A stretch of 64,000 nucleotides of DNA from Isoetes taiwanensis (lineage: Eukaryota; Streptophyta; Lycopodiopsida; Isoetales; Isoetaceae), in assembly GCA_021234155.1 (NCBI GenBank), contig JAJEKV010000062.1, positions 1,284,602 to 1,348,601 on the forward strand, read 5' to 3'. Made by a program: the position numbers and the translations under genes. Shown here in pieces: positions 1 to 64,000 of this stretch (the first letter of the stretch is position 1; every line of letters starts with the position of its first letter). The notes under the pieces were generated by a model that did no database searches, was not told the origin of the DNA, and saw only the letters and a program-made list of their open reading frames with translations.

Positions 1-4
1 TTCG

Positions 5-25
5 TGTACTTCGTTCAGTTACGTA
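5..25 (+). other. Oxford Nanopore adapter remnant
   Basis: The stretch contains GTACTTCGTTCAGTTACGTA, the core of the Oxford Nanopore ligation adapter top strand. It is a sequencing artefact, not genome. Genomic homology to copy B begins a few bases later, near position 33. Its presence at the very first bases implies that the window starts at a read end and that little trimming or polishing was done. Confidence 0.9.
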
Positions 26-109
26 CATACTCATGGTCATCCCATACCGGTTCCTATATAAAATAATGCGAAATTAATTACGCTCATTGATGGCTCGCGG
101 AGTATGATA

Positions 110-306
110 GCGTTGAAAAAAAAAAAACCATAAACCCACATAATGTAATGACAAAGGAAATGTGGCTAGCGTATGGTCATCTCTCACATGGTCACTTATA
201 TAAGACCCACGGAAATAAGACCCACGATCATCACGTCACCTTATATAATACCACGGTCATCTCATATAAGACCGTTGGTCACAATAGCGAGGAAAGGCGG
301 CGAAGA
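110..306 (+). promoter_or_regulatory. Module 1 promoter repeats, copy A
   Basis: A poly-A run is followed by CCATAAACCCACATAATGTA and by several GGTCA(T)C-type repeats interleaved with TATATAAGACC-like elements. The last ATATAAGACC lies about 35 bp before the ATG at 306. The same arrangement recurs in copies B and E. Promoter function is inferred from motif order and spacing only. Confidence 0.5.
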
Positions 307-470
307 TGTGGCGGGATCTTGTAAAAAATTGTACATGTTTATTGTAAGCGTGCTCTTTTCGGACCATATGTCCGGAGATAGAGACTATAGGAAATGTCAT
401 GTATCATCTTTTTTGAAGCGTCACAAGCGTCATGTCATACCAAGAATATTTGGTTTAATAAAACCCACAT
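306..470 (+). pseudogene. Module 1 short ORF, copy A (frameshifted)
   Basis: The ATG here corresponds to the ATG at 40,544 in copy B. The first codons read M-W-R-D-L-V-K and the frame then stops early because of an indel relative to B. The sequence continues to match B and E to about 470. The encoded product is unknown. Confidence 0.4.
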
Positions 471-639
471 AATGTAATGACAAAAGTCAGCTAATATTGA
501 TATTGATCCACATAACGTAACACGATTCAAACAATAAGCGAGGAATATCTGCCCGTTAAATGATAGCTCACATACTCCGTGCGTTAAAAATATTAACCAT
601 AATGACCAAAGGCGGTGGCTACACATAACAAGTCATCTC

Positions 640-1255
640 ACGGTCACCTTATATAAGACCAGTCCACATTGAAGCGGGGAAAGTGGCGAAGATGGTGAAA
701 GCCGGGCCTTACCACAATGGAGTGATGTTTGAGAGAACCTTAAGACAAAGAGAGACAAGCTCTTTGCATCAGAAAAATTACTTGAGATGGATAGCTTTGG
801 CCACAATATAGCATGGATTTCTCTTTGAGCGTCCCGACACAATAGCCGGAGTCCTCAAGGACCAAGAATTACAGCAACGTTGGAACCGGTCGTCTTGTGT
901 TTAAAGGCTAATCGTGAGAAAAGAAGAAGAAGTCCATCGCACCCTAAATGAGGAAAATCTAAAACGGAGAGACTTACTCTGCACTAGCCATAACATATCT
1001 CCAGGGAATAAATGGAGCGCCACAAGGCATATAAAAGCTCAATTTCAAAATTCGATATGTTCTTACGGACATCAGATAAAATTAGACGATATAGAGAAAA
1101 TTAGCATGAAAGCTCTAGCAAAGGATGACCATTATAAATCAAAGAAATGGTCGATTCTTTTTAGCTCAATTGTTCTTTTGCTAAAATTGGATGCTGACAA
1201 AAAGGAGCAAAGAAGTCGTTTATACTTTTATGCCACCATTTTTCAGGTGTTTTAA
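640..1255 (+). pseudogene. Module 2 ORF with its TATA box, copy A
   Basis: A TTATATAAGACC box at about 650 precedes an ATG at 692. The downstream sequence matches the copy B ORF at 40,918 (lysine-rich, SLKRRHNNKVLKD region in B), but indels break the frame. An open frame at 914-1,255 preserves the segment corresponding to B's EEIHRTLNEKIL motif and GHQIKLDDIEKISM. No known domain was recognised. Confidence 0.45.
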
Positions 1256-3730
1256 CTTCCCACCGCGCACCTTTGACGCAAGCTAACAGCAAAAAAGTGA
1301 GGAAGATTAAGTTGTAGTTTACGTGGCCATCCAGCCAGTATGCCATTTTCATTTCTTTCTATTCTTTGATGAAAGATAGAAATAGTTTCTTTCTTTAAAC
1401 AAATTAAGCTTTTGCAACAAAGGGTTGCCTATATCAATCAATCTTGTTAATTTGGAAATTCCGAGGTTTGACAAAACTTTGGAATTTTTTTTTTAACTTC
1501 GATTTTTATGATTTTGTGGGTTTTGGCCGGTAGGTAAGAAATTCGTGTCAAAATCGAAAGACTTTTCTTGGTTATTTTCCCTTCAAAAATTGGGAAGAAG
1601 ATTTATATGGAGAAAATGAGATACGTGTGTTGTTGGCCGGTTTAGGAAGTTTTTATCTTTGAGAGCGATGCGTAATACATCCAGAAACACAGCCCATGTC
1701 AGTCGGTAATATTTGCATTTGGAGGTGGGATTGGGGCTTTAGTTCCCAAATGGCGAAGATGGTCATGGCTTGGTGGGTATGCACCATGCTTGCAACCGCA
1801 TCAATAGACCGAGGAGCCCTTTGGGAGACCTTACGGCCCGTTAGAAGTGCCCGATGTGAGATGGTTTACCTCTATATTCCAAAGTTTATCATTGTTGTTT
1901 CTTGATTGTTTTTACGCATGTAGATGCCAGGCATTAACTCCATATGAATAGGTATTTTTGTTTTCTTTGAATGCACTTTGGGTTTATTTTTCGATTATAT
2001 GCGGCTTATGTTCTGCGGCGAAAAGCTTTTTCATTGTTGTTTTCTCGATTTTTCACGGTACAGTTGCCATTGCAGCCTGAAACACTTATTGGACAAGGAT
2101 CTTGGCCACCGAGCTCAATGAACGGTGATTTTCTTTCTATTCTATTATGTTGTATAGGAGAGAATAGAACATGCTTCTCAACATGAAATTTATTGATATC
2201 ATGTAATAGTATCTTTTTAGAATTACAGCTCACGTTTGTATCTTGCTCTAAACAATAGGACGACTGATTGGTAGAAATCCCTAGCAATAAATGCCATAAG
2301 GGAAGAATCTGGGTTTTGCTTTCAACATGTATGCACATTTAATATTTTTTGGCCCACGTATGCGACCCTAAAATCTAACTTATACAAGCATCGCGACATG
2401 AAGTTGCTTGCAAGGCCATCTTCAATGTCAGCGATCTTATGGTTGGTTAAACGCCTTTGCTATTGTTATTTACAGTGTCGGCCCATTTGTCGAGGGAGAG
2501 TAAAAGATTGAAGCAATAAACTCCTGGAAGGGCGAAGGAACAAACCAGCGCCACCATGAACTTTGTCTATTCACACATGTCACGGGTGTTACCAAGCGAA
2601 GGTAAAGCTTTGTGATTCCATTTTCACGAGAATTAGGCGTGGTGGTGAACCTTTTCTTTTGAAGCCGGTAGGCGGTTTGATTTAGTTTATGGTTGGCGCC
2701 AAAGCGCTTTGTAGTGCTTGACAACCATTTATCAAGGGAGGACACCATGGCTACTTTTGTCGAGGGTAATGCGCATGTGTTTTTCTATATTTTCTATGGG
2801 AACGTATGCGTTGTTGCCAATTTGCATTTGTTCACTTTCGTAGCGATAAGCAAATTCTAGCCCTCATAGGTGAACTTTTAGATTGATGCAGGTACGCGGG
2901 TTTGGGCAAGAAATAATTTATCAACTTTGCTAACATAATCTAACATGGCGCTTTATGAATCCAGAGTTTTTAGTAATCTATAGCAAAGCTTCGGTGCTCA
3001 ATTTAATGAAGTATTCTGGCGGATGGGGAAGTCATGGAAGGCTTGAATTTATTGGCGAGATGTGTTATAATTTGGATTATATTTTATTGAGTAAATTTAA
3101 ATGCTTGATTGGTTTGCTCTCTCATGCGGTTGCGGTGCCATGATTTTCAATTACATGCCTAGAGGTAATCTAATGGAATATGGATGTTTACAATAGTAGC
3201 TCTCTCACTCTCTTCTTATGATTTAGATTGCGCATTTTTGCCACACATATATATGAAGTATGGCGAGTTTTTGTTAGCGCTCCGTCTTCCCATTATTAAG
3301 GCCATGGTTGAGTAATGTGGCATATTGATTGATTCAGTGTCATGGTTAACAAAGTGGCATATTAATAGTGGCGATTTAAGTTCTTACGTCGCAACTTTAG
3401 AGGTGTGGAATATGTACATGAAAGTTATCTGAGAAACATTGTTTATTGTTTGGCCTTGCGAATCTTGAGGTCCACAGAATAGGAATCCGATACTCTCGTG
3501 CTATAACTTCAAAAGTGAATTTTGTCATGTGTGGCCAGAAGCTTCAAAACAGTACTAACTTAATTCAAGCGTGCTACCAGACTTTCTAGCAAAATTTTAT
3601 TTGTGCTTGTACTGCGTGGACAATTAAAGATGCCCTCTTTTGTGCATGGGTCCTTCCCTCGAGATTGACCTATTGTGGAAAGGATGCAATACATGCGCCG
3701 TGCAGATTGAGTTACCAACATGTTTTACCG
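1256..3730 (+). other. Unassigned intron-like stretch, copy A
   Basis: Counterpart of 41,500-44,050 in copy B. It is T-rich with short possible exons. The ATG GCT ACT TTT GTC string near 2,747 matches B but its donor is altered. No frame longer than about 110 codons was convincing and no family was recognised. It may hold a decayed multi-exon gene. Confidence 0.35.
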
Positions 3731-3734
3731 CTGA

Positions 3735-6250
3735 ATTGAGGTATGTGCGATGCTATATTTAATGAAGTGGTCAACATCTTATGCTTACGGCCAGGTGAAC
3801 CGGCTCGCCGGTGGGGGCCGGATGCTTTGGGAGAAGCCGCTCGACAATCCACGGTGCAACCACCTTCCCGCCGATCATTGGTTCGATGGCGAATGTCGGA
3901 GGCTGAAGCGATGGCTCGCATCCAGAATCTTTGGACCCACCATTAGCCCGTGGTAGATCGTCCAATAAATCCTTCCTCAAGGCCAAAGCCGGTGCATAGC
4001 GAGAACTCGATAACCAGTGTTTTGGTCTTCTAGGCATCACCCTAGGGCCTTACGGAGAAAAGGTCTTGAGTAAGCACACTTGCGACCCACCGAGGAAATA
4101 TTAGAACAATGGGTGAGATACTTGCGTGTTGTATGACCCGATGGAGGCGGGCACCAGGCCCTCCATGAGCCGAGGGAGCCCCTGCTTGGTCATTCTTGAA
4201 GGGGATGTCGCCAATGGGCACAACACCTGCAGCTACTTGAGGCGGTGGATGGGGTACATGCGGCCGAGCTTCTCAAGTGGTAGGGCCCCAATGGTCTGGG
4301 TTCCGCCCGCGGCACTCTTCAGCGGGGCATTGCGAAGGCTTCCCCATAGCAGTTTACCGGTAGAGTTGTGCCGTTATACAAGCGAGGGACCCACATTGAC
4401 CAACTATCGTTACCATTATGGTGGAGTTTGTCTTTGCCAAGTTGCTGGGGATTCTTGGCGGTGATTGACACTTTGGTAGAGGATGGAGAAGTCTTGGGGC
4501 TGCATGCGAGGCGACTTTAAAGCCCGACATTCTACTATTGACCATATCTTCCACTCTACTTGAACACTCATAGAGGGATAGCCGTTCGGCCTTGAGAATA
4601 AATAGCGTGCTTTGGATTTATAAAGGCTTTTTGACCGCAGTGCCACCGAGGGATGAAGTTGTGGAATGATTGAGGAGCGACTAGGGACCCGTCATTGTAG
4701 AATGCCTCTCTGAGACTATCTGAGAGCTTTTCCGGTCGTCTCCCTGCGTGGAGGCAGTTGTTATTAACGTGGGGAGTGCGCCGGGGCTACCCTCTATCCC
4801 GGCACTACCCGGCTTATTACATTGATAGCTAGAATGGCTAAGCTGAAAACGCGGGGCTGGCTTCGATTGATGCACCACATAGTAAGGCAACTCATATGTG
4901 ATGATGTTACCTTTCGCATATACCCGGAAGGACATGCAGCGCCCGCACGTTAGCTGGACGCACTGCGTAATTCAGCGACATGTGCTTGGCAGAACAAGGT
5001 GTGGTTATATCCGACACCGTGTCTTCCCCTCATTCACTTACGGTGGTGGGGTGGCTCAGTCTTATAAGATGACCCCGGGCATTGAGTTTTCTACTACCAC
5101 ACAGGGATGCATCCATCCGGTTGGTCGCTGCGGTACGGAAAGCCACGTATCTGTCTGGCTCTTGATCCTGGCTGAGCGTATGCATGGGGTCACCGGTACA
5201 CTTGTTCGAGGCCTTGGGATTTGAGGCAGGATCCTCCTCATGGAGGCGAGAGGTGTGAGGCCGGTGATATCCCTCACCACTTGGGCAGTCTAGAAGCAGT
5301 CTGAGAGGCTTTCTTGGCCGGGCACTAGGAGGTGAAATCCCGTTCCCATCTCGAGATCTTGCTCAAAGAGGCGGGCTTCCCTTCCATTCTGAGAGAGCTG
5401 CGTTAGACGTCCACAGTATTTTACTTCGGAAGGTGGTGGCCTGTATGGATTGAAGCCCGGCTGCCAACCTTGCTTTTGGCCCTGGTGGGCGCGGCTCACC
5501 AACTCAAAGCCTGTTGGAAAGACAACAAGCCGGTGGTTCTGCTATGGAATGTGCAGGCTGCACAGATGTGGACCCGATTCTGCATACAGAGCAGCGGCCC
5601 TTATGAGCGATTGCCCCGGATGCTGCTGCTTCATGGCCAAACTTTGGGATGCGAGAGCCTGTCACATGTCCGAGTGGCAAATTATGAAGCCTTGAGTTAA
5701 TCCCATGCTCACGGGGCCCACACCACTACACCGCGCCCGTCCACCCATGGCCAGCGGTGATTGCTTCCATTGCCCGCGGTGCCACCACCTCCGCATTGAG
5801 GCAGGGGAGATGGATTAGGGGCCCGCGTGAGGACGGGAATGCGTGGAGTCTTTGTCAGCGACCATTGAGGATGAAAGTCCCGCCCTCAGGGCGTAGGCGA
5901 TGCGAGCATATGGAGCCGGTGTGCTCGGTTGGTTTTGCCCCGGGCCTTGCGAGAATGCGGGCTTGACCTGCAGTGGAAACTGTTGGGATGCGTTACCTCC
6001 AGGAGGTATGGATATCTTGGTTTCGATTATGCCCCAGTAGACATTAACCTCAAGCGTACTGGCGATTATGTGTATGGCGTGCGTTATGTCGGCATCCTTA
6101 TTGCTACTAAAGGTTTTCCCAGAAACCGCGGGCGGGGTTTTAATCTGGTGGTAATAAGCTGCTGCTTTCTCTCTTTGTACTTGGGTCCCGCATAGGCGGT
6201 TGGTCTCAGGTGGGCGATAAAATCATATTCTATTACATTCTATTCTAATA
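3735..6250 (+). mobile_element. LINE-1 (VDFAKAF/YADD type) remnant, copy A
   Basis: Heavily corrupted copy of the LINE at 44,060-46,650. Colinear landmarks are the start region with PPSRRSLVRW, the LEGDV block at about 4,195, a damaged RT core near 4,600-5,000, and the C-terminal block at 5,780-5,960. The 3' end is GATAAAATCATATTCTATT. Frames break every 100-250 bp. It is GC-richer than its flanks, as is copy B. Not functional as read. Confidence 0.75.
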
Positions 6251-6980
6251 TTAAAGCTTTTTTCCGATTGAATTGTTTCTAGCAGAGTGTGATCCCTGGC
6301 ACCCACAACTTCTTGTAGAAAAGCCGCGAAGTGGAGAATGAGCTATGGGTGTACAAACGCAAAGCGAGCTCTACGCTTTAGATTTGTAAGTTGAAAGTAC
6401 ACCTTCGACTTGGACTTTTGTTACGTATATTTTCATTCTCACGTCCGCGAGTCTTAGAGCTGTGGAGTCAACGTGGTTGCATATGCAAAATAGGGTTCGG
6501 TTAGTTGTAAGCAATGATTACTTGCTTTTAGATATGAGCACATTATAAACCATAGTGGTTGATACAAAGTAGAGTTTTTGTTAAGTTTTTAAGTTATGCA
6601 GCTTCTAGATACTGACTAGACCATCGCGATGGGCACAAATATATTTTGGCTAGACATGAATATATGGAGATGCATGTTAAAATTTATATTCACTTTTATC
6701 ATCATGAGTTCTACCACCCTTTACCAAGCTTGATACTTGTTGTCGGTAGATATTTAATTGATAAGGTTATGTAGTTTTGTAGTTGTTGCACCTTTGCATG
6801 TTGGTGGAACACAAATTTTAAATTTGGATATATTAAAAGGCCATTGAGGGGGCCAGGCCAATATTGATACGATGAGATCTAGAAAATAAAGGAATATGAG
6901 GGCTTCTCTCCTACTACAACCATAGTGCTTTTAGATGCATGACAACTACATTTTCTGATTTATGTTAGAACACTTAATAT
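6250..6980. other. AT-rich spacer, copy A
   Basis: No gene, repeat array or RNA recognised. The sequence matches 46,650-47,300 in copy B, so it belongs to the duplicated unit. Confidence 0.5.
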
Positions 6981-6989
6981 CTATTCATG

Positions 6990-7940
6990 TGGCATTTATT
7001 TTCAAATGTTTATGTAGATCGAAGCGAGTCGGGAGTTGGAACCTCTCAATGGCTTGATTTATCACTTCTATAAATGTTGGGGACCCATCGAGTCATGAAG
7101 AGTTTCAACCGGTTTTAACACTTGTGTAATATTAGCAAATAGTACATGAGCCTACAAGGATCAAACCTTTGTCGAACATCTCTTGAAATCAACTGATTCC
7201 ATCAAGGGTGTAGTTCAAATCCTTCTAGCATGAAGAGGTTTTAGTAGCAGCTTATAAGTTCTTGTTGCATTGACTTGTACTCCTATTTTGTTATCTTGCA
7301 TATGCAATGTTTTAGCGATGCTTTCCTTACTAACATCTTTACATATCGACATCATTTTTATTCCCGGAGTTTTATTTTTTGATAGCCCGAATATTGTACA
7401 TCGACGCAGAGTAAATAGCACCATTCAAATCTACCTGTTTTGCATCATGAGTTTGTCGAAATGATAATTCTTCAACCTATGACTACACTTCGGCTTAATC
7501 TTGACATCATGCTTAGACCGCGGTCTACGTTATACATGCTCGCAAAATAACTTTTGTCCACTTAGCCACAAAAGGTTTGAGGGTTTTAGTGCGTTGAAGT
7601 CTCGAAACATGTTGTCTACAAGGCCAATATTGGAAGGCACTAACCATTGATATGGAGTAGAAGCATGAGGCTGCGAAGAGCCAGCGGCATGATTGGCATG
7701 ATTTACATATAGAAGATAAATTTGAACAAATGAAATGAAATCGCATCTTCTCTCTTTTTATCTTCTTAGTGCACAAACCTTAGGCTGTTGCATCATCAGT
7801 TATCTACATTTGCAAGATTCAACTCAAACCTTTGCTAAACTAAGCCATAGATCTTTGGGCAGTTTTAGCTTGGGTATCCTCACCAAGATGCTTTACCTCT
7901 GCACTGGGTTTTGTATTATCTACGTAGCATTTTTTGATGT
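6990..7940 (-). pseudogene. Antisense coding remnant, copy A, unknown family
   Basis: The minus strand shows short coding-like blocks also present in copy B (47,330-48,330). Examples are a frame containing CKDVSKESIAKTLHMQDNKI (7,215-7,424) and one ending in LKPFVAKWTKVIL (7,525-7,776). Conservation of wording between two error-rich copies suggests the minus strand is the coding strand. I do not recognise the family. Confidence 0.35.
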
Positions 7941-9985
7941 AGGATAACATTAACAATGTCATCTTGGAGATAAAGCTCATTTTTGTTCCTTTATGAACAA
8001 ACGTGCATATGTTGTTACATAGCCGAAATTGCATGGAATTACAATGCAAGATTGCCCTCCCCTTTATGGCTATCCATCGGATGTTCTTCAAACCAGGACA
8101 TGCATACGTGCATGTGACTAATAATTGCATGGGAACTATAATCGCCCAGCATCCCCCTCCCCCAACGACAAAGAAAGAACACCCCAAATGGCGTGCATTG
8201 CAGCACAGTATGAATTGCAATTTTACATGCCATGAAGTACATATAAATGCTCTATATGTTGCATATACATGTCCAATCAAAAGCGCCACACTCCTTGGAT
8301 TGTTGTATTCTAGAAACATCATCGTCTTCAAAATAATGAAGGATGTATAGCAAATATTGAGACCAAAAAAATTCCACCACAAAAATATTTTTGCAAAAGC
8401 ATGGCCGGACTTGCGAGAAAAATAAGGTCATTTATCCATATTTTAGTCTTTTCTACATATAGAAAGCGTTACCTAGACATTTTAACACTTAGAAATTATG
8501 TTTGGTACTGGTTACCATCTATCTTAATGCTAGCAATTATGATATGCCAAACCCATAGATAATAGCTTGCGTGTTGAGAAATAAAGGGTGGATTAAGTTT
8601 GTTGAAGTTATCGCGGCACATCCCGGTATAATCAAGAAATCAAATGCCCTCAAATTGGAATTTTTAATTCATCTCATTACTTGCATCTCAAACCACAAGC
8701 GGTTCTTTGGGTGCATTCGGAGGGTTCAATGTTAGGTTGTGATGTTATACGTGATCCAACATAACATAATCAACTTTAAATCCAAATACCACATACACAA
8801 AATCTATATATTGAATTCTATGTACCTTTACAAAAGGATTTCTATGGTATGCTCAAGTTATGTTAAATTATTACTACTTGCGGTATTTATTGGGTGATCC
8901 AACATAACTGCTTAATCAAGTTTAAATCCACTATCACACACACAAGCGATACATTTAGATTCTATGTCGATGAATCTTGTTTCTCTATATTCGCTTGCCT
9001 CCCTCAGAGCTACATTATCTATTCTTGCCAACAATGAAGCAATCCACCTCTTCAAATTGTTCTTGCTTGGAAACTGTAGAACACATATAGTCAAAGATGT
9101 TAAAAACAAATAAGGCTATAATGTTGAGGGTTCTTACGACGCGATTTATGAATACATTCAAAATGCGCAAGCATTCATTTGCGATATAATGTTACGAGAA
9201 ATGTCCAAGAAGCTATCATTCATTAGGTATAATGTTTTGCGGCGCGTCAAAAGCTACGTTTCAGAAATTATTCTTTCTAGTAATTTAAGAGCATGTAGCA
9301 CCATAGGGGCAGTGATGGATGGGGCGGTCGAAAAAAAGTTGTCGAGGCGGTGGCTTTGTATTCTTATTGTAGTGTATCTCACAAGTCTCATAAGAGTGTG
9401 TCATAGAGCCTTCCAGCTAGAGCGAATGGCTAGGGTGTGGATCCCCATTCTGAAAAAACATAGTTTGTAGATCTTTGTCATATAGGCCTCGAGATCAAGA
9501 TCATTTTCATTGAAAATCTAGGTGAGAATTAGAGCACAGAAACAAAAATCATGGCTTGACGGGAACTTGCTACAAGGCAATATAGCGGCTACAAACCATA
9601 CAAAATGCATCTCAAGCGGACATGAACATAATGTATTTTTACATTCATAAATTCAAAAACATGTCTTTGAACCTTAACATTACTACAAATCTTGTGGTAT
9701 TGAACCGCTGCTTTGCCAAACAAACAAATTGGAACATAAACATTGAAGCATAAATGGCGAGCATGGATGTGGTCAACATGGAAATTCAATGGTTGCACCT
9801 GAAAACAAAATAACATGGGTTACCGTCTTTCACGGCTGATGCATCCTTATTGTGCTCTTGCATTGACACTTGTTCTGCCTTGATTAACTACAATCTTTGT
9901 AGAGATGGTTTCTAATATTTTTCTTAACCCTTGATCTTGTTTCTAAAATCACGGTTAAGTTATCTCTTCTGATCGTATCATTGAG
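7941..9985. other. No gene seen, copy A
   Basis: AT-rich sequence colinear with 48,340-50,442 of copy B. Open frames on both strands differ between copies and are judged spurious. The right end carries the ATTATCATTGAGATA-like stretch where the inverted-repeat element sits in copy B; here the site is empty. Confidence 0.5.
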
Positions 9986-10007
9986 ATATTAACGTTAACG
10001 TTGAGAT

Positions 10008-10117
10008 GCAAAAAAAAAAAAATCCACACGGTCATCTCACGCGGTCAGCAGGTCATCCTACACGGTCATCCCATACGATCGCCTATATAAGACCGTCATT
10101 CCACAGTAAACACCAAA
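10008..10117 (+). promoter_or_regulatory. Module 3 promoter, copy A
   Basis: A poly-A run is followed by four repeats of the form ACGGTCATC(C/T)CA and then CCTATATAAGACC with TATATAA at 10,084-10,090. The ATG of the Dof gene is at 10,118, only 34 bp after the start of the TATA box, implying a 5' leader of a few bases if initiation occurs at the usual distance. Confidence 0.6.
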
Positions 10118-11110
10118 ATGATAGAAGACGAAATGAAGATGGCGAAGCAAGGTGAAAGCTCTTAAAAAGGAAGACGGCAAGAGTGAAGGTGTTAAAAGTC
10201 TAGAATAATGAAGAACATAAAAAAGATGGAGAAGCGTGAACAAGATGGAGGAATTCAGGCTATTTGGAGCAAATGAAAGGTATGTTGTTTTGGAGAAAAA
10301 AGTTGCCATGTTGGATGACTTGTTGGCCCAAGAAAATTTCAATTCTCTATCACAGAAGATGACTTGGAAGCAAAAAAGGGATATCTACGACTCTCAAACT
10401 GTTGTAGGCTCTCAAACCCTTGAGGAATTGTTTGATGACTGACTTGCCAAGACTAGAGGAACATGGAATATGCTTGACTTTGTCAACGTCAAACAACAGG
10501 ACAGTGATATCAAAAGCGATAAATGCGTTGTTAGCAAACATTGAGTTGCCAAGCCTTCAAAATTGTTTGATGAAGACTTGCCTAAACTTTGTGAGGTCAG
10601 TCTAGAAGAACATAGGGACATGCTTGACGTGGTAAATGTCAATGACAAGTAGTAGATGGCTTGTTGTCAGAGATAGACTTGCCAGTCCTTGATGAAGACT
10701 TGCCAACATTTTGTGATGCAAGACTGAAAATGGGCAATCGATGAGGCCCCATTTGTGATGCAAGACTAAATGATCATGAAGACATGCTTGACTTGATTAA
10801 TGTCTGGAGTCAACAATAAGAAGAAAGGAAGCAAGCAGGGATAATGATGAGACATGTTGCTGGGATGAGTTTGATGGCATGTTGGCACAAGGCAGAATTG
10901 CTAAACAAATCATATTATGTTTTGATGGACAGGGCAAGCAGGGGTGATGATGAGACATGTTGCTGGGATGAGTTTGATGCCGGGTGTTGGCACAAAGGGA
11001 AAGATAGGGATAAGGAAGAACACAACACAAAGCAACATGTTGCTGGGATGAGTTTGATGCCATGTTGGGACAGGCAGAATTGCTAAACAAAGGCAATGTT
11101 TGATGGACAG

Positions 11111-12382
11111 CAATACTTGCGGGGAACACCACAACAGGTTGCATCTGGTGGGGGGTGAATTTGATTTTGATGCCTTATTAGCAGGAGGGCATTGTGGGGG
11201 AAAAGTCCATGGTCAATGCATGTCAATTACAAGTCAACAAGCTTGACAAGCATGGCAGCTGTCAACCAATGGCATCAACGGGAGCAACAAAGTGACAACG
11301 GCTCAAGGATGAAAATACTGACGATCATGCCCAAAGTATGACTGCCCTCGGTGTTTTCCAGTAGTGACACCCGTTTACGACTATTTTTGAGAATAAAAAA
11401 ACCAACAAAAGGTATTATTGCAGGAAGTCGTGGCTGACTGGACCATCGGGGGGCAAACTGAGGGGCCATCTCAACCTCGGCATCGTAATAAAAGATCAAA
11501 GGTGCCAATCGGTGATCGCCAATAAAAGATCGGGGATGCCAATCATAGCTTAGCGGCTACTTACACTCAACCACTTGTATGCAGTTATTGAAGTTGCATG
11601 GCTGTTGGTCATAAGAGACTGGTACAGTTATTATATTGGATAGCTGCCATTTGAAAATGCTTGTAAATAATCTGGCCAGAATATGCCTTTTGTAAAATAC
11701 TCAGCCACTTGTATTGTTATGGGCCCCAGCCTTTTTGTAATATTTATCACAATGTTGTCAACAGTTTACATTCTTTTGTAGATGCAGCAATAATTGAGCC
11801 ATTAGTGCTTGTGCTCTAGCTGTTAGTGCCTCATTACTAGTGGCTGAGACAGTAAGTACTTCTGTTACTGCTTATTGTGCTAGCTAATGCGACCAACCAG
11901 CCATAATGCTCCTTTAACTACTTCTGTTACTGCTTGTGCTAGCTATGCAACCAACCAACCATAATGCTCCTTTAACGTTAATCGCGTGGACCAAGGGTTT
12001 TGGACTAACAGTGCATAAAGACTCAAAAATGGTTTCTTAGATTTATGGAGGATCCTTGCCATGTCAGTTAGAAGTATTAAATGGATGGCTTGATCAATTT
12101 GACACTGCTACAAGAGTTTCATTTCAATTAGCGAGTCATTATCAAGATTGAAGAGAAAGATATATGAGTCATGTTAAATCTGCAACTCTTGCATTGAGAA
12201 ATAAGCAGGTTGGGTAATAAATTGCATTATGGTGTTTACAAACACCACAGTGCAGCACCTTTATCATCTGATGCGTTATTTGAGAATGAGTATATGAATC
12301 CAAAAGTGGCGGGAATTTTTGCGGCTTATTTTGTGACTTGGCCCGGATTATTTTCAGCTTATTTTGTGACTTGATGGACAGG
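11111..12382 (+). repeat. 1.28-kb tandem repeat, unit 1, copy A
   Basis: Begins at CAATACTTGCGGGGAACACC and runs to the next occurrence of the same start at 12,383, a period of 1,272 bp. It contains one Dof finger, a stretch with TTGTAAATA-type AT-rich sequence, and the FAAYFVTW-coding end. Confidence 0.85.
11328..11500 (+). other. Dof zinc-finger domain 1, copy A
   Basis: Encodes TGC CCT CGG TGT (CPRC) at 11,343, then SSDT and the FENK region. The second cysteine pair is damaged, and WT-x-GG-x-LR-like coding follows. Comparison with finger 2 and copy B supports the Dof pattern C-x2-C-x21-C-x2-C. Confidence 0.7.
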
Positions 12383-13559
12383 CAATACTTGCAGGAACAC
12401 CACCACAACAGGTTGCATCTAGTGGGGGTGAATTTGATGCTTATTAGCAAGGGGCATTGTCAGGGAAAAAGTCCATGGTCAATGCATCATTAGCAATTAC
12501 AAGTCAACAAAAGCTATGACAAGCATGGCGGCTGTGTATCAGAACCAATGGCATCAACAGCAACAAGTGACAACGCTCAAGGATGAAAATGCAAGGAAAA
12601 CGATCATGCCCAAAGTATGACTGCCCTCGGTGTTTCAGTAGTGACACCATTTTCGACTATTTTGAGAATAAAAAAGTAAACCAACCAAAGGTATTATTAT
12701 TGTGGGAGTGCGACAGGGACTGGACCATGTGAGGGGGCAAACTGAGGCCCCATCTCAACCTCGGCATATAATAAAAAAGATCAAAGGTGCCAATCGTCAT
12801 AATAAAAGATCCAGGATGCCAATCATAGCTTGGCTTCTGTACACACTCAACCACTTGTATGCAGTTATTGAAGTTGCATGGCTGTTGGTCATAAGAGACT
12901 TATTAGTTATTATATTGGATAGCTGCCATTTGAAAATACTTGTAAATAATCTGGCAGAATATGCCTTTGTAAATACTCAGCCACTTGTATTGTTATCAAG
13001 ACTGGCCATTTGTAATATTATCACAATGTTGTCAACAAGTTTTACATTCTTTAGTAGATACAGCAATAATTGAGCCATTAGTGCTTGTGCTCTAGCTGTT
13101 AGTGCCTCATTACTAGTGGCGACGGTAAAGTACTTCTGTTACTGCTTGTATGCTAGCTGTGCAACCAACCAGCCATAATGCTCCTTTAGCGTTAATTAGG
13201 TGGACCAAGGGTTTTGGACTAGCAATTGCATAAAGACTCAAAAATGGTTTCTTAGATTTATGGAGGATCCTTGCCATGTCAGTTACAAGTATTAAATGGA
13301 TGGCTTGATCAATTTGACACTGCTAAAAGAGTTTCATTTCCAATTAACGAGTCATTATCAAGATTGAAGAGAAAGATATATGAGTCATGTTAAATCTGCA
13401 ACTCTTGCATTGAAAATAAGCCAGGATTGGGTAATAAATTGCATTATGGTGTTTACAAACACCACAGTGCAACACCTTTTATCATCTACAGAATCGTTAT
13501 TTGAGAATGAGTATATATGAATCCAAGTAGCGGGAATTTTGCGGCTTATTTTGTGACTT
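12383..13559 (+). repeat. 1.28-kb tandem repeat, unit 2, copy A
   Basis: Second unit, colinear with unit 1 including Dof finger 2 and the FAAYFVTW-coding end. The same duplication is present in copy B, so it predates the A/B duplication. Confidence 0.85.
12606..12770 (+). other. Dof zinc-finger domain 2, copy A
   Basis: Reads CPRCFSSDT at 12,622, then FDYFENKKVNQP, then after a small insertion YYCxECDRDWTM around 12,691-12,730. The spacing C-x2-C-x21-C-x2-C followed by W-T-x-G-G is the defining Dof layout. NQPRYYC matches the conserved SQPRYFC of the family. Confidence 0.85.
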
Positions 13560-13681
13560 GGCGGATCAGCCCTGTGGCTGAAATAAACTACCATGTGATA
13601 GCCTTGGCAGTTCTTCAAGTTAGGATAATCTATTATTGCATTATGAGAACTGTGCCAAGCTGCTGCATGCCTTTCCTGCTT

Positions 13682-13789
13682 GAGAACAGTTTGCATGAGA
13701 TTGTGCTTGTTCATTTTGTTAGATCTATAAGAACAACTATTCAATATCAGCTGTCATCAATAACTTCCATCAACAATTTGTTTCGCTGC
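13682..13789 (+). repeat. 108-bp direct repeat left of PPR, copy A
   Basis: GAGAACAGTTTGCATGAGAT through TTTCGCTGC, repeated at 14,372-14,481. It overlaps the end of the Dof gene tail. Confidence 0.85.
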
Positions 13790-13930
13790 AAGTATGAGAT
13801 CTAGTTTTATAACAAAGACCTTTTGAAAAATTAGTCAAAATTTAAGTGTCTTTTTATAAGTTGCCCTTGAGTCTGATATTTTGAGTCTGATATGTGATTG
13901 TGATGCTGGCAGAACCACTGGTTGTGACAC

Positions 13931-14280
13931 TAAAATTTTTGTTGAAAAGATATTCCAATATGATGGACTGTGATGATTTCAGCATATATACACAACATGA
14001 GCAAGCTCATTTGGCTTTAGATTGTTTCAAGGAAATGCAACAGCATTGAATAAAGGTCAGATAGGTTCGCATTTTCTAGCTTTCTGGAAGCATGTGGGAC
14101 TTATGTGCCATCACAAATGGCAGATGCATTTATATGAACAGGTCATTGGTGGTGGAGACCAATATTGGAACAATTGCTTAAAATACTCTCATTCGTAGGT
14201 ATGCCAAGTGTGAGTAGTTTGGAAGAAAACAAGCAAGGTCTTGGTCTGCTCTAGTTGCACCAGACTATTCAACTGTTTGC
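13931..14280 (+). pseudogene. PPR protein fragment, copy A
   Basis: Codes in broken frames for WTVMISAYI, then LALDCFKEMQQH, FSSFLEACGTYVP, and NTLIRRYAKC, where an indel interrupts the GSLEEASKVL seen in copy B. This is the plant pentatricopeptide repeat pattern (N-LI-x-Y-AKCGS-LEEA). PPR proteins bind organellar RNA. Only about two repeats are present, without start or C-terminal domain, so this is a fragment. An internal TAA precedes NTLIR in both copies. Confidence 0.75.
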
Positions 14281-14371
14281 AGTTTCAGCATTATTTGTGT
14301 TCATTATTTCAGCATTATTTGCAGTACATCATTGCCAGCCAAGATATCTGATATGAACAGCATGACTTTGC

Positions 14372-14481
14372 GAAGAACAGTTTGCATGAGATTGTGGTTT
14401 GTTCATTTTGTTAGATCTATAAGAACAACTATTTAATATCAGCTGTCATCAATAACTTCCATCAACAATTTGTTGCGCTGC
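14372..14481 (+). repeat. 108-bp direct repeat right of PPR, copy A
   Basis: Second copy of the repeat at 13,682-13,789, about 690 bp downstream. The pair brackets the PPR fragment. Confidence 0.85.
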
Positions 14482-15287
14482 TACATAAATAGAACTTAAT
14501 AAATATTTTGCGTTGCCCTTGATAAACAGCATTATTCTAGTTCGTCAAACAAAACCAGCAGATAATGAGGTGATATCATGATGATAGCTTTTAACTAAAC
14601 TAACTTATAGATCAATATAGCCAGTATTATTCATTGACATCCGATTAGGATGCATAGATATCTAAATATTACAAACTTTCGTGAATGTCTACTTGTTGTT
14701 TTGTGTGTCACTGCTCAGTTTCTGCAGAAGCTATCTGCATCCTTTGAAGACCATGCAGACAGTGCAGTCACCGGCGCTTGTCCCTTCTTCAGTGCACTTC
14801 CATTTTTTATTCTTGTAAGTCACCAGCGCTTTTTTGGAAGGTTGGATCTCTAGTAGTGGAGGTGAAACCTGTATTCTTAAATCCAGCATTATGATACATT
14901 TTGTGAAATCGAGGGGGATTTATCAACAGTGCTTACAAATTACTTCTTAAGCTCTTAATTGAGATCTATATATATGATTCCCTTTAGCACAATGAAGAAC
15001 GTAAACACATCCATGTAAGTTACATATGCTCTCATTAACCTTGAACCCGCTACGGGGCTTGCGGTTTTCATACATATTACAAACATGAGATAGCTTGTGA
15101 GAATACCCAATGGTAAGTTATCTGATAGAGCAGCAGACTTCACTACCAGCTCAGAAATACCCATACCATAGAAAGAATGTCATCGTATAAAGGGCCAACC
15201 ACGGTAGCCTTTGGCCTGATGCAAAACAATGTGTCATTAGAGACCATGGGGTTCAAATCTTTTCTAAAATCACAAGTTTACCATGCT

Positions 15288-15379
15288 TACGGTGATTTTT
15301 GGAGAAAATGGAAAGACACTTATGTTTATTAACATATCTCTTGTGAGTCAAATTTGGATGAGACTTAAAACTCTCTCTG
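15288..15379 (+). pseudogene. Kinesin-14 motor exon a, copy A
   Basis: Damaged form of the copy B exon at 60,694-60,782: codes for GNGKTLMFINIS after a corrupted LGG, then SNLDET. A GTAAGC donor follows at 15,380. The motif is the late motor-domain strand of kinesins. Confidence 0.65.
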
Positions 15380-15504
15380 GTAAGCTATCTTTATCTTTCT
15401 TTCGGCATGAATTCTAGTGTTGGAATGCTGGCGGCTGGGTTTCACTTCTAACAGGACTTTAAAGATATCATCTGGATATATTTTGTTGCATTCTTGAACT
15501 TGGA

Positions 15505-15662
15505 CAGCTATACAACTTGGGTAGGTCAATAACAAAACCACCCTACAAAAGAATATAATGCAAAAGAAAATTGTTACGTCTTAAGAAATTAGTTAGTTGT
15601 TGGAAGAACAAGCAAAGTAGAAAGGCGGACGATGATGTCTTGAAGAAGTAAAAGCATGAAAT
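15505..15662 (+). pseudogene. Kinesin-14 exon b (post-motor), copy A
   Basis: Counterpart of 60,917-61,062. The DNA for KKLVSCW-K is visible but the frame is broken by indels. Identification rests on copy B. Confidence 0.6.
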
Positions 15663-15777
15663 TTTCAAATGAAAAATTTGGGTCATGATGGCCATTTACT
15701 TTTATATATGAAATTATTTTTCCTTATCTATGTATGAGGTACTTCAAGCTCATATTCTTAGGCTCAAAGCGAATTTT

Positions 15778-17863
15778 GCATGGTGAATGGCCAACTAATT
15801 GAAGTTTCTCCTACAACCTTAAGCTTGATTTTGCAAAAGCTTATAGCGATTGTCGGTGGGAATTCATGCATCGTTGTATGCTATTGCTGGATTTGGGGAA
15901 CAATTCACGCCGGATATTATGGTTTGCATATCTACGCTTTCGGTGTCTGTTCCATGGTGAGCCGTCATATGCCTTTTCACTTTCGGTGGTGGTATTAGCC
16001 GGGGGGATGCCCTTTAGCACCATTGCTTTTCACAATTGTTCGGAGGCTTTGTCCGCGATTATTCACCATTACAGCGGCAGAGGGACTTCTCCATGGTCTT
16101 GCAATGGAGGCCCGGCACACCTAGGTTTGCAATCAATATGGGGCGACCCGTTCCTCTTCCTAATTAAGCTAATGATGAGAATCTTGCCTTACGCCAAAAT
16201 GCTTTTAGACACTTTTCAGCGGCCAGGTGTTCTTGTGGGGGTTGGCGAAGTGTAATGCGACTTTGTGGACATTGGATAATCGGGACTCAGGCATGTGTTC
16301 CGCGATTATCCATGGAAATTACTTGCGCATGGAGCCCGGGGCCATCAAGTTGTTGGGGATTCGGTTGGCATCCATGTTACTATGGGAGTGCATGGGGAGG
16401 AGATCATTAGAGGTTTGGAGAAGCACTTGTTACGGTGGTCCCTTTGCTAAGTTGTCTCTTGAGAGGTAAGCATTACATTGGCCAAGTCGGTCCTTAGTAG
16501 TACCCATGTTTATATGGCATCCTTCTTTGCTAGCACCTGAGATCAAAGTCGTGAGCTCATTGCAATAGTTTGGAACTTTATTTGGGAGTCTTGAGGAAGG
16601 TCTTTTGTGGTTAAGGTGGCTTGGTGAAGTGCATCCTTCCAAAATGGTGATGCGGGTATGATGGACTTCTTCTTGCGAGCAAAGTGCTTATTTCAAAGTT
16701 CATTTGGAATTCTGAATGGTGAGGATGATTCTCAGTTCCGCCTTCTTAGAACAAGCTCTTGGTCCTTTTGTATCCCTCTAGGCAGAAAGGTACGTCAAAC
16801 CAGTCCTACCTTGGGCTTTATTTGGACTCTGCAGCCTTTTCCAAGCGCTTCTCCATTTTTGCGTGGCTTGTTGGCGGCATGGGAAGCGGTCAGGACATCT
16901 TTTACAGCCATGCCCCTCTATCCACACCCTATTGAAGACTCCATGGTGGTGGGCACCCTTTGCCTCCGACCCTTAGCACCTCCATTTGGCGACCTCGGTT
17001 CATCCCCTTACACGGAGGCGTTGGGTTCTTGCGGGGTGTTGTCTCTATTCAAGCATGGTATGAGGGAGGTAAGCCTACTATCTTGGCACGAATTTTGGGG
17101 CAAAGTTCTGCTCTCTGGTTATGGGATGTATCTACATGGGAGAAGGTCGCGAAAATTTGCCCTCATAGTGCAAGTTGGTCTTTGCTGAAGGTGCCATGGG
17201 ATTTGTCATGAAAACATTCCACAAGGCAAGCAATTTGTCGGATCGAGTATATCGCCTTCTTTACCACCACAACCCCTCGGGTTGCGGATGGGTGGCACCT
17301 GCATGTTCCACAACCCCTTTTGTGTGGTACATGGCGATGGCTTTGGGGCGGGTTGCTCCCACCCTAAAGTCTCTGTACTGTGGTGGCAGATTATCCGCAG
17401 GTGCAGTGCGGGTTAATGCCTTTAGACATGCGGCTATGATCACTCGCATATCTCGGTATGCGCTTTTGCCTCTCGGGCGTTGAGACTCTTGAGCATTGTC
17501 TCTTTGATTGTCTGAGGTTCAACCAGCGTGGTCGGCTACAAAGGTTTGTTTAACGGTACATTGGATTTGCCGATGCATCCTTTTGGCGTCCTATCCCCAG
17601 CGCATGGCCTCGGCTAAACAAAGGGCATTTCATCTTGGTTCGGTTGGCTCCTATGGTCGATATGGGGTCGCGCATTTCACATCTTTCAGGTCATTTATTC
17701 ATGCACTGCGGTGTTATTACGGTGCAGGAAAAAAAGATATTGACCCTACGGTGTTCTTCCTTGACTTCGTGAACTGGTGGAGGCATATCTGGATTGATAT
17801 CTTGAATTGATTCTTACCATTAGCTGCATGATGAATGGCCAACTAATTAGCGAAGTTTCTCCT
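15778..17863 (+). mobile_element. L1-like RT fragment with flanking repeats, copy A
   Basis: Starts at a 41-bp repeat (15,778-15,818) with LDFAKAY-like coding just inside it. It continues through a damaged YADD region near 16,135, a KLLGI block, and a C-terminal zinc-finger (zf-RVT) region near 17,400-17,520, then ends at a second repeat (17,821-17,863). The frame is broken many times. See copy B for the clearer version. Confidence 0.75.
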
Positions 17864-20800
17864 CTGGCTTACTTAGAGTATTTGTGGTGGCAAAGAATGT
17901 ATTTGACATCATCACCATCAATGGGATTTGTCGGAATAGAAATCTGATTACTAGTGGATGATATCGGCCATCTGTGAGTGCTAGCATGTTATCACGATAT
18001 ATATACAAACCCAAACCCACCAAACTACGTAAAATGGAACTTGAATCGATACTAAGTGAACAACTAATTGCTTGCCATTTCCAAGATAACCTCTGAATGG
18101 ACATGCCTACGTCAGAGTTTCTAACTTCCGTTTATTTAAAATGGTTGTAATTAGTTGTCTAGAATCATATATTTATCATAATTCTTACTCATGTAAATTC
18201 GTCGTGGGAATTGTGTCATTTATATGTTTTTAACTTCTATTATAGCAGCTCTTTCTTTTCAATCTTTTACGGCATGTTTTTGGAAGTTTCAAGCATTGGA
18301 TTGTTGGAATATGGGTAGTAATTCTTGGCGTACCATCTTGAAGAATGCAAATTTGGACATTTCTGATTCAGCTATTGTTGTTTGGGTTGATGAGGGAAAC
18401 TCAAAAGCATGAATGCTAGAAATGGGTTTTCAAGAGAAAATGCACAAAATAAGATAAAGCACAATTTACATTTGTAGGCACCACGAGGGAAATAAAAAGC
18501 GGAGACCACTTGCTAAATGGAATTGTGTTAGATAAAATTATAGAAGGATTTATGTGATTTCATTGTTTGGTGGGGCTTGATTCCTCAATTCCTCAAATAA
18601 GTACAGAAAGGTTTTTTAAAGCACCACCTTGTGATGCATCAGCATCTTGTTTCCTTATAGTAGACCCTTTCCTCTTTCTTCCTATTTTAATTGAAGTTCC
18701 AAAGGAGTAAACTTGCTAGAGGGCTACATGGTTGCCAACAAATAATTTCCCATAGGTATATTGCCAAACAAATATTAGTGGAGATGATTAAGTAACAAAG
18801 CAAACACAAGATGTCATCTTAAACAACAACCCTTACACAGATATACTTCGCAAGGCATTGTGCGTAAACAATTCTCAAAGTTCAATCCATGGCACAAAAT
18901 GCCCTTTATTGGTGGGGCAATTCATGTAACTATCAATTTTTGTGTTCCAATCTAATATGATCTGAAACATCTTAACGCCGTGTATACATCGAATTACTTT
19001 TGCATTGAACACTCAACAAATATTAGCAAGGACATGCATGAACAGTCCTTCACTCTCCCCATCCTCCAACCTCTACTTATGCAACTTTAGACATGTTGAT
19101 GTTGTTCTTGATGCGAATAGTACTTTATAGTCATGCCAACTCACTTGAGCACATGTGTTCCCCCCCCCCAACATCTTTCTTTTCCTTTTCCTTCAACCAC
19201 CCCCTTCAAAAAATATAAAAAAAAAATAAAAAAATTAAAATCATAAAAATAAAGCATTCATTCCTAATCCTTTTGCCCCAAAGCCTGTCCTATTGCTAGT
19301 GATCATGTCATGTATATGTCGTGTCTCTATATATGAGTTAGATCAATCTTTGTGTGAAAGGATTTTGTATTGCTTGATATCATGTAGTATATGAGTATAG
19401 ATACAACATATATGACTAGCGTGGATTAAATTATGTGGATTAGGTATATATGATTATTTGTATATGTTGATAAGATCAATTGTGTGAAGGATTCAATGAG
19501 GAGGATGATAGAAAAATGAGCAGGGAAATATTAGATACAAATTCAAAAGTTGGAGCCCTTGGATTGGCTCATAATGGATGGGAGTGTAAATATAAGGTGC
19601 AGTATTAGAGTTGGAAGGACGGTCGACACACGGAAAATGGCCTGCGTTATATAAAGATAAAAGCAATTATCAAAATAATAATCGGAGGATTAAAAGGCCA
19701 TGGAAGGAGGGCCGAGGGATAATTGCGCTGGCGACATATCTGGAACCGAGGGATAAGATCGGTGTTACGTAAAGAGAATGTATTATTAATTAGTGGAGGG
19801 CGCGGGATTAAGACTCACGTGCGTGGTGAGGCCGGTGGCACACCACGAATAGGCAATCACGAAAATTAATAAAGGTGGTAACCATCCAGGACACAATAAA
19901 ACCAGTATACATTAAATTTGGCATAAAAAATTTTTGCGGGAAGATGGAGATCGGTATAAAATCTACTCTTTGTAGATCGAGAGAAGGAAAAGAGATAGAA
20001 TAGAAACACTTCGATTCAGGTGAAGGCGCGGCGGGGAATCTCCTATATATCGGTTGGAGAAGGGGAAGAGGATCATGGATGTAACAACACAAGGAGGGGC
20101 GAGGGAAGGCGGCCAAGAAAAAGAGGAGATCTAGAGCCCTAGGAAATTTGTGATCCCTTAACAAAGACCTTGAGGGCCGCAAGCCCTTGGTGCATTTGCA
20201 ATAGGAGTGTCTCTATTTTGGAAAGGGGAATAAGCTCTGCATTACTGTGCTAGGGTACATTGCCTATATTGTGACTAAGATATCTTAAGGACTAAGATAT
20301 GATGCCCTTAGGAAGCCACCTCCGCCCACTTTGAACATCTAGATTGCCCCAAGCATTTTGATATGAACACCATTTTTGTGTATGCCTAGAAAGCCATTAC
20401 TTGTGTATGCAAGTACGGCCCCAACATTTAGATTGCATCAAAAATAAAAAAAATAACCTTATTAGAAGTGTGGTATTTGTGGAAACTTATGCATTTTGCT
20501 CCATCATAGTTGGAGCTTTGCAAATGATTTAATAACATAATATTTTATGCAAACAACATAAATTTATGACCTCATATTCAATGTCTTGCTATAGTAGATC
20601 CTATTATATTTGACATAATGAAAATCAAAATACCCGATTCTATAGATATAGTATGAGGCACATGCTACATAGATCTTGAGGTGCGCCCTAGACCTCGAAG
20701 TCCCCAAGATCGGTCAATCCTACGTTGTGGGGGTCTATTGTGTGAATATAGTCAATGAGATGGTTTTTAAAATATGATATATAGGGCTGCCTACATATAC

Positions 20801-21055
20801 ATGGATTTTGTTTGATACGATATGAATACGGGTCTTGCTAAAGTAACTCAATGTTCTACAGAATATGCTTTGATCAATACCACTAACAAACATATATTAT
20901 TATTTAGGTCTACAGATCGATTAATATGATTCACCGCCACGGAATGAATTCGGCAAGGGCACCTTTCTATAGTTAGACCAATTTCCCTTAGGACCTCCAA
21001 GTTGTTTTGCTACATATTGACCTCCAAATCAATTTAACCTTGGGATGCAATTAAG
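17864..21055. other. No gene recognised
   Basis: The part up to 18,595 matches copy B (63,277-64,000). From 18,596 on I see AT-rich sequence, a C9 run at about 19,161, an A/T-rich run at 19,208-19,255, and a GC-richer purine-rich patch at 19,960-20,140. The patch gives a 124-codon minus-strand frame without recognisable domains. Confidence 0.5.
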
Positions 21056-21960
21056 GCATGTCTTGACCAGCATTCAAGCATGTAGTGCAACACTGACTAC
21101 ATTGACATTACATTGGCAAATGCCACTAAACATTGCATAAACAGAAAAACTTTTGACACCCATGGAAGTTATAAAACATCGGAACTAGAAGTATGAGCGG
21201 GCCTCTGATCGTTCATACAACTTTAAAACTCGTTTAATACCTTGCTTTTAAACAGAGACATGGTATACCTAGAGTTTTAACATTTTTTTTTCATAAAGTG
21301 ATTTAAAGAGGCAGCTAAACAAAATGGCAAATGAGAACGCACGTAATATTGACGGGCTTGTCTTAGAGCTATTCAAATGGGAAGGGAGGACCTTATAAGC
21401 ATTTGAGGACGAATGAATCGGCGATAAAAAGGCTTGCCTCATACATAGCGAATCTGTAAGTTCATAGGCGTACATAAAAATGGCGGTGGGACATATGTGC
21501 AATTAAGGCATGTAATGCGTAGTGGGTTGAATTTTCGTAACATTTAAACATGTAGTGCAACACTGACTACATTATTATCGAATGCCACTAAACATTGCAT
21601 AAATAGAAAAACTTTTGACACCCATGGAAGTTATAAAACATCAGAACTAGAAGGATGAGCGGGCCTCTGATCGTTCATACAACTTTAATACTCGTTTAAT
21701 ACCATGCTTATAAACAGAGACATGGTACACCTAGAGTATGGTACACCTAGAGTTTTTTTTTTTTTTTTCATAAAGTGATTCAAAAGGGCAGCTAAACAAA
21801 ATGGCAAATGACAAAGCACATAATATTGATGGGATTGTCTTAGAGCTATTCAAATGGGAAGCTGAGGACCTTATAGCGATTCGGCCGAGATGAATGAATT
21901 TGACAATCATACATAGCGAATCTGTAAGTTCATACATTACAAAAAAATGGTAGTAAGCGG
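21056..21960 (+). repeat. Tandem pair, period about 470 bp
   Basis: TGTAGTGCAACACTGACTAC occurs at 21,081 and 21,551, and the following 400 bp match, including ATGGAAGTTATAAAACATC and LELFKWE-like coding near 21,365 and 21,845. The second unit runs directly into the reverse transcriptase of the LINE to the right, so the unit is probably that element's upstream part duplicated. Confidence 0.85.
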
Positions 21961-23345
21961 ATGTGCAAAACCATCGCACCATAATGGTAGGTAGTACATT
22001 TGCTAAATTCTTTGGGAGGATTCTTGGAAGCAAAAATAAGCAATTTAGGCGAGAACAACATGCAAAAGAACAATGGGGAGGGGGCTTTTGTAAGCAATAC
22101 AATACTTTGGATCACATTTTGAGTTTGAGAACTCTGTTTGAAAAAACTAAGAAACCGAACAAAGCATTGTTTTTGGCATTCATTGATTTTACTAAAGCTT
22201 TTGATACCATTTCGGGAGAGCTCGGGAGGCGAGAATGGAACATCTAGGAGTCCCAGCGGTTTGAAAGGTGTGGTGTCTGGCTCTATGAGGAGGTAATAGC
22301 AAAGCTCCCTTTTGATATTTCAACTGAAATCCACAACACGATATGGGTTAAACAAGGCTCTCCCCTATCGCCCAATAAATTTCGGTGGTTTTATGGACAA
22401 ACTAGAGGAATGGCTCATAAGCGGAGGACATCTTTGGATCAATGATAGGCAACTTTCTTATCCTATTATTTTTATATGTTGATGATGTGGTCTTGATATC
22501 AAAAACCCTTACACAAGTCTGGAGATAAAATGGCCCTTTATGGGATGATCTTATGCTGCCATAAAGCCTTTACACAAGTGGAGCTTAAATGTTTTTTGAA
22601 CTTTACTAGATACGGTTATATTATATGGCTCGGCTATTTGGGGTCCTCATTTCATCTAGATTATGGAAACAAGTGGAAGGAATTCTTGAGTTACTTTTGC
22701 GGGAAGAACAAGGAATTTGAGCAAGTTCCATATGCTATTATGCTTGCTAAGATAGGATTCCTTCCATGGAAGGTGAAGCTATTTGTGGGGCGCTTGCTTT
22801 TGTCAATCGTATTAAGGATATGGATGAGAATAGGCTGTCTCGAATCGTAGCTAAGATATCAATGCATAATAGTTGTTTGGCAGATGTAAGAAAGTGGCTA
22901 AAAGATGGTATTTCGGAACCGAGAATGGCCTAGAAATGCGGATGAAGGCATCGAGAGATCTAGTTCAATAGAAAATAGTTGAGAAACTTTGAGATAAGCA
23001 TGGAACAGAATTGACTTTTATAAAAAATGAAATCAACTCAATGCTTCTATACTGTGGGCAATATTACTTGACAATCCAGCCCCTCTGGAAAGCTAAAATT
23101 ATAACTCGTTACAGAACAAGATCTCATAAGCGAAAAGTAGAGACGGGCAGATGGACAAAGATATGACGATTAGACCGCCTATGTACTTTCTATACTCTGA
23201 GGGGATGGTAGAAGATGAGGAGCATTTCTTGCTGAAATGTAATGCTATACGAACATTAGATGGAAACATGGAATATATTTCTTGAATATTCATTCTTTGT
23301 TTCTAATTTGTCACTCCATGACCTTGTTGGGTCTTAAAGTGCGTA
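21770..23345 (+). mobile_element. LINE-2 (FIDFTKAFDT type) remnant
   Basis: Coding blocks in order: LELFKWE (about 21,845); TIMVGSTFAKFFGRILGSK (21,977-22,033); YNTLDHILSLRTLFEKTKK (about 22,098-22,155); the RT catalytic AFIDFTKAFDT (about 22,177-22,209); FLYVDDVVLIS (about 22,470-22,502), which holds the second catalytic aspartates; LYGSAIWGP (about 22,606-22,645); and a C-terminal VEDEEHFLLKC (about 23,205-23,240). This is a non-LTR retrotransposon RT with the terminal EDE-H-C motif. Several frameshifts make it inactive as read. No poly-A tail or target duplication was identified, and the 5' half is missing. Confidence 0.85.
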
Positions 23346-24650
23346 ATCTAATAAATTGATTGATTGATGTCAATCCAAAATCTGATGGACAATCTTTGCA
23401 TATCTTGTTTAAGTACAATTTTTAGGAAAGGTAGTTTTTTAGTTTAGTATAGTACGCTATATCAAACTGCCAACCAAATACCTTTATAGAATTAGATATT
23501 GGTTGTTTTAGATATTCCATCTTTCTTTTGTTGTTTTAGAAGGCTGCCACAACCACCCAAGTTATCAGTGCCACGCAATTTTCGTGTAAAAAGATTAATA
23601 ATAGGGGACATGACCATGTTTTTGCATCAAATCTCAAGTACACAATGTCTAGAGTGATCTAGTCACGAATCATTGGGACTTGAAACCCCCCTCCCCTCCC
23701 TCCCAACAGTAAACTCAATGTTCTATAGAATATGCTTTGACCAATACCACTAGCAAACAGATATTACTCTTTTTTCAAATTAGATCTATAGATTGATTAA
23801 TATGATTTACTGCCATGGAATGTGATATGGTGGTGCTCGGGGAAGTGGCTGTTGAGCAAGAGAAAGAGAAAGAAAGACCAAACAGAGCTAAGTAAATTAA
23901 TCCCTAGTGTGAAAGGGGTCTAAACTAAGGTTAAGGTCCAATGTAAAAAGAAAAAAAAGGCCCAAGGTTTAAAATTAAAGTTTCAAATCCTTTATGCCCA
24001 TTTATTTAAAAACAAGGGATATTTTAGAAAAAAAAGAGGCCAACTATTTTTATGAGCATTGTATTATATTTAAAAGGCAAAACCTTTTAAACAAAGTTTA
24101 AAATGAAACGCACTAATTTGCTCAAAACGCACTTCAAAAGGAATCTTTGAAAGATTCCCTAAAATTCCCCCAAAAAGGTCCCTTTTCATGGTATATTTGT
24201 GACAAGTGTGACAATTTGAAAATTTTAGGCATCATTTTTGAGGGGGGATGTGAACTTAGCTTCCATTCAAAATTGTTTGACATCCCTTTTTGGCCCCCCT
24301 AGTTTGGTTTGAGAAATAGTAATATTTTCAAAAACTAAACAAAATAGACATTGAAAAAAGCGACAAGCACACTAAAGTGCCAAAAAAGGTATTTTATTCA
24401 AAGTTTTCAAAATCGATTACAAAACTATGAACAAAGCGTAAAAATGCAACACATTTTGACATTGCCTCATTGAAGCAAACATTTTCACATGAAAGTATGC
24501 CTCATTGAACAAACTTACACTTTGAGCGCAAGTTGGGTCGAAGGCGCTTCGCTCTTCGTCTTATATACTTGCTCTTATTTGCTCATCCAGATCTTGCTAT
24601 AGACTTATGTATACCGCGATGACAATGCGTGGACATAACGTCTTCAAAAT
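23346..24650. other. No gene seen
   Basis: AT-rich spacer with short homopurine and homopyrimidine patches. A 50-bp block around 23,705-23,760 (CTCAATGTTCTATAGAATAT) repeats a block at 20,845-20,900, both followed by similar text, suggesting an old duplicated repeat. Confidence 0.5.
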
Positions 24651-24662
24651 AAATTTACGGGT

Positions 24663-24942
24663 GGTATAAATTTATACCACAATAGGTAGTCTTTGTCTGC
24701 GAGATATAACATGCCGGAGAGTTCGCATGGTATAAATTTATACCGCAAAATGGACTCGGCGGTATAAATTTATACCGCCAAAGAGGACTCGGCGGTATAA
24801 ATTTACCGCCAGAGCTCTCTTGATTCCTTCTTGAGAGCTCCCATGGTATAAATTTATACCGTGAGAGCTCCTTCATTATACCGCGAGAGCTCTCTCGGTA
24901 TAAATTTATACCGCGACAGCTCTCTCGGTATAAATTTATACC
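24663..24942. repeat. Cluster of seven GGTATAAATTTATACC palindromes
   Basis: Perfect 16-bp palindromes at 24,663, 24,729, 24,761, 24,845, 24,897 and 24,927, one shortened copy at 24,794 and a half copy near 24,875. Most are flanked by CGG/CCG, extending some palindromes to 18-20 bp. Spacers contain a second palindromic word, GAGAGCTC or GAGCTCTC. Spacings are 66, 32, 33, 51, 52 and 30 bp. Each unit could form a hairpin or a symmetric protein-binding site. Confidence 0.95.
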
Positions 24943-24944
24943 GC

Positions 24945-27900
24945 AGACAACCTTCAGACAATCAATTTATACACTTTCTGCAAGCAGAGGACCAACTGTC
25001 GGAGATTTTTGTCAAAGATTCAAGTTTCTTATTTGTTTCGGTCTTAGCTACATCTTAAATCTGTCAGATTCGTTTGAGATTGTGGCTCCTTTGATTACCA
25101 ATTTGTTTCGATCTTAGCTACATCTTAAAACTGTTAGATTTGTTTGAGATTCTGGATCCTTTGATTACCAATTTCCAGCTGGTTTCTCTAAGCAAGATTT
25201 CTTTGCTTGCTTCATCTGTATAGAAAGTGTGGATCATGGATCGTTGGTTATGAATGTGTTGTGCCTGTGATATTTGATGTTGCAGCACATGCCTTAAGAA
25301 CAGCAAGGTAAATATACTGGTATTCTTCGCCCCAGATATAATTGCATTTGATCGAATTATTTGAAAAGTATTTGACATTAAAGTTTGACACAACAGGCTA
25401 ACTTTTTTCTGTTGTGCAGAACCTTTGCAGTGTGTGGATCAATGTGTGGCTATGTTTCTGGATAGCGTGCGCTCTTATGCTAAGGTTGCACATATCTTGA
25501 GTCTCTGTTTTCCCTTGCAGGTCGGATTTGTCTTGCTGGGCCCCAATTTAGTGGACTGGAATTGTGCAGTTAGTGAATGTGTACAAGTTCCTGCACGTTC
25601 ATGCTTGCGCATCTGTGTATAACAAATCTGAGACCTATGCAGGCTGCTACATGCTCTTAGAGTACTTAGAAATCGAGGCTAAACACATCCGATAGCAGTT
25701 TGCTGAATATGTTGTAGCCGCATCCCTGGCTTCTTATGCCTTGCAAATGTATACATTGCTGCACTTTCATCTTTGCAGAAGTGTGTATAACGAAGCTGAG
25801 ACCTCTGCAACATGCTTTGTGCTGTTAAAGTACTTACAAAGTTTCTATAGAGTTTGCAAGAGAGTTTGCAAGAAGGCAATGAATCTGTGCTAAATCTGTT
25901 CTGTGTCTTCTGCATCTGCGGGGGCAACGCTGACCTTATATGCCATAATGAAACCTAATGTCTTTGACATGTCTTTGGAACCAGAAGCTACATTTGAATG
26001 CATGGATGTAAGTGGATGCAAGCTGTTGCCTTAGGCGTGGAGAGTGCAAGCTTCTTTTCGCTTTTTCTAAAAAGAATGGAAGCTCTTATCAATTTGAATT
26101 GCACTTTGATTATCGACACAGAATTTTGATCCTTTGCTATGACATTGGTCTTGTAGAAGCCAAAAGCGGAAGGTATATTGTTGAATGACATTGGCCACAA
26201 TTTTAAATGTTGGTCAACCATTCTCATCTGCCATTTTGGTAATATATCTGGATTGGACTGAGGGTGCTCTATTTTGTCTAATAATCGGGCCCCCAAGAGG
26301 AAAAAAATGTGGTCTAGTGTGTAATGTGCATCGAAACACAATAAATATGGCGATTCAACAAATACGTTGTGGTTGAACAATAAAGAGATGCTTGGCTATT
26401 AACTAATGCATGATAAGCTTCATAATTTTAAGATTTAAAGAGATTTGCCGGGACTTGCTTCACGATCGGATTATTACATATGGATTGCTTCTCCTGGACA
26501 AGATAGCAATATTGTTCCTACTATACTATATAATCCATAATAAACTTTAAACTATTAAGCTTTGATGGATTCCAAAACTTCTTTTTGTATCTCAGGAATT
26601 GACCTTGTGTAATTGATACGTTGTTTAGGATGTATATTCTTGCTTGCGTGAAAGGAATATTGATATGCCAAGCTACCTAGAAACAATGCGGTAATTCAAG
26701 TCAAAGATCCTAGAACATTTAAGAATATAGAATAGCATAGAAGTATGAACATAATGGAACTTAAGCAATTTTTATAAAATTAAATGGATCCATTCAAGGA
26801 ATCCATAATGAAACAATGGGATAATTTAGATCAAGTCTACTAGAACATAAGAAGTACCAACTTGAAGAATTTGAATAAAAAGTTTCAATAGACCAACGTG
26901 AAGAATTTGAAGGAATCTAGATATTACATACATTTTTTGTGGTTCTTACTATTTGAAAATTTAGAAGTCCTTCTTTGATTCATTAATGATTATGAATTTC
27001 ATAATGAAACAATTCCCACGACATTTGGTCATTCTATTTCTGTGGATGGAGAAGTTTTAGTAAACAATGGCGAGCCTCTAGGCTCTTTGGAGAATCCGAC
27101 GGCCAAGGAATTAGGGAGTGGGTGTGCAATGTAACATCTCAATTCCTGTTGCAAGATGGTCATTGAATGGCTATCAAGCAATGGATTTGGCTTAAACCTT
27201 CGTAACTTTGATCTAGATGCATATTCCCATTTGTGTGACAGGACAATTGAAATAATTGAGATGGCATAATGTAAAACAAGATGTTAACTAAAGGCATTAC
27301 TAGGTTCACCCTCTGTTGACAATAAATTAGTGGAGTTCTATGTACATTATAAATGCATAGTATTTAGTTTTTGGGTTGCCCCTAGAGGGGCAAACCCTCG
27401 ATTTATAATGGGTTTTGAGATTTATTAAAATGCCCTTAATCTTACTGTATTGTGGTTTCTGCCATAGCCAAGCTTACGTTCCTCATCATCAAGCTCAATT
27501 TTATATCTTTTGCCCCTGCCAACCTCAAACTATTCCTCAAACCGACTCTTCAAGTCTCTGGCCAGATTGTTCTCGCTTTTTTCGTCCCAATTCCTCCTTG
27601 GCTAGATTTTATCAAGGTAAAATCATGGTAGATAATGTGAATATCATTGATAATGTGCAAGATGATGACAGTTATTGAACTAGAAAAGCCAGAGGTAAAC
27701 TCCTTGAAAAATTGCATGAATTGCCACAAAATGAAATTGCTTAGGCAACAAGATTCTGCAGAGCAACTTATAGGATGGTTACATTATTCTAGTTCATGGA
27801 GATTAATAACATGAATATGGCAGAAGAACAGTTCTTATTTTATAAGAAATCTTACTATTATCACAGAGGTATAGCAGATATATACAGTACTCGATAACAT

Positions 27901-28740
27901 TTAATGGCAATATGCAATGCAAACAAATTGCTTAGCTCTTGAACTTGGGATTGGACTCATGCTATTACTTCACTCCCGAATTTATTGAAAATTTTTCCTT
28001 TCTTGACATATGTTCCTTCTGACCCAATTTTTGCAGTATCAGCTTGAGTACTTTAAATAGGTTGACTTCAATAACTACCACTCGGTACTTTGTACTATAA
28101 ATGTACCTTGACTTCTTATACTTTAGCCTGATATCTTGAACATATCGAGGACCTTGACTATTTATAATGAACAGAGCTTTGCTGTCTACTTTTAATTGCT
28201 GCATTCTAAAATTAAGACATGAAACTAGGCATCTAACTAATCAATAAATAAATGGAAATGCGGATGACAAAGATAGTCACCTAAAAAAATATCGTGCACC
28301 TCAACAACCAGTGCCTTCTCGCTTTTTACCTTTCAAAATTGTGTTCTTGCTAATTTCAATACTCAAGTAGCATCCTCTACTGACAAGTGTTAAGTAAAAA
28401 AGCTTTGTTTGTCATTTCTCTTGTAATCACCTTAAATGGTTGAGATTGGGACATTGAGTTGCATAAGATATTGTATGTGCTCCAACATTGATGTATGGAA
28501 TAACAATAGAACTCTGGCCTTTCCAAAACTAGAATAATGATTTTAGGGATCAAGGGTGAAATTCTTGTTAAAATCCTTGTTTTGATCTGCTAGATCTTGG
28601 TTTTTCGCTATGGCTATTTTTCTCCAATAGCAAGTACCATGTGCAATAATATGATCATTTTCATGCGAGGCCCGACATAGTAGCAAATCAAAAAGGCCGG
28701 ATGATGGGCGGATGATAATGGCAAGGATTCTTCTCTAGTA
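24945..28740. other. Unassigned AT-rich region
   Basis: Contains a 70-bp tandem pair at 25,031-25,170 and a roughly 175-bp imperfect repeat around GTGTGTATAAC at 25,612 and 25,782. Plausible acceptor sites (TTGTGCAG, CCTTGCAG) occur at about 25,418 and 25,520, suggesting exons near 25,419-25,483. Frames at 27,415-27,678 (plus) and 27,965-28,204 (minus) are open for about 80 codons but match nothing I know. No confident gene. Confidence 0.4.
25031..25170 (+). repeat. 70-bp tandem pair
   Basis: ATTTGTTTCGGTCTTAGCTA at 25,031 and ATTTGTTTCGATCTTAGCTA at 25,101 begin two nearly identical 70-bp units, ending at CCAATTTCC. Confidence 0.9.
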
Positions 28741-28787
28741 TGGTGTGTGTTGGGGTGGTATAGTAGACCAGGTATACATGTTCATAC

Positions 28788-28823
28788 ATGGTGTGGTATA
28801 TACACATGTTTATACCACACCAT
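28788..28823. repeat. Perfect 13-bp inverted repeat (hairpin)
   Basis: ATGGTGTGGTATA at 28,788-28,800 and its exact reverse complement at 28,811-28,823, with a 10-base loop. The surroundings are rich in further GGTATA words. Confidence 0.9.
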
Positions 28824-28848
28824 TGCACGTATGCAACATAATTAATTA

Positions 28849-29526
28849 CAATTTATGAATGCCTTCCTCTGCAAATGCACCCTCGACTTCTAATTACCAC
28901 ATCGGGGAAAGGCAGATCAAACTCCATTTCGTGGGTTCCACTTGCTTTGCGTTTCCAAGTCGCGACTTCTGGCCCACGTCCCAAGTGCAAAAGACCCAAA
29001 CTTGGGCGAAGCAAGGCCGAGCGAGGGATTCAACGGTCGGATGGGGAGGCAGAGCTCAGGAGGGTGGTCATTGGCGTAAAAGCCCCCAAGGGGGCTGCCA
29101 AGAAAGGCTGCCTCGAGAACATTTTTGGATTTTTGGGTCCCGCATCTTGGGGTCCTTACTTTGTCCTCTGCTGGCGTGCCTTACAAGGTCTGGCCTTGTT
29201 TGACTTGGGAAGGGGTCCCAATAGCTGCCCAAAATGGGCTGCCGAACCGCTCTAATGCTAACTCCTTGATCTTGTCCGGGAATTGAGAAAAATTGGCCTA
29301 TATGCCGGTGATGATTTAGAAAGCCAGGTGGCAAAAAATCATAATTTAATTACGTACTATGCATTAATTACAATTTATGAATGCCTTGCTCTTGCAAAAG
29401 TAGCCCTCGACTTCTAATTACCACGCGTCGGGAGGAGGCAGATCAAACTCCATTTCGTCGGTTACGCTTGCTTCATGTTTCCAAGTGCCGCTTCTTAGCT
29501 ATGTTCCAAGTGCAAAGACCAAAACT
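28849..29526 (+). repeat. Direct repeat pair, period 522 bp
   Basis: CAATTTATGAATGCCTT at 28,849 and 29,371 begins two copies matching for about 155 bp (to 28,998 and 29,526). The copies include CGACTTCTAATTACCAC and CAGATCAAACTCCATTTCGT. The GC-rich sequence after each copy diverges. No gene recognised. Confidence 0.8.
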
Positions 29527-29898
29527 AATCCCCAAAATGCAAATCCTTCAAGAACCTTGCAACTCACGGGGTTTATGCTTTGAAGTCCCTATCCTTGTCG
29601 GTTCGGCGGACCAGGACCAGCGTCCCGAAGTAGGGGGTGTTTGGCCTTGAGCACGGGCCCTAAAACCCTCCGGCGGCTTGCACCAAAAGTCCTCTCCGAA
29701 GGCCCGGTGCCGGATGGGCAACCTCCCTATCCGGGCCGTGATTTTCACTCTTTCATGCGTGCTACATGCTCTTTTATTACTAGAAAAAATAATTTCCTCA
29801 AGAACTATAGCTTGGGCGTTTTGAACATTATCTGACAATGAAGGATAGCTTTCTCATTGGAGATAGAGCATACACCTTCGAAATTTTTGATCGGATGT
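29527..29898. other. No gene recognised
   Basis: GC-rich to 29,750, then AT-rich. Open frames on both strands are about 60-95 codons and show no domain. Confidence 0.4.
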
Positions 29899-30165
29899 GG
29901 AAATCCTTCCTATTTTCCCCTTTTGTGGAAACCCTTCCTATTTTCCCATGGCATTGGAAAATAGGAAGGGGTTTATATTAAATTTTGAATTTTGGGGTGG
30001 CGTGCATATTTATGGCGTGCCCCATTAATGGCGACGTCCGTCTTGGCGTGGTCCATAAAGGAAGATTATAAATATTTAAAAAGGGGTGGAAACCCTTCCC
30101 ATTTTCCGTGGAAACCCTTTTGGTTTTCAAAATGAGAAATCCTTCCCATTTTCCACGGAAACCCT
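29899..30165. repeat. Direct and inverted CCTTCCYATTTTCC repeats
   Basis: TGGAAACCCTTCCTATTTTC-like words occur at about 29,899, 29,927, 30,089 and 30,127. A perfect 14-bp stem is formed by 29,933-29,946 and 29,956-29,969 with a 9-base loop. The cluster ends beside a poly-A run at 30,191-30,205. Confidence 0.85.
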
Positions 30166-30351
30166 TCAAAAATGGCACATAGCTTTTGAGGAAAAAAAAA
30201 AAAAAATTGGATTTGGTCGGCCTGTTCTTGCGATGTCGCCTTACTTACGAAAATTTGTTTCAAGTGATGCTTTGCCCTGCGAGATCGGGAGAAAGTAGAT
30301 TAGACATCGTAGAATATGTTTCCACAAAGATGGTGGCTGTTGGAGATGCGA

Positions 30352-30857
30352 TTAAGCGGACTTGCTTGTCAAAGGTAGAATATGAAAGGCCATGCAATTT
30401 TCATGTGCCCAAATTTGCCATTGTAATAAGCGATCTTTCAAACATGGCATTGGAATAAAGCGATCTCTTACTTGATGTTTGACAAATTTAGAAATGAAAC
30501 TGGTACTAACAATTGAATTTTCACTTGATTCAAGATCGTTGATGTAGCTCAGAGGGAGATTACGGAAGTTATGTCCAATTCTTTCTATTGTGCCATGTTG
30601 TGCCAATGCAAAGGTAGATTTTCGATTTTTTGTGTCTTTTTTTAAAACAAAGCGAGCTTGTGAGCCAAGAATTGAGGCGATTACATGTCGGATATTAAGT
30701 TTCCCCTTCTCTTGCAAATATTCCACGAGATGCTCAACAAAAAGCGTCATACACAGAATGTTGAATCTGTGACCACGATTTTTTCTATAAATGGCCCCGC
30801 AATATATCTCCGGCTCTCTTTGAACTAGCTCCACAAGGCTATCGAACAGAATCGGCT
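30352..30857 (-). CDS. Exon of unknown gene in D1
   Basis: Uninterrupted minus-strand frame of about 165 codons, the longest non-repetitive frame outside the Dof and LINE regions. Upstream on this strand TGCTTTAG precedes GAGCCGATTC, a good 3' splice acceptor, so the exon likely starts at 30,857. Blocks include ELVQREPEIYCGAIYRKN, LFVEHLVEYLQEKGKLNI and QARFVLKKDTKNRKSTF. The same blocks survive, frameshifted, in D2, which argues for real coding. I do not recognise the family and assign no function. Confidence 0.55.
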
Positions 30858-30904
30858 CCTAAAGCAATTTTGGTGACGAGCAAAAAAAAATTGCAATTAA
30901 AACC

Positions 30905-31195
30905 GTCACGGAATTGAACTCCAACTTAGGGTGTAACAAAATCTCTAGGAATAAGCGTCTTCGCCGAGAGATTAGCTTCTTGGATAAAACTCAATCACAA
31001 TTCTCGATCATGCCTCTCATGCATGGCGGTTTCTTAATGTCGGGGCTTTTCCAATCCACGGTAGGTTTCAGTTCTTCTACGCCTTCTAATGAATCAACTT
31101 GTAAAGACAACGATCTTCAAATGGTTTGTCTTAAGCCTCTTTTGTATCACGACCCACCAATATGAAGATCCAATATCCACCTTCTGTATCAAATC
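30905..31195 (-). pseudogene. Upstream exon of the same unknown gene in D1
   Basis: Minus-strand counterpart of D3 38,064-38,249, where an open frame contains DRDTKRLRQTIQDRCLIQVD and a run ending in MRGMIENCDWV. In D1 the frame is interrupted but the wording is recognisable. Order on the minus strand: this exon, an intron of about 50-100 bp containing AATTGCAATTTTT, then the 30,857-30,352 exon. Confidence 0.45.
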
Positions 31196-31305
31196 TAGTC
31201 GGAATACTCTTTGATTAAACCCGTTTGTATCTACCCTTTTCCTGATGCTCATTGAATCTGCATAGCATTTTTTTATTTTTAGTATCCACAGACCCTTTTT
31301 CTCTT

Positions 31306-31495
31306 CTATCTTGCTGCCATGTCACCATAAATTATACCATTTAAACTATTGAATGTTGGATGCTGATCTGCACTTGCGACTTGTCTAATGAGCATGATGA
31401 CCCCCCGATCCATGAAAAATTCAAAATTTTTCCACATGTTAGTCTTACCCATTAAATCTGCAGCTTCCTCTACGCAGCCAGATCTCACAACTAAT
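31306..31495 (-). pseudogene. Possible further upstream exon in D1
   Basis: Open minus-strand frame with RSGCVEEAADLMGK, also present in part at 38,520-38,580 in D3 (GSQRKPQLLMG). Shared wording suggests coding, but no family is evident. Confidence 0.3.
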
Positions 31496-31499
31496 CAAA

Positions 31500-32215
31500 C
31501 CTGCATATGCCAGATTTTGCAAAATGTAGAAATTAGTTAGTGGATTTAGATAGCATAAAATAGGGAATTTTTTTTCCACATTAACACAATCTAACTTGAG
31601 GTGATGCAAATTGTGTTTGTCGTAGCCTTGAGAACCAACATGAAGTAGGCTATGCATAACCAAACCTTAAACGGTGACATATTGTGCAATCAATAAGGTT
31701 GCAAATAAATTACAAAATGCCACGAGCATTAACAATTAAGAATCTTACTTGCTATGAGCTGCACCAAGGAATGTGGTCAAGTTAAACAACCCCAAAGGCT
31801 TATGCGGATCAGACCTCAAGATTGGCGCACAAGCTAATAGAGGGAGAAACTAGAATAAGCATTTGTGATGGCCTCCGACTTCAATTGCAAAAGGGCCAAT
31901 CGATTTAGAGGCGTGGCATAGACAAAAACTCAAATCATCTCGATAATAGACAAGCCCTATTTGTTTGAATTTACTTGAATTTGAAGGGGCCATTGCTTGA
32001 TCATATTAATTAGAGCCGAAGAACGGAGGAGAAAGAAAATAGAAGCAAAATATACATGTGCGTAATATGTTTCTTTTTGTTCTTTTTAATAGCACATCTT
32101 TTAAATTTATTTCTTGCATGAAGTCAAATATTCAAATATATGCCCTTCATTTTCCTATTTACGTAAAAAATTTGTAAGAAATCTTGTAGCAAATTGTTAT
32201 ATCAAGGCTTAGACT
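31500..32215. other. D1 tail, no gene seen
   Basis: AT-rich. It matches 38,580-39,300 (D3) and in part 35,262-35,540 (D2). Confidence 0.6.
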
Positions 32216-32220
32216 TCTCA

Positions 32221-32871
32221 CAGCGATTCGAGCAGATTTGCTTGTCAAGGTAGAATATGAAAGGCCATGCAATTTTCATGTGCCCAAATTTGCCATTGTA
32301 ATAAGAGAGCTTTCAAATATGGCATTGGAGTAAACGATCTCTTACTTGATGTTTGACAAATTTGGGAATGAAACTATTACTAACAATTCAAATTTTTAGG
32401 TTGATTGAAGATGTGTTGATGTAGCTCGAGGGAATTGCGAGAAGTTATGTTCAGTTCGAGTTTTTCGATTGTGCCATGTTGTGCTAACGTGAGGTAGATT
32501 TCTTCCATTTTTTGTATCTTTTATTAAAACAAAGCGAGTTTGTGAGCTAAAATTGAGCCCGGTATATGCGGATCTCAAGTTTCCCCTTCTCTTGCAAATA
32601 TTCCACGAGATGCTCAACAAAGCGCCATACGAGAATGTTGAATTACGTCACGATTTTTCTATGAATGGCCCCGAAATATCTCTTGACTCTCTTTGAACCA
32701 GCTCAACAAGGCTATGAGCGAGCAATCGGGTCCTAAAGCAATTTTGGGTGATCAACAAAAAGATTGCAATTAAAACTGCCTAAATCAAACTCCAAATCAA
32801 GTGTAACAAAGTTTCTAGGAATAAATGTCTTTGAGAGATTAGCTACGCCGGATAAAACTCAATCACAATTC
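32221..32871 (+). repeat. Segment D, copy D2 left part
   Basis: Matches D1 30,346-30,995, with the minus-strand exon frameshifted (LRSAYTGLNFSSQTRFVLIK portion visible). It stops inside the ACTCAATCACAATTCTC text, where LINE-1 copy C begins. The remainder of D resumes at 35,262. Confidence 0.8.
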
Positions 32872-34530
32872 TCATTGATCACATCTTCACACTCGGGGCC
32901 ACAGTGGGGGCGCGAGGAACCGTCGGGAGGACTTTATCTTCTTTTTTTGTGGACTTTGCAAAAGCTTTTCGACCACGGTACCTCGGGGAAAAGTTGTGGG
33001 CGAGATTGCACCATCGGGGGGCTTCTGTGGATGCGAGAGCGATTAATGTCTGAGGTATATGAGGCTACCGCGGACCGCATGCAAGGAAGGACAGTCATTT
33101 ACCCGGCAGCATTGGAGTTAGGCAAGGTTGTCCTCTCTCACCCACACTCTTTGGACTTTACATTGACCCGGTTGGAAGCCTAGCTTGCTGCCAATGGGGG
33201 GCGGTATCTGACTCTTGCACCGGGTCATCGGCGGCTCATCTATGCGGATGATGTGGACCTCTTGGCCCTTACACCGGAGGGCATGCGAGGCACACCTAGA
33301 TGCCACGGACACATTCTGCCGGCGATAGACATGCGTGTCAACACAGCGGACTAAGGTGGTCCACATCCTCCTCCGTCATCCGGCACCTCCGGCTCACTTA
33401 TCGGCGGATGATAGAGGTCACACCCGACTACAAGTACACGGGGGTGGAATTTCCGTCGTCAATGTATTGGGATGCATCCATTAAGCCCTGGGTGACCCTT
33501 GGGTTGGAAGGCGATATGCATAATGCAAAACAATAGTCCTGGGGCGAGTATTTTGTATGGTGGGGCCACCGATCACATTTGTTAGAACTTTGGTGGAGCA
33601 GTTCTTACGTATGGGGTCGAGGTGTGGGGCCCGGTGGTGTCTTTGGCGACTTGGAGCGACTTGGGAGGCAGGTCGAAGGCATTTTTGGCCGGGCACTTGG
33701 GGTCAAGCCCTTAGTTCCATATCGAGATCTTGTTGCGGGGAGGCGGGATTCATGCCCCTGCGGCATGCGACCCTCGATACACATTGTTTATTTCTAGAAG
33801 GTGGCCAGCATGGGCGACACTTCGGCTCCCGCCTTGGCTTGCTTGTGGCGATGAGCCATAGCGGCGGGGCTTGTTGGAAGGACAAAGAAAGCCCGGTGGT
33901 GGCGCTAGAGCGTAGCGCACATAGGTGCATCGGGTGCACCACGGCGCCCGGTCGGGATAGGTGAGGGGTACTTGGACTCTTGTTTCTGGGGAAGCTTCGG
34001 GGACCACAATGCTCGGAGCAGGTAAAGATGGCACACTACAAGCGGCACATAAACCCCACCCCGGTTGAGGCCCCTGGCTCTACTGCGTTCTCGGTTGCCC
34101 ATGAAGAAGCGCGGGATCGCCAGCGTCCATTGAGCGGGGGCCCACCATCTTCGGCTTGAGGCGGGCCGGTGGATTGGAGAGTCGCGCCGGGGCCGGGCTT
34201 TGTCGGTGTTGCCGCTAGGGGTTGTTGAGGATGAAAGCCATGCCTTCGAGCTGTCCCGGCCTATAGTCCCGGTCGGGCTCGCATCGCCCTCTTGGTGCGA
34301 CTTGGTCTACCTTGCCACGAGCTACTCGATGCAGCCGTCGGTTTGGTCCCTTGGCTCCTACCTCCGGGAGGTTTTGGATCTGTGGACTCCGGTTTTAAAA
34401 CATGATGTTAGATTATTTGAGATGGCCAAGCTAGGGATTTGATTGTGTCGAGGAAGGCGGCTTCCATATCAAGACCATATATCGTGAGCCGAGACTTTGA
34501 GAGAGTTCTAGTGGCTAGGCTATGTGTCTA
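32872..34530 (+). mobile_element. LINE-1 copy C, 5'-truncated
   Basis: Same family as the LINE at 44,060. Blocks: FVDFAKAF (32,947-32,970); IYADDVDLLALTPEGM (33,238-33,286), an intact YADD catalytic box; DYKYTGVEF (33,425-33,452); a middle region with RWGAR/GRALGVK-like coding; and the C-terminal EDESHAF motif (34,228-34,248) with YLREVLDLW. Everything 5' of the RT palm is missing, as expected for target-primed reverse transcription that stopped early. It is GC-rich compared with its D flanks. Frameshifts remain. Confidence 0.85.
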
Positions 34531-34578
34531 GCCTATACAAGATTGGCTGATCGGCGCATCCGACAATGCAATATTCTC

Positions 34579-34800
34579 TTTTTTTTTTTTTTTTTTTTGA
34601 TGGTAGGAGTATATTAAATGTAAATGTAAATGTAAATAAATAAATGTATTATTCTCTCGTAGGGTTAGACCCTCAGGTCCATGGCGGACCATGTTACATA
34701 CAAAACTATATAAAAATATAGATACATCAAACAAGGCCATTGGCCTCGAAGTTATCTACCAACTCATTCAGCTCAATTTTATTATTATAGATAAAAATTA
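34579..34800 (-). mobile_element. 3' end of a minus-strand retroelement
   Basis: T20 at 34,579-34,598, followed by (AAATGT)n and AATAAATAAATG words, reads on the minus strand as a 3' UTR ending in TACATTTACATTT and poly-A. The body is short and lacks a recognisable RT. Probably a 5'-truncated LINE tail. Confidence 0.55.
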
Positions 34801-34879
34801 ACAAAGAGCCCCCTCAATAGAGGCGGAATAGCAAAGCTATATATAACTTGCCCATAGAACTAGGTGTGAATGTACTACC

Positions 34880-35258
34880 AGAATACCTGCTCTTCTTCCC
34901 TGCATGTAAGTACTATAGGGAAATATCATCATTTTCTTCGTAGAGGCAACATCTTATTTTAATCTCGCATTTGGTTGTAAAGCTATTGAATTTGATCATA
35001 GTTTGAAGGAGCTCGTGGAAAATGGGCATTTGGCTTCTTTAGTATTACATTTTAATTGGGAAGATGTTATCTTGTAATCTTGGTTAGATAGAAGAAGAGG
35101 TTGAGAGAGGCTCATGTGTACTTTAGCTTCTGAGACATATTCGATCGGATGGAATCCTTTATGCGTAAACTATATCGATCCATGAGGGATCTTTGTATTG
35201 TATTGTAATTTTTCCTATCTGATCAATACAATAACTTCTTACCTTCAAAAAAAAAAGG
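34880..35258 (+). mobile_element. 3' end of a plus-strand retroelement
   Basis: Ends in TTGTATTGTATTGTAATTTT and ATCAATACAATAACTTCTTA followed by A10 at about 35,248-35,258, a typical plant LINE or cDNA 3' end. Directly after it segment D resumes. No coding domain identified. Confidence 0.5.
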
Positions 35259-35261
35259 AAG

Positions 35262-35790
35262 AAACAAGCTGATAGAGGAGAGAAACTAGAATAAGCATTT
35301 GTGATGACCTCCAACTTCAATTGCAAAAAGGGCCAATCGATTTAGAGACATGGCGTAGACAAAAACTCAAATCATCTCCACCGATAATAGAGCAAGCCTA
35401 ATTTGTTTGAATTTACTACTTGCCTCTTTTAAATTTATTTCTTTGCATGAAGTCAAATATTCAAATATATGCGCTTCATTTTCCTATTTACGTAGAAATC
35501 GTAAGAAATCTTGTAGCAAATTGTTATATCAAGGCCTAGACTTAAAATGGTGACACGATCTTCTCGGACATTCTGAAATATATATACGGGTCCACAATTA
35601 ATGATGATTTGAACCATAATGGGGGCAATGTGGCATTTTGAGAATAGATTATTGGTTTGGCATTGTGAAATAGATGTGATCTCTCATTGTAGCATATAGC
35701 TTCATGCTTTTCAAACATATGGTATAATGTTGAATATGTGAAATTTCTCCCCTATTACATCTTATTAACCTTGAGGATATTTAATGAATT
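35262..35790 (+). repeat. Segment D, copy D2 right part
   Basis: Matches D1 from 31,826 and D3 from 38,905 to 39,545. The D sequence between the two halves (equivalent to 30,996-31,825) is missing, so the interruption combined insertion with loss. Confidence 0.75.
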
Positions 35791-36047
35791 TCTCCCCTAT
35801 TCCTTACGTGGGCTGCAGCCCATCACGGGCACCAAGCACTAATAAGCGTAGCCGGGGTCAGCATCAAATCCACGATTGGCGGCACACAGGCGTGATTTCC
35901 ATCTGCGGATTTTTGGCTTTAGGGAATAACTAGCATCAAGTCAATGCAAGGCGTGAATTTTGCACCGCATCGGGCCGGTTAAGTCGGTTTTCTGGCTTTA
36001 GGGCATAACTAACATCAAGTCGGGCTCGCAGATAAGGTAACGTTGAA

Positions 36048-36228
36048 AAAAAAAACCATAAATCCACATGATGTAATGAAAAAAGATGTGGCTACAACGT
36101 AACACGGTCATCCCACATGGTCACCTTATATAGGACCACAGAAATAAGACCACGATCATCCCACAGATCACCTTATATAGACCACAATCATCTTATATAA
36201 GACCACGGTCACGACAAAGCAAAAGAAG
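36048..36228 (+). promoter_or_regulatory. Module 1 promoter, copy E
   Basis: A10, then CCATAAATCCACATGATG, repeated GGTCA(T)C words and three TTATATA elements. The last TATATAA is at 36,194-36,200, 35 bp before the ATG at 36,229. Confidence 0.55.
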
Positions 36229-36450
36229 ATGGCGAAGATGGCGAAGCCGGATCTTGTAAAAATTGTATGTTTATTATGGCAATGCTCTTTTCAGACCATA
36301 CGTCCGATAGAGACCATAGGAAATGTCATGTCATTTTTTTGGGCACTTCATTTTTCATCTCAGAAGGAGACCATAGGATATTTCATGTCATGTCATTTTT
36401 TTGGCGATACGAAATGTTATGTCATGCCAAGAATATTTCATTCATCATAA
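36229..36450 (+). CDS. Module 1 short ORF, copy E
   Basis: 73 codons from the ATG behind the TATA box. The start MAKMAKPDLVK matches MAKRDLVK of copy B. Downstream of about residue 11 the frame differs from B, so only one of the two is correct. No known domain. Confidence 0.4.
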   Translation: MAKMAKPDLVKIVCLLWQCSFQTIRPIETIGNVMSFFWALHFSSQKETIGYFMSCHFFGDTKCYVMPRIFHSS

Positions 36451-36574
36451 ACCCACATAATGTAATGACAAAAGTCTTGGCTAATATTGATATTAATCCA
36501 TAACGTAACATGGTCAAACAATGCCAGGAATATGCCGTTCATCGATGGCTCACAGATAAGGTAATGTTAAAAAA

Positions 36575-36965
36575 AAAATTGACCCACATAATTTAATGAC
36601 AAAAGACGTGGCTACAACATAACAGTTCATCCCACACGGTCACCTTATATGAGATCACGATCCGCGGTGAAGCAAAAGAAGATGCGAGATGGCGAGAAAA
36701 ATTTGGGCCTTCTTTGCAATGGAGTGATGTTTGAGAGAGAACCTTAAGATAATGAGACAAGCTCTTTGCATCGGAGGAAAATTGCAAATGGGTAAAAGCT
36801 TTGTACAATATAGCATGGGTTTCTCTTTGAAGCGTCGGCACAATAATAAGGTCCTCAAGGACAAGAATCCAAGCAGCGTTGGAACCTAGTCCGTCTTGTG
36901 TTTACGAGCTAATCGTGAGGAAAAAAAAAGAAGAGAAGCATCACACCTAAATGAAAAAACCCTAA
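36575..36965 (+). pseudogene. Module 2 with ORF, copy E
   Basis: Second A-rich run, TTATATGAGATC box, ATG at 36,682, then sequence matching the module 2 ORF (KSFVQYSM and SLKRRHNNKVLKDKN regions) with frameshifts. Confidence 0.5.
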
Positions 36966-37239
36966 AACACGGAGACTTACTCGCAATGGGCATTCACAAG
37001 TGTTAAAACCAAATAAGGCTATAATCTTTGAGGGTTCTTACTATTGTTAGCGACATGATTTATGAATACTTACTACAAAGGCGAGAGAGCCGACTAAAGC
37101 GCAAACTTCGTGTATATTACGATTTGAGGGAACATGAGTGAAGCTGCGTGATATTATCGAAGGGATATTATCGATATTATCATTGAGATAATGCGCTAAC
37201 GTTGAGATATTATCATCGATGCATCAAGTTAGCGTTGCA

Positions 37240-37366
37240 AAAAAAAAAAAAATCCCACGGTCGCCACCACGACCACGGTCCCGCGGTCAACCCGAGGTCA
37301 TCCTACGGTCAGCCCCCACGATCAACCTATATAAGACCGTCATTCCATTCCACAATAAACACCAAA
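37240..37366 (+). promoter_or_regulatory. Module 3 promoter, copy E
   Basis: A13, repeated ACGGTC words, then CCTATATAAGACC with TATATAA at 37,328-37,334, 39 bp before the ATG at 37,367. Confidence 0.55.
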
Positions 37367-37860
37367 ATGAAGAAAGAGAAATGAAGATGGCCAAGCAAGG
37401 TGAAGCTCTTAAAAGTGCAAGGCGGCAAAAGTGAAGGTGTTAAAAAAGTCTAGAATAATGAAGAACACAAAAAGAAGATGGAGAAGCATAAGCGTGAGCA
37501 CGCTAGAGGAATTGACTATTTGGAGCAAATGAAAGGTATGTTGTTTTGGAGAAAAGAAGTTGCCATGTTGGATGACTTGTTGGCCCAAAGAAAATTTCAA
37601 TTCTCGTCACAAGATGATGACTTGAAGCAAAACAAAGGGGATATCTCGACACTCAAAGCTGTTGTAGGCTCTCGGACCCTTGAGGAATTGTTTGATGACG
37701 ACTTGCCAAAACTAGAGGAACATGGAGATATGCTTGACTTTGTCAGCGTCAAAAGCAAGCAGGCGGGGATATCAATGCGATAAATCGTTGTTAGCAAACA
37801 TTGAGTTGCCAAGCCTTCAAGAATTGTTTGATGAAGACTTGCCTACGCTCAACAAAAATG
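37367..37860 (+). pseudogene. Dof-gene N-terminal part, copy E (truncated)
   Basis: Matches the first 450 bp of the copy B gene. The uninterrupted frame 37,478-37,783 gives the acidic block EELFDDDLPKLEEHGDMLDF, preceded by KEVAMLDDLLAQ. It ends within the next LFDEDLPT repeat, where segment D3 begins, so no Dof finger is present. Confidence 0.75.
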
Positions 37861-37889
37861 CCATATTGAGATTGTCAAAAATGCCATAT

Positions 37890-39560
37890 TGATTGTTTGA
37901 TGCTCAACAAAATGCCATATTGATTGTCAAATTACGTCACCGATTTTTTTCTATAAATGGCCCTGCAATATCTCTCAGAAATTGCAATTAAAACAGCTTG
38001 AATCGAACTCCAAATCAAGCGTAACAAAATCTCTAGGAATAAATGTCTTGTGAGAGATTATCTTCATCGGATAAAAACCCAATCACAATTCTCGATCATG
38101 CCTCTCATGCATAGGCGGCTTCTTAATGTCGGGCTTCTCCAATCCACGGCGGAGTTCGCGGATTCTTCTACGGCTTCTAATGAATCAACTTGTATAAGAC
38201 AACGATCTTGAATGGTTTGTCTTAGCCTCTTTGTGTCACGATCCACCAATTCGAAGATCCAAGCGTGGCAAACTTTTACATCCTAAAAAGCTCTTTCAAA
38301 TAGCTTTCGGATACTGCGTATCCATGTCCTAAATAGAGATGAGAAAAAGAAATTATGACACCTTTATTCCGGACCATCGATCGGCGCACATGCACCCATA
38401 AATAGTGGTAGTTAGGCCTGTTATAGTGCAAACAAATCTTATCCATTGATTTTTTATCTTAGCGTTACGCAATATATTCTTGGGGGGGTAAAGGGGTGCA
38501 TGCATGAAAGGAGGCAACCCCACCCTACCCATTAAAAGCTGCGGCTTCCTCTGTGACCCGGATCTCACAACTAATTAAACATGCATGCATGATTTTGCAA
38601 AGCTGTAGAAATTAGTTAGTGGATTTAGATAGCAAAAATAGGAGAATTTTTTTTTCCACATTAACACAATCTAACTTGAGGGGATGCAAATTGTGTTGTG
38701 GGTAGCCTTCAAAACCAACATGAAGTAGGCTATGCATAACTAAACCCTAAACGCGATTGAGATATTGTGCAATCAATAAGGTTGCAAATAAATTACAAAA
38801 TGCAAGCGCATTAACAATTAAGAATCTTACTTGCTATGAGCTGCACCAAGGAATGTGGTCCGAGTTAAACAACCCCAAAGGCTTATGTGGATCGGACCTC
38901 CAAGATTGAAGCACAAGTTCATGGAGGAAAGAAACTAGAATAAGCATTTGTGATGGCCTCCAACTTCAATTGCAAAAAGGGCCAATCGATTTAGAGACAT
39001 GGCGTAGAGAAAAACTCAAATCATCTCCACTGACAATAGAGCAATCCTAGCTGTTCGAATTTGCTTGAATTTAAAGGGGCCATTGCTTGATCATATTAAT
39101 TAGACCGAAGAATAGGAGAAAGAAAATGGAAGCAAAATATACATGTACGTATTATGTTTCTTTTTTGCTCTTTTATAATAGCCCATCTTTTAAACTTATT
39201 TACTGCATGAAGTCAAATATTCAAATATATGCGCTTCATTTTCCTATTTCTGTAGAATCTGTAAGAAATCTTGTAGCAAATTGTTATATCAAGGCCTAGA
39301 CTTAAAATGGTGACACGATCTTCTCAGACATTGCCAAATATGTATCTGGGTCCACAATTAATGACAATTTGAACCATAATGGGGACAATGTGGCATTTTG
39401 AGAATAGATTATCGGTTTGGCATTGTGAAATAGATGTGATCTCCGATTGTAGCTTATAGCTCCATGCTTCTCAAACATATGCTATAATGTTGAAGATGTG
39501 AAATTTCTCCCCTATTACATCATATTAACCTTGAGGATGTTTACCCTATTCCATTATATT
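37890..39560 (+). repeat. Segment D, copy D3
   Basis: Starts in the middle of D (AAATTACGTCACCGATTTTT, matching 32,640), so about 500 bp of exon are missing. It then follows D1 to the AT-rich tail and on to 39,560, where its tail matches D2 (35,540-35,790). A short TGCTCAACAAAATGCCATAT duplication lies at the left junction. Confidence 0.8.
38064..38249 (-). pseudogene. Upstream exon of unknown gene in D3
   Basis: Open minus-strand frame of 60 codons with DRDTKRLRQTIQDRCLIQVD. Best-preserved version of the exon also seen at 30,905-31,195. Confidence 0.4.
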
Positions 39561-40260
39561 GATTCCCCTACGATGCTATCCTTTAGTGATATATATGTTC
39601 ACACAAGGCATTATAAAAGATTTTTTCTTGTGTATTTCAAGATTGACACACATCCATTACTTACTACCACATAAGAGAAATGTTAGCGGTGACCTTGGCC
39701 TCATAATAAATTTCTAGTTGATTTGAATATGCCAAATAAATTCCAGCCCAGCGGTTTTAGTGTGTTAGCGGTAGTGGCGAGAAATGATTCGGGATCCCAT
39801 TCCCGCACTTTAAAATCCATGTCTATTAGAAAATACATAGCTAGCGAGATTTTCCCGGTTGAAGTGTTATGAGTGGGCTATATATTTCTAGTGTATGCAT
39901 TCAACACACTTTTAAGCGAGGGGCACAAATGTGAAGGCTTTGTTTGAATCAACCTTTTTAGAATGGGAAGGGAAGGCATAAGGTGCATAACCATTTCAGT
40001 AGTTCTCTTGAAGCAGGGCCTCCAACGCTACAACATGATGGCAGTATGTGATACGTCTTGTATAAATGAATGAGTTTGAGACCATGGTCTTGTGAAAAAA
40101 GTGTATGTTTATTATGGCAACATTTTTTTTCAGGCCATATAGGAAATGCCATGTCATTTTTTTGGGCAAAATGTTGATAATACAATGCCAGGAATATTTC
40201 GTTCACCATAGACCCGCATAGACAAAAGACTTGGCTAATATTGATATTGATCCACAATGT
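39560..40260. other. Junction between D3 and copy B
   Basis: No gene. The last 180 bp (about 40,080-40,260) repeat module 1 text (GTATGTTTATTATGGCAAC and CTTGGCTAATATTGATATTG), so a partial extra module-1 unit precedes copy B. Confidence 0.55.
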
Positions 40261-40344
40261 AACATGGTCATCCCATACCAGTTCCTATATAAAATAATGC
40301 CAGGAATATTCTGCTCATTGATGGCTCGCAGGTAACGTAACGTT

Positions 40345-40543
40345 GAAAAAAAAAACCATAAACCCACATAATGTAATGACAAAAGATGTGGCTACAATGC
40401 AATATGGTCATCTCTCACATGGTCACTTTATATAAGACCACGGAAATAAGACCACGATCATCCCACCACGATCACCTTATATAATACCACGGTCATCTCA
40501 TATAAGACCAAGGTCACAGCAAGCGGAGGAGAAGGCGGCGAAG
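40345..40543 (+). promoter_or_regulatory. Module 1 promoter, copy B
   Basis: A10, CCATAAACCCACATAATGTA, then three TATATAA/ATATAA elements (about 40,430, 40,478 and 40,499) alternating with ACCACGGTCA and ACGATCATC words. The ATG follows at 40,544. Confidence 0.55.
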
Positions 40544-40657
40544 ATGGCAAAGCGGGATCTTGTAAAATTGTATGTTTATTATGGCAATGCTCTTTTCGGA
40601 CCATATGTCCAGATAGAGACTATAGGAAATGTCATGTCATCTTTTTTGGGCGTCTGA
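40544..40657 (+). CDS. Module 1 short ORF, copy B
   Basis: 37 codons, starting MAKRDLVKLYVYYGNALFGP and ending TGA. The context GAAGATGGCAAAG is shared with copies A and E. Small, with a basic start and an aromatic middle. No recognised domain. The sequence continues to match E after the stop, so the true product may be longer if an indel error is present. Confidence 0.4.
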   Translation: MAKRDLVKLYVYYGNALFGPYVQIETIGNVMSSFLGV

Positions 40658-40882
40658 AAGCGTCATGTCATACCAAGAATATTTCGTTCATCATAAACCC
40701 ACATAATGTAATGACAAAAGTCTTGGCTAATATTGATATTGATCCATAGCGTAACACGGTCAAACAATGGCGGGAATATATGCCGTTCATCGATGGCTCA
40801 CATATAAGGTAACGTTAAAAAATATTAACCCATAATGACAAAAGGCGTGGCTACACATAACAAGTCATCTCCACGGTCACCT

Positions 40883-40889
40883 TATATAA
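40883..40889 (+). promoter_or_regulatory. TATA box of module 2, copy B
   Basis: TATATAA inside CACGGTCACCTTATATAAGA, 35 bp before the ATG at 40,918. Confidence 0.6.
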
Positions 40890-40917
40890 GACCACAGTCA
40901 CATTGAAGCAGGAGAAG

Positions 40918-41450
40918 ATGACGAAGATGGTGAAGCTGGGCCTTGCCGCAATGGAGTGATGTTTCAGAGAACCTTAAGACAAGAGACAAGCTCTTTGCAT
41001 CCGAAAAATTGCAGATGGATAAAAGCTTTGTACAATATAGCATGGATTTCTCTTTGAAGCGTCGGCACAATAATAAGGTCCTCAAGGACAAGAATTCCCA
41101 AAGCGTTGGAACCCGGTCCGTCTTGTGTTTACGAGCTAATCGTGAGAAAAAGAAAGAAGAGATCCATCGCACCCTAAATGAGAAAATCCTAAAAGCCGCG
41201 AGAGAGACTTACTCTGCACTAGCCATAACATATCTCCCACGAGGAATAAATGGGCACTTACAAGGCATATAAAAGCTCAATTTCAAAATTTCGATGTTCT
41301 TACGGACATCAGATAAAATTGGACGATATAGAGAAAATTAGCATGGCTCTGCGCAAAAGGATGACACGTATAAATCAAGAAATGGTCAATTCTTTTTCCC
41401 ACGGCTCAATTGTTCTTTTGCTAAAATTGGATTTTTTTTTTTTTGGCAAA
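40918..41450 (+). pseudogene. Module 2 ORF, copy B, unknown basic protein
   Basis: The ATG gives MTKMVKLGLA and a stop soon after. One frame over, an open stretch to 41,272 reads QWSDVSENLKTRDKLF, KSFVQYSMDFSLKRRHNN, LCLRANREKKKEEIHRTL and AARETYSALAITYLPRGING. A second open block near 41,285-41,440 has GHQIKLDDIEKISMALRKRM. Conservation in copies A and E supports coding. Rich in Lys/Arg. No known family. Confidence 0.5.
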
Positions 41451-41499
41451 GGGCAAAGTCTCGTTTATAGCATGCCCACCATTTTTCAATTGTTGTTTT

Positions 41500-44055
41500 C
41501 GCTTCCCACCCTTTATACCTTTTGACACCAAGCTAACAACAAAAAGTGAGGAAGATTAGAAGTTGTAGTTTGCATGGCCATCCATCCGTATGCCATTTTC
41601 ATTTCTTTCTATTCTTTGATGAAAGATAGAAAAATAGTTTTCTTTCTTTTAAACAAGTCGCTTTTTGCAACAAAGGGTTGCCCTCTATATCAATCAATCT
41701 TGTTAATTTGGAAATTTCAGGTTTGACCAAAACTTTTTTGGAATTTTTTTAACTTCGATTTCCTATGATTTTTGTGGGTTTTGGCGGTAGGTAAAAATTC
41801 CGGCTATCAAAAATCGAAAGACTTTTCTTGGTTATTTTCCCCTTTCCAAAAATTGGGAAGAAGATTTATATGGAGAAAATGAGATCGTGTGTTGTTGGCG
41901 GATTTAGGAAGTTTTTATCTTTGAGGCGATGCATGTATGCATCCGCAGGCCATGATCAGATCGGTAATATTTGCATTTGGAGGTCGGATTAGGGCTTTAG
42001 TTCACGCAAATGGCGAAGATGGTCATGGCAATTGGGTATGCACCATGCTTGCAACCGCATCAATGGGCCGAGAGGCCTTTGGGAGACCGAAAGCCGTTAG
42101 AAGACGATGTGAGATGGTTGCCTCTATATTCCAAAGAGTTTATCATTGTTGTTTCTTCCGATTGTTTTTCTGCATGTGATCTCGGCATCCAACTCCATAT
42201 GAATAGGTATTTTGTTTTCTTTGAATCGCCGTTTTACCTTTTCGGTCATTTTACCTTTTTTGGTGGGGGCGGGTCATATCGGCTTATGTTCTCGCTTGAA
42301 AAAGCTTTTCATTGTTGTTTCTCTGATTTTTCCTATACAAGTGCCATTGCATACAAACACTTATTGGACAAGGATCTTGGCCTCGAAGCTCAATGAGCGG
42401 TGATTTTCTTTCTATTCTATTATGTTGTATAGGAGAATGAACATGCTTCTCAACATAAAAATTTATTGATATCATGTAATAGTATCTTTTTTAGAATTTT
42501 TGGCTCTGTTTTGCGCTATCTTTGCTCTAAACAATAGGACATTTGATTCGATAGAAATCCTAGCAATAAATGCCATAAGGAAGAATGCAGTTTTGCTTTT
42601 CAACATGTATGCACATTTAATATTTTTTTGGCCCCTGTATGCAGCCTAAATCTAACTTATACAAGCATGCAGCATATGAAGTTGCTTGCAAGGCCACATC
42701 TTCAATGTCACTGATCTTATATGGTTGGTTAACGCCTTTGCTATTGTTATTTCTGTGTCAGCAGCTGTCAGAGGTAAGATTGAAGCAACATTAAACTCAC
42801 AAGAGGATGCAGAAGGAACACATATTTTTTCACCGCAAGACTTTGTCCTATTCACATGTCCTGGGTGTTGCAAACGAGGTAGAAGCTTTTTGTGATTCCA
42901 TTTTCTAATTAGCTGTGTGGTAGATATTTTCTTTGACAGCTGAGCCAGTTTGATTTAGTTTATAGTTTGGCACTTAAAACGCACTTTGTAGTGCTTGACA
43001 ACCCATTTATCAAGGAGGACACCATGGCTACTTTTGTCCAGGTAATGCTATGTGTTTTCTATATTTTCTATGGGAACATGTACGTTGTTGCCAATTTGCA
43101 TTTATTCACTCTGTAACGATCTGCTCATTCTAGCCCTCATAAGCTGAACTTTCTAAGATTGATCTGCAGGCTGCAGTTTGGGCAAGAAATAATTTATCCA
43201 AGCTTTGCTAACATAATCTAACATGACGCCTTTATGAATCCCGAGTTTTTAGTAATCCTATACTTTCAAAACTCAGTGCTCTTTTAATTTGTGAAGTATT
43301 CCTGCTGGATGGGAAGTCATGGAAGGCTTGAATTTGTGGCAGATGTGTTATAATTTAGTTATATTTTTATTGAGTAGAATTTAAATGCTTGATTGGTTGC
43401 TCTCTCATGCAGTTGCAGTGCCATGATTTTCAATTACATGCCTAGAGGTAATCCTAATGGAATATGGATGTTTACAATAGTAGCTCTCTCCTCTCTTCTT
43501 ATGATTTGGGTCTGCATTTTGCCACACATATATATGAGAAGTAATATTTTTGCAGGGTTTTTTTGTTCCGCCTTCTCACGTCTTCGTAAGGCCATGGTTA
43601 ATTAATGTGGCATATTGATTCAGGATTCGAAGTGTCATGGTTAACAAAGTGGCATATTAATAATTGCTGATTTAGGATTCTTACTGTCTACTGCAACTTT
43701 AGAGGTGACAGATATGTACATGAAAGTTATGCAAGAAACATTGTTTATTGTTTGGCCTTGCAGATGCAGGTCCACGAATAGAATCCATTCTCTCCGTGCT
43801 ATAGCTTCAACTGAATTTTGTCATGTGTAGAAGCTTCCAGTGCAAGGCAAGTACTAACCCAATTCAAAGCGTGCTACCGCGACTTTCTAGCAAAAAATTT
43901 TATTTATTGCTTATTTTGCTGTGGACAATTAAAGATGCCTCTTTTGTGCATCAGTCCCTTCCCTCAGATGACCTATTGTGGAAAGGATGCAATACATGCT
44001 TCGTACTTGAATTGAGTTACCAACATGTTTTACACTTGAATTGAGGTATGTCTGA
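41500..44055 (+). other. Intron-rich stretch with possible small exons, copy B
   Basis: Best candidate: ATGGCTACTTTTGTCCAG (43,024-43,041) in a strong ACCATGG context, donor GTAATG at 43,042, acceptor GATCTGCAG ending at 43,169, then a short exon to TAA (MATFVQ-AAVWARNNLSKLC). Other acceptors end near 43,410 and 43,765. Open frames at 42,686-42,895 (EATLNSQEDAEGTHIFSPQD) and 43,823-44,044 may be exons. No family recognised. Confidence 0.35.
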
Positions 44056-44059
44056 TGCT

Positions 44060-46650
44060 ATATTTAATGAAATTGAAGTCTAACATCTTATGCTTACGGC
44101 CCGGTGAACCGGCTCGCCGAGGGTAGGGGGCGGATGCTTTGGGAGAGACCGCTCTCGACAATCCCACGAGGGGCTGCAACCACCTTCCCCGCCAATCATT
44201 GGTTCGATGGCCGAATGTCGGGAGCTGAAACGATGGCTCCGCCAAGTCTTTGGACCCCACCATTAGCCCATGAGCCATCCGTCAATACCGCTCCTTCCTC
44301 AAGACCAAGAAAGCCGGTACCTTGCGAACTCAAAGAATGAGATGTTTGGTCTTCTAGACCGCCACCCTAGGGCCTTACGGAGAAAGGTCTTGAGTAAGCT
44401 CGCCACGACCCACGGGAAATATTACCCCGGAACAATGGGTGAGATACTTGCGGTATTTGTATGACCCAATGGGAAGCCGGGCACCGGTACCTCCCATGAC
44501 AGGCCTAGCGGTCATTCTTGAAGGGGATGTCATAATGGGCCCGCAACACCTCGCTAACGGGAAGGCGCCAGATTTGGATGGTATCGCGGTGAGCTTCTCA
44601 AGTGGGCGGGCCCCAATGGTGCCGGTTCTCCGCGGCACTCTTCAACGAGGGGCATTGCAAGAAGGCTTCCCCCCGACTTTGGACTACCGGTAGAGTTGTG
44701 CCCGTGATACAAAGCGGGGACCCCCCGGCCCGACCAACTATCGTACCATTATGGTCGGATTACGTCTTTGCCAAGTTGCTTGCGGGATTCTTGGAGGTGA
44801 TTGACACTTTGGGCGGAGGATGGAGAAGTCTTGGGCTTCGCAGCGGAGGCTTCCGCCCCGGCATTCTACTATTGACCATATCTTCACTCTGCGAACACTC
44901 ATAGAGGATAGCCGAATCGGCCTTGAGAATGCATCTTTGTTGCTTTGTGGATTTCGCAAAGGCTTTTTGACGATTGCCTCGGGATAAGTTGTGGGACCGA
45001 TTGAGACTGACTAGGGACCCCCGTCGACTTGTAGAATGCTATATCTGAGACTATAACGAGAGGCTTGCTCGGTCGTCTCACCTTGTCGGGAGCAGTTGTT
45101 AGTAGCATTGGGGTGCCGGAACTACCCTCTATCCCCGGCGCTCTTCGGCTTGTACATTGACCAGCTAGAAGAATGGCTAGGCTGAGACCACGGGGGCTTC
45201 GGTTGATGCACCACATAATCCGGCAACTCATATATCGCTGATGATGTTGACACGCTTTCGCATATACCAGAGGACATGCAACGCCACCGGATGCTTTGGA
45301 CACTTTACGCCAATTCAGCGACATGAGAGTTAACTTGGCCAAGACAAGGGTGCTTCTTTGGTCCCATCATCCCGGCACCACGTCTTCCCTCATTCACTTA
45401 CGGGGGCGGGTAGTGGAGGTGGCTCGGTCTTATAAGTATTTGGGCATTGAGTTTTCTACTACCACACCTTTGGGATGCATCCATCGTTTCAGGTCACTGC
45501 AGGCTGGAAAGCCACGTATGCAATGCAAAACAACTTGATCACAAGGTAGAGTTTGTATGCATGGGGTCACCGGGCACACTTGTTGGGGGCCTTGGTTGAA
45601 CCGGTCCTCCTCTATGGGGGGCAGAAGTGTGGGGGCGGTGATATCCCTCACCACTTGGAGCGATCTAGAGCAGTGTGAAGGCTTTCTTGGCCCGGGCACT
45701 AGGAGTGAAATCCACGGTCCCCATATCGAGATCTTGCTCCAAGAGCAGGCTTCCTTCCATTCAGAGGGCTGCGTTGGAGCGTCACATTATTTATTTCGGA
45801 AGGTGGTGGCTATGGATGATGCCCGGCTGCCCAACCTTGCTTTGGCGATGGCGATGGGCCCTTGGCGACTCAAAGCTTCTTTGGAAAGACAAGCAAGCCC
45901 GGTGGTTCTCGCTATGGAATGTGCGAGGCACACAGATGTGGACCGGTGCATACAGAAGGAACGCGCTGCCTTGAAGCGGTACTTGGATGCTTGCTTCATG
46001 GCCAAGCTTTGGGATCAGAGGCCTGTCACATGTCAAGGTGGCAAATTATCGACAAGCGAGGTTAATCCCATGCTCACGAGGGGCCCACACCACTACCTGC
46101 AGCACCCATCTACCCATGAAAAGCGCGGGGTGATTTCTTCCATTCGCGACAGGTGCACACCACCTCCGCATTGAGACAGGGGGAGATGGATTGGGGGCAG
46201 CGTGAGGACCGAGTCTGTCGATCTTTGTCAGCGAGCCATTGAGGATGAAAGTCCGCGCCCTCGGACACTGTCCGCGATCACGAGCATATCCGGGCTCGGT
46301 ATGCTCGGTTAGTTTTGCCCCATCAGGCCTTGCATGAGCTACTGAGCACGGCCTCTGTAGGCTTGTTGGGATCGTACCTCCGGGAGGTAATGGATACGCG
46401 GACTCAGTTATGCCCCCCTGTCCGACATTAACCTCAGCTGTACTTGTGATTATGTATATAACTGTGCAGTATGTCAGCATCCTTATTGCTACTAAGGTTT
46501 TTCCCCCGAAAACCCTTCGGGGCGGGGGTTTTTTAATCCTGGTAGTAATACGCCTGCTGCTCTCTCTTTGTACTTGGGTCCCATAGGCCAGTTGGTCTCC
46601 GTGGACGATAAAATCATATTCTATTCTATTCTATTCTAATATTAAAGCTT
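44060..46650 (+). mobile_element. LINE-1 (VDFAKAF/YADD type), copy B
   Basis: Non-LTR retrotransposon second-ORF remnant. Blocks in order: LLDRHPRALRRKVLSKLA (about 44,360-44,420); LEGDV and ANGKAPDLDGIA (44,519-44,590), the RT finger motif NGKAPGPDG; VDFAKAF (44,948-44,968); ADDVD (about 45,237-45,252), the catalytic aspartates; VNLAKTRVLLW; ARSYKYLGIEFS (about 45,422-45,462); and a C-terminal EDE-containing zinc-knuckle-like block near 46,230. The 3' region has a 7-bp hairpin and ends in GATAAAATCATATTCTATTC. Several frameshifts prevent function as read. The 5' end is not clear. Confidence 0.85.
46504..46522. repeat. Hairpin in LINE-1 3' UTR
   Basis: CCCCGAA at 46,504-46,510 and TTCGGGG at 46,516-46,522 form a perfect 7-bp stem with loop AACCC. 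A damaged version lies at the same place in copy A (about 6,120-6,140). LINE RTs often recognise 3' stem-loops, so a role in template recognition is possible. Confidence 0.75.
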
Positions 46651-47320
46651 TTTCACCAGTGGTGTTTCTAGCTTAGAGTGTGATCTAAGCACCCACAACC
46701 TGCGCCGAAAAGCACGAAGTGAATGAGCTATGGGTGTACAAACACAAGCGAGCTCTCTGCTTTAGATTTGTAAGTTGAAAGTACACCTTCGACTTGGACT
46801 TTTTTTGTTCTGTATATTTTCATTCTCTGATCACAGAGTCTTAGAGACTGTGGAGTCAACATTGGTTGCATATGCAAAATAGGGTTTCAGTTAGTTGTAA
46901 GCAATGATTGCCTTTTAGATATGAGCACATTATAAACCATATAGTGGTTGGAAATGCAAAGTAGAGTTTTTGTTCGTTTTAAGTTATGCCTGGCTTCTAG
47001 ATGTGACTAGACCATGCGATGGGCACAAATATATTTGGCTAGACATGAATATATGGAGATGCATGTTAAAATTTATATTCACTTTTATCATCATGAGTTC
47101 TACCACCCTTTGCAAACAGCTTGACTGTCGGTAGATATTTAATTGATAAGGTTATGTAGTTTTTGTAGTTGTTGCCTGCTTTGCATGTTCAGGTGGAACA
47201 CAAGTTTCCCAAATTTGGATATATTAAAGGCCATTCAGGGGACCGGTAATATTGTTACGTGAGATCTAGAGAAAATAAGAATATGAGGCTTCTCTCCTAC
47301 TACAACACCATAGTGCTTTA
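46651..47320. other. AT-rich spacer, copy B
   Basis: No gene seen; colinear with copy A 6,250-6,990. Confidence 0.5.
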
Positions 47321-47329
47321 GATGCATGA

Positions 47330-48330
47330 CAACTACATTTCTGATTTATGTTCTGAACATATCTATTCATGTGGCATTTATTTTCAAATGTTTATGTAGA
47401 TCAGAAGCAGAATCCGGAGTTGCAGACCTCAATGAAAGCAGATTTATCACTTCTATAAATGTTGCGGGGACCATCGAGTGCCAAGTTTCAACCAGTTTTA
47501 ACACCTGTGGCAATATTAGCAAATAGTACATGAGCCTACAAGGATCAAACCTTTGTCGAACATCTACTGAAATCACTGATTCATCAAGGTGTAGTTCAAA
47601 TCCTTCTAGCATGAGGTTTTAGTAACGCTTATAAGTTCACTGTTGCATTGACATGCTCCTATTTTGTTATCTTGCCATATATAATGTTTTGCAACGATGC
47701 TTTCCTTACTAACATCTTTACATATCCTGACATCATTTTATTCCAGGATTTTATTTTTGATAGCGAATATTGTATCCAAGACCGTAAATAGCACCATTCA
47801 AATCTACCTCTGTTTTTGCATCACAGAGTTGTCAGCAATGAATTCTTCAACCTAGCAGCTACACTTCAGCAATCTTGACATCATACTTCCGACACAGGTC
47901 TCTGATATACATAACTCCTCCCAAAATAACTTTGTCCATAGCCACAAAAGGTTTGAGGAGATTTCTAGTGCATTTGAAAGTCTCGAAACATATTTGTCTA
48001 CAAAGGCCAATATTGGAAGGCACTAACTTCGTGATATGGTAGTAGAAGCATGAGACTGCGAAGAGCCACTGGCATGATTGGCATGATTTACATATAGAAT
48101 GAGCTGAACAAATGAAATGAAATGCTGCATCTTCTCTCTTTTATCTTCTTCGTGCACAAACCTTGGCTGTTGCATCATCAGATTTATCTACATTTGCAAG
48201 ATTCAACTCAAACACTGCTAAACCAAGCCATCGTCTTTATGACATTGATTTCCTTGGGTATCCTCACAAGATGCTTTACCTCTGCACCAAGGTTTATTAT
48301 CTCTGTAGCATTTTTGATGTAGGATAACAT
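47330..48330 (-). pseudogene. Antisense coding remnant, copy B, unknown family
   Basis: Minus-strand blocks from right to left: AEVKHLVRIPKEINVIKTMA (about 48,295-48,235); LCRQICFETFKCTRNLLKPF followed by VILGGVMYIRDLCRKYDVKI (about 48,010-47,870); EVDLNGAIYGLGYNI (about 47,810-47,765); and an open frame 47,612-47,367 with HLDESVISVDVRQRF. Blocks are in different frames, as expected with indel errors or introns. Copy A keeps the same text. Function unknown. Confidence 0.4.
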
Positions 48331-48339
48331 TAACAATGT

Positions 48340-50442
48340 CATACTGGAGATAAGCTCATTTTCTATGTTGACATTCCTTTACATGGGTATTTCTTACAAA
48401 CATGCATATGTTGTGTACAACTGAGAATTGCATAGAATTACAATGCCCAAGATTACCCTCCCCCTTTATAGCTATCCATCGGGTCTTCTTACAAACCAGA
48501 CATGCATACATTACATCGCAGCTAATAATTGCATAGAACTATAATGCCCAACATCCCCCCTCCCCCTAACCAACAAAGAAAAGAACACCCCAAATGGCAT
48601 GCATTACCTTACCTGTATAAGATTACAATTTTACATGCCATGAAGTACATATAAATGCTCTATATGTTGCATATACATGTCCAATCAAAAGCGCCACACT
48701 CCTTGGATTGACTGTATTCACAAACATCATCTACGTCTTCAAAAATAATAGAAGGATGTATAACAAATATTGAGACCAATTCCACCACAAAAATATTTTT
48801 GCAAAAGCATGACAGGACTTGCGAAAAATGAGGTCATTTATCCATATTTTCGTCTTTTCTACATATAGAAAACGTACCTAGACATTTAACACTTAGAAAT
48901 TATGTTTAATTTGCGTTACCATCTATCTTAATGCTAGCAATTATGATATACTTAAACCCATAGATAATAAGCACGTGTTGAGGAGCACAAAAGTGGGTCT
49001 GGTTGTTAAGTTATACTGGCACATCGGTATAATCAAGAAATCAAATGCCCTCAAATTGGAATTTTAATTCATCTCATTACTTGCATCTCAAACCACAAAC
49101 GGTTCTTTATAGTGCATTCAGGTTCAATGTTAGGTTGTGAGTATTTGTCTGTGATCCAACATAACATAATCAACTTTAAATCCAAATACCACATACACAA
49201 AATCTATATATTGAATTCTATGTACAACACAAAAGGATTTCTATGGTATACTCAAGTTCTATGTTAAGTGTGCGAGTATTTGTGGGTGATCCAACATAAC
49301 ATAATCAAGTTTAAATCCCACTATCACACACACAAAACGTACATTTTGAATTCTATGTCAATGAATCTTGCAAATTTCCTCTATATTACGCTTGCCTCCT
49401 CCAAGCTACATTATCTATTCTTGCCAACAATGAAGCAATCACCTCTTCAAATTGTTGTTTAACGCGCAGCAACCGCACCATAACTAGTCAAAGTGTTAAA
49501 ACCAAATAAGGCTATAATGTTGAGGGTTCTTACGACACGATTTATGAATACATTCAAAATGCGCAAGCATTCATTTTAAATATAATGTTCGAAAATGTCC
49601 AAGAGAAAGCTATCATTCATTGTCAGGTATAATGTTTTGAAAACGCCCAAGAGAAAGCTACTAGTTCGAGGAAATTATTCTTTCTAGTAATTTAAGAGCA
49701 TGTAGCACCATAGGGGCAATTGATGGGGAGGCGGTCGAAAAAAAAAGTTGTCGAACCGGTGGCCTCAGATTCTTATTGTAGTGTATCTCACAAAGTCTCA
49801 TAAAATTGTGTCATTGAGCCTTCCAACTAGAACGAATGGCTAGGTGAATCCCCATTTAAAAAAAAAAACATAGTTTGTAGATCTTTGTCATAGGCCTCCA
49901 GATCAAGATCATTTTCATTGAAAATAGGTGCTTCGAGCTCTCGAAGTAGAGCAAGAAACAAAATCATGACGACAGAACTTGCTACAAGACAGAAAGCTAT
50001 GACAGAAACTGGCTACAAACCACGCACAAAATGCATCTCAAGCATTCCTTCACCCTAGATAATGCAGACATGAACATAATGTATTTTTACATTCATCGTC
50101 AAAAAACATGTCTTTGAACCTTAACATTACTACAAAATCTTGTGGTTATTGAACCCTTTGCTTTGCCAAACAAACAAATTGGAGCATAAACATTGCAGCA
50201 TAAATGGCAGAGCATGGATGTGGTCAACATGGAAATTCAATGGTTGCACAGAAAACAAAAATAACATTCAGTTGCCAAATGCTCTGAACTGATGCATCCT
50301 TGTGTGCTCTTGCATTGACACTTGTTCTGCCTTGATTAACTACAATCTTGTAGAGATAGTTTCTAATATTTTTCTTAACCCTTGATCTTGTTTCTAAAAA
50401 TCCACACGGTTAAGTTATCTCTTCTGATATTATCATTGAGAT
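48340..50442. other. No gene seen, copy B
   Basis: AT-rich. It includes the GTTAAAACCAAATAAGGCTA stretch (about 49,495) that marks the right side of the deletion in copy E. Confidence 0.5.
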
Positions 50443-50472
50443 ACTAGTAATGGTGCCCAGCGTTGCTGGGCA
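50443..50472 (+). repeat. Left terminal inverted repeat
   Basis: 30 bp, perfectly complementary to 55,230-55,259. Contains the internal hairpin GCCCAGCGTTGCTGGGC. Confidence 0.95.
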
Positions 50473-51146
50473 TATGTTTGGTACATGTAGATGAACCGAG
50501 AGAAGAAAAGAGTCGGACAGAGACTAAGTAACTTTGTAATAATGAGATGAGCTTCACTTGTAATGTATTATAAACTTCATATATTATAAACTTTGTAATG
50601 TATCATAAAACAAATATTACTGGAAACTTGGGATAAAAGATTAATACCTGCCAAAGCTCAACAAAAAGTCTCAACATGTCAAGAGGCTATTAAGAAATGA
50701 TAGATGCTATTAAGAAAACCAAGCTAAAGAGGCAATGCTATACCGAACAATTTAAAGAAAGAGATGAGATTGAGAAGTCGATATCAACATGGACTTGCTC
50801 TTTGACGTCTTAAGGATATTGTTGTTTTTTTTCTTTTTTTTTTTTTTTTTTTTTGGGGGGATATACGTCACAGGATTTTGGGAGGATCATTGCTGTTGAA
50901 CAAAAGTTTATCATAGGTGGATTCATATCTATATATGTGTACAATGGATTATTCTAAGGTTGTTCATGGTGGAGATTGAATAAGGGGGGATAGTGTACTA
51001 TACATCCTAAAGGCTTATCCCTTATCAAAGACGAATCGAATGCTATAACATGGTTACCAAGGAGTATCAACACCTTTTGAAATTCCCATATTTATAAATT
51101 GTCTAGGACTTAGTACTATATAAGGTCACAGATGGTTTGAACATCA

Positions 51147-51226
51147 ACAACATGGGCGGGAGGTCAAGTTATGTCAATCTAGGATATTATCATGGGCGGG
51201 AGGTCAAGTTATGTCAATCTAGGATC
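51147..51226 (+). repeat. 40-bp tandem pair inside the TIR element
   Basis: CATGGGCGGGAGGTCAAGTT starts at 51,151 and 51,191, with identical 40-bp units. Shortly after, GGGGTGGGTTGCATA-like 15-mers are doubled at about 51,359-51,388. Confidence 0.9.
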
Positions 51227-51781
51227 CATGGATGTATCTTCAAGAGAGAAGCATTTTTACCGGATTTAAAGAACATGAATATGATGCTTAAGATTCCTAA
51301 ATGCATAGAGCAAGGTCGTCGCAAATTTTGATATTTTGGGGTAAAAAAACATGAAGATAGGGGTGGGTTGCATAGGGGTGGGTTGCAAAGATAAAAATGC
51401 TCACATCTATTAAGTTTTGTAAGCAACAGTAAAAATGGCAATGATCCAATCTTTGCACTATGTAAACTAAACCTTGTAAGCAAAACCTTGAGCCTTTAAC
51501 ACTCAATGCTTAGAATATTTAATTAGCTTCAAACAATGCACAAAGACAACACAACAGATTACTGCTTGTATGCAACAATCAAGTGCAAGCAGTTAAGCCT
51601 TGTTAAATATCCAGTATGTAATGAAGCTCATTTAAATTATTTTCTTTCTATCAAAGTTATACAGGCACCACATATGCAAAGAATCCATTACAAATTTCTC
51701 AATGATGCTGAAATATAGGTGGGTTGAATATAATCCACGGATGATATTCAAATGGTGGTCGACCGGTAGTAGCCAGTATCT

Positions 51782-52300
51782 GCTCAGTATCTGCTGTCGT
51801 AACCATGAGCTCTGCTTTAACCCTGTTTAACGTCTTCGTGGCTGCAAAATGCAATGATTAGAACAAAAGGAATGAGAAAAAAACTGCACTTATCTGTTAA
51901 CAAAATATAAACTTTCATTTGCTCCCTTCTTCAGCTGCTTATAGTTTGCAGCTTGAGCTAAAAGATTAATACCTTCAGCAAATAGTGGCAAATGCAACAA
52001 ATATCTCCAATGGCTCAGTATCTGCTGCCATAACCATGAACTCTGCTTTACCTCTGTTTTAACGTCTTCGTGGCTGCAAAATGCAATGATTAGCACAGAA
52101 GGAATGAGAAAAAATTTGCAATTATCTATTAACACAATATGCACTTTCACTTGCTCCCTAGCTGCTTGTAGTTTGCAGCTTGAGCTAAAAGATTAATACC
52201 TTCAGCAAATAGCGGCAAATGCAACAAAAATCTCCAATAGCTCAGTATCTGCTGTCATAACCACGAACTTTGCTATGTTTAAAGTCTTTGTGGTTGCATG
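51782..52300 (+). repeat. 229-bp tandem repeat inside the TIR element
   Basis: GCTCAGTATCTGCTG starts at 51,782, 52,013 and 52,240 (periods 231 and 227 bp). Two full units and a partial third. Units contain GTCTTCGTGGCTGCAAAATG and CAAATGCAACAAATATCTCC. No coding signal. Confidence 0.9.
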
Positions 52301-53525
52301 GGAAGTAGAAATGATTCTGCATGGAAAGATTATAACGTGAGTTCCATGTTCTGCCCAACATCATTTCAAACTCAAAACTCAAATCTCAATTGACAGAACT
52401 CAAATCTCCAATTGAAAAACTCAAAACAAATCTGCATTCTAAGGCAAAAAATATTTTTTTACCTTAGTTTCATTCATCCGAACAAAGGCATAGCTACTAT
52501 CAGCAGATCTGACACATCGGGAAAAGCCTCAGAGCTGAGTCTTAAATAATGCTGAAAATTAAACCAAGATTTAAAAAATTTTAATTGCACAATGCAGCCC
52601 AGCTCTGAAGATCCCACAAAGCTACAATTATAGAGATTATTCAAATGTGCATGAAATTGCAATTATACCTTAAGCCACAACAATTCAGAAAAAGCATGTG
52701 TTCTAAACTATATTACTAACCGAAGGAAAGTTTGGAGCTTTGAGCCCAGATGTTTCTGTCTTGGCGCATAATAGTAGCAGCGAAGAGAAGACCATTTCCA
52801 GAGCTGCCAGCAAGTGATCATCAACGTAAGTCTTCCAAGACATAGCTGTATATGCCGAAGGAGATAGGGCAAGGCAAGATCTGGATATTGTGTCATAGCT
52901 CATAGCACCCTGTAGAATCCACCTTAGTGCAAACCCAGTGAGGCATAGACCCTGTGAGCAATGGTTCATCGACCAAGCCAAACCCTGTGAGGCATAAATC
53001 CGTAGCAACCAGCATTATAAGCATATAAGCATCAGATCCAGAGCGTCAGGTAGCCTCTACAGAGATGCTGCACCAATAAATCTTGTATTGTCGTAAACCT
53101 GGTGGGGAAATCTTCCAAGAGTCTGCACAAAAGAGAACATACGGCAAAAAAAACATAAATCGATTGTCAAGGACATCGGATGTCAAGAATGAACTTTGCT
53201 TCTTCAGCTTCATGTCGATTCAGTTGGTAATGGATCAGCTGGACGTAATGCAACAGAAGAATGTGAAACCGAAAACAGAAGAGAAAAAATTGCAGCGGAA
53301 ACAAAGAGAAACCTAGAAAAAAAACCTAAAGGTGAAATCTCGGCCTTTAAATTAAGTTCGAAAATCTGAGCCGTCCAAATTAGGGCGTGGTCCATTACAC
53401 AACATCTTATATTATAAAGTTTTAGCGTATGTCTTGCATCAAACCCTAATTTAGATAGTTGAGATCGTCTGATTGCATTTGAAGGCCGAGATTTATCGCA
53501 CAACTTCCCACCACCATGATTGGCC
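52300..53525. other. TIR element interior, unassigned
   Basis: A mixed-composition region with short frames on both strands (about 60-100 codons), none with a recognised domain. GTGAGGCATA words are doubled near 52,939 and 52,988. Confidence 0.4.
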
Positions 53526-53529
53526 ATGC

Positions 53530-55130
53530 TCTGATCTCTCAAGAGGAAAGGGAAAATGGCAGAGAAAAGGGCAAAGTGAGAGGCAAAAAGGCACGGGTAA
53601 AAGGGAAAGACGGAGAAGAAAAAAGGAAAGGGAAAAGAGCAACTAAAAAAGGGAAAAGAAAAGAAAGGGAGAAAAAGGAAGGAAAAAAAGACACTATAAA
53701 AGGAAAAGTGGGGAAAAGGGTGAGGATGTAATAAGGAAAAGAAAAGGGGAAAGGAGGAAAAGGAAGAAAAAAGGGGCAACGGAAAAAATGTGAAGACGAA
53801 AAGGGTGACGGAAGGGAAAAAGGGGAAGATAAGAATGGTGGACAGAGGGAAAAAAGGGCATGGAAAAATAGAAAGGGAAGGAAAAAAGAAAAAGGAGGCG
53901 AAAAAGGGAAAAGGGCATGAGGAAAAGGGAGAGGGAAATGAGAGAGAAAGGAGAAAGTGGCACGAGAAGAGGAAAAGGGTGAGGAAAGGAAAAAAAGAAA
54001 GGGAAAAAGAGATGGAAAAGGGAAAAGGGAAAAGCGAAAAGCAAAAAGAGAACAGAAAACATGGAATAGAAAAAGAGGAAAAGCGAAAAGGGGAAGAGGG
54101 TGGGAAAAGGAGGAAAAAGGGCATGTGAAAAAGGTGGAAAAAATGGAATGGAAAAAGGTGTGGGAAAATGGAAAGGAAAAGAGAGAAGGAAAAAAAAAGG
54201 TGGAAAGGAAAGAGGAAAAGGGCATAGAAAAAGAGAAAAGGATGAAAAAAAGAAGGAAAAGGAAATGGGAGGCGAAAAGGGAAAGGGGAAAGAAAAAAGA
54301 ACACGAGGAATAAGGAGGGAAAATGGAAAAGAGGAAGGGAAAAAGGGCACGGAAAAAACTGGAAGAGGGAAAGGGTGAGGAAAGGGTAAAAATAAAAGGA
54401 AAAAGAGCATGGGGAAAGGGAAAAGAAAAAGAAAAAAGGGCAATAGGGACGGGGAAAAGGGGAAGAGGGTAAGGAAAGGCGGAAGAAAAGGCAAGTAAAA
54501 AAATTTGGAAAAAAGGGAATGGAAAAATACATGGGAAAAAAGGAAAAGGAAAAAGGAAAGGGAAAGGGAAAGGGAAAGGGAAAGGGAAAGGGAAAGAAAG
54601 AGAAAAGGAAAGGGGGAAGGAAAGAGGAAAAGGGCACGGGAAAAATGGAAAGGGTGGGGAAATGATGAAAAAAGAAGGAAAGGGAAAAGTAAAAAGGGAG
54701 GCGGAAAGGGGGGAAGGAAAGGAAAAAAGGCATGAGAAAAAAGAAAGAAGAAAATGGGAAAAAAGAGACATGAGATAAAGAAGAAGAGGGTGAGGAGAGG
54801 AAGAAAAACATAAAAAAAAAGGCGGGGAAAAGGGAATGCAAAACGGGCATGAGAAAATGGAAGGGAAAAGAGAAAAGCAAAAGGAATGGGAAAAGGAAAG
54901 GGAAAAAAGATCATGAGAAAAATGGGAAGGGTGGAGAAAGGTGAAAAGGGAAGGAAAAAAACCGTCAAAAAAAGGGAAAGGGAAAGGGAAAAATGAGAAG
55001 GAGAAAAGGAAGAAAAAGAGGAGGGAGAAGAGGGTAAAAAAAAAAGAGAGAGAAGGAGAAAAGTAAATGTGCAGGGAAAATAAGAAAAGGGAAAAAAGAA
55101 AGTGTGTAAGAAAATGAGGAAAAAAGGATA
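53530..55130 (+). repeat. 1.6-kb purine-only tract
   Basis: Almost exclusively A and G on the plus strand, with isolated CAT/CAC words. The core 54,556-54,597 is a perfect (GGGAAA)7 run. GGGCATG-GAAAA-like words recur roughly every 60-110 bp (for example near 53,857, 54,119, 54,218, 54,338, 54,730 and 54,846), implying a degenerate longer unit. The long pyrimidine-strand frames of 480-566 codons are consequences of composition, not genes. Such tracts can adopt triplex DNA. Confidence 0.95.
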
Positions 55131-55229
55131 TGCAGGATAGAGCAAAGGGAAGATTGGTTTCTATTATATTAGATGTATAAAAATGAGTCTGAGCTGAATA
55201 GGTTTCCATCCACAAATGTTCCCAACATT

Positions 55230-55259
55230 TGCCCAGCAACGCTGGGCACCATTACTAGT
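55230..55259 (-). repeat. Right terminal inverted repeat
   Basis: Reverse complement of 50,443-50,472. Contains the hairpin GCCCAGCAACGCTGGGC. Confidence 0.95.
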
Positions 55260-55289
55260 TATAATATAAGATTAACGTTAACGTTGAGA

Positions 55290-55406
55290 TATTGCAAAAA
55301 AAAAAAAATCCACACGGTCATCTCACGCGGTCAACCCAGGTCATCCTACACGGTCATCCCATACGATCGGCCTATATAAGACCGTCATTCCACAGTAAAC
55401 ACCAAA
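55290..55406 (+). promoter_or_regulatory. Module 3 promoter, copy B
   Basis: A12, then CACACGGTCATCTCA, CGCGGTCAACCCA, GGTCATCCTA and CACGGTCATCCCA repeats, then CCTATATAAGACC (TATATAA 55,373-55,379). The ATG at 55,407 follows after 34 bp in the context CACCAAAATGAAG. Confidence 0.6.
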
Positions 55407-56482
55407 ATGAAGAAGACGGAAATGAAGATGGCGAAGCAAGGTGAAGCTCTTAAGAAGTGCAAGACGGCAAAGAGTGAAGGTGTTAAAAAGTCTAGAATAA
55501 TGAAGAACATAAAAAAGAAGATGGAGAAGCGTGAACAGATAGAGGAATTCAGCTATTTGGAGCAAATGAAAGGTATGTTGTTTTTGGAGAAAGAAGTTGC
55601 CATGTTGGATGACTTGTTGGCCCAAGAAAATTTCAATTCTCTATCACAAGAAGATGACTTGAAGCAAAAAAGGGGATATCGACTCTCAAACTGGTTGTAG
55701 GCTCTCAAACCCTTGAGGAATTGTTTGATGACGACTTGCCAAGACTAGAGGAACATGGAGATATGCTTGACTTTGTCAACGCCAAGAAGCAAACAGACGG
55801 TGATATCAATGCAAGAAATGCGTTGTTAGCAAACATTGAGTTGCCAAGCCTTCAAGAATTGTTTGATGAAGACTTGCCTACGCTTTTGTGAGGTCGGGTC
55901 TAGAGGAACATAGGGACATGCTTGACGTGGTAAATGTCAATGACGAAGTAGATGGCTTGTTGTCGAGATAGACTTGCCAGTCCTTGATGAAGACTTGCCA
56001 ACATTTTGTGATGCAAGACTAGGGCAACGGGAGCCCCATCACAAGAAAATGATCATGAAGACATGCTTGACTTGATGAAGACTTGCCAACATTTTGTGAT
56101 GCAAGACTAGGGCAATCAGAGCCCCATCACAAGAAAATGATCATGAAGACATGCTTGACTTGATTAATGTCTCGGTCAACAATAAGAAGAGAAAGGAAGC
56201 AAGCGGGGATAATGATGAGACATGTTTGGGATGAGTTTGATGGCATGTTAGCACTGGCAGAATTGCTAAACAAAGACAATCATATGTTTGATGGGCGTGC
56301 AAGCGAGGGGTGATGATGAGACATGTTCTTTGGGATGAGTTTGATGCCGTGTTGGCACAAAGAAGATAGGGATGACGAAGAAGCAACACAAGAAGCAAAG
56401 ATGTTTTTGGGATGAGTTTGATGCCATGTTGGGACAAAGCAGAATTGCTAAACAAAGGCAATCATATGTTTGATGGATGAGG

Positions 56483-57765
56483 CAATACTTGCGGGGAACA
56501 CCACCACAACAAGGTTGCATCTGGTCGGGTGAATTTGATTTTGATGCCTTATTAGCGGGGAGGGCATTGTCGGGAAAAGTCCATGGTCAATGCATCATTA
56601 GCAATTACAAGTCAACAAGCTATGACAAGCATGGCGGTATTGTATCGAGAACCAATGGCATCAACGGGAGCAACAAGTGACAAAGCAGCTCAAGGATGAA
56701 AATGCAAGACGATCATGCCCAAGTATGCGCCCCTCGGTGTTTCGGTAGTGACACCCGTTTCGACTATTTTGAGAATAAAAAGGAAACCAACCAAGGTATT
56801 ATTGTAGGAGTGCGGCGGGGGCGGGACCATCGGGGCAAACGAGGCCATCTCAACCTTCGGCATCGCAATAAAAAAAGATCAAAGGTGCCTGTCGGTTGTC
56901 GCAGAATAAAAAAGATCCGGGATGCCAATCATAACTTGGCTTTCTGTACACACTCGACCACTTGTATGCGAGTTATTGAAGTTGCATGGTCATTTGGTCA
57001 TAAGAGACGGGTACGGTTATTATATTGGATAGCTGCCATTTGAAAATACTTGTAAATAATCTGGCAGAATATGCCTTTTGTAAATACTCGACCACTTGTA
57101 TTGTTATCAAGACTGGCCATTTGTAATATTTATCACAATGTTGTCAACAGTTTTACATTCTTTTGTAGATCAAAGCAATAATTGAGCCATTAGTGCTTGT
57201 GCTCTAGAATTTGTTAGTGCCTCATTACTAGTGGCGAAGCGGTAAGTACTTACATTATTGCTTGTGTGCTATTTTGTGCGACCAACCAGCCATAATGCTC
57301 CTTTAACTACTTACATTCGCTTGTGTGCTAGCTATGCAACCAACCAGCCATAATGCTCCTTTAACGTTAGTCGTGGACCAAGGGTTTTGGACTAGCAATT
57401 GCATAAAGACTCAAAAATGGTTTCTTAGATTTATGGAGGATCCTTGCCATGTCGGGTTAGAAGTATTAAATGGATGGCTTGATCAATTTGACGCTACAAA
57501 GAGTTTCATTTCAATTAACGAGTCATTATCAAGATTGAAGAGAAAGATATATGAGTCATGTTAAATCTGCAACTCTTGCATTGAGAAATAAGCCAGATTG
57601 GGTAATAAATTGCATTATGGTGTTTACAAACACCAAAGGCAACACCTTTATCATACTGAGAGATCGTTATTTGAGAATGAGTATATGAATCAAGTAGCGA
57701 ATTTTGCGGCTTATTTTGTGACTTGGCGGATTATTTTGCGGCTTATTTTGTGACTTGATGGATGG
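56483..57765 (+). repeat. 1.28-kb tandem repeat, unit 1, copy B
   Basis: From CAATACTTGCGGGGAACACC to the next CAATACTTGCGGGAACACC at 57,766, a period of 1,283 bp. Contains Dof finger 1. Confidence 0.85.
56716..56870 (+). other. Dof zinc-finger domain 1, copy B
   Basis: CPRC region slightly damaged, then FGSDTRFDYFENKK clearly in frame, NQ-RYY after an indel, TGTAGG-GTGC for the second cysteine pair, then GGDRxW-like coding. Matches the C-x2-C-x21-C-x2-C pattern when the copies are compared. Confidence 0.8.
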
Positions 57766-58947
57766 CAATACTTGCGGGAACACCACCACAACGGGTTGCA
57801 TCCGGGTGGGGTGAATTTGATGCCTTATTAGCGTAAGGGCATTGTAGGGGAAAAGTCCATGGTCAATGCATCATTAGCAATTACAAGTCAACAAGCTATG
57901 ACAAGCATGGCAGGCGTGTATCGTGAACCAATGGCATCAACAGGGACAACAAGTGTGCAGCTCAAGGATGAAAATGCGTAAGACGATCATGCCCAAGTAT
58001 GACCTGCCCTCGGTGTTTCAAAGTGACACCCATTTTCGACTATTTTGAGAATAAAAAGTAAACCAACCAAGGTATTATTGTAGGGAGTGCGACAGGATTG
58101 GACCATGGGGGGCAAACCGAGGCCATCTCAACCTCGGCATGTGGGAATAAAAAGATCCAAGGTGCCAATCGGCGTTATGAATAAAAAAGATCCGGGATGC
58201 CAATCATAACTTGGCTTCTGACACACTCGACCACTTGTATGCGTTATTGAAGTTGCATGGCTGTTGGTCATATAAGAGACTTATGCAGTTATTATATTGG
58301 ATAGCTGCCATTTGAAAATACTTGTAAATAATCCGCGAATAATATGCCTTTTGTAAATACTCGACCACTTGTATTGTTATCAAGACTGGCCATTTGTAAT
58401 ATTTATCACAATGTTGTCAACAGTTTTACATTCTTTAGTAGATACGGCAATAATTGAGCCATTTAGTGCTTGTGCTCTAGTAATTAGTGCCTCATTACTA
58501 GTGGCGAAAGCAAAGAAGTACTTTCTGTTATCGCTTGTATGCTAGCTTGTGCAACCAACCAGCCATAATGCTCCTTTAACGTTAGTCGTGGACCAAGGGT
58601 TTTGGACTAGCAATTGCATAAAGACTCAAAAATGGTTTCTTAGATTTATGGAGGATCCTTGCCATGTCGGTTACAAGTATTAAATGGATGGCTTGATCAA
58701 TTTGACACTTTGCTAAAAAGAGTTTCATTTTCAATTAACGAGTCATTATCAAGATTGAAGAGAAAGATATATGAGTCATGTTAAATCTGCAACTCTTGCA
58801 TTGAGAAATAAGCCAGGATTGGGTAATAAATTGCATTATGGTGTTTACAAACACCACAGTGCAGCACCTTTATCATACAGAGATCGTTATTTGAGAATGA
58901 GTATATGAATCCAAGTAGCTTAATTTTGCGGCTTATTTTGTGACTTG
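57766..58947 (+). repeat. 1.28-kb tandem repeat, unit 2, copy B
   Basis: Colinear with unit 1, containing Dof finger 2 and ending at the FAAYFVTW-coding text. Confidence 0.85.
58005..58120 (+). other. Dof zinc-finger domain 2, copy B
   Basis: TGCCCTCGGTGT encodes CPRC. FDYFENKK follows, then VNQPRYYCRECDR in the next frame and W-T-M-G-G-K. The second cysteine pair is TGT AGG GAG TGC at 58,079-58,090. This is the clearest statement of the Dof signature in the window. Confidence 0.9.
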
Positions 58948-59073
58948 GCGGATGGATACGCCTGTGGCTGAAATAAACTACCATGTGATAGCCTTGGCAG
59001 TTCTTCAAGTTAGGATAATCTATTATTGCATTATGAGAACTGTGCCAAGCTGCTGCATGCACCTTTCCTGCTT

Positions 59074-59181
59074 GAGAACAGTTTGCATGAGATTGTGCTT
59101 GTTCATTTTGTTAGATCTATAAGAACAACTATTCAATATCTTTTGTCATCAATAACTTCCATCAACAATTTGTTTCGCTGC
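59074..59181 (+). repeat. 108-bp direct repeat left of PPR, copy B
   Basis: Pairs with 59,763-59,870. Shared text runs from GAGAACAGTTTGCATGAGAT through CATCAACAATTTGTT. Confidence 0.9.
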
Positions 59182-59324
59182 AAGTATGAGATCTAGTTTT
59201 ATAACAAAGACCTTTTGAAAGAATTAGTCAAAATTTAAGTGTCTTTTATAAGTTGCCCTTGAGTCTGATATTTTTGAGTCTGATATGTGATTGTGATGCT
59301 GGCAGAACCACTGGTTGTGACACT

Positions 59325-59662
59325 AAAATTTTTGTTGAAAAAGATATTCCAATATGATGGACTGTGATGATTTCAGCATATATACACAACATGAGCAAGC
59401 TCATTTGGCTTTAGATTGTTTCAAAGGAAATGCAACAGCATTGAATAAGGTCAGATAGGTTCGCATTTTCTAGCTTTCTGGAAGCATGTGGGACTTATGT
59501 GCCATCACAAATGGCAGATGCATTTATGAACAGGTCATTGGTAGTGGAGACCAATATTGGAACAATTGCTTAAAATACTCTCATTCGTAGGTATGCCAAG
59601 TGTGGTAGTTTGGAAGAAGCAAGCAAGGTCTTGGTCTGCTCTAGTTGCACCAGACTATTCAA
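59325..59662 (+). pseudogene. PPR protein fragment, copy B
   Basis: Coding text WTVMISAYI (59,358), LALDCFKEMQQH (about 59,405-59,441), then a single frame with RFAFSSFLEACGTYVPSQMA, MNRSLVVETNIGTIA, an in-frame TAA, and NTLIRRYAKCGSLEEASKVL (about 59,571-59,630). This is a plant PPR repeat pair. The TAA is present in both A and B, so it is likely a real lesion. No C-terminal E or DYW domain is nearby. Confidence 0.85.
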
Positions 59663-59762
59663 CTGTTTGCAGTTTCAGCATTATTTGTGTTCATTATTTC
59701 AGCATTATTTGCAGTACATCATTGCCAGCCAAGATATCTGATATGAACAGCATGACTTTGCA

Positions 59763-59870
59763 GAGAACAGTTTGCATGAGATTGTGGTTGTTCATTTTGT
59801 TAGATCTATAAGAACAACTATTTAATATCAGCTGTCATCAATAACTTCCATCAACAATTTGTTGCGCTGC
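59763..59870 (+). repeat. 108-bp direct repeat right of PPR, copy B
   Basis: Second member of the pair bracketing the PPR fragment, 689 bp from the first. Confidence 0.9.
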
Positions 59871-60693
59871 TACATAAATAGAACTTAATAAATATTTTGC
59901 GTTGCCCTTGATAAAGCAGCATTATTCTAGTTCGTCAAACAAAACCAGCAGATAATGAGGTGATATCATGATGATAGCTTTTAACTAAACTAACTTATAG
60001 ATCAATATAGCCAGTATTATTCATTGACATCCGATTAGGATGCATAGATATCACAAATATTACAAACTTTCGTGAATGTCTACTTGTGTGTTTGTTCGTC
60101 ATGCTTATCACTGCTCAGTTTCTGCAGAAGCTATCTGCATCCTTTGAAGACCATGCAGACAGTGCAGTCACCGGCGCTTGTCCCTTCTTCAAGTGCACTT
60201 CCATTTTTTTATTCTTGTAAGTCACCAGCGCTTTTTGGAAGGTTGGATCTCCTAGTAGTGGGTGAAACCTGTATTCTTAAATCCAGCATTATGATACATT
60301 TGTAAATCGAGGGGGATTTATCAACAGTGCTTGCACAAATTACTTCTTAAGCTCTTAATTGAGATCTATATATGATTCCCTTTAGCACAATGAAGAACGT
60401 AACTTACATCCATGTAAGTTACATATGCTCTCATTAACCTTGAACCCGCTACAGGGCTTGCGGTTTCATACATATTACAAACATGAGATAGCTTGTGAGA
60501 ATACCCAATGGTAAGTTATCTGATAGAGCAGCAGACTTCACTACCAGCTCCAGAAATACCCATGCCATAGAAAGAATGTCATCGTATAAAGGGCCAACCA
60601 CGGTAGCCTTTGGCCTGATGCAAAACAATGTGTCATTAGAGACCATGGGGTTCAAATCTTTTCTAAAATCACAAGTTTACCATGCTTACGAGT

Positions 60694-60782
60694 GATTTCC
60701 TTGGAGGAAATGGAAAGACACTTATGTTTATTAACATATCTCCTGCTGAGTCAAATTTGGATGAGACTTAAAACTCTCTCTG
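60694..60782 (+). pseudogene. Kinesin-14 motor exon a, copy B
   Basis: DFLGGNGKTLMFINISPAES then NLDET, followed by a damaged LNSL and a GTAAGC donor at 60,783. This is the conserved LGGNxKTLMFxNISPxE segment near the end of the kinesin motor core, where microtubule binding and nucleotide switching meet. The upstream motor exons (P-loop, switch I) are not found, so only the 3' part of a kinesin gene is present. Confidence 0.85.
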
Positions 60783-60916
60783 GTAAGCTATCTTTATCTT
60801 TCTTTCTCAGCATGAATTCTAGTGTTAGGTACTGCTGGCTAGGTTTCACTTCTATAACAGGACTTTAAAAGATATCATACAGATATATTTTGTTGCATTT
60901 ACTGAACTTGGACAGC

Positions 60917-61062
60917 TATACAACTTGGGTAGGTCAATAACAAACCACCCTACAAAGAATATAATGCAAAAGAAAATTGTTCGTCTTAAGAAATTAGTTA
61001 GTTGTTGGAAGAACAAGCAAGTAGAAAGGCAGACGATGATGTCTTGAAGAAGTAAAGCATGA
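60917..61062 (+). pseudogene. Kinesin-14 exon b (post-motor helix), copy B
   Basis: Codes for VRSITNHPTKNIMQKKIVRL (about 60,930-60,988), then KKLVSCWKNKQVERQ and, after an indel, DDDVLEEVKHE. This matches the RLKKLVxYWKEQ...DDELEEI signature that follows the motor in the KCBP branch of plant kinesin-14. Together with exon a and the intron between them it identifies the source gene with good confidence. Confidence 0.8.
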
Positions 61063-61176
61063 AATTTTCAAATGAAAAATTTGGGTCATGATGGCCATTT
61101 ACTTTTTATATATGAAATTATTTTTCCTTATCTATGTATGAGGTACTTCAAGCTCATATTCTTAGGCTCCCAAACG

Positions 61177-63276
61177 AGCTGCATGGTGAATGGCCAACTA
61201 ATTCGCGAAGTTTCTCCTACAACCTTAAGCTTGATTTTGCAAAAGCTTATGACAGTGTCAGCTGGGAATTCATGCATCGTTGTATGCTAAGACTGGGATT
61301 TGGGGAACAATTCACATCGGATATTATGAAGCCGCATATCTGCCTTTCGGTATTTATCTGTTCCATGGTGAGAGATCATATGCCTTTTCACTTTCGGTCG
61401 TGGTATTCCCGGGGATGCCCTTTAGCACCATTGCTTTTTCACAATTGTTCGCGAGGAGGCTTTGTCACGGTTATTCACCATTGCAGCGGCAGAGGGACTT
61501 CTCCATGGTCTTGCAATGGAGGACGACTACCAAGAGGTTTGCAATCAATATGCGGGCGACACGTTCCTCTTCCTAGTCGCTAATGATGAGAATCTTGCTT
61601 ACGCCAAAATGCTTTTAGACACTTTTTCAGCGGCTTCCGGTGTTCTTGTGGGGTGGCGGTGTGTGCTTTGTGGACATTGGATAATCAGGCTCAGGCATGT
61701 GTTCCACGATTATCCATGGAAATTACTTCTTTGCATGGGGCGGGCCATCAAGTTGTTGGGGATTCCGGTTGGCATCCATGTTACTATGGATTTGCATGGG
61801 AGGAGATCATTAGAGGTTTGGAGAAGCACTTGTTACGGTGGTCCCTTTGCTAAGTTGTCTCTTGCGGTGTCGCATTACATTGGCCAAGTCGGGTCCTTAG
61901 TAGTACCCATGTTTATATGGCATCCTTCTTTGCTAGCACCACGAGATCAAAGTCGTGAGCTCATTGCAATAGTTTGGAACTTTATTTGGGAAGGTGTCTG
62001 GGGAAGGTCTTTGTGGTTAAGGTGGCTTGGTGAAGTGCATCCTTCCAAAATGGTGATGCGGGTATGATGGACTTCTTCTTTGCGAGCAAAGTGCTTATTT
62101 CAAAATTCATTTGGAGATTCACGAATGGTGAGGATGATTCTCTGGTTCCGCCTTCTTAGACAAGCTCTTGGTCCTTTGTATCCCTCTAGGCAAGAAGGCT
62201 GTCAAACCAGTCCTACCTTGGGCTTTATTTCAGACTCTGCAGCCTTTTCCAAGCGCTTCTCCATTTTTGCGTGGCTTGTTGGCAGCATGGGAGGCGGTCA
62301 GACATCTTTTCTGGCCATGCCCCTCTATCCACACCCTATTGAAGACTCCATGGTGGTGGGCACCACTGCCTCCGACCCTTAGCACCTCCATTGGCAGCCT
62401 CAGTTCATCCCCTTACACAGAGACGTTGGGTTCTTGCAGGTGTTGTCTCTATTCAAGCATGGTATGAGGAGGGTCGCCTACTATCTTGCTTTGAATTTGG
62501 GGGCAAAGTTCTGCTCTCGATGGGATGTATCTCTATGGGAGAAGGTCGAGAAAATTTGCCCCTCATAGTGCAAGTTGGTGCTCTTTGAAAGGGTGCCATG
62601 GGGATTTGTCATGAAAACATTCACAAAGGCAAGCAATTTGTCAGATCAGTATATCGCCTTCTTTTACCACCACAACCCCTCCAGTTGCCAGATGGGTGGC
62701 ACCTACATGTTCCACAACCCACTTTGTGTCGTACATGGCGATGGCTTTGGGACAAGTTGCTCCACCCTAAAGTCTCTGTACTGTGGTGGCAGATTATCCA
62801 CAGGTGCCTGCGGGTTAATGCCTTTCGACATCGCTATGATCCTCGCATATCTACAGTATGCCCGCTTTGCCTCTCGGACGTTGAGACTCTTGAGCATTGT
62901 CTCTTTGATTGTCCTGAGGTTCAACCAAATAATGTGGTCCGGCTACAAGGTTTGTTTAGCGGTACATTGACTGCCGATGCATCCTTTTGGCGTCCTATCC
63001 CAGCGCATGGCCCTCGGCTAAACAAAGGGCATTTCATCTTGGTTCCGGTTGGCTCCTATGGTCGATATGGGAGTCGCAGACACCACATCTTTCAGGTCAT
63101 TTATTCATCTGCACACAGTGTTATTACAGTGGCCCAGAAAAAGATATTGACAGCCTACGAGTGTTCTTCCCTTGACTCAGAACTGGTGGAACGCATCTGG
63201 ATTCAGTATCTTCGAATTGATTCTTACCATTAGCTGCATGATGAATGGCCAACTAATTCGCGAAGTTTCTCCTACA
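61177..63276 (+). mobile_element. L1-like RT fragment between 45-bp direct repeats, copy B
   Basis: Blocks: LKLDFAKAYDSVSWEFMH (about 61,224-61,277), the RT palm; RGCPLAPLLF; YAGDTFLFL (about 61,550-61,576), where the usual YADD reads YAGD; AIKLLGIPVG (about 61,745-61,775); RVNAFRHRYDP, VCPLCLSD-VETLEHCLFDCP (about 62,850-62,915), a zf-RVT zinc finger; and a C-terminus to the TAG at 63,231-63,233. It starts abruptly at the palm. Identical 45-bp sequences (AGCTGCATG(G/A)TGAATGG...) flank it at 61,177-61,221 and 63,232-63,276. There is no poly-A tail. The D-to-G change would inactivate RT unless it is a read error. Confidence 0.85.
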
Positions 63277-64000
63277 GCAGCTTACTTAGAGCTGACTGTG
63301 GTGGCAAAGTGTATTTGACATCGTACCATCAATGGGATTTGTCGGAATAGAAATACAGTACTAGTGGATGATATCCTGGCCATCTGTGAGTGCTAGCATG
63401 TTATCACGATATATATACAAACCCAAACCCACCAAACTCTGTAAAATGGAACTTGAATCGATACTAAGTGAACAACTAATTGCTTGCCATTTCCAAGATA
63501 ACCTCTGAATGGACATGCCTCTGTCCGAGTTTCTAACTTCACGTTTATTTAAAATGGTTGTAATTAGTTGTCTAGAATCATATATTTATCATAATTCTTA
63601 CTCATGTCGTCGTGGGAATTGTGTCATTTATATGGTTTTTAACTTCTATTGCAACGCTCTTTCTTTTCCAATCCTTTCTGGCATGTTTTTGGAAGTTTCA
63701 AGCATTGGATTGTTGGAATATGGGTAGTAATTCTTGACGTACCATCTTGAAGAATGCAAATTTGACAGATTTACAGATTCAGCTATTGTTGTTTGGGTTG
63801 ATGAGGAAACTCAAGAGGCGAATGCTAGAAATGGGTTTTTCAAGAGAAAATGCACAAAATAAGATAAAGCACAATTTCTGTTGTAGGCACCACAGGAAAT
63901 AAAAGCAGACCACTTGCTAAATGGAATTGTGTTAGATAAAATTATAGAAGGATTTATGTGATTTCATTGTTTGGCGCCAGGCTTGATTCCTCAATTCCTC
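63277..64000. other. Right end of window, no gene seen
   Basis: AT-rich, matching 17,864-18,595 of copy A to the last base. Confidence 0.6.

Follow-up and report, generated by a model that had tools for sequence, protein, structure and literature searches.

The question raised by this locus is whether a plant gene can carry Dof-type zinc fingers behind a long acidic region, near the C-terminus of its product, and whether two of them belong to one protein. The window (the whole stretch of 64,000 nucleotides analysed here, from Isoetes taiwanensis, C1070:1284602-1348601) contains a gene copy that begins at the ATG at position 55407 and includes the acidic repeats. We consider it quite probable that this gene is a locally duplicated, mostly miscalled, single-finger copy of a Dof-related transcription factor family that is apparently lineage-specific and whose members are putative activators. 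Loci read from this genome are given L-numbers, and the class names A to F were coined in this analysis. The features of the window are as follows.

9988 to 12300, forward strand: second copy of the gene in the window (C1070:1294589), with disturbed frames, placed by DNA search, tblastn and CDS comparison.
12371 to 13532, forward strand: 3' duplicate of the copy at 9988, with a finger at 12613-12750 (PF02701, 46.1 bits) that has one TGA inside.
37235 to 37849, forward strand: N-terminal partial copy of the gene, preceded by the upstream block (35452-36982).
50443 to 55259, no strand assigned: transposon-like insertion of 4,817 bp, located 147 bp upstream of the ATG at 55407 and bounded by terminal inverted repeats of 44 nt (93%).
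55373 to 55379, forward strand: TATA box (TATATAA), 34 bp upstream of the ATG, with identical spacing in L009, L013 and L015.
55407 to 56976, forward strand: damaged single-exon gene copy with an acidic N-terminal part and, towards the C-terminus, a Dof-like finger; the 493-aa ORF of L009 is an intact homologue (tblastn of the L009 protein).
55983 to 56158, forward strand: 88-nt tandem duplication in the acidic region, absent from L009.
56724 to 56858, forward strand: first Dof-like finger, split across frames by indels, ends approximate; its intact counterpart in L009 matches PF02701 at 64.2 bits.
57755 to 58953, forward strand: partial 3' duplication of the gene, 1.2 kb, with the second finger; an equivalent unit is present in other cluster copies.
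About 58002 to 58132, forward strand: second Dof-like finger of the window copy, inside the partial 3' duplication.

The layout of the protein was read from three intact class A genes, L009, L013 and L015, which are single-exon ORFs of 493, 481 and 491 aa, respectively. L009 is the closest of the three and lies on the same scaffold, 121 kb from the window copy; L015 and L013 are each on another scaffold, distinct from each other and from that of L009. The class A proteins comprise a short basic start, an extended acidic region in which acidic-hydrophobic units recur, a KKRK cluster, one Dof-type zinc finger and a basic tail, and the stop codon follows approximately 40 residues beyond the single finger. 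The C-x2-C-x21-C-x2-C spacing followed by W-T-x-G-G is intact in all three, after 400-412 residues. In L009 the first cysteine is residue 413, and the Pfam Dof domain (PF02701) was matched at residues 410-453 of 493 with 64.2 bits, against a cut-off of 26.6. This cut-off was exceeded by 10/10 proteins in one test set and by 5/5 in another, and a structure-chain search with L009 returned the Dof domain of CDF1 (PDB 8xuf; E of 1.4e-10) as the sole match at E values up to 1. The finger is located at 83-84% of the class A protein and at 74-86% in the intact class A-C ORFs (0.69-0.86 of the length in 10/10 class A-C ORFs, with the truncated L020 included). An alignment of 12 class A-C fingers showed four cysteines and both glycines to be invariant, and the tryptophan and threonine to be nearly so. 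L009 differs from L015 by 24 substitutions and one in-frame gap, and from L013 by 107 substitutions and nine gaps, all of which are multiples of 3. A Dof finger behind a long acidic region, as the preliminary description had proposed, is thus a real layout that recurs in this genome.

The cysteine spacing with W-T-x-G-G had been called unmistakable in the window copy itself. While it is intact in L009, L013 and L015, neither window finger is whole in any single frame. Similarly, the Pfam check holds for L009, but the two fingers of the 55407 locus are too broken to be listed, and neither appeared in the genome-wide Pfam Dof profile search, in which 150 of 236 candidates were scored. The sole Pfam Dof match listed inside the window was the TGA-containing finger at 12613-12750. 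The TATA box was observed only 34 bp ahead of the first ATG in the three intact class A genes, a distance that implies either a very short leader or a translation start at a later methionine. Repeats of the CGGTCA type are present immediately upstream of the TATA box in the window copy and its siblings.

The inverted repeats of the insertion ahead of the window gene lie at 50443-50486 and 55216-55259, and approximately 10 extra bases follow its right end. In L056, L057, L059, L060 and the copy at 9988, the match to 50001-50446 joins directly to the match to 55259-55284, and L058 showed the same insertion-free junction on reading. With this junction uninterrupted in all of them, the insertion is missing from every one of the other six full cluster copies. 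Its end sequence was found at at least 11 other places in the genome (among the best 40 of 352 matches), and as these matches start at the first base of the query, which itself began two bases inside the element, the end sequence is dispersed. The insertion is read as a putative transposon within the promoter of the window copy. A purine-rich tract at 53.5-55.13 kb, with 127 AAAG in 1630 nt, was considered as a series of Dof sites through which the gene would be controlled. This was set aside because the tract is part of the insertion, which the six other full copies lack.

Compared with the CDS of L009, the window copy shows 62 substitutions as well as 29 gaps, of which 28 are off-frame and 26 are of 1-2 nt. 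The trinucleotides CAG and CTG were disturbed in 36/48 and 17/23 instances, respectively, compared with 84/854 for 16 other trinucleotides; those overlapping CHG sites were also elevated (GCA 15/55, TCA 12/51, TGC 10/54), and this overlap blurs the control comparison. In the intact control L015, CAG was disturbed in 4/48 instances and CTG in 2/23, and in L013 the counts were 15/45 and 6/23 with 215/833 elsewhere, showing no clear CHG excess. Over a longer stretch, 58/94 substitutions in the window copy fell at CHG sites (11% expected), and short indels fell at or next to them in 20/25 insertions and 10/15 deletions (18% expected each). The corresponding values in the intact controls were 6/35 and 19/152 for substitutions and 0/4 for insertions. 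In the window's second 3' unit, changes were found at 35/54 CHG sites versus 62/388 elsewhere, and the same accumulation was seen in L033 (59/88 vs 93/854) and L030 (41/79 vs 73/719). The pattern was less clear in the copy at 9988 (36/88 vs 156/852), which also diverges considerably outside CHG sites. The L032 copy has only four substitutions but nine off-frame gaps, with few changes at CHG (6/88 vs 24/854). The frameshifts thus do not all follow the CHG pattern, and nine frameshifts beside four substitutions indicate assembly error in this cluster.

The assembly was produced from v9.4.1 nanopore flowcells with Guppy 3.1 flip-flop, racon, pilon and LR_Gapcloser, as given in excerpts of its report (PMC8566536). 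In a Klebsiella genome, approximately 70% of nanopore consensus errors with current basecallers occurred in methylated CCWGG, according to a part of the study by Wick and others (PMC6591954). Putative nanopore miscalls at methylated plant CHG sites, left unpolished because short-read mapping is poor in repeats, are consistent with the pattern in the window, and the broken frame looks to be mostly sequencing error, while part of the changes may be real decay. Under the alternative, the window copy would be a true pseudogene whose frameshifts are real and were left after duplication and transposon insertion. The transposon 147 bp ahead of the ATG, the 88-nt internal duplication, the 36/94 substitutions outside CHG sites and the stops in many other family copies would be consistent with this, but the concentration of changes at CAG and CTG (53/71 together) and the frameshifts of L032, which point to assembly error, speak for miscalling. 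The substitution spectrum (n = 94) weighs in the same direction, as A to G was the commonest single change (24), and C to T (10) and G to A (16) together give 26 deamination-type changes. The same count argues against C-to-T deamination as the main source of the CHG changes. We therefore consider a true pseudogene rather unlikely, and favour a copy whose frame is largely miscalled.

The finger DNA does occur twice at this locus, as had been described, but not within one protein. The first finger is separated from the 3' duplication that carries the second by approximately 0.8 kb with many stops in all three frames, the longest listed ORF between the fingers being 79 aa, and two fingers in one open frame were found neither here nor in the intact siblings. 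A genuine two-finger protein would have to arise by readthrough or splicing over this spacer. In its favour, a second 3' unit is shared by 5/7 full copies at C1070:1.14-1.46 Mb (DNA search, among the best 40 of 69 matches), and L010 and L011 each have this finger in an intact 130-aa ORF, which has no acidic region. However, L009, L013 and L015 all terminate after one finger, and the duplication at 57755-58953 has neither the promoter nor the N-terminal part of the gene. As the intact siblings are single-fingered and the second finger lies in a 3' gene fragment, the two-finger protein was rejected, and such a product is extremely unlikely. The preliminary description had also suggested a selfish element with its own regulator, in which case a transposable element would spread the genes, either as its cargo or as components of its own. 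Copies are indeed present on several scaffolds (among them C1070, C907, C1089, C1037, C1 and C1081), and the homology of three dispersed copies to the window begins at nearly one point (55289-55312). Two of the loci (L029, which is the locus of L015, and L030) nevertheless match each other beyond this start, to approximately 5 kb before the gene, the 3' ends of the homology vary (57402, 57689 and 57723), and only weak inverted repeats (70-79% over 25-28 nt) surround the three dispersed copies, while the transposon in the promoter is a separate element. The 2.7-kb upstream block of L029 matches gene-copy regions (best 40 of 375 matches), with one exception, a short match on C1027, among the matches listed; the gene and its upstream DNA thus share one small set of regions, a pattern resembling segmental duplication. 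Of the 16 window ORFs with at least 130 aa, 10 were searched, and none of these showed a transposase. Because the upstream block was duplicated along with the gene and the homology of L029 and L030 continues upstream, segmental duplication is favoured over transposition, and spread by a transposable element is improbable. The family copies are indicated to have multiplied through segmental and tandem duplication. A LINE-like reverse transcriptase remnant was also observed in the window at 61134-63233; its RVT_1 match of 20.8 bits falls short of the cut-off, and its zf-RVT match of 45.4 bits exceeds it.

The Dof profile search covered the genome of 1,658,258,908 bp in 1110 contigs; with 150 of 236 candidates scored and broken copies missed, it gave at least 123 Dof matches above the cut-off, which correspond to at least 119 places (merged at 3 kb) on at least 50 contigs. 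At least 56 of these places, about half, are in at least 10 clusters of three or more with neighbours less than 400 kb apart. Among the matches listed were five canonical Dofs (L001-L005, 117-122 bits), a sixth, TGA-bearing relative of one of them (86 bits), and non-canonical Dof-like matches of 30-77 bits. Reading of approximately 45 loci allowed sorting into the following classes.

Class A (the window copy and L009): acidic, with a C-terminal finger.
Class B (C1034:22.6-24.45 Mb, L007 and L008): acidic, with a C-terminal finger.
Class C (L014, L017, L023, L028, L041 and others): acidic, with a C-terminal finger.
Class D (L012, L018, L019 and L048): N-terminal finger.
Class E (L022, L046 and L047): Dof finger after an acidic stretch.
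Class F (L024-L026 aligned, L049-L052 read): N-terminal, with three cysteines and a conserved histidine.

The class B region is a dense cluster in which many copies have stops and L007 and L008 are intact. In L022 (590-1291, reverse strand) and L055 (366-710, reverse strand), the Dof finger is followed in the same frame by an unlike, zinc-ribbon-like Cys4 motif; no Pfam family matched this second motif above its cut-off, and no start codon was visible in the L055 ORF. In class F, the conserved histidine follows approximately 12-25 residues after the three cysteines and precedes a conserved stretch, and this class is possibly a Cys3His derivative of the Dof finger. A finger tree (37 rows, 46 columns) separated the five canonical Dofs from 32 divergent fingers with support of 100/97. 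With 46 columns, 15/34 inner branches open and long branches meeting, the relations among the divergent fingers are unsure, and a single clade of classes A, B and C was neither rejected nor shown (p-AU 0.437). On a broader reading, quillworts would have evolved a separate Dof superfamily that continues to multiply, with at least 113 of the at least 119 places, several new designs and many working regulators. The designs would be an acidic activator whose finger is C-terminal, a protein in which an unlike zinc-ribbon motif comes after the Dof finger (L022 and L055), and a Cys3 plus His derivative with its own following domain. This broader reading is tentative, and we lean slightly against it.

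Among the intact class A copies, dN/dS was 0.52-0.57; other values were 0.50 for L007/L008, 0.67 for L014/L017, 0.56 for L017/L020 and 0.23 for a class D pair. Values near 0.5 in class A suggest weak constraint only, and the weak to moderate constraint seen overall implies that at least some of the genes are kept as proteins. The N-terminal part has a net negative charge in 9/10 class A-C ORFs (-7 to -45), while that of the truncated L020 is +8. By a rule devised here (40 aa with a charge of -9 or less and at least eight W, F, Y or L), activation-like segments were identified in 8/10 class A-C ORFs (all but L020 and L028), spanning 103-237 aa, and in 0/5 canonical Dofs, 0/3 class D and 1/3 class F proteins. 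KKRK is present in 9/10 class A-C ORFs and absent from L023. We infer that the family proteins may be acidic activators at AAAG-like sites. In this model, a class A protein would enter the nucleus, its Dof-type finger would bind AAAG-like sites, as Dof fingers do, and its acidic region would recruit the transcription machinery. In the class A finger, the NVPVGGGxRKNKR tail of canonical Dofs is missing and the C-Y-Y-N-N-Y segment is modified, so that AAAG binding is not assured. The window copy itself may be silenced, given miscalls suggestive of CHG methylation and the putative transposon within its promoter.

A lycophyte in which Dof-like places number at least 119, with about six canonical ones among them, would represent one regulator family changing its layout and size in a single lineage; as many places are broken, the number of working genes is below the place count. 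The locus also serves as a caution that nanopore assemblies of methylated repeats can disguise good genes as pseudogenes or odd fusions. No description of a Dof family with an acidic region and a C-terminal finger was found in the open-access papers on Dof, Isoetes and lycophytes that were searched. The word Isoetes is absent from the main text, as far as accessible, of a 2026 Dof survey (PMC13161181), and the word Dof from that of the I. sinensis genome paper (PMC10541799), the supplementary tables of which may list such genes.

Acidic activators in general carry repeated acidic residues with W, F and L. The acidic and W/F/L repeats of class A resemble these in composition. Dof proteins as a rule have a single, N-terminal finger and 200-400 aa, as stated in parts of PMC10842470 and PMC9897228; the same partial sources give 20-40 genes as the usual family size and 12 in Selaginella moellendorffii, and the accessible text of the 2026 survey gives 10-22 in three ferns and lycophytes and 100 in wheat (PMC13161181). 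An N-terminal finger with a regulatory C-terminal part was found in none of the 10 class A-C ORFs, while the fingers of classes D and F are near the N-terminus. With plant Dofs (PF02701, e.g., CDF1, PDB 8xuf), the class A-C proteins share the C-x2-C-x21-C-x2-C and W-T-x-G-G patterns, CPRC, NTRF/DTRF and QPR. They differ in the position of the finger (74-86% of the intact ORFs), the long acidic N-terminal part, the missing NVPVGGGxRKNKR tail and the size and clustering of the family. Judged by its sequence, the finger is that of a Dof, and its placement at the C-terminal end of an acidic protein is unusual. The canonical Dofs of the same genome, L001-L005, belong to the same finger family as classes A-C but carry the finger at 5-26% of the ORF.
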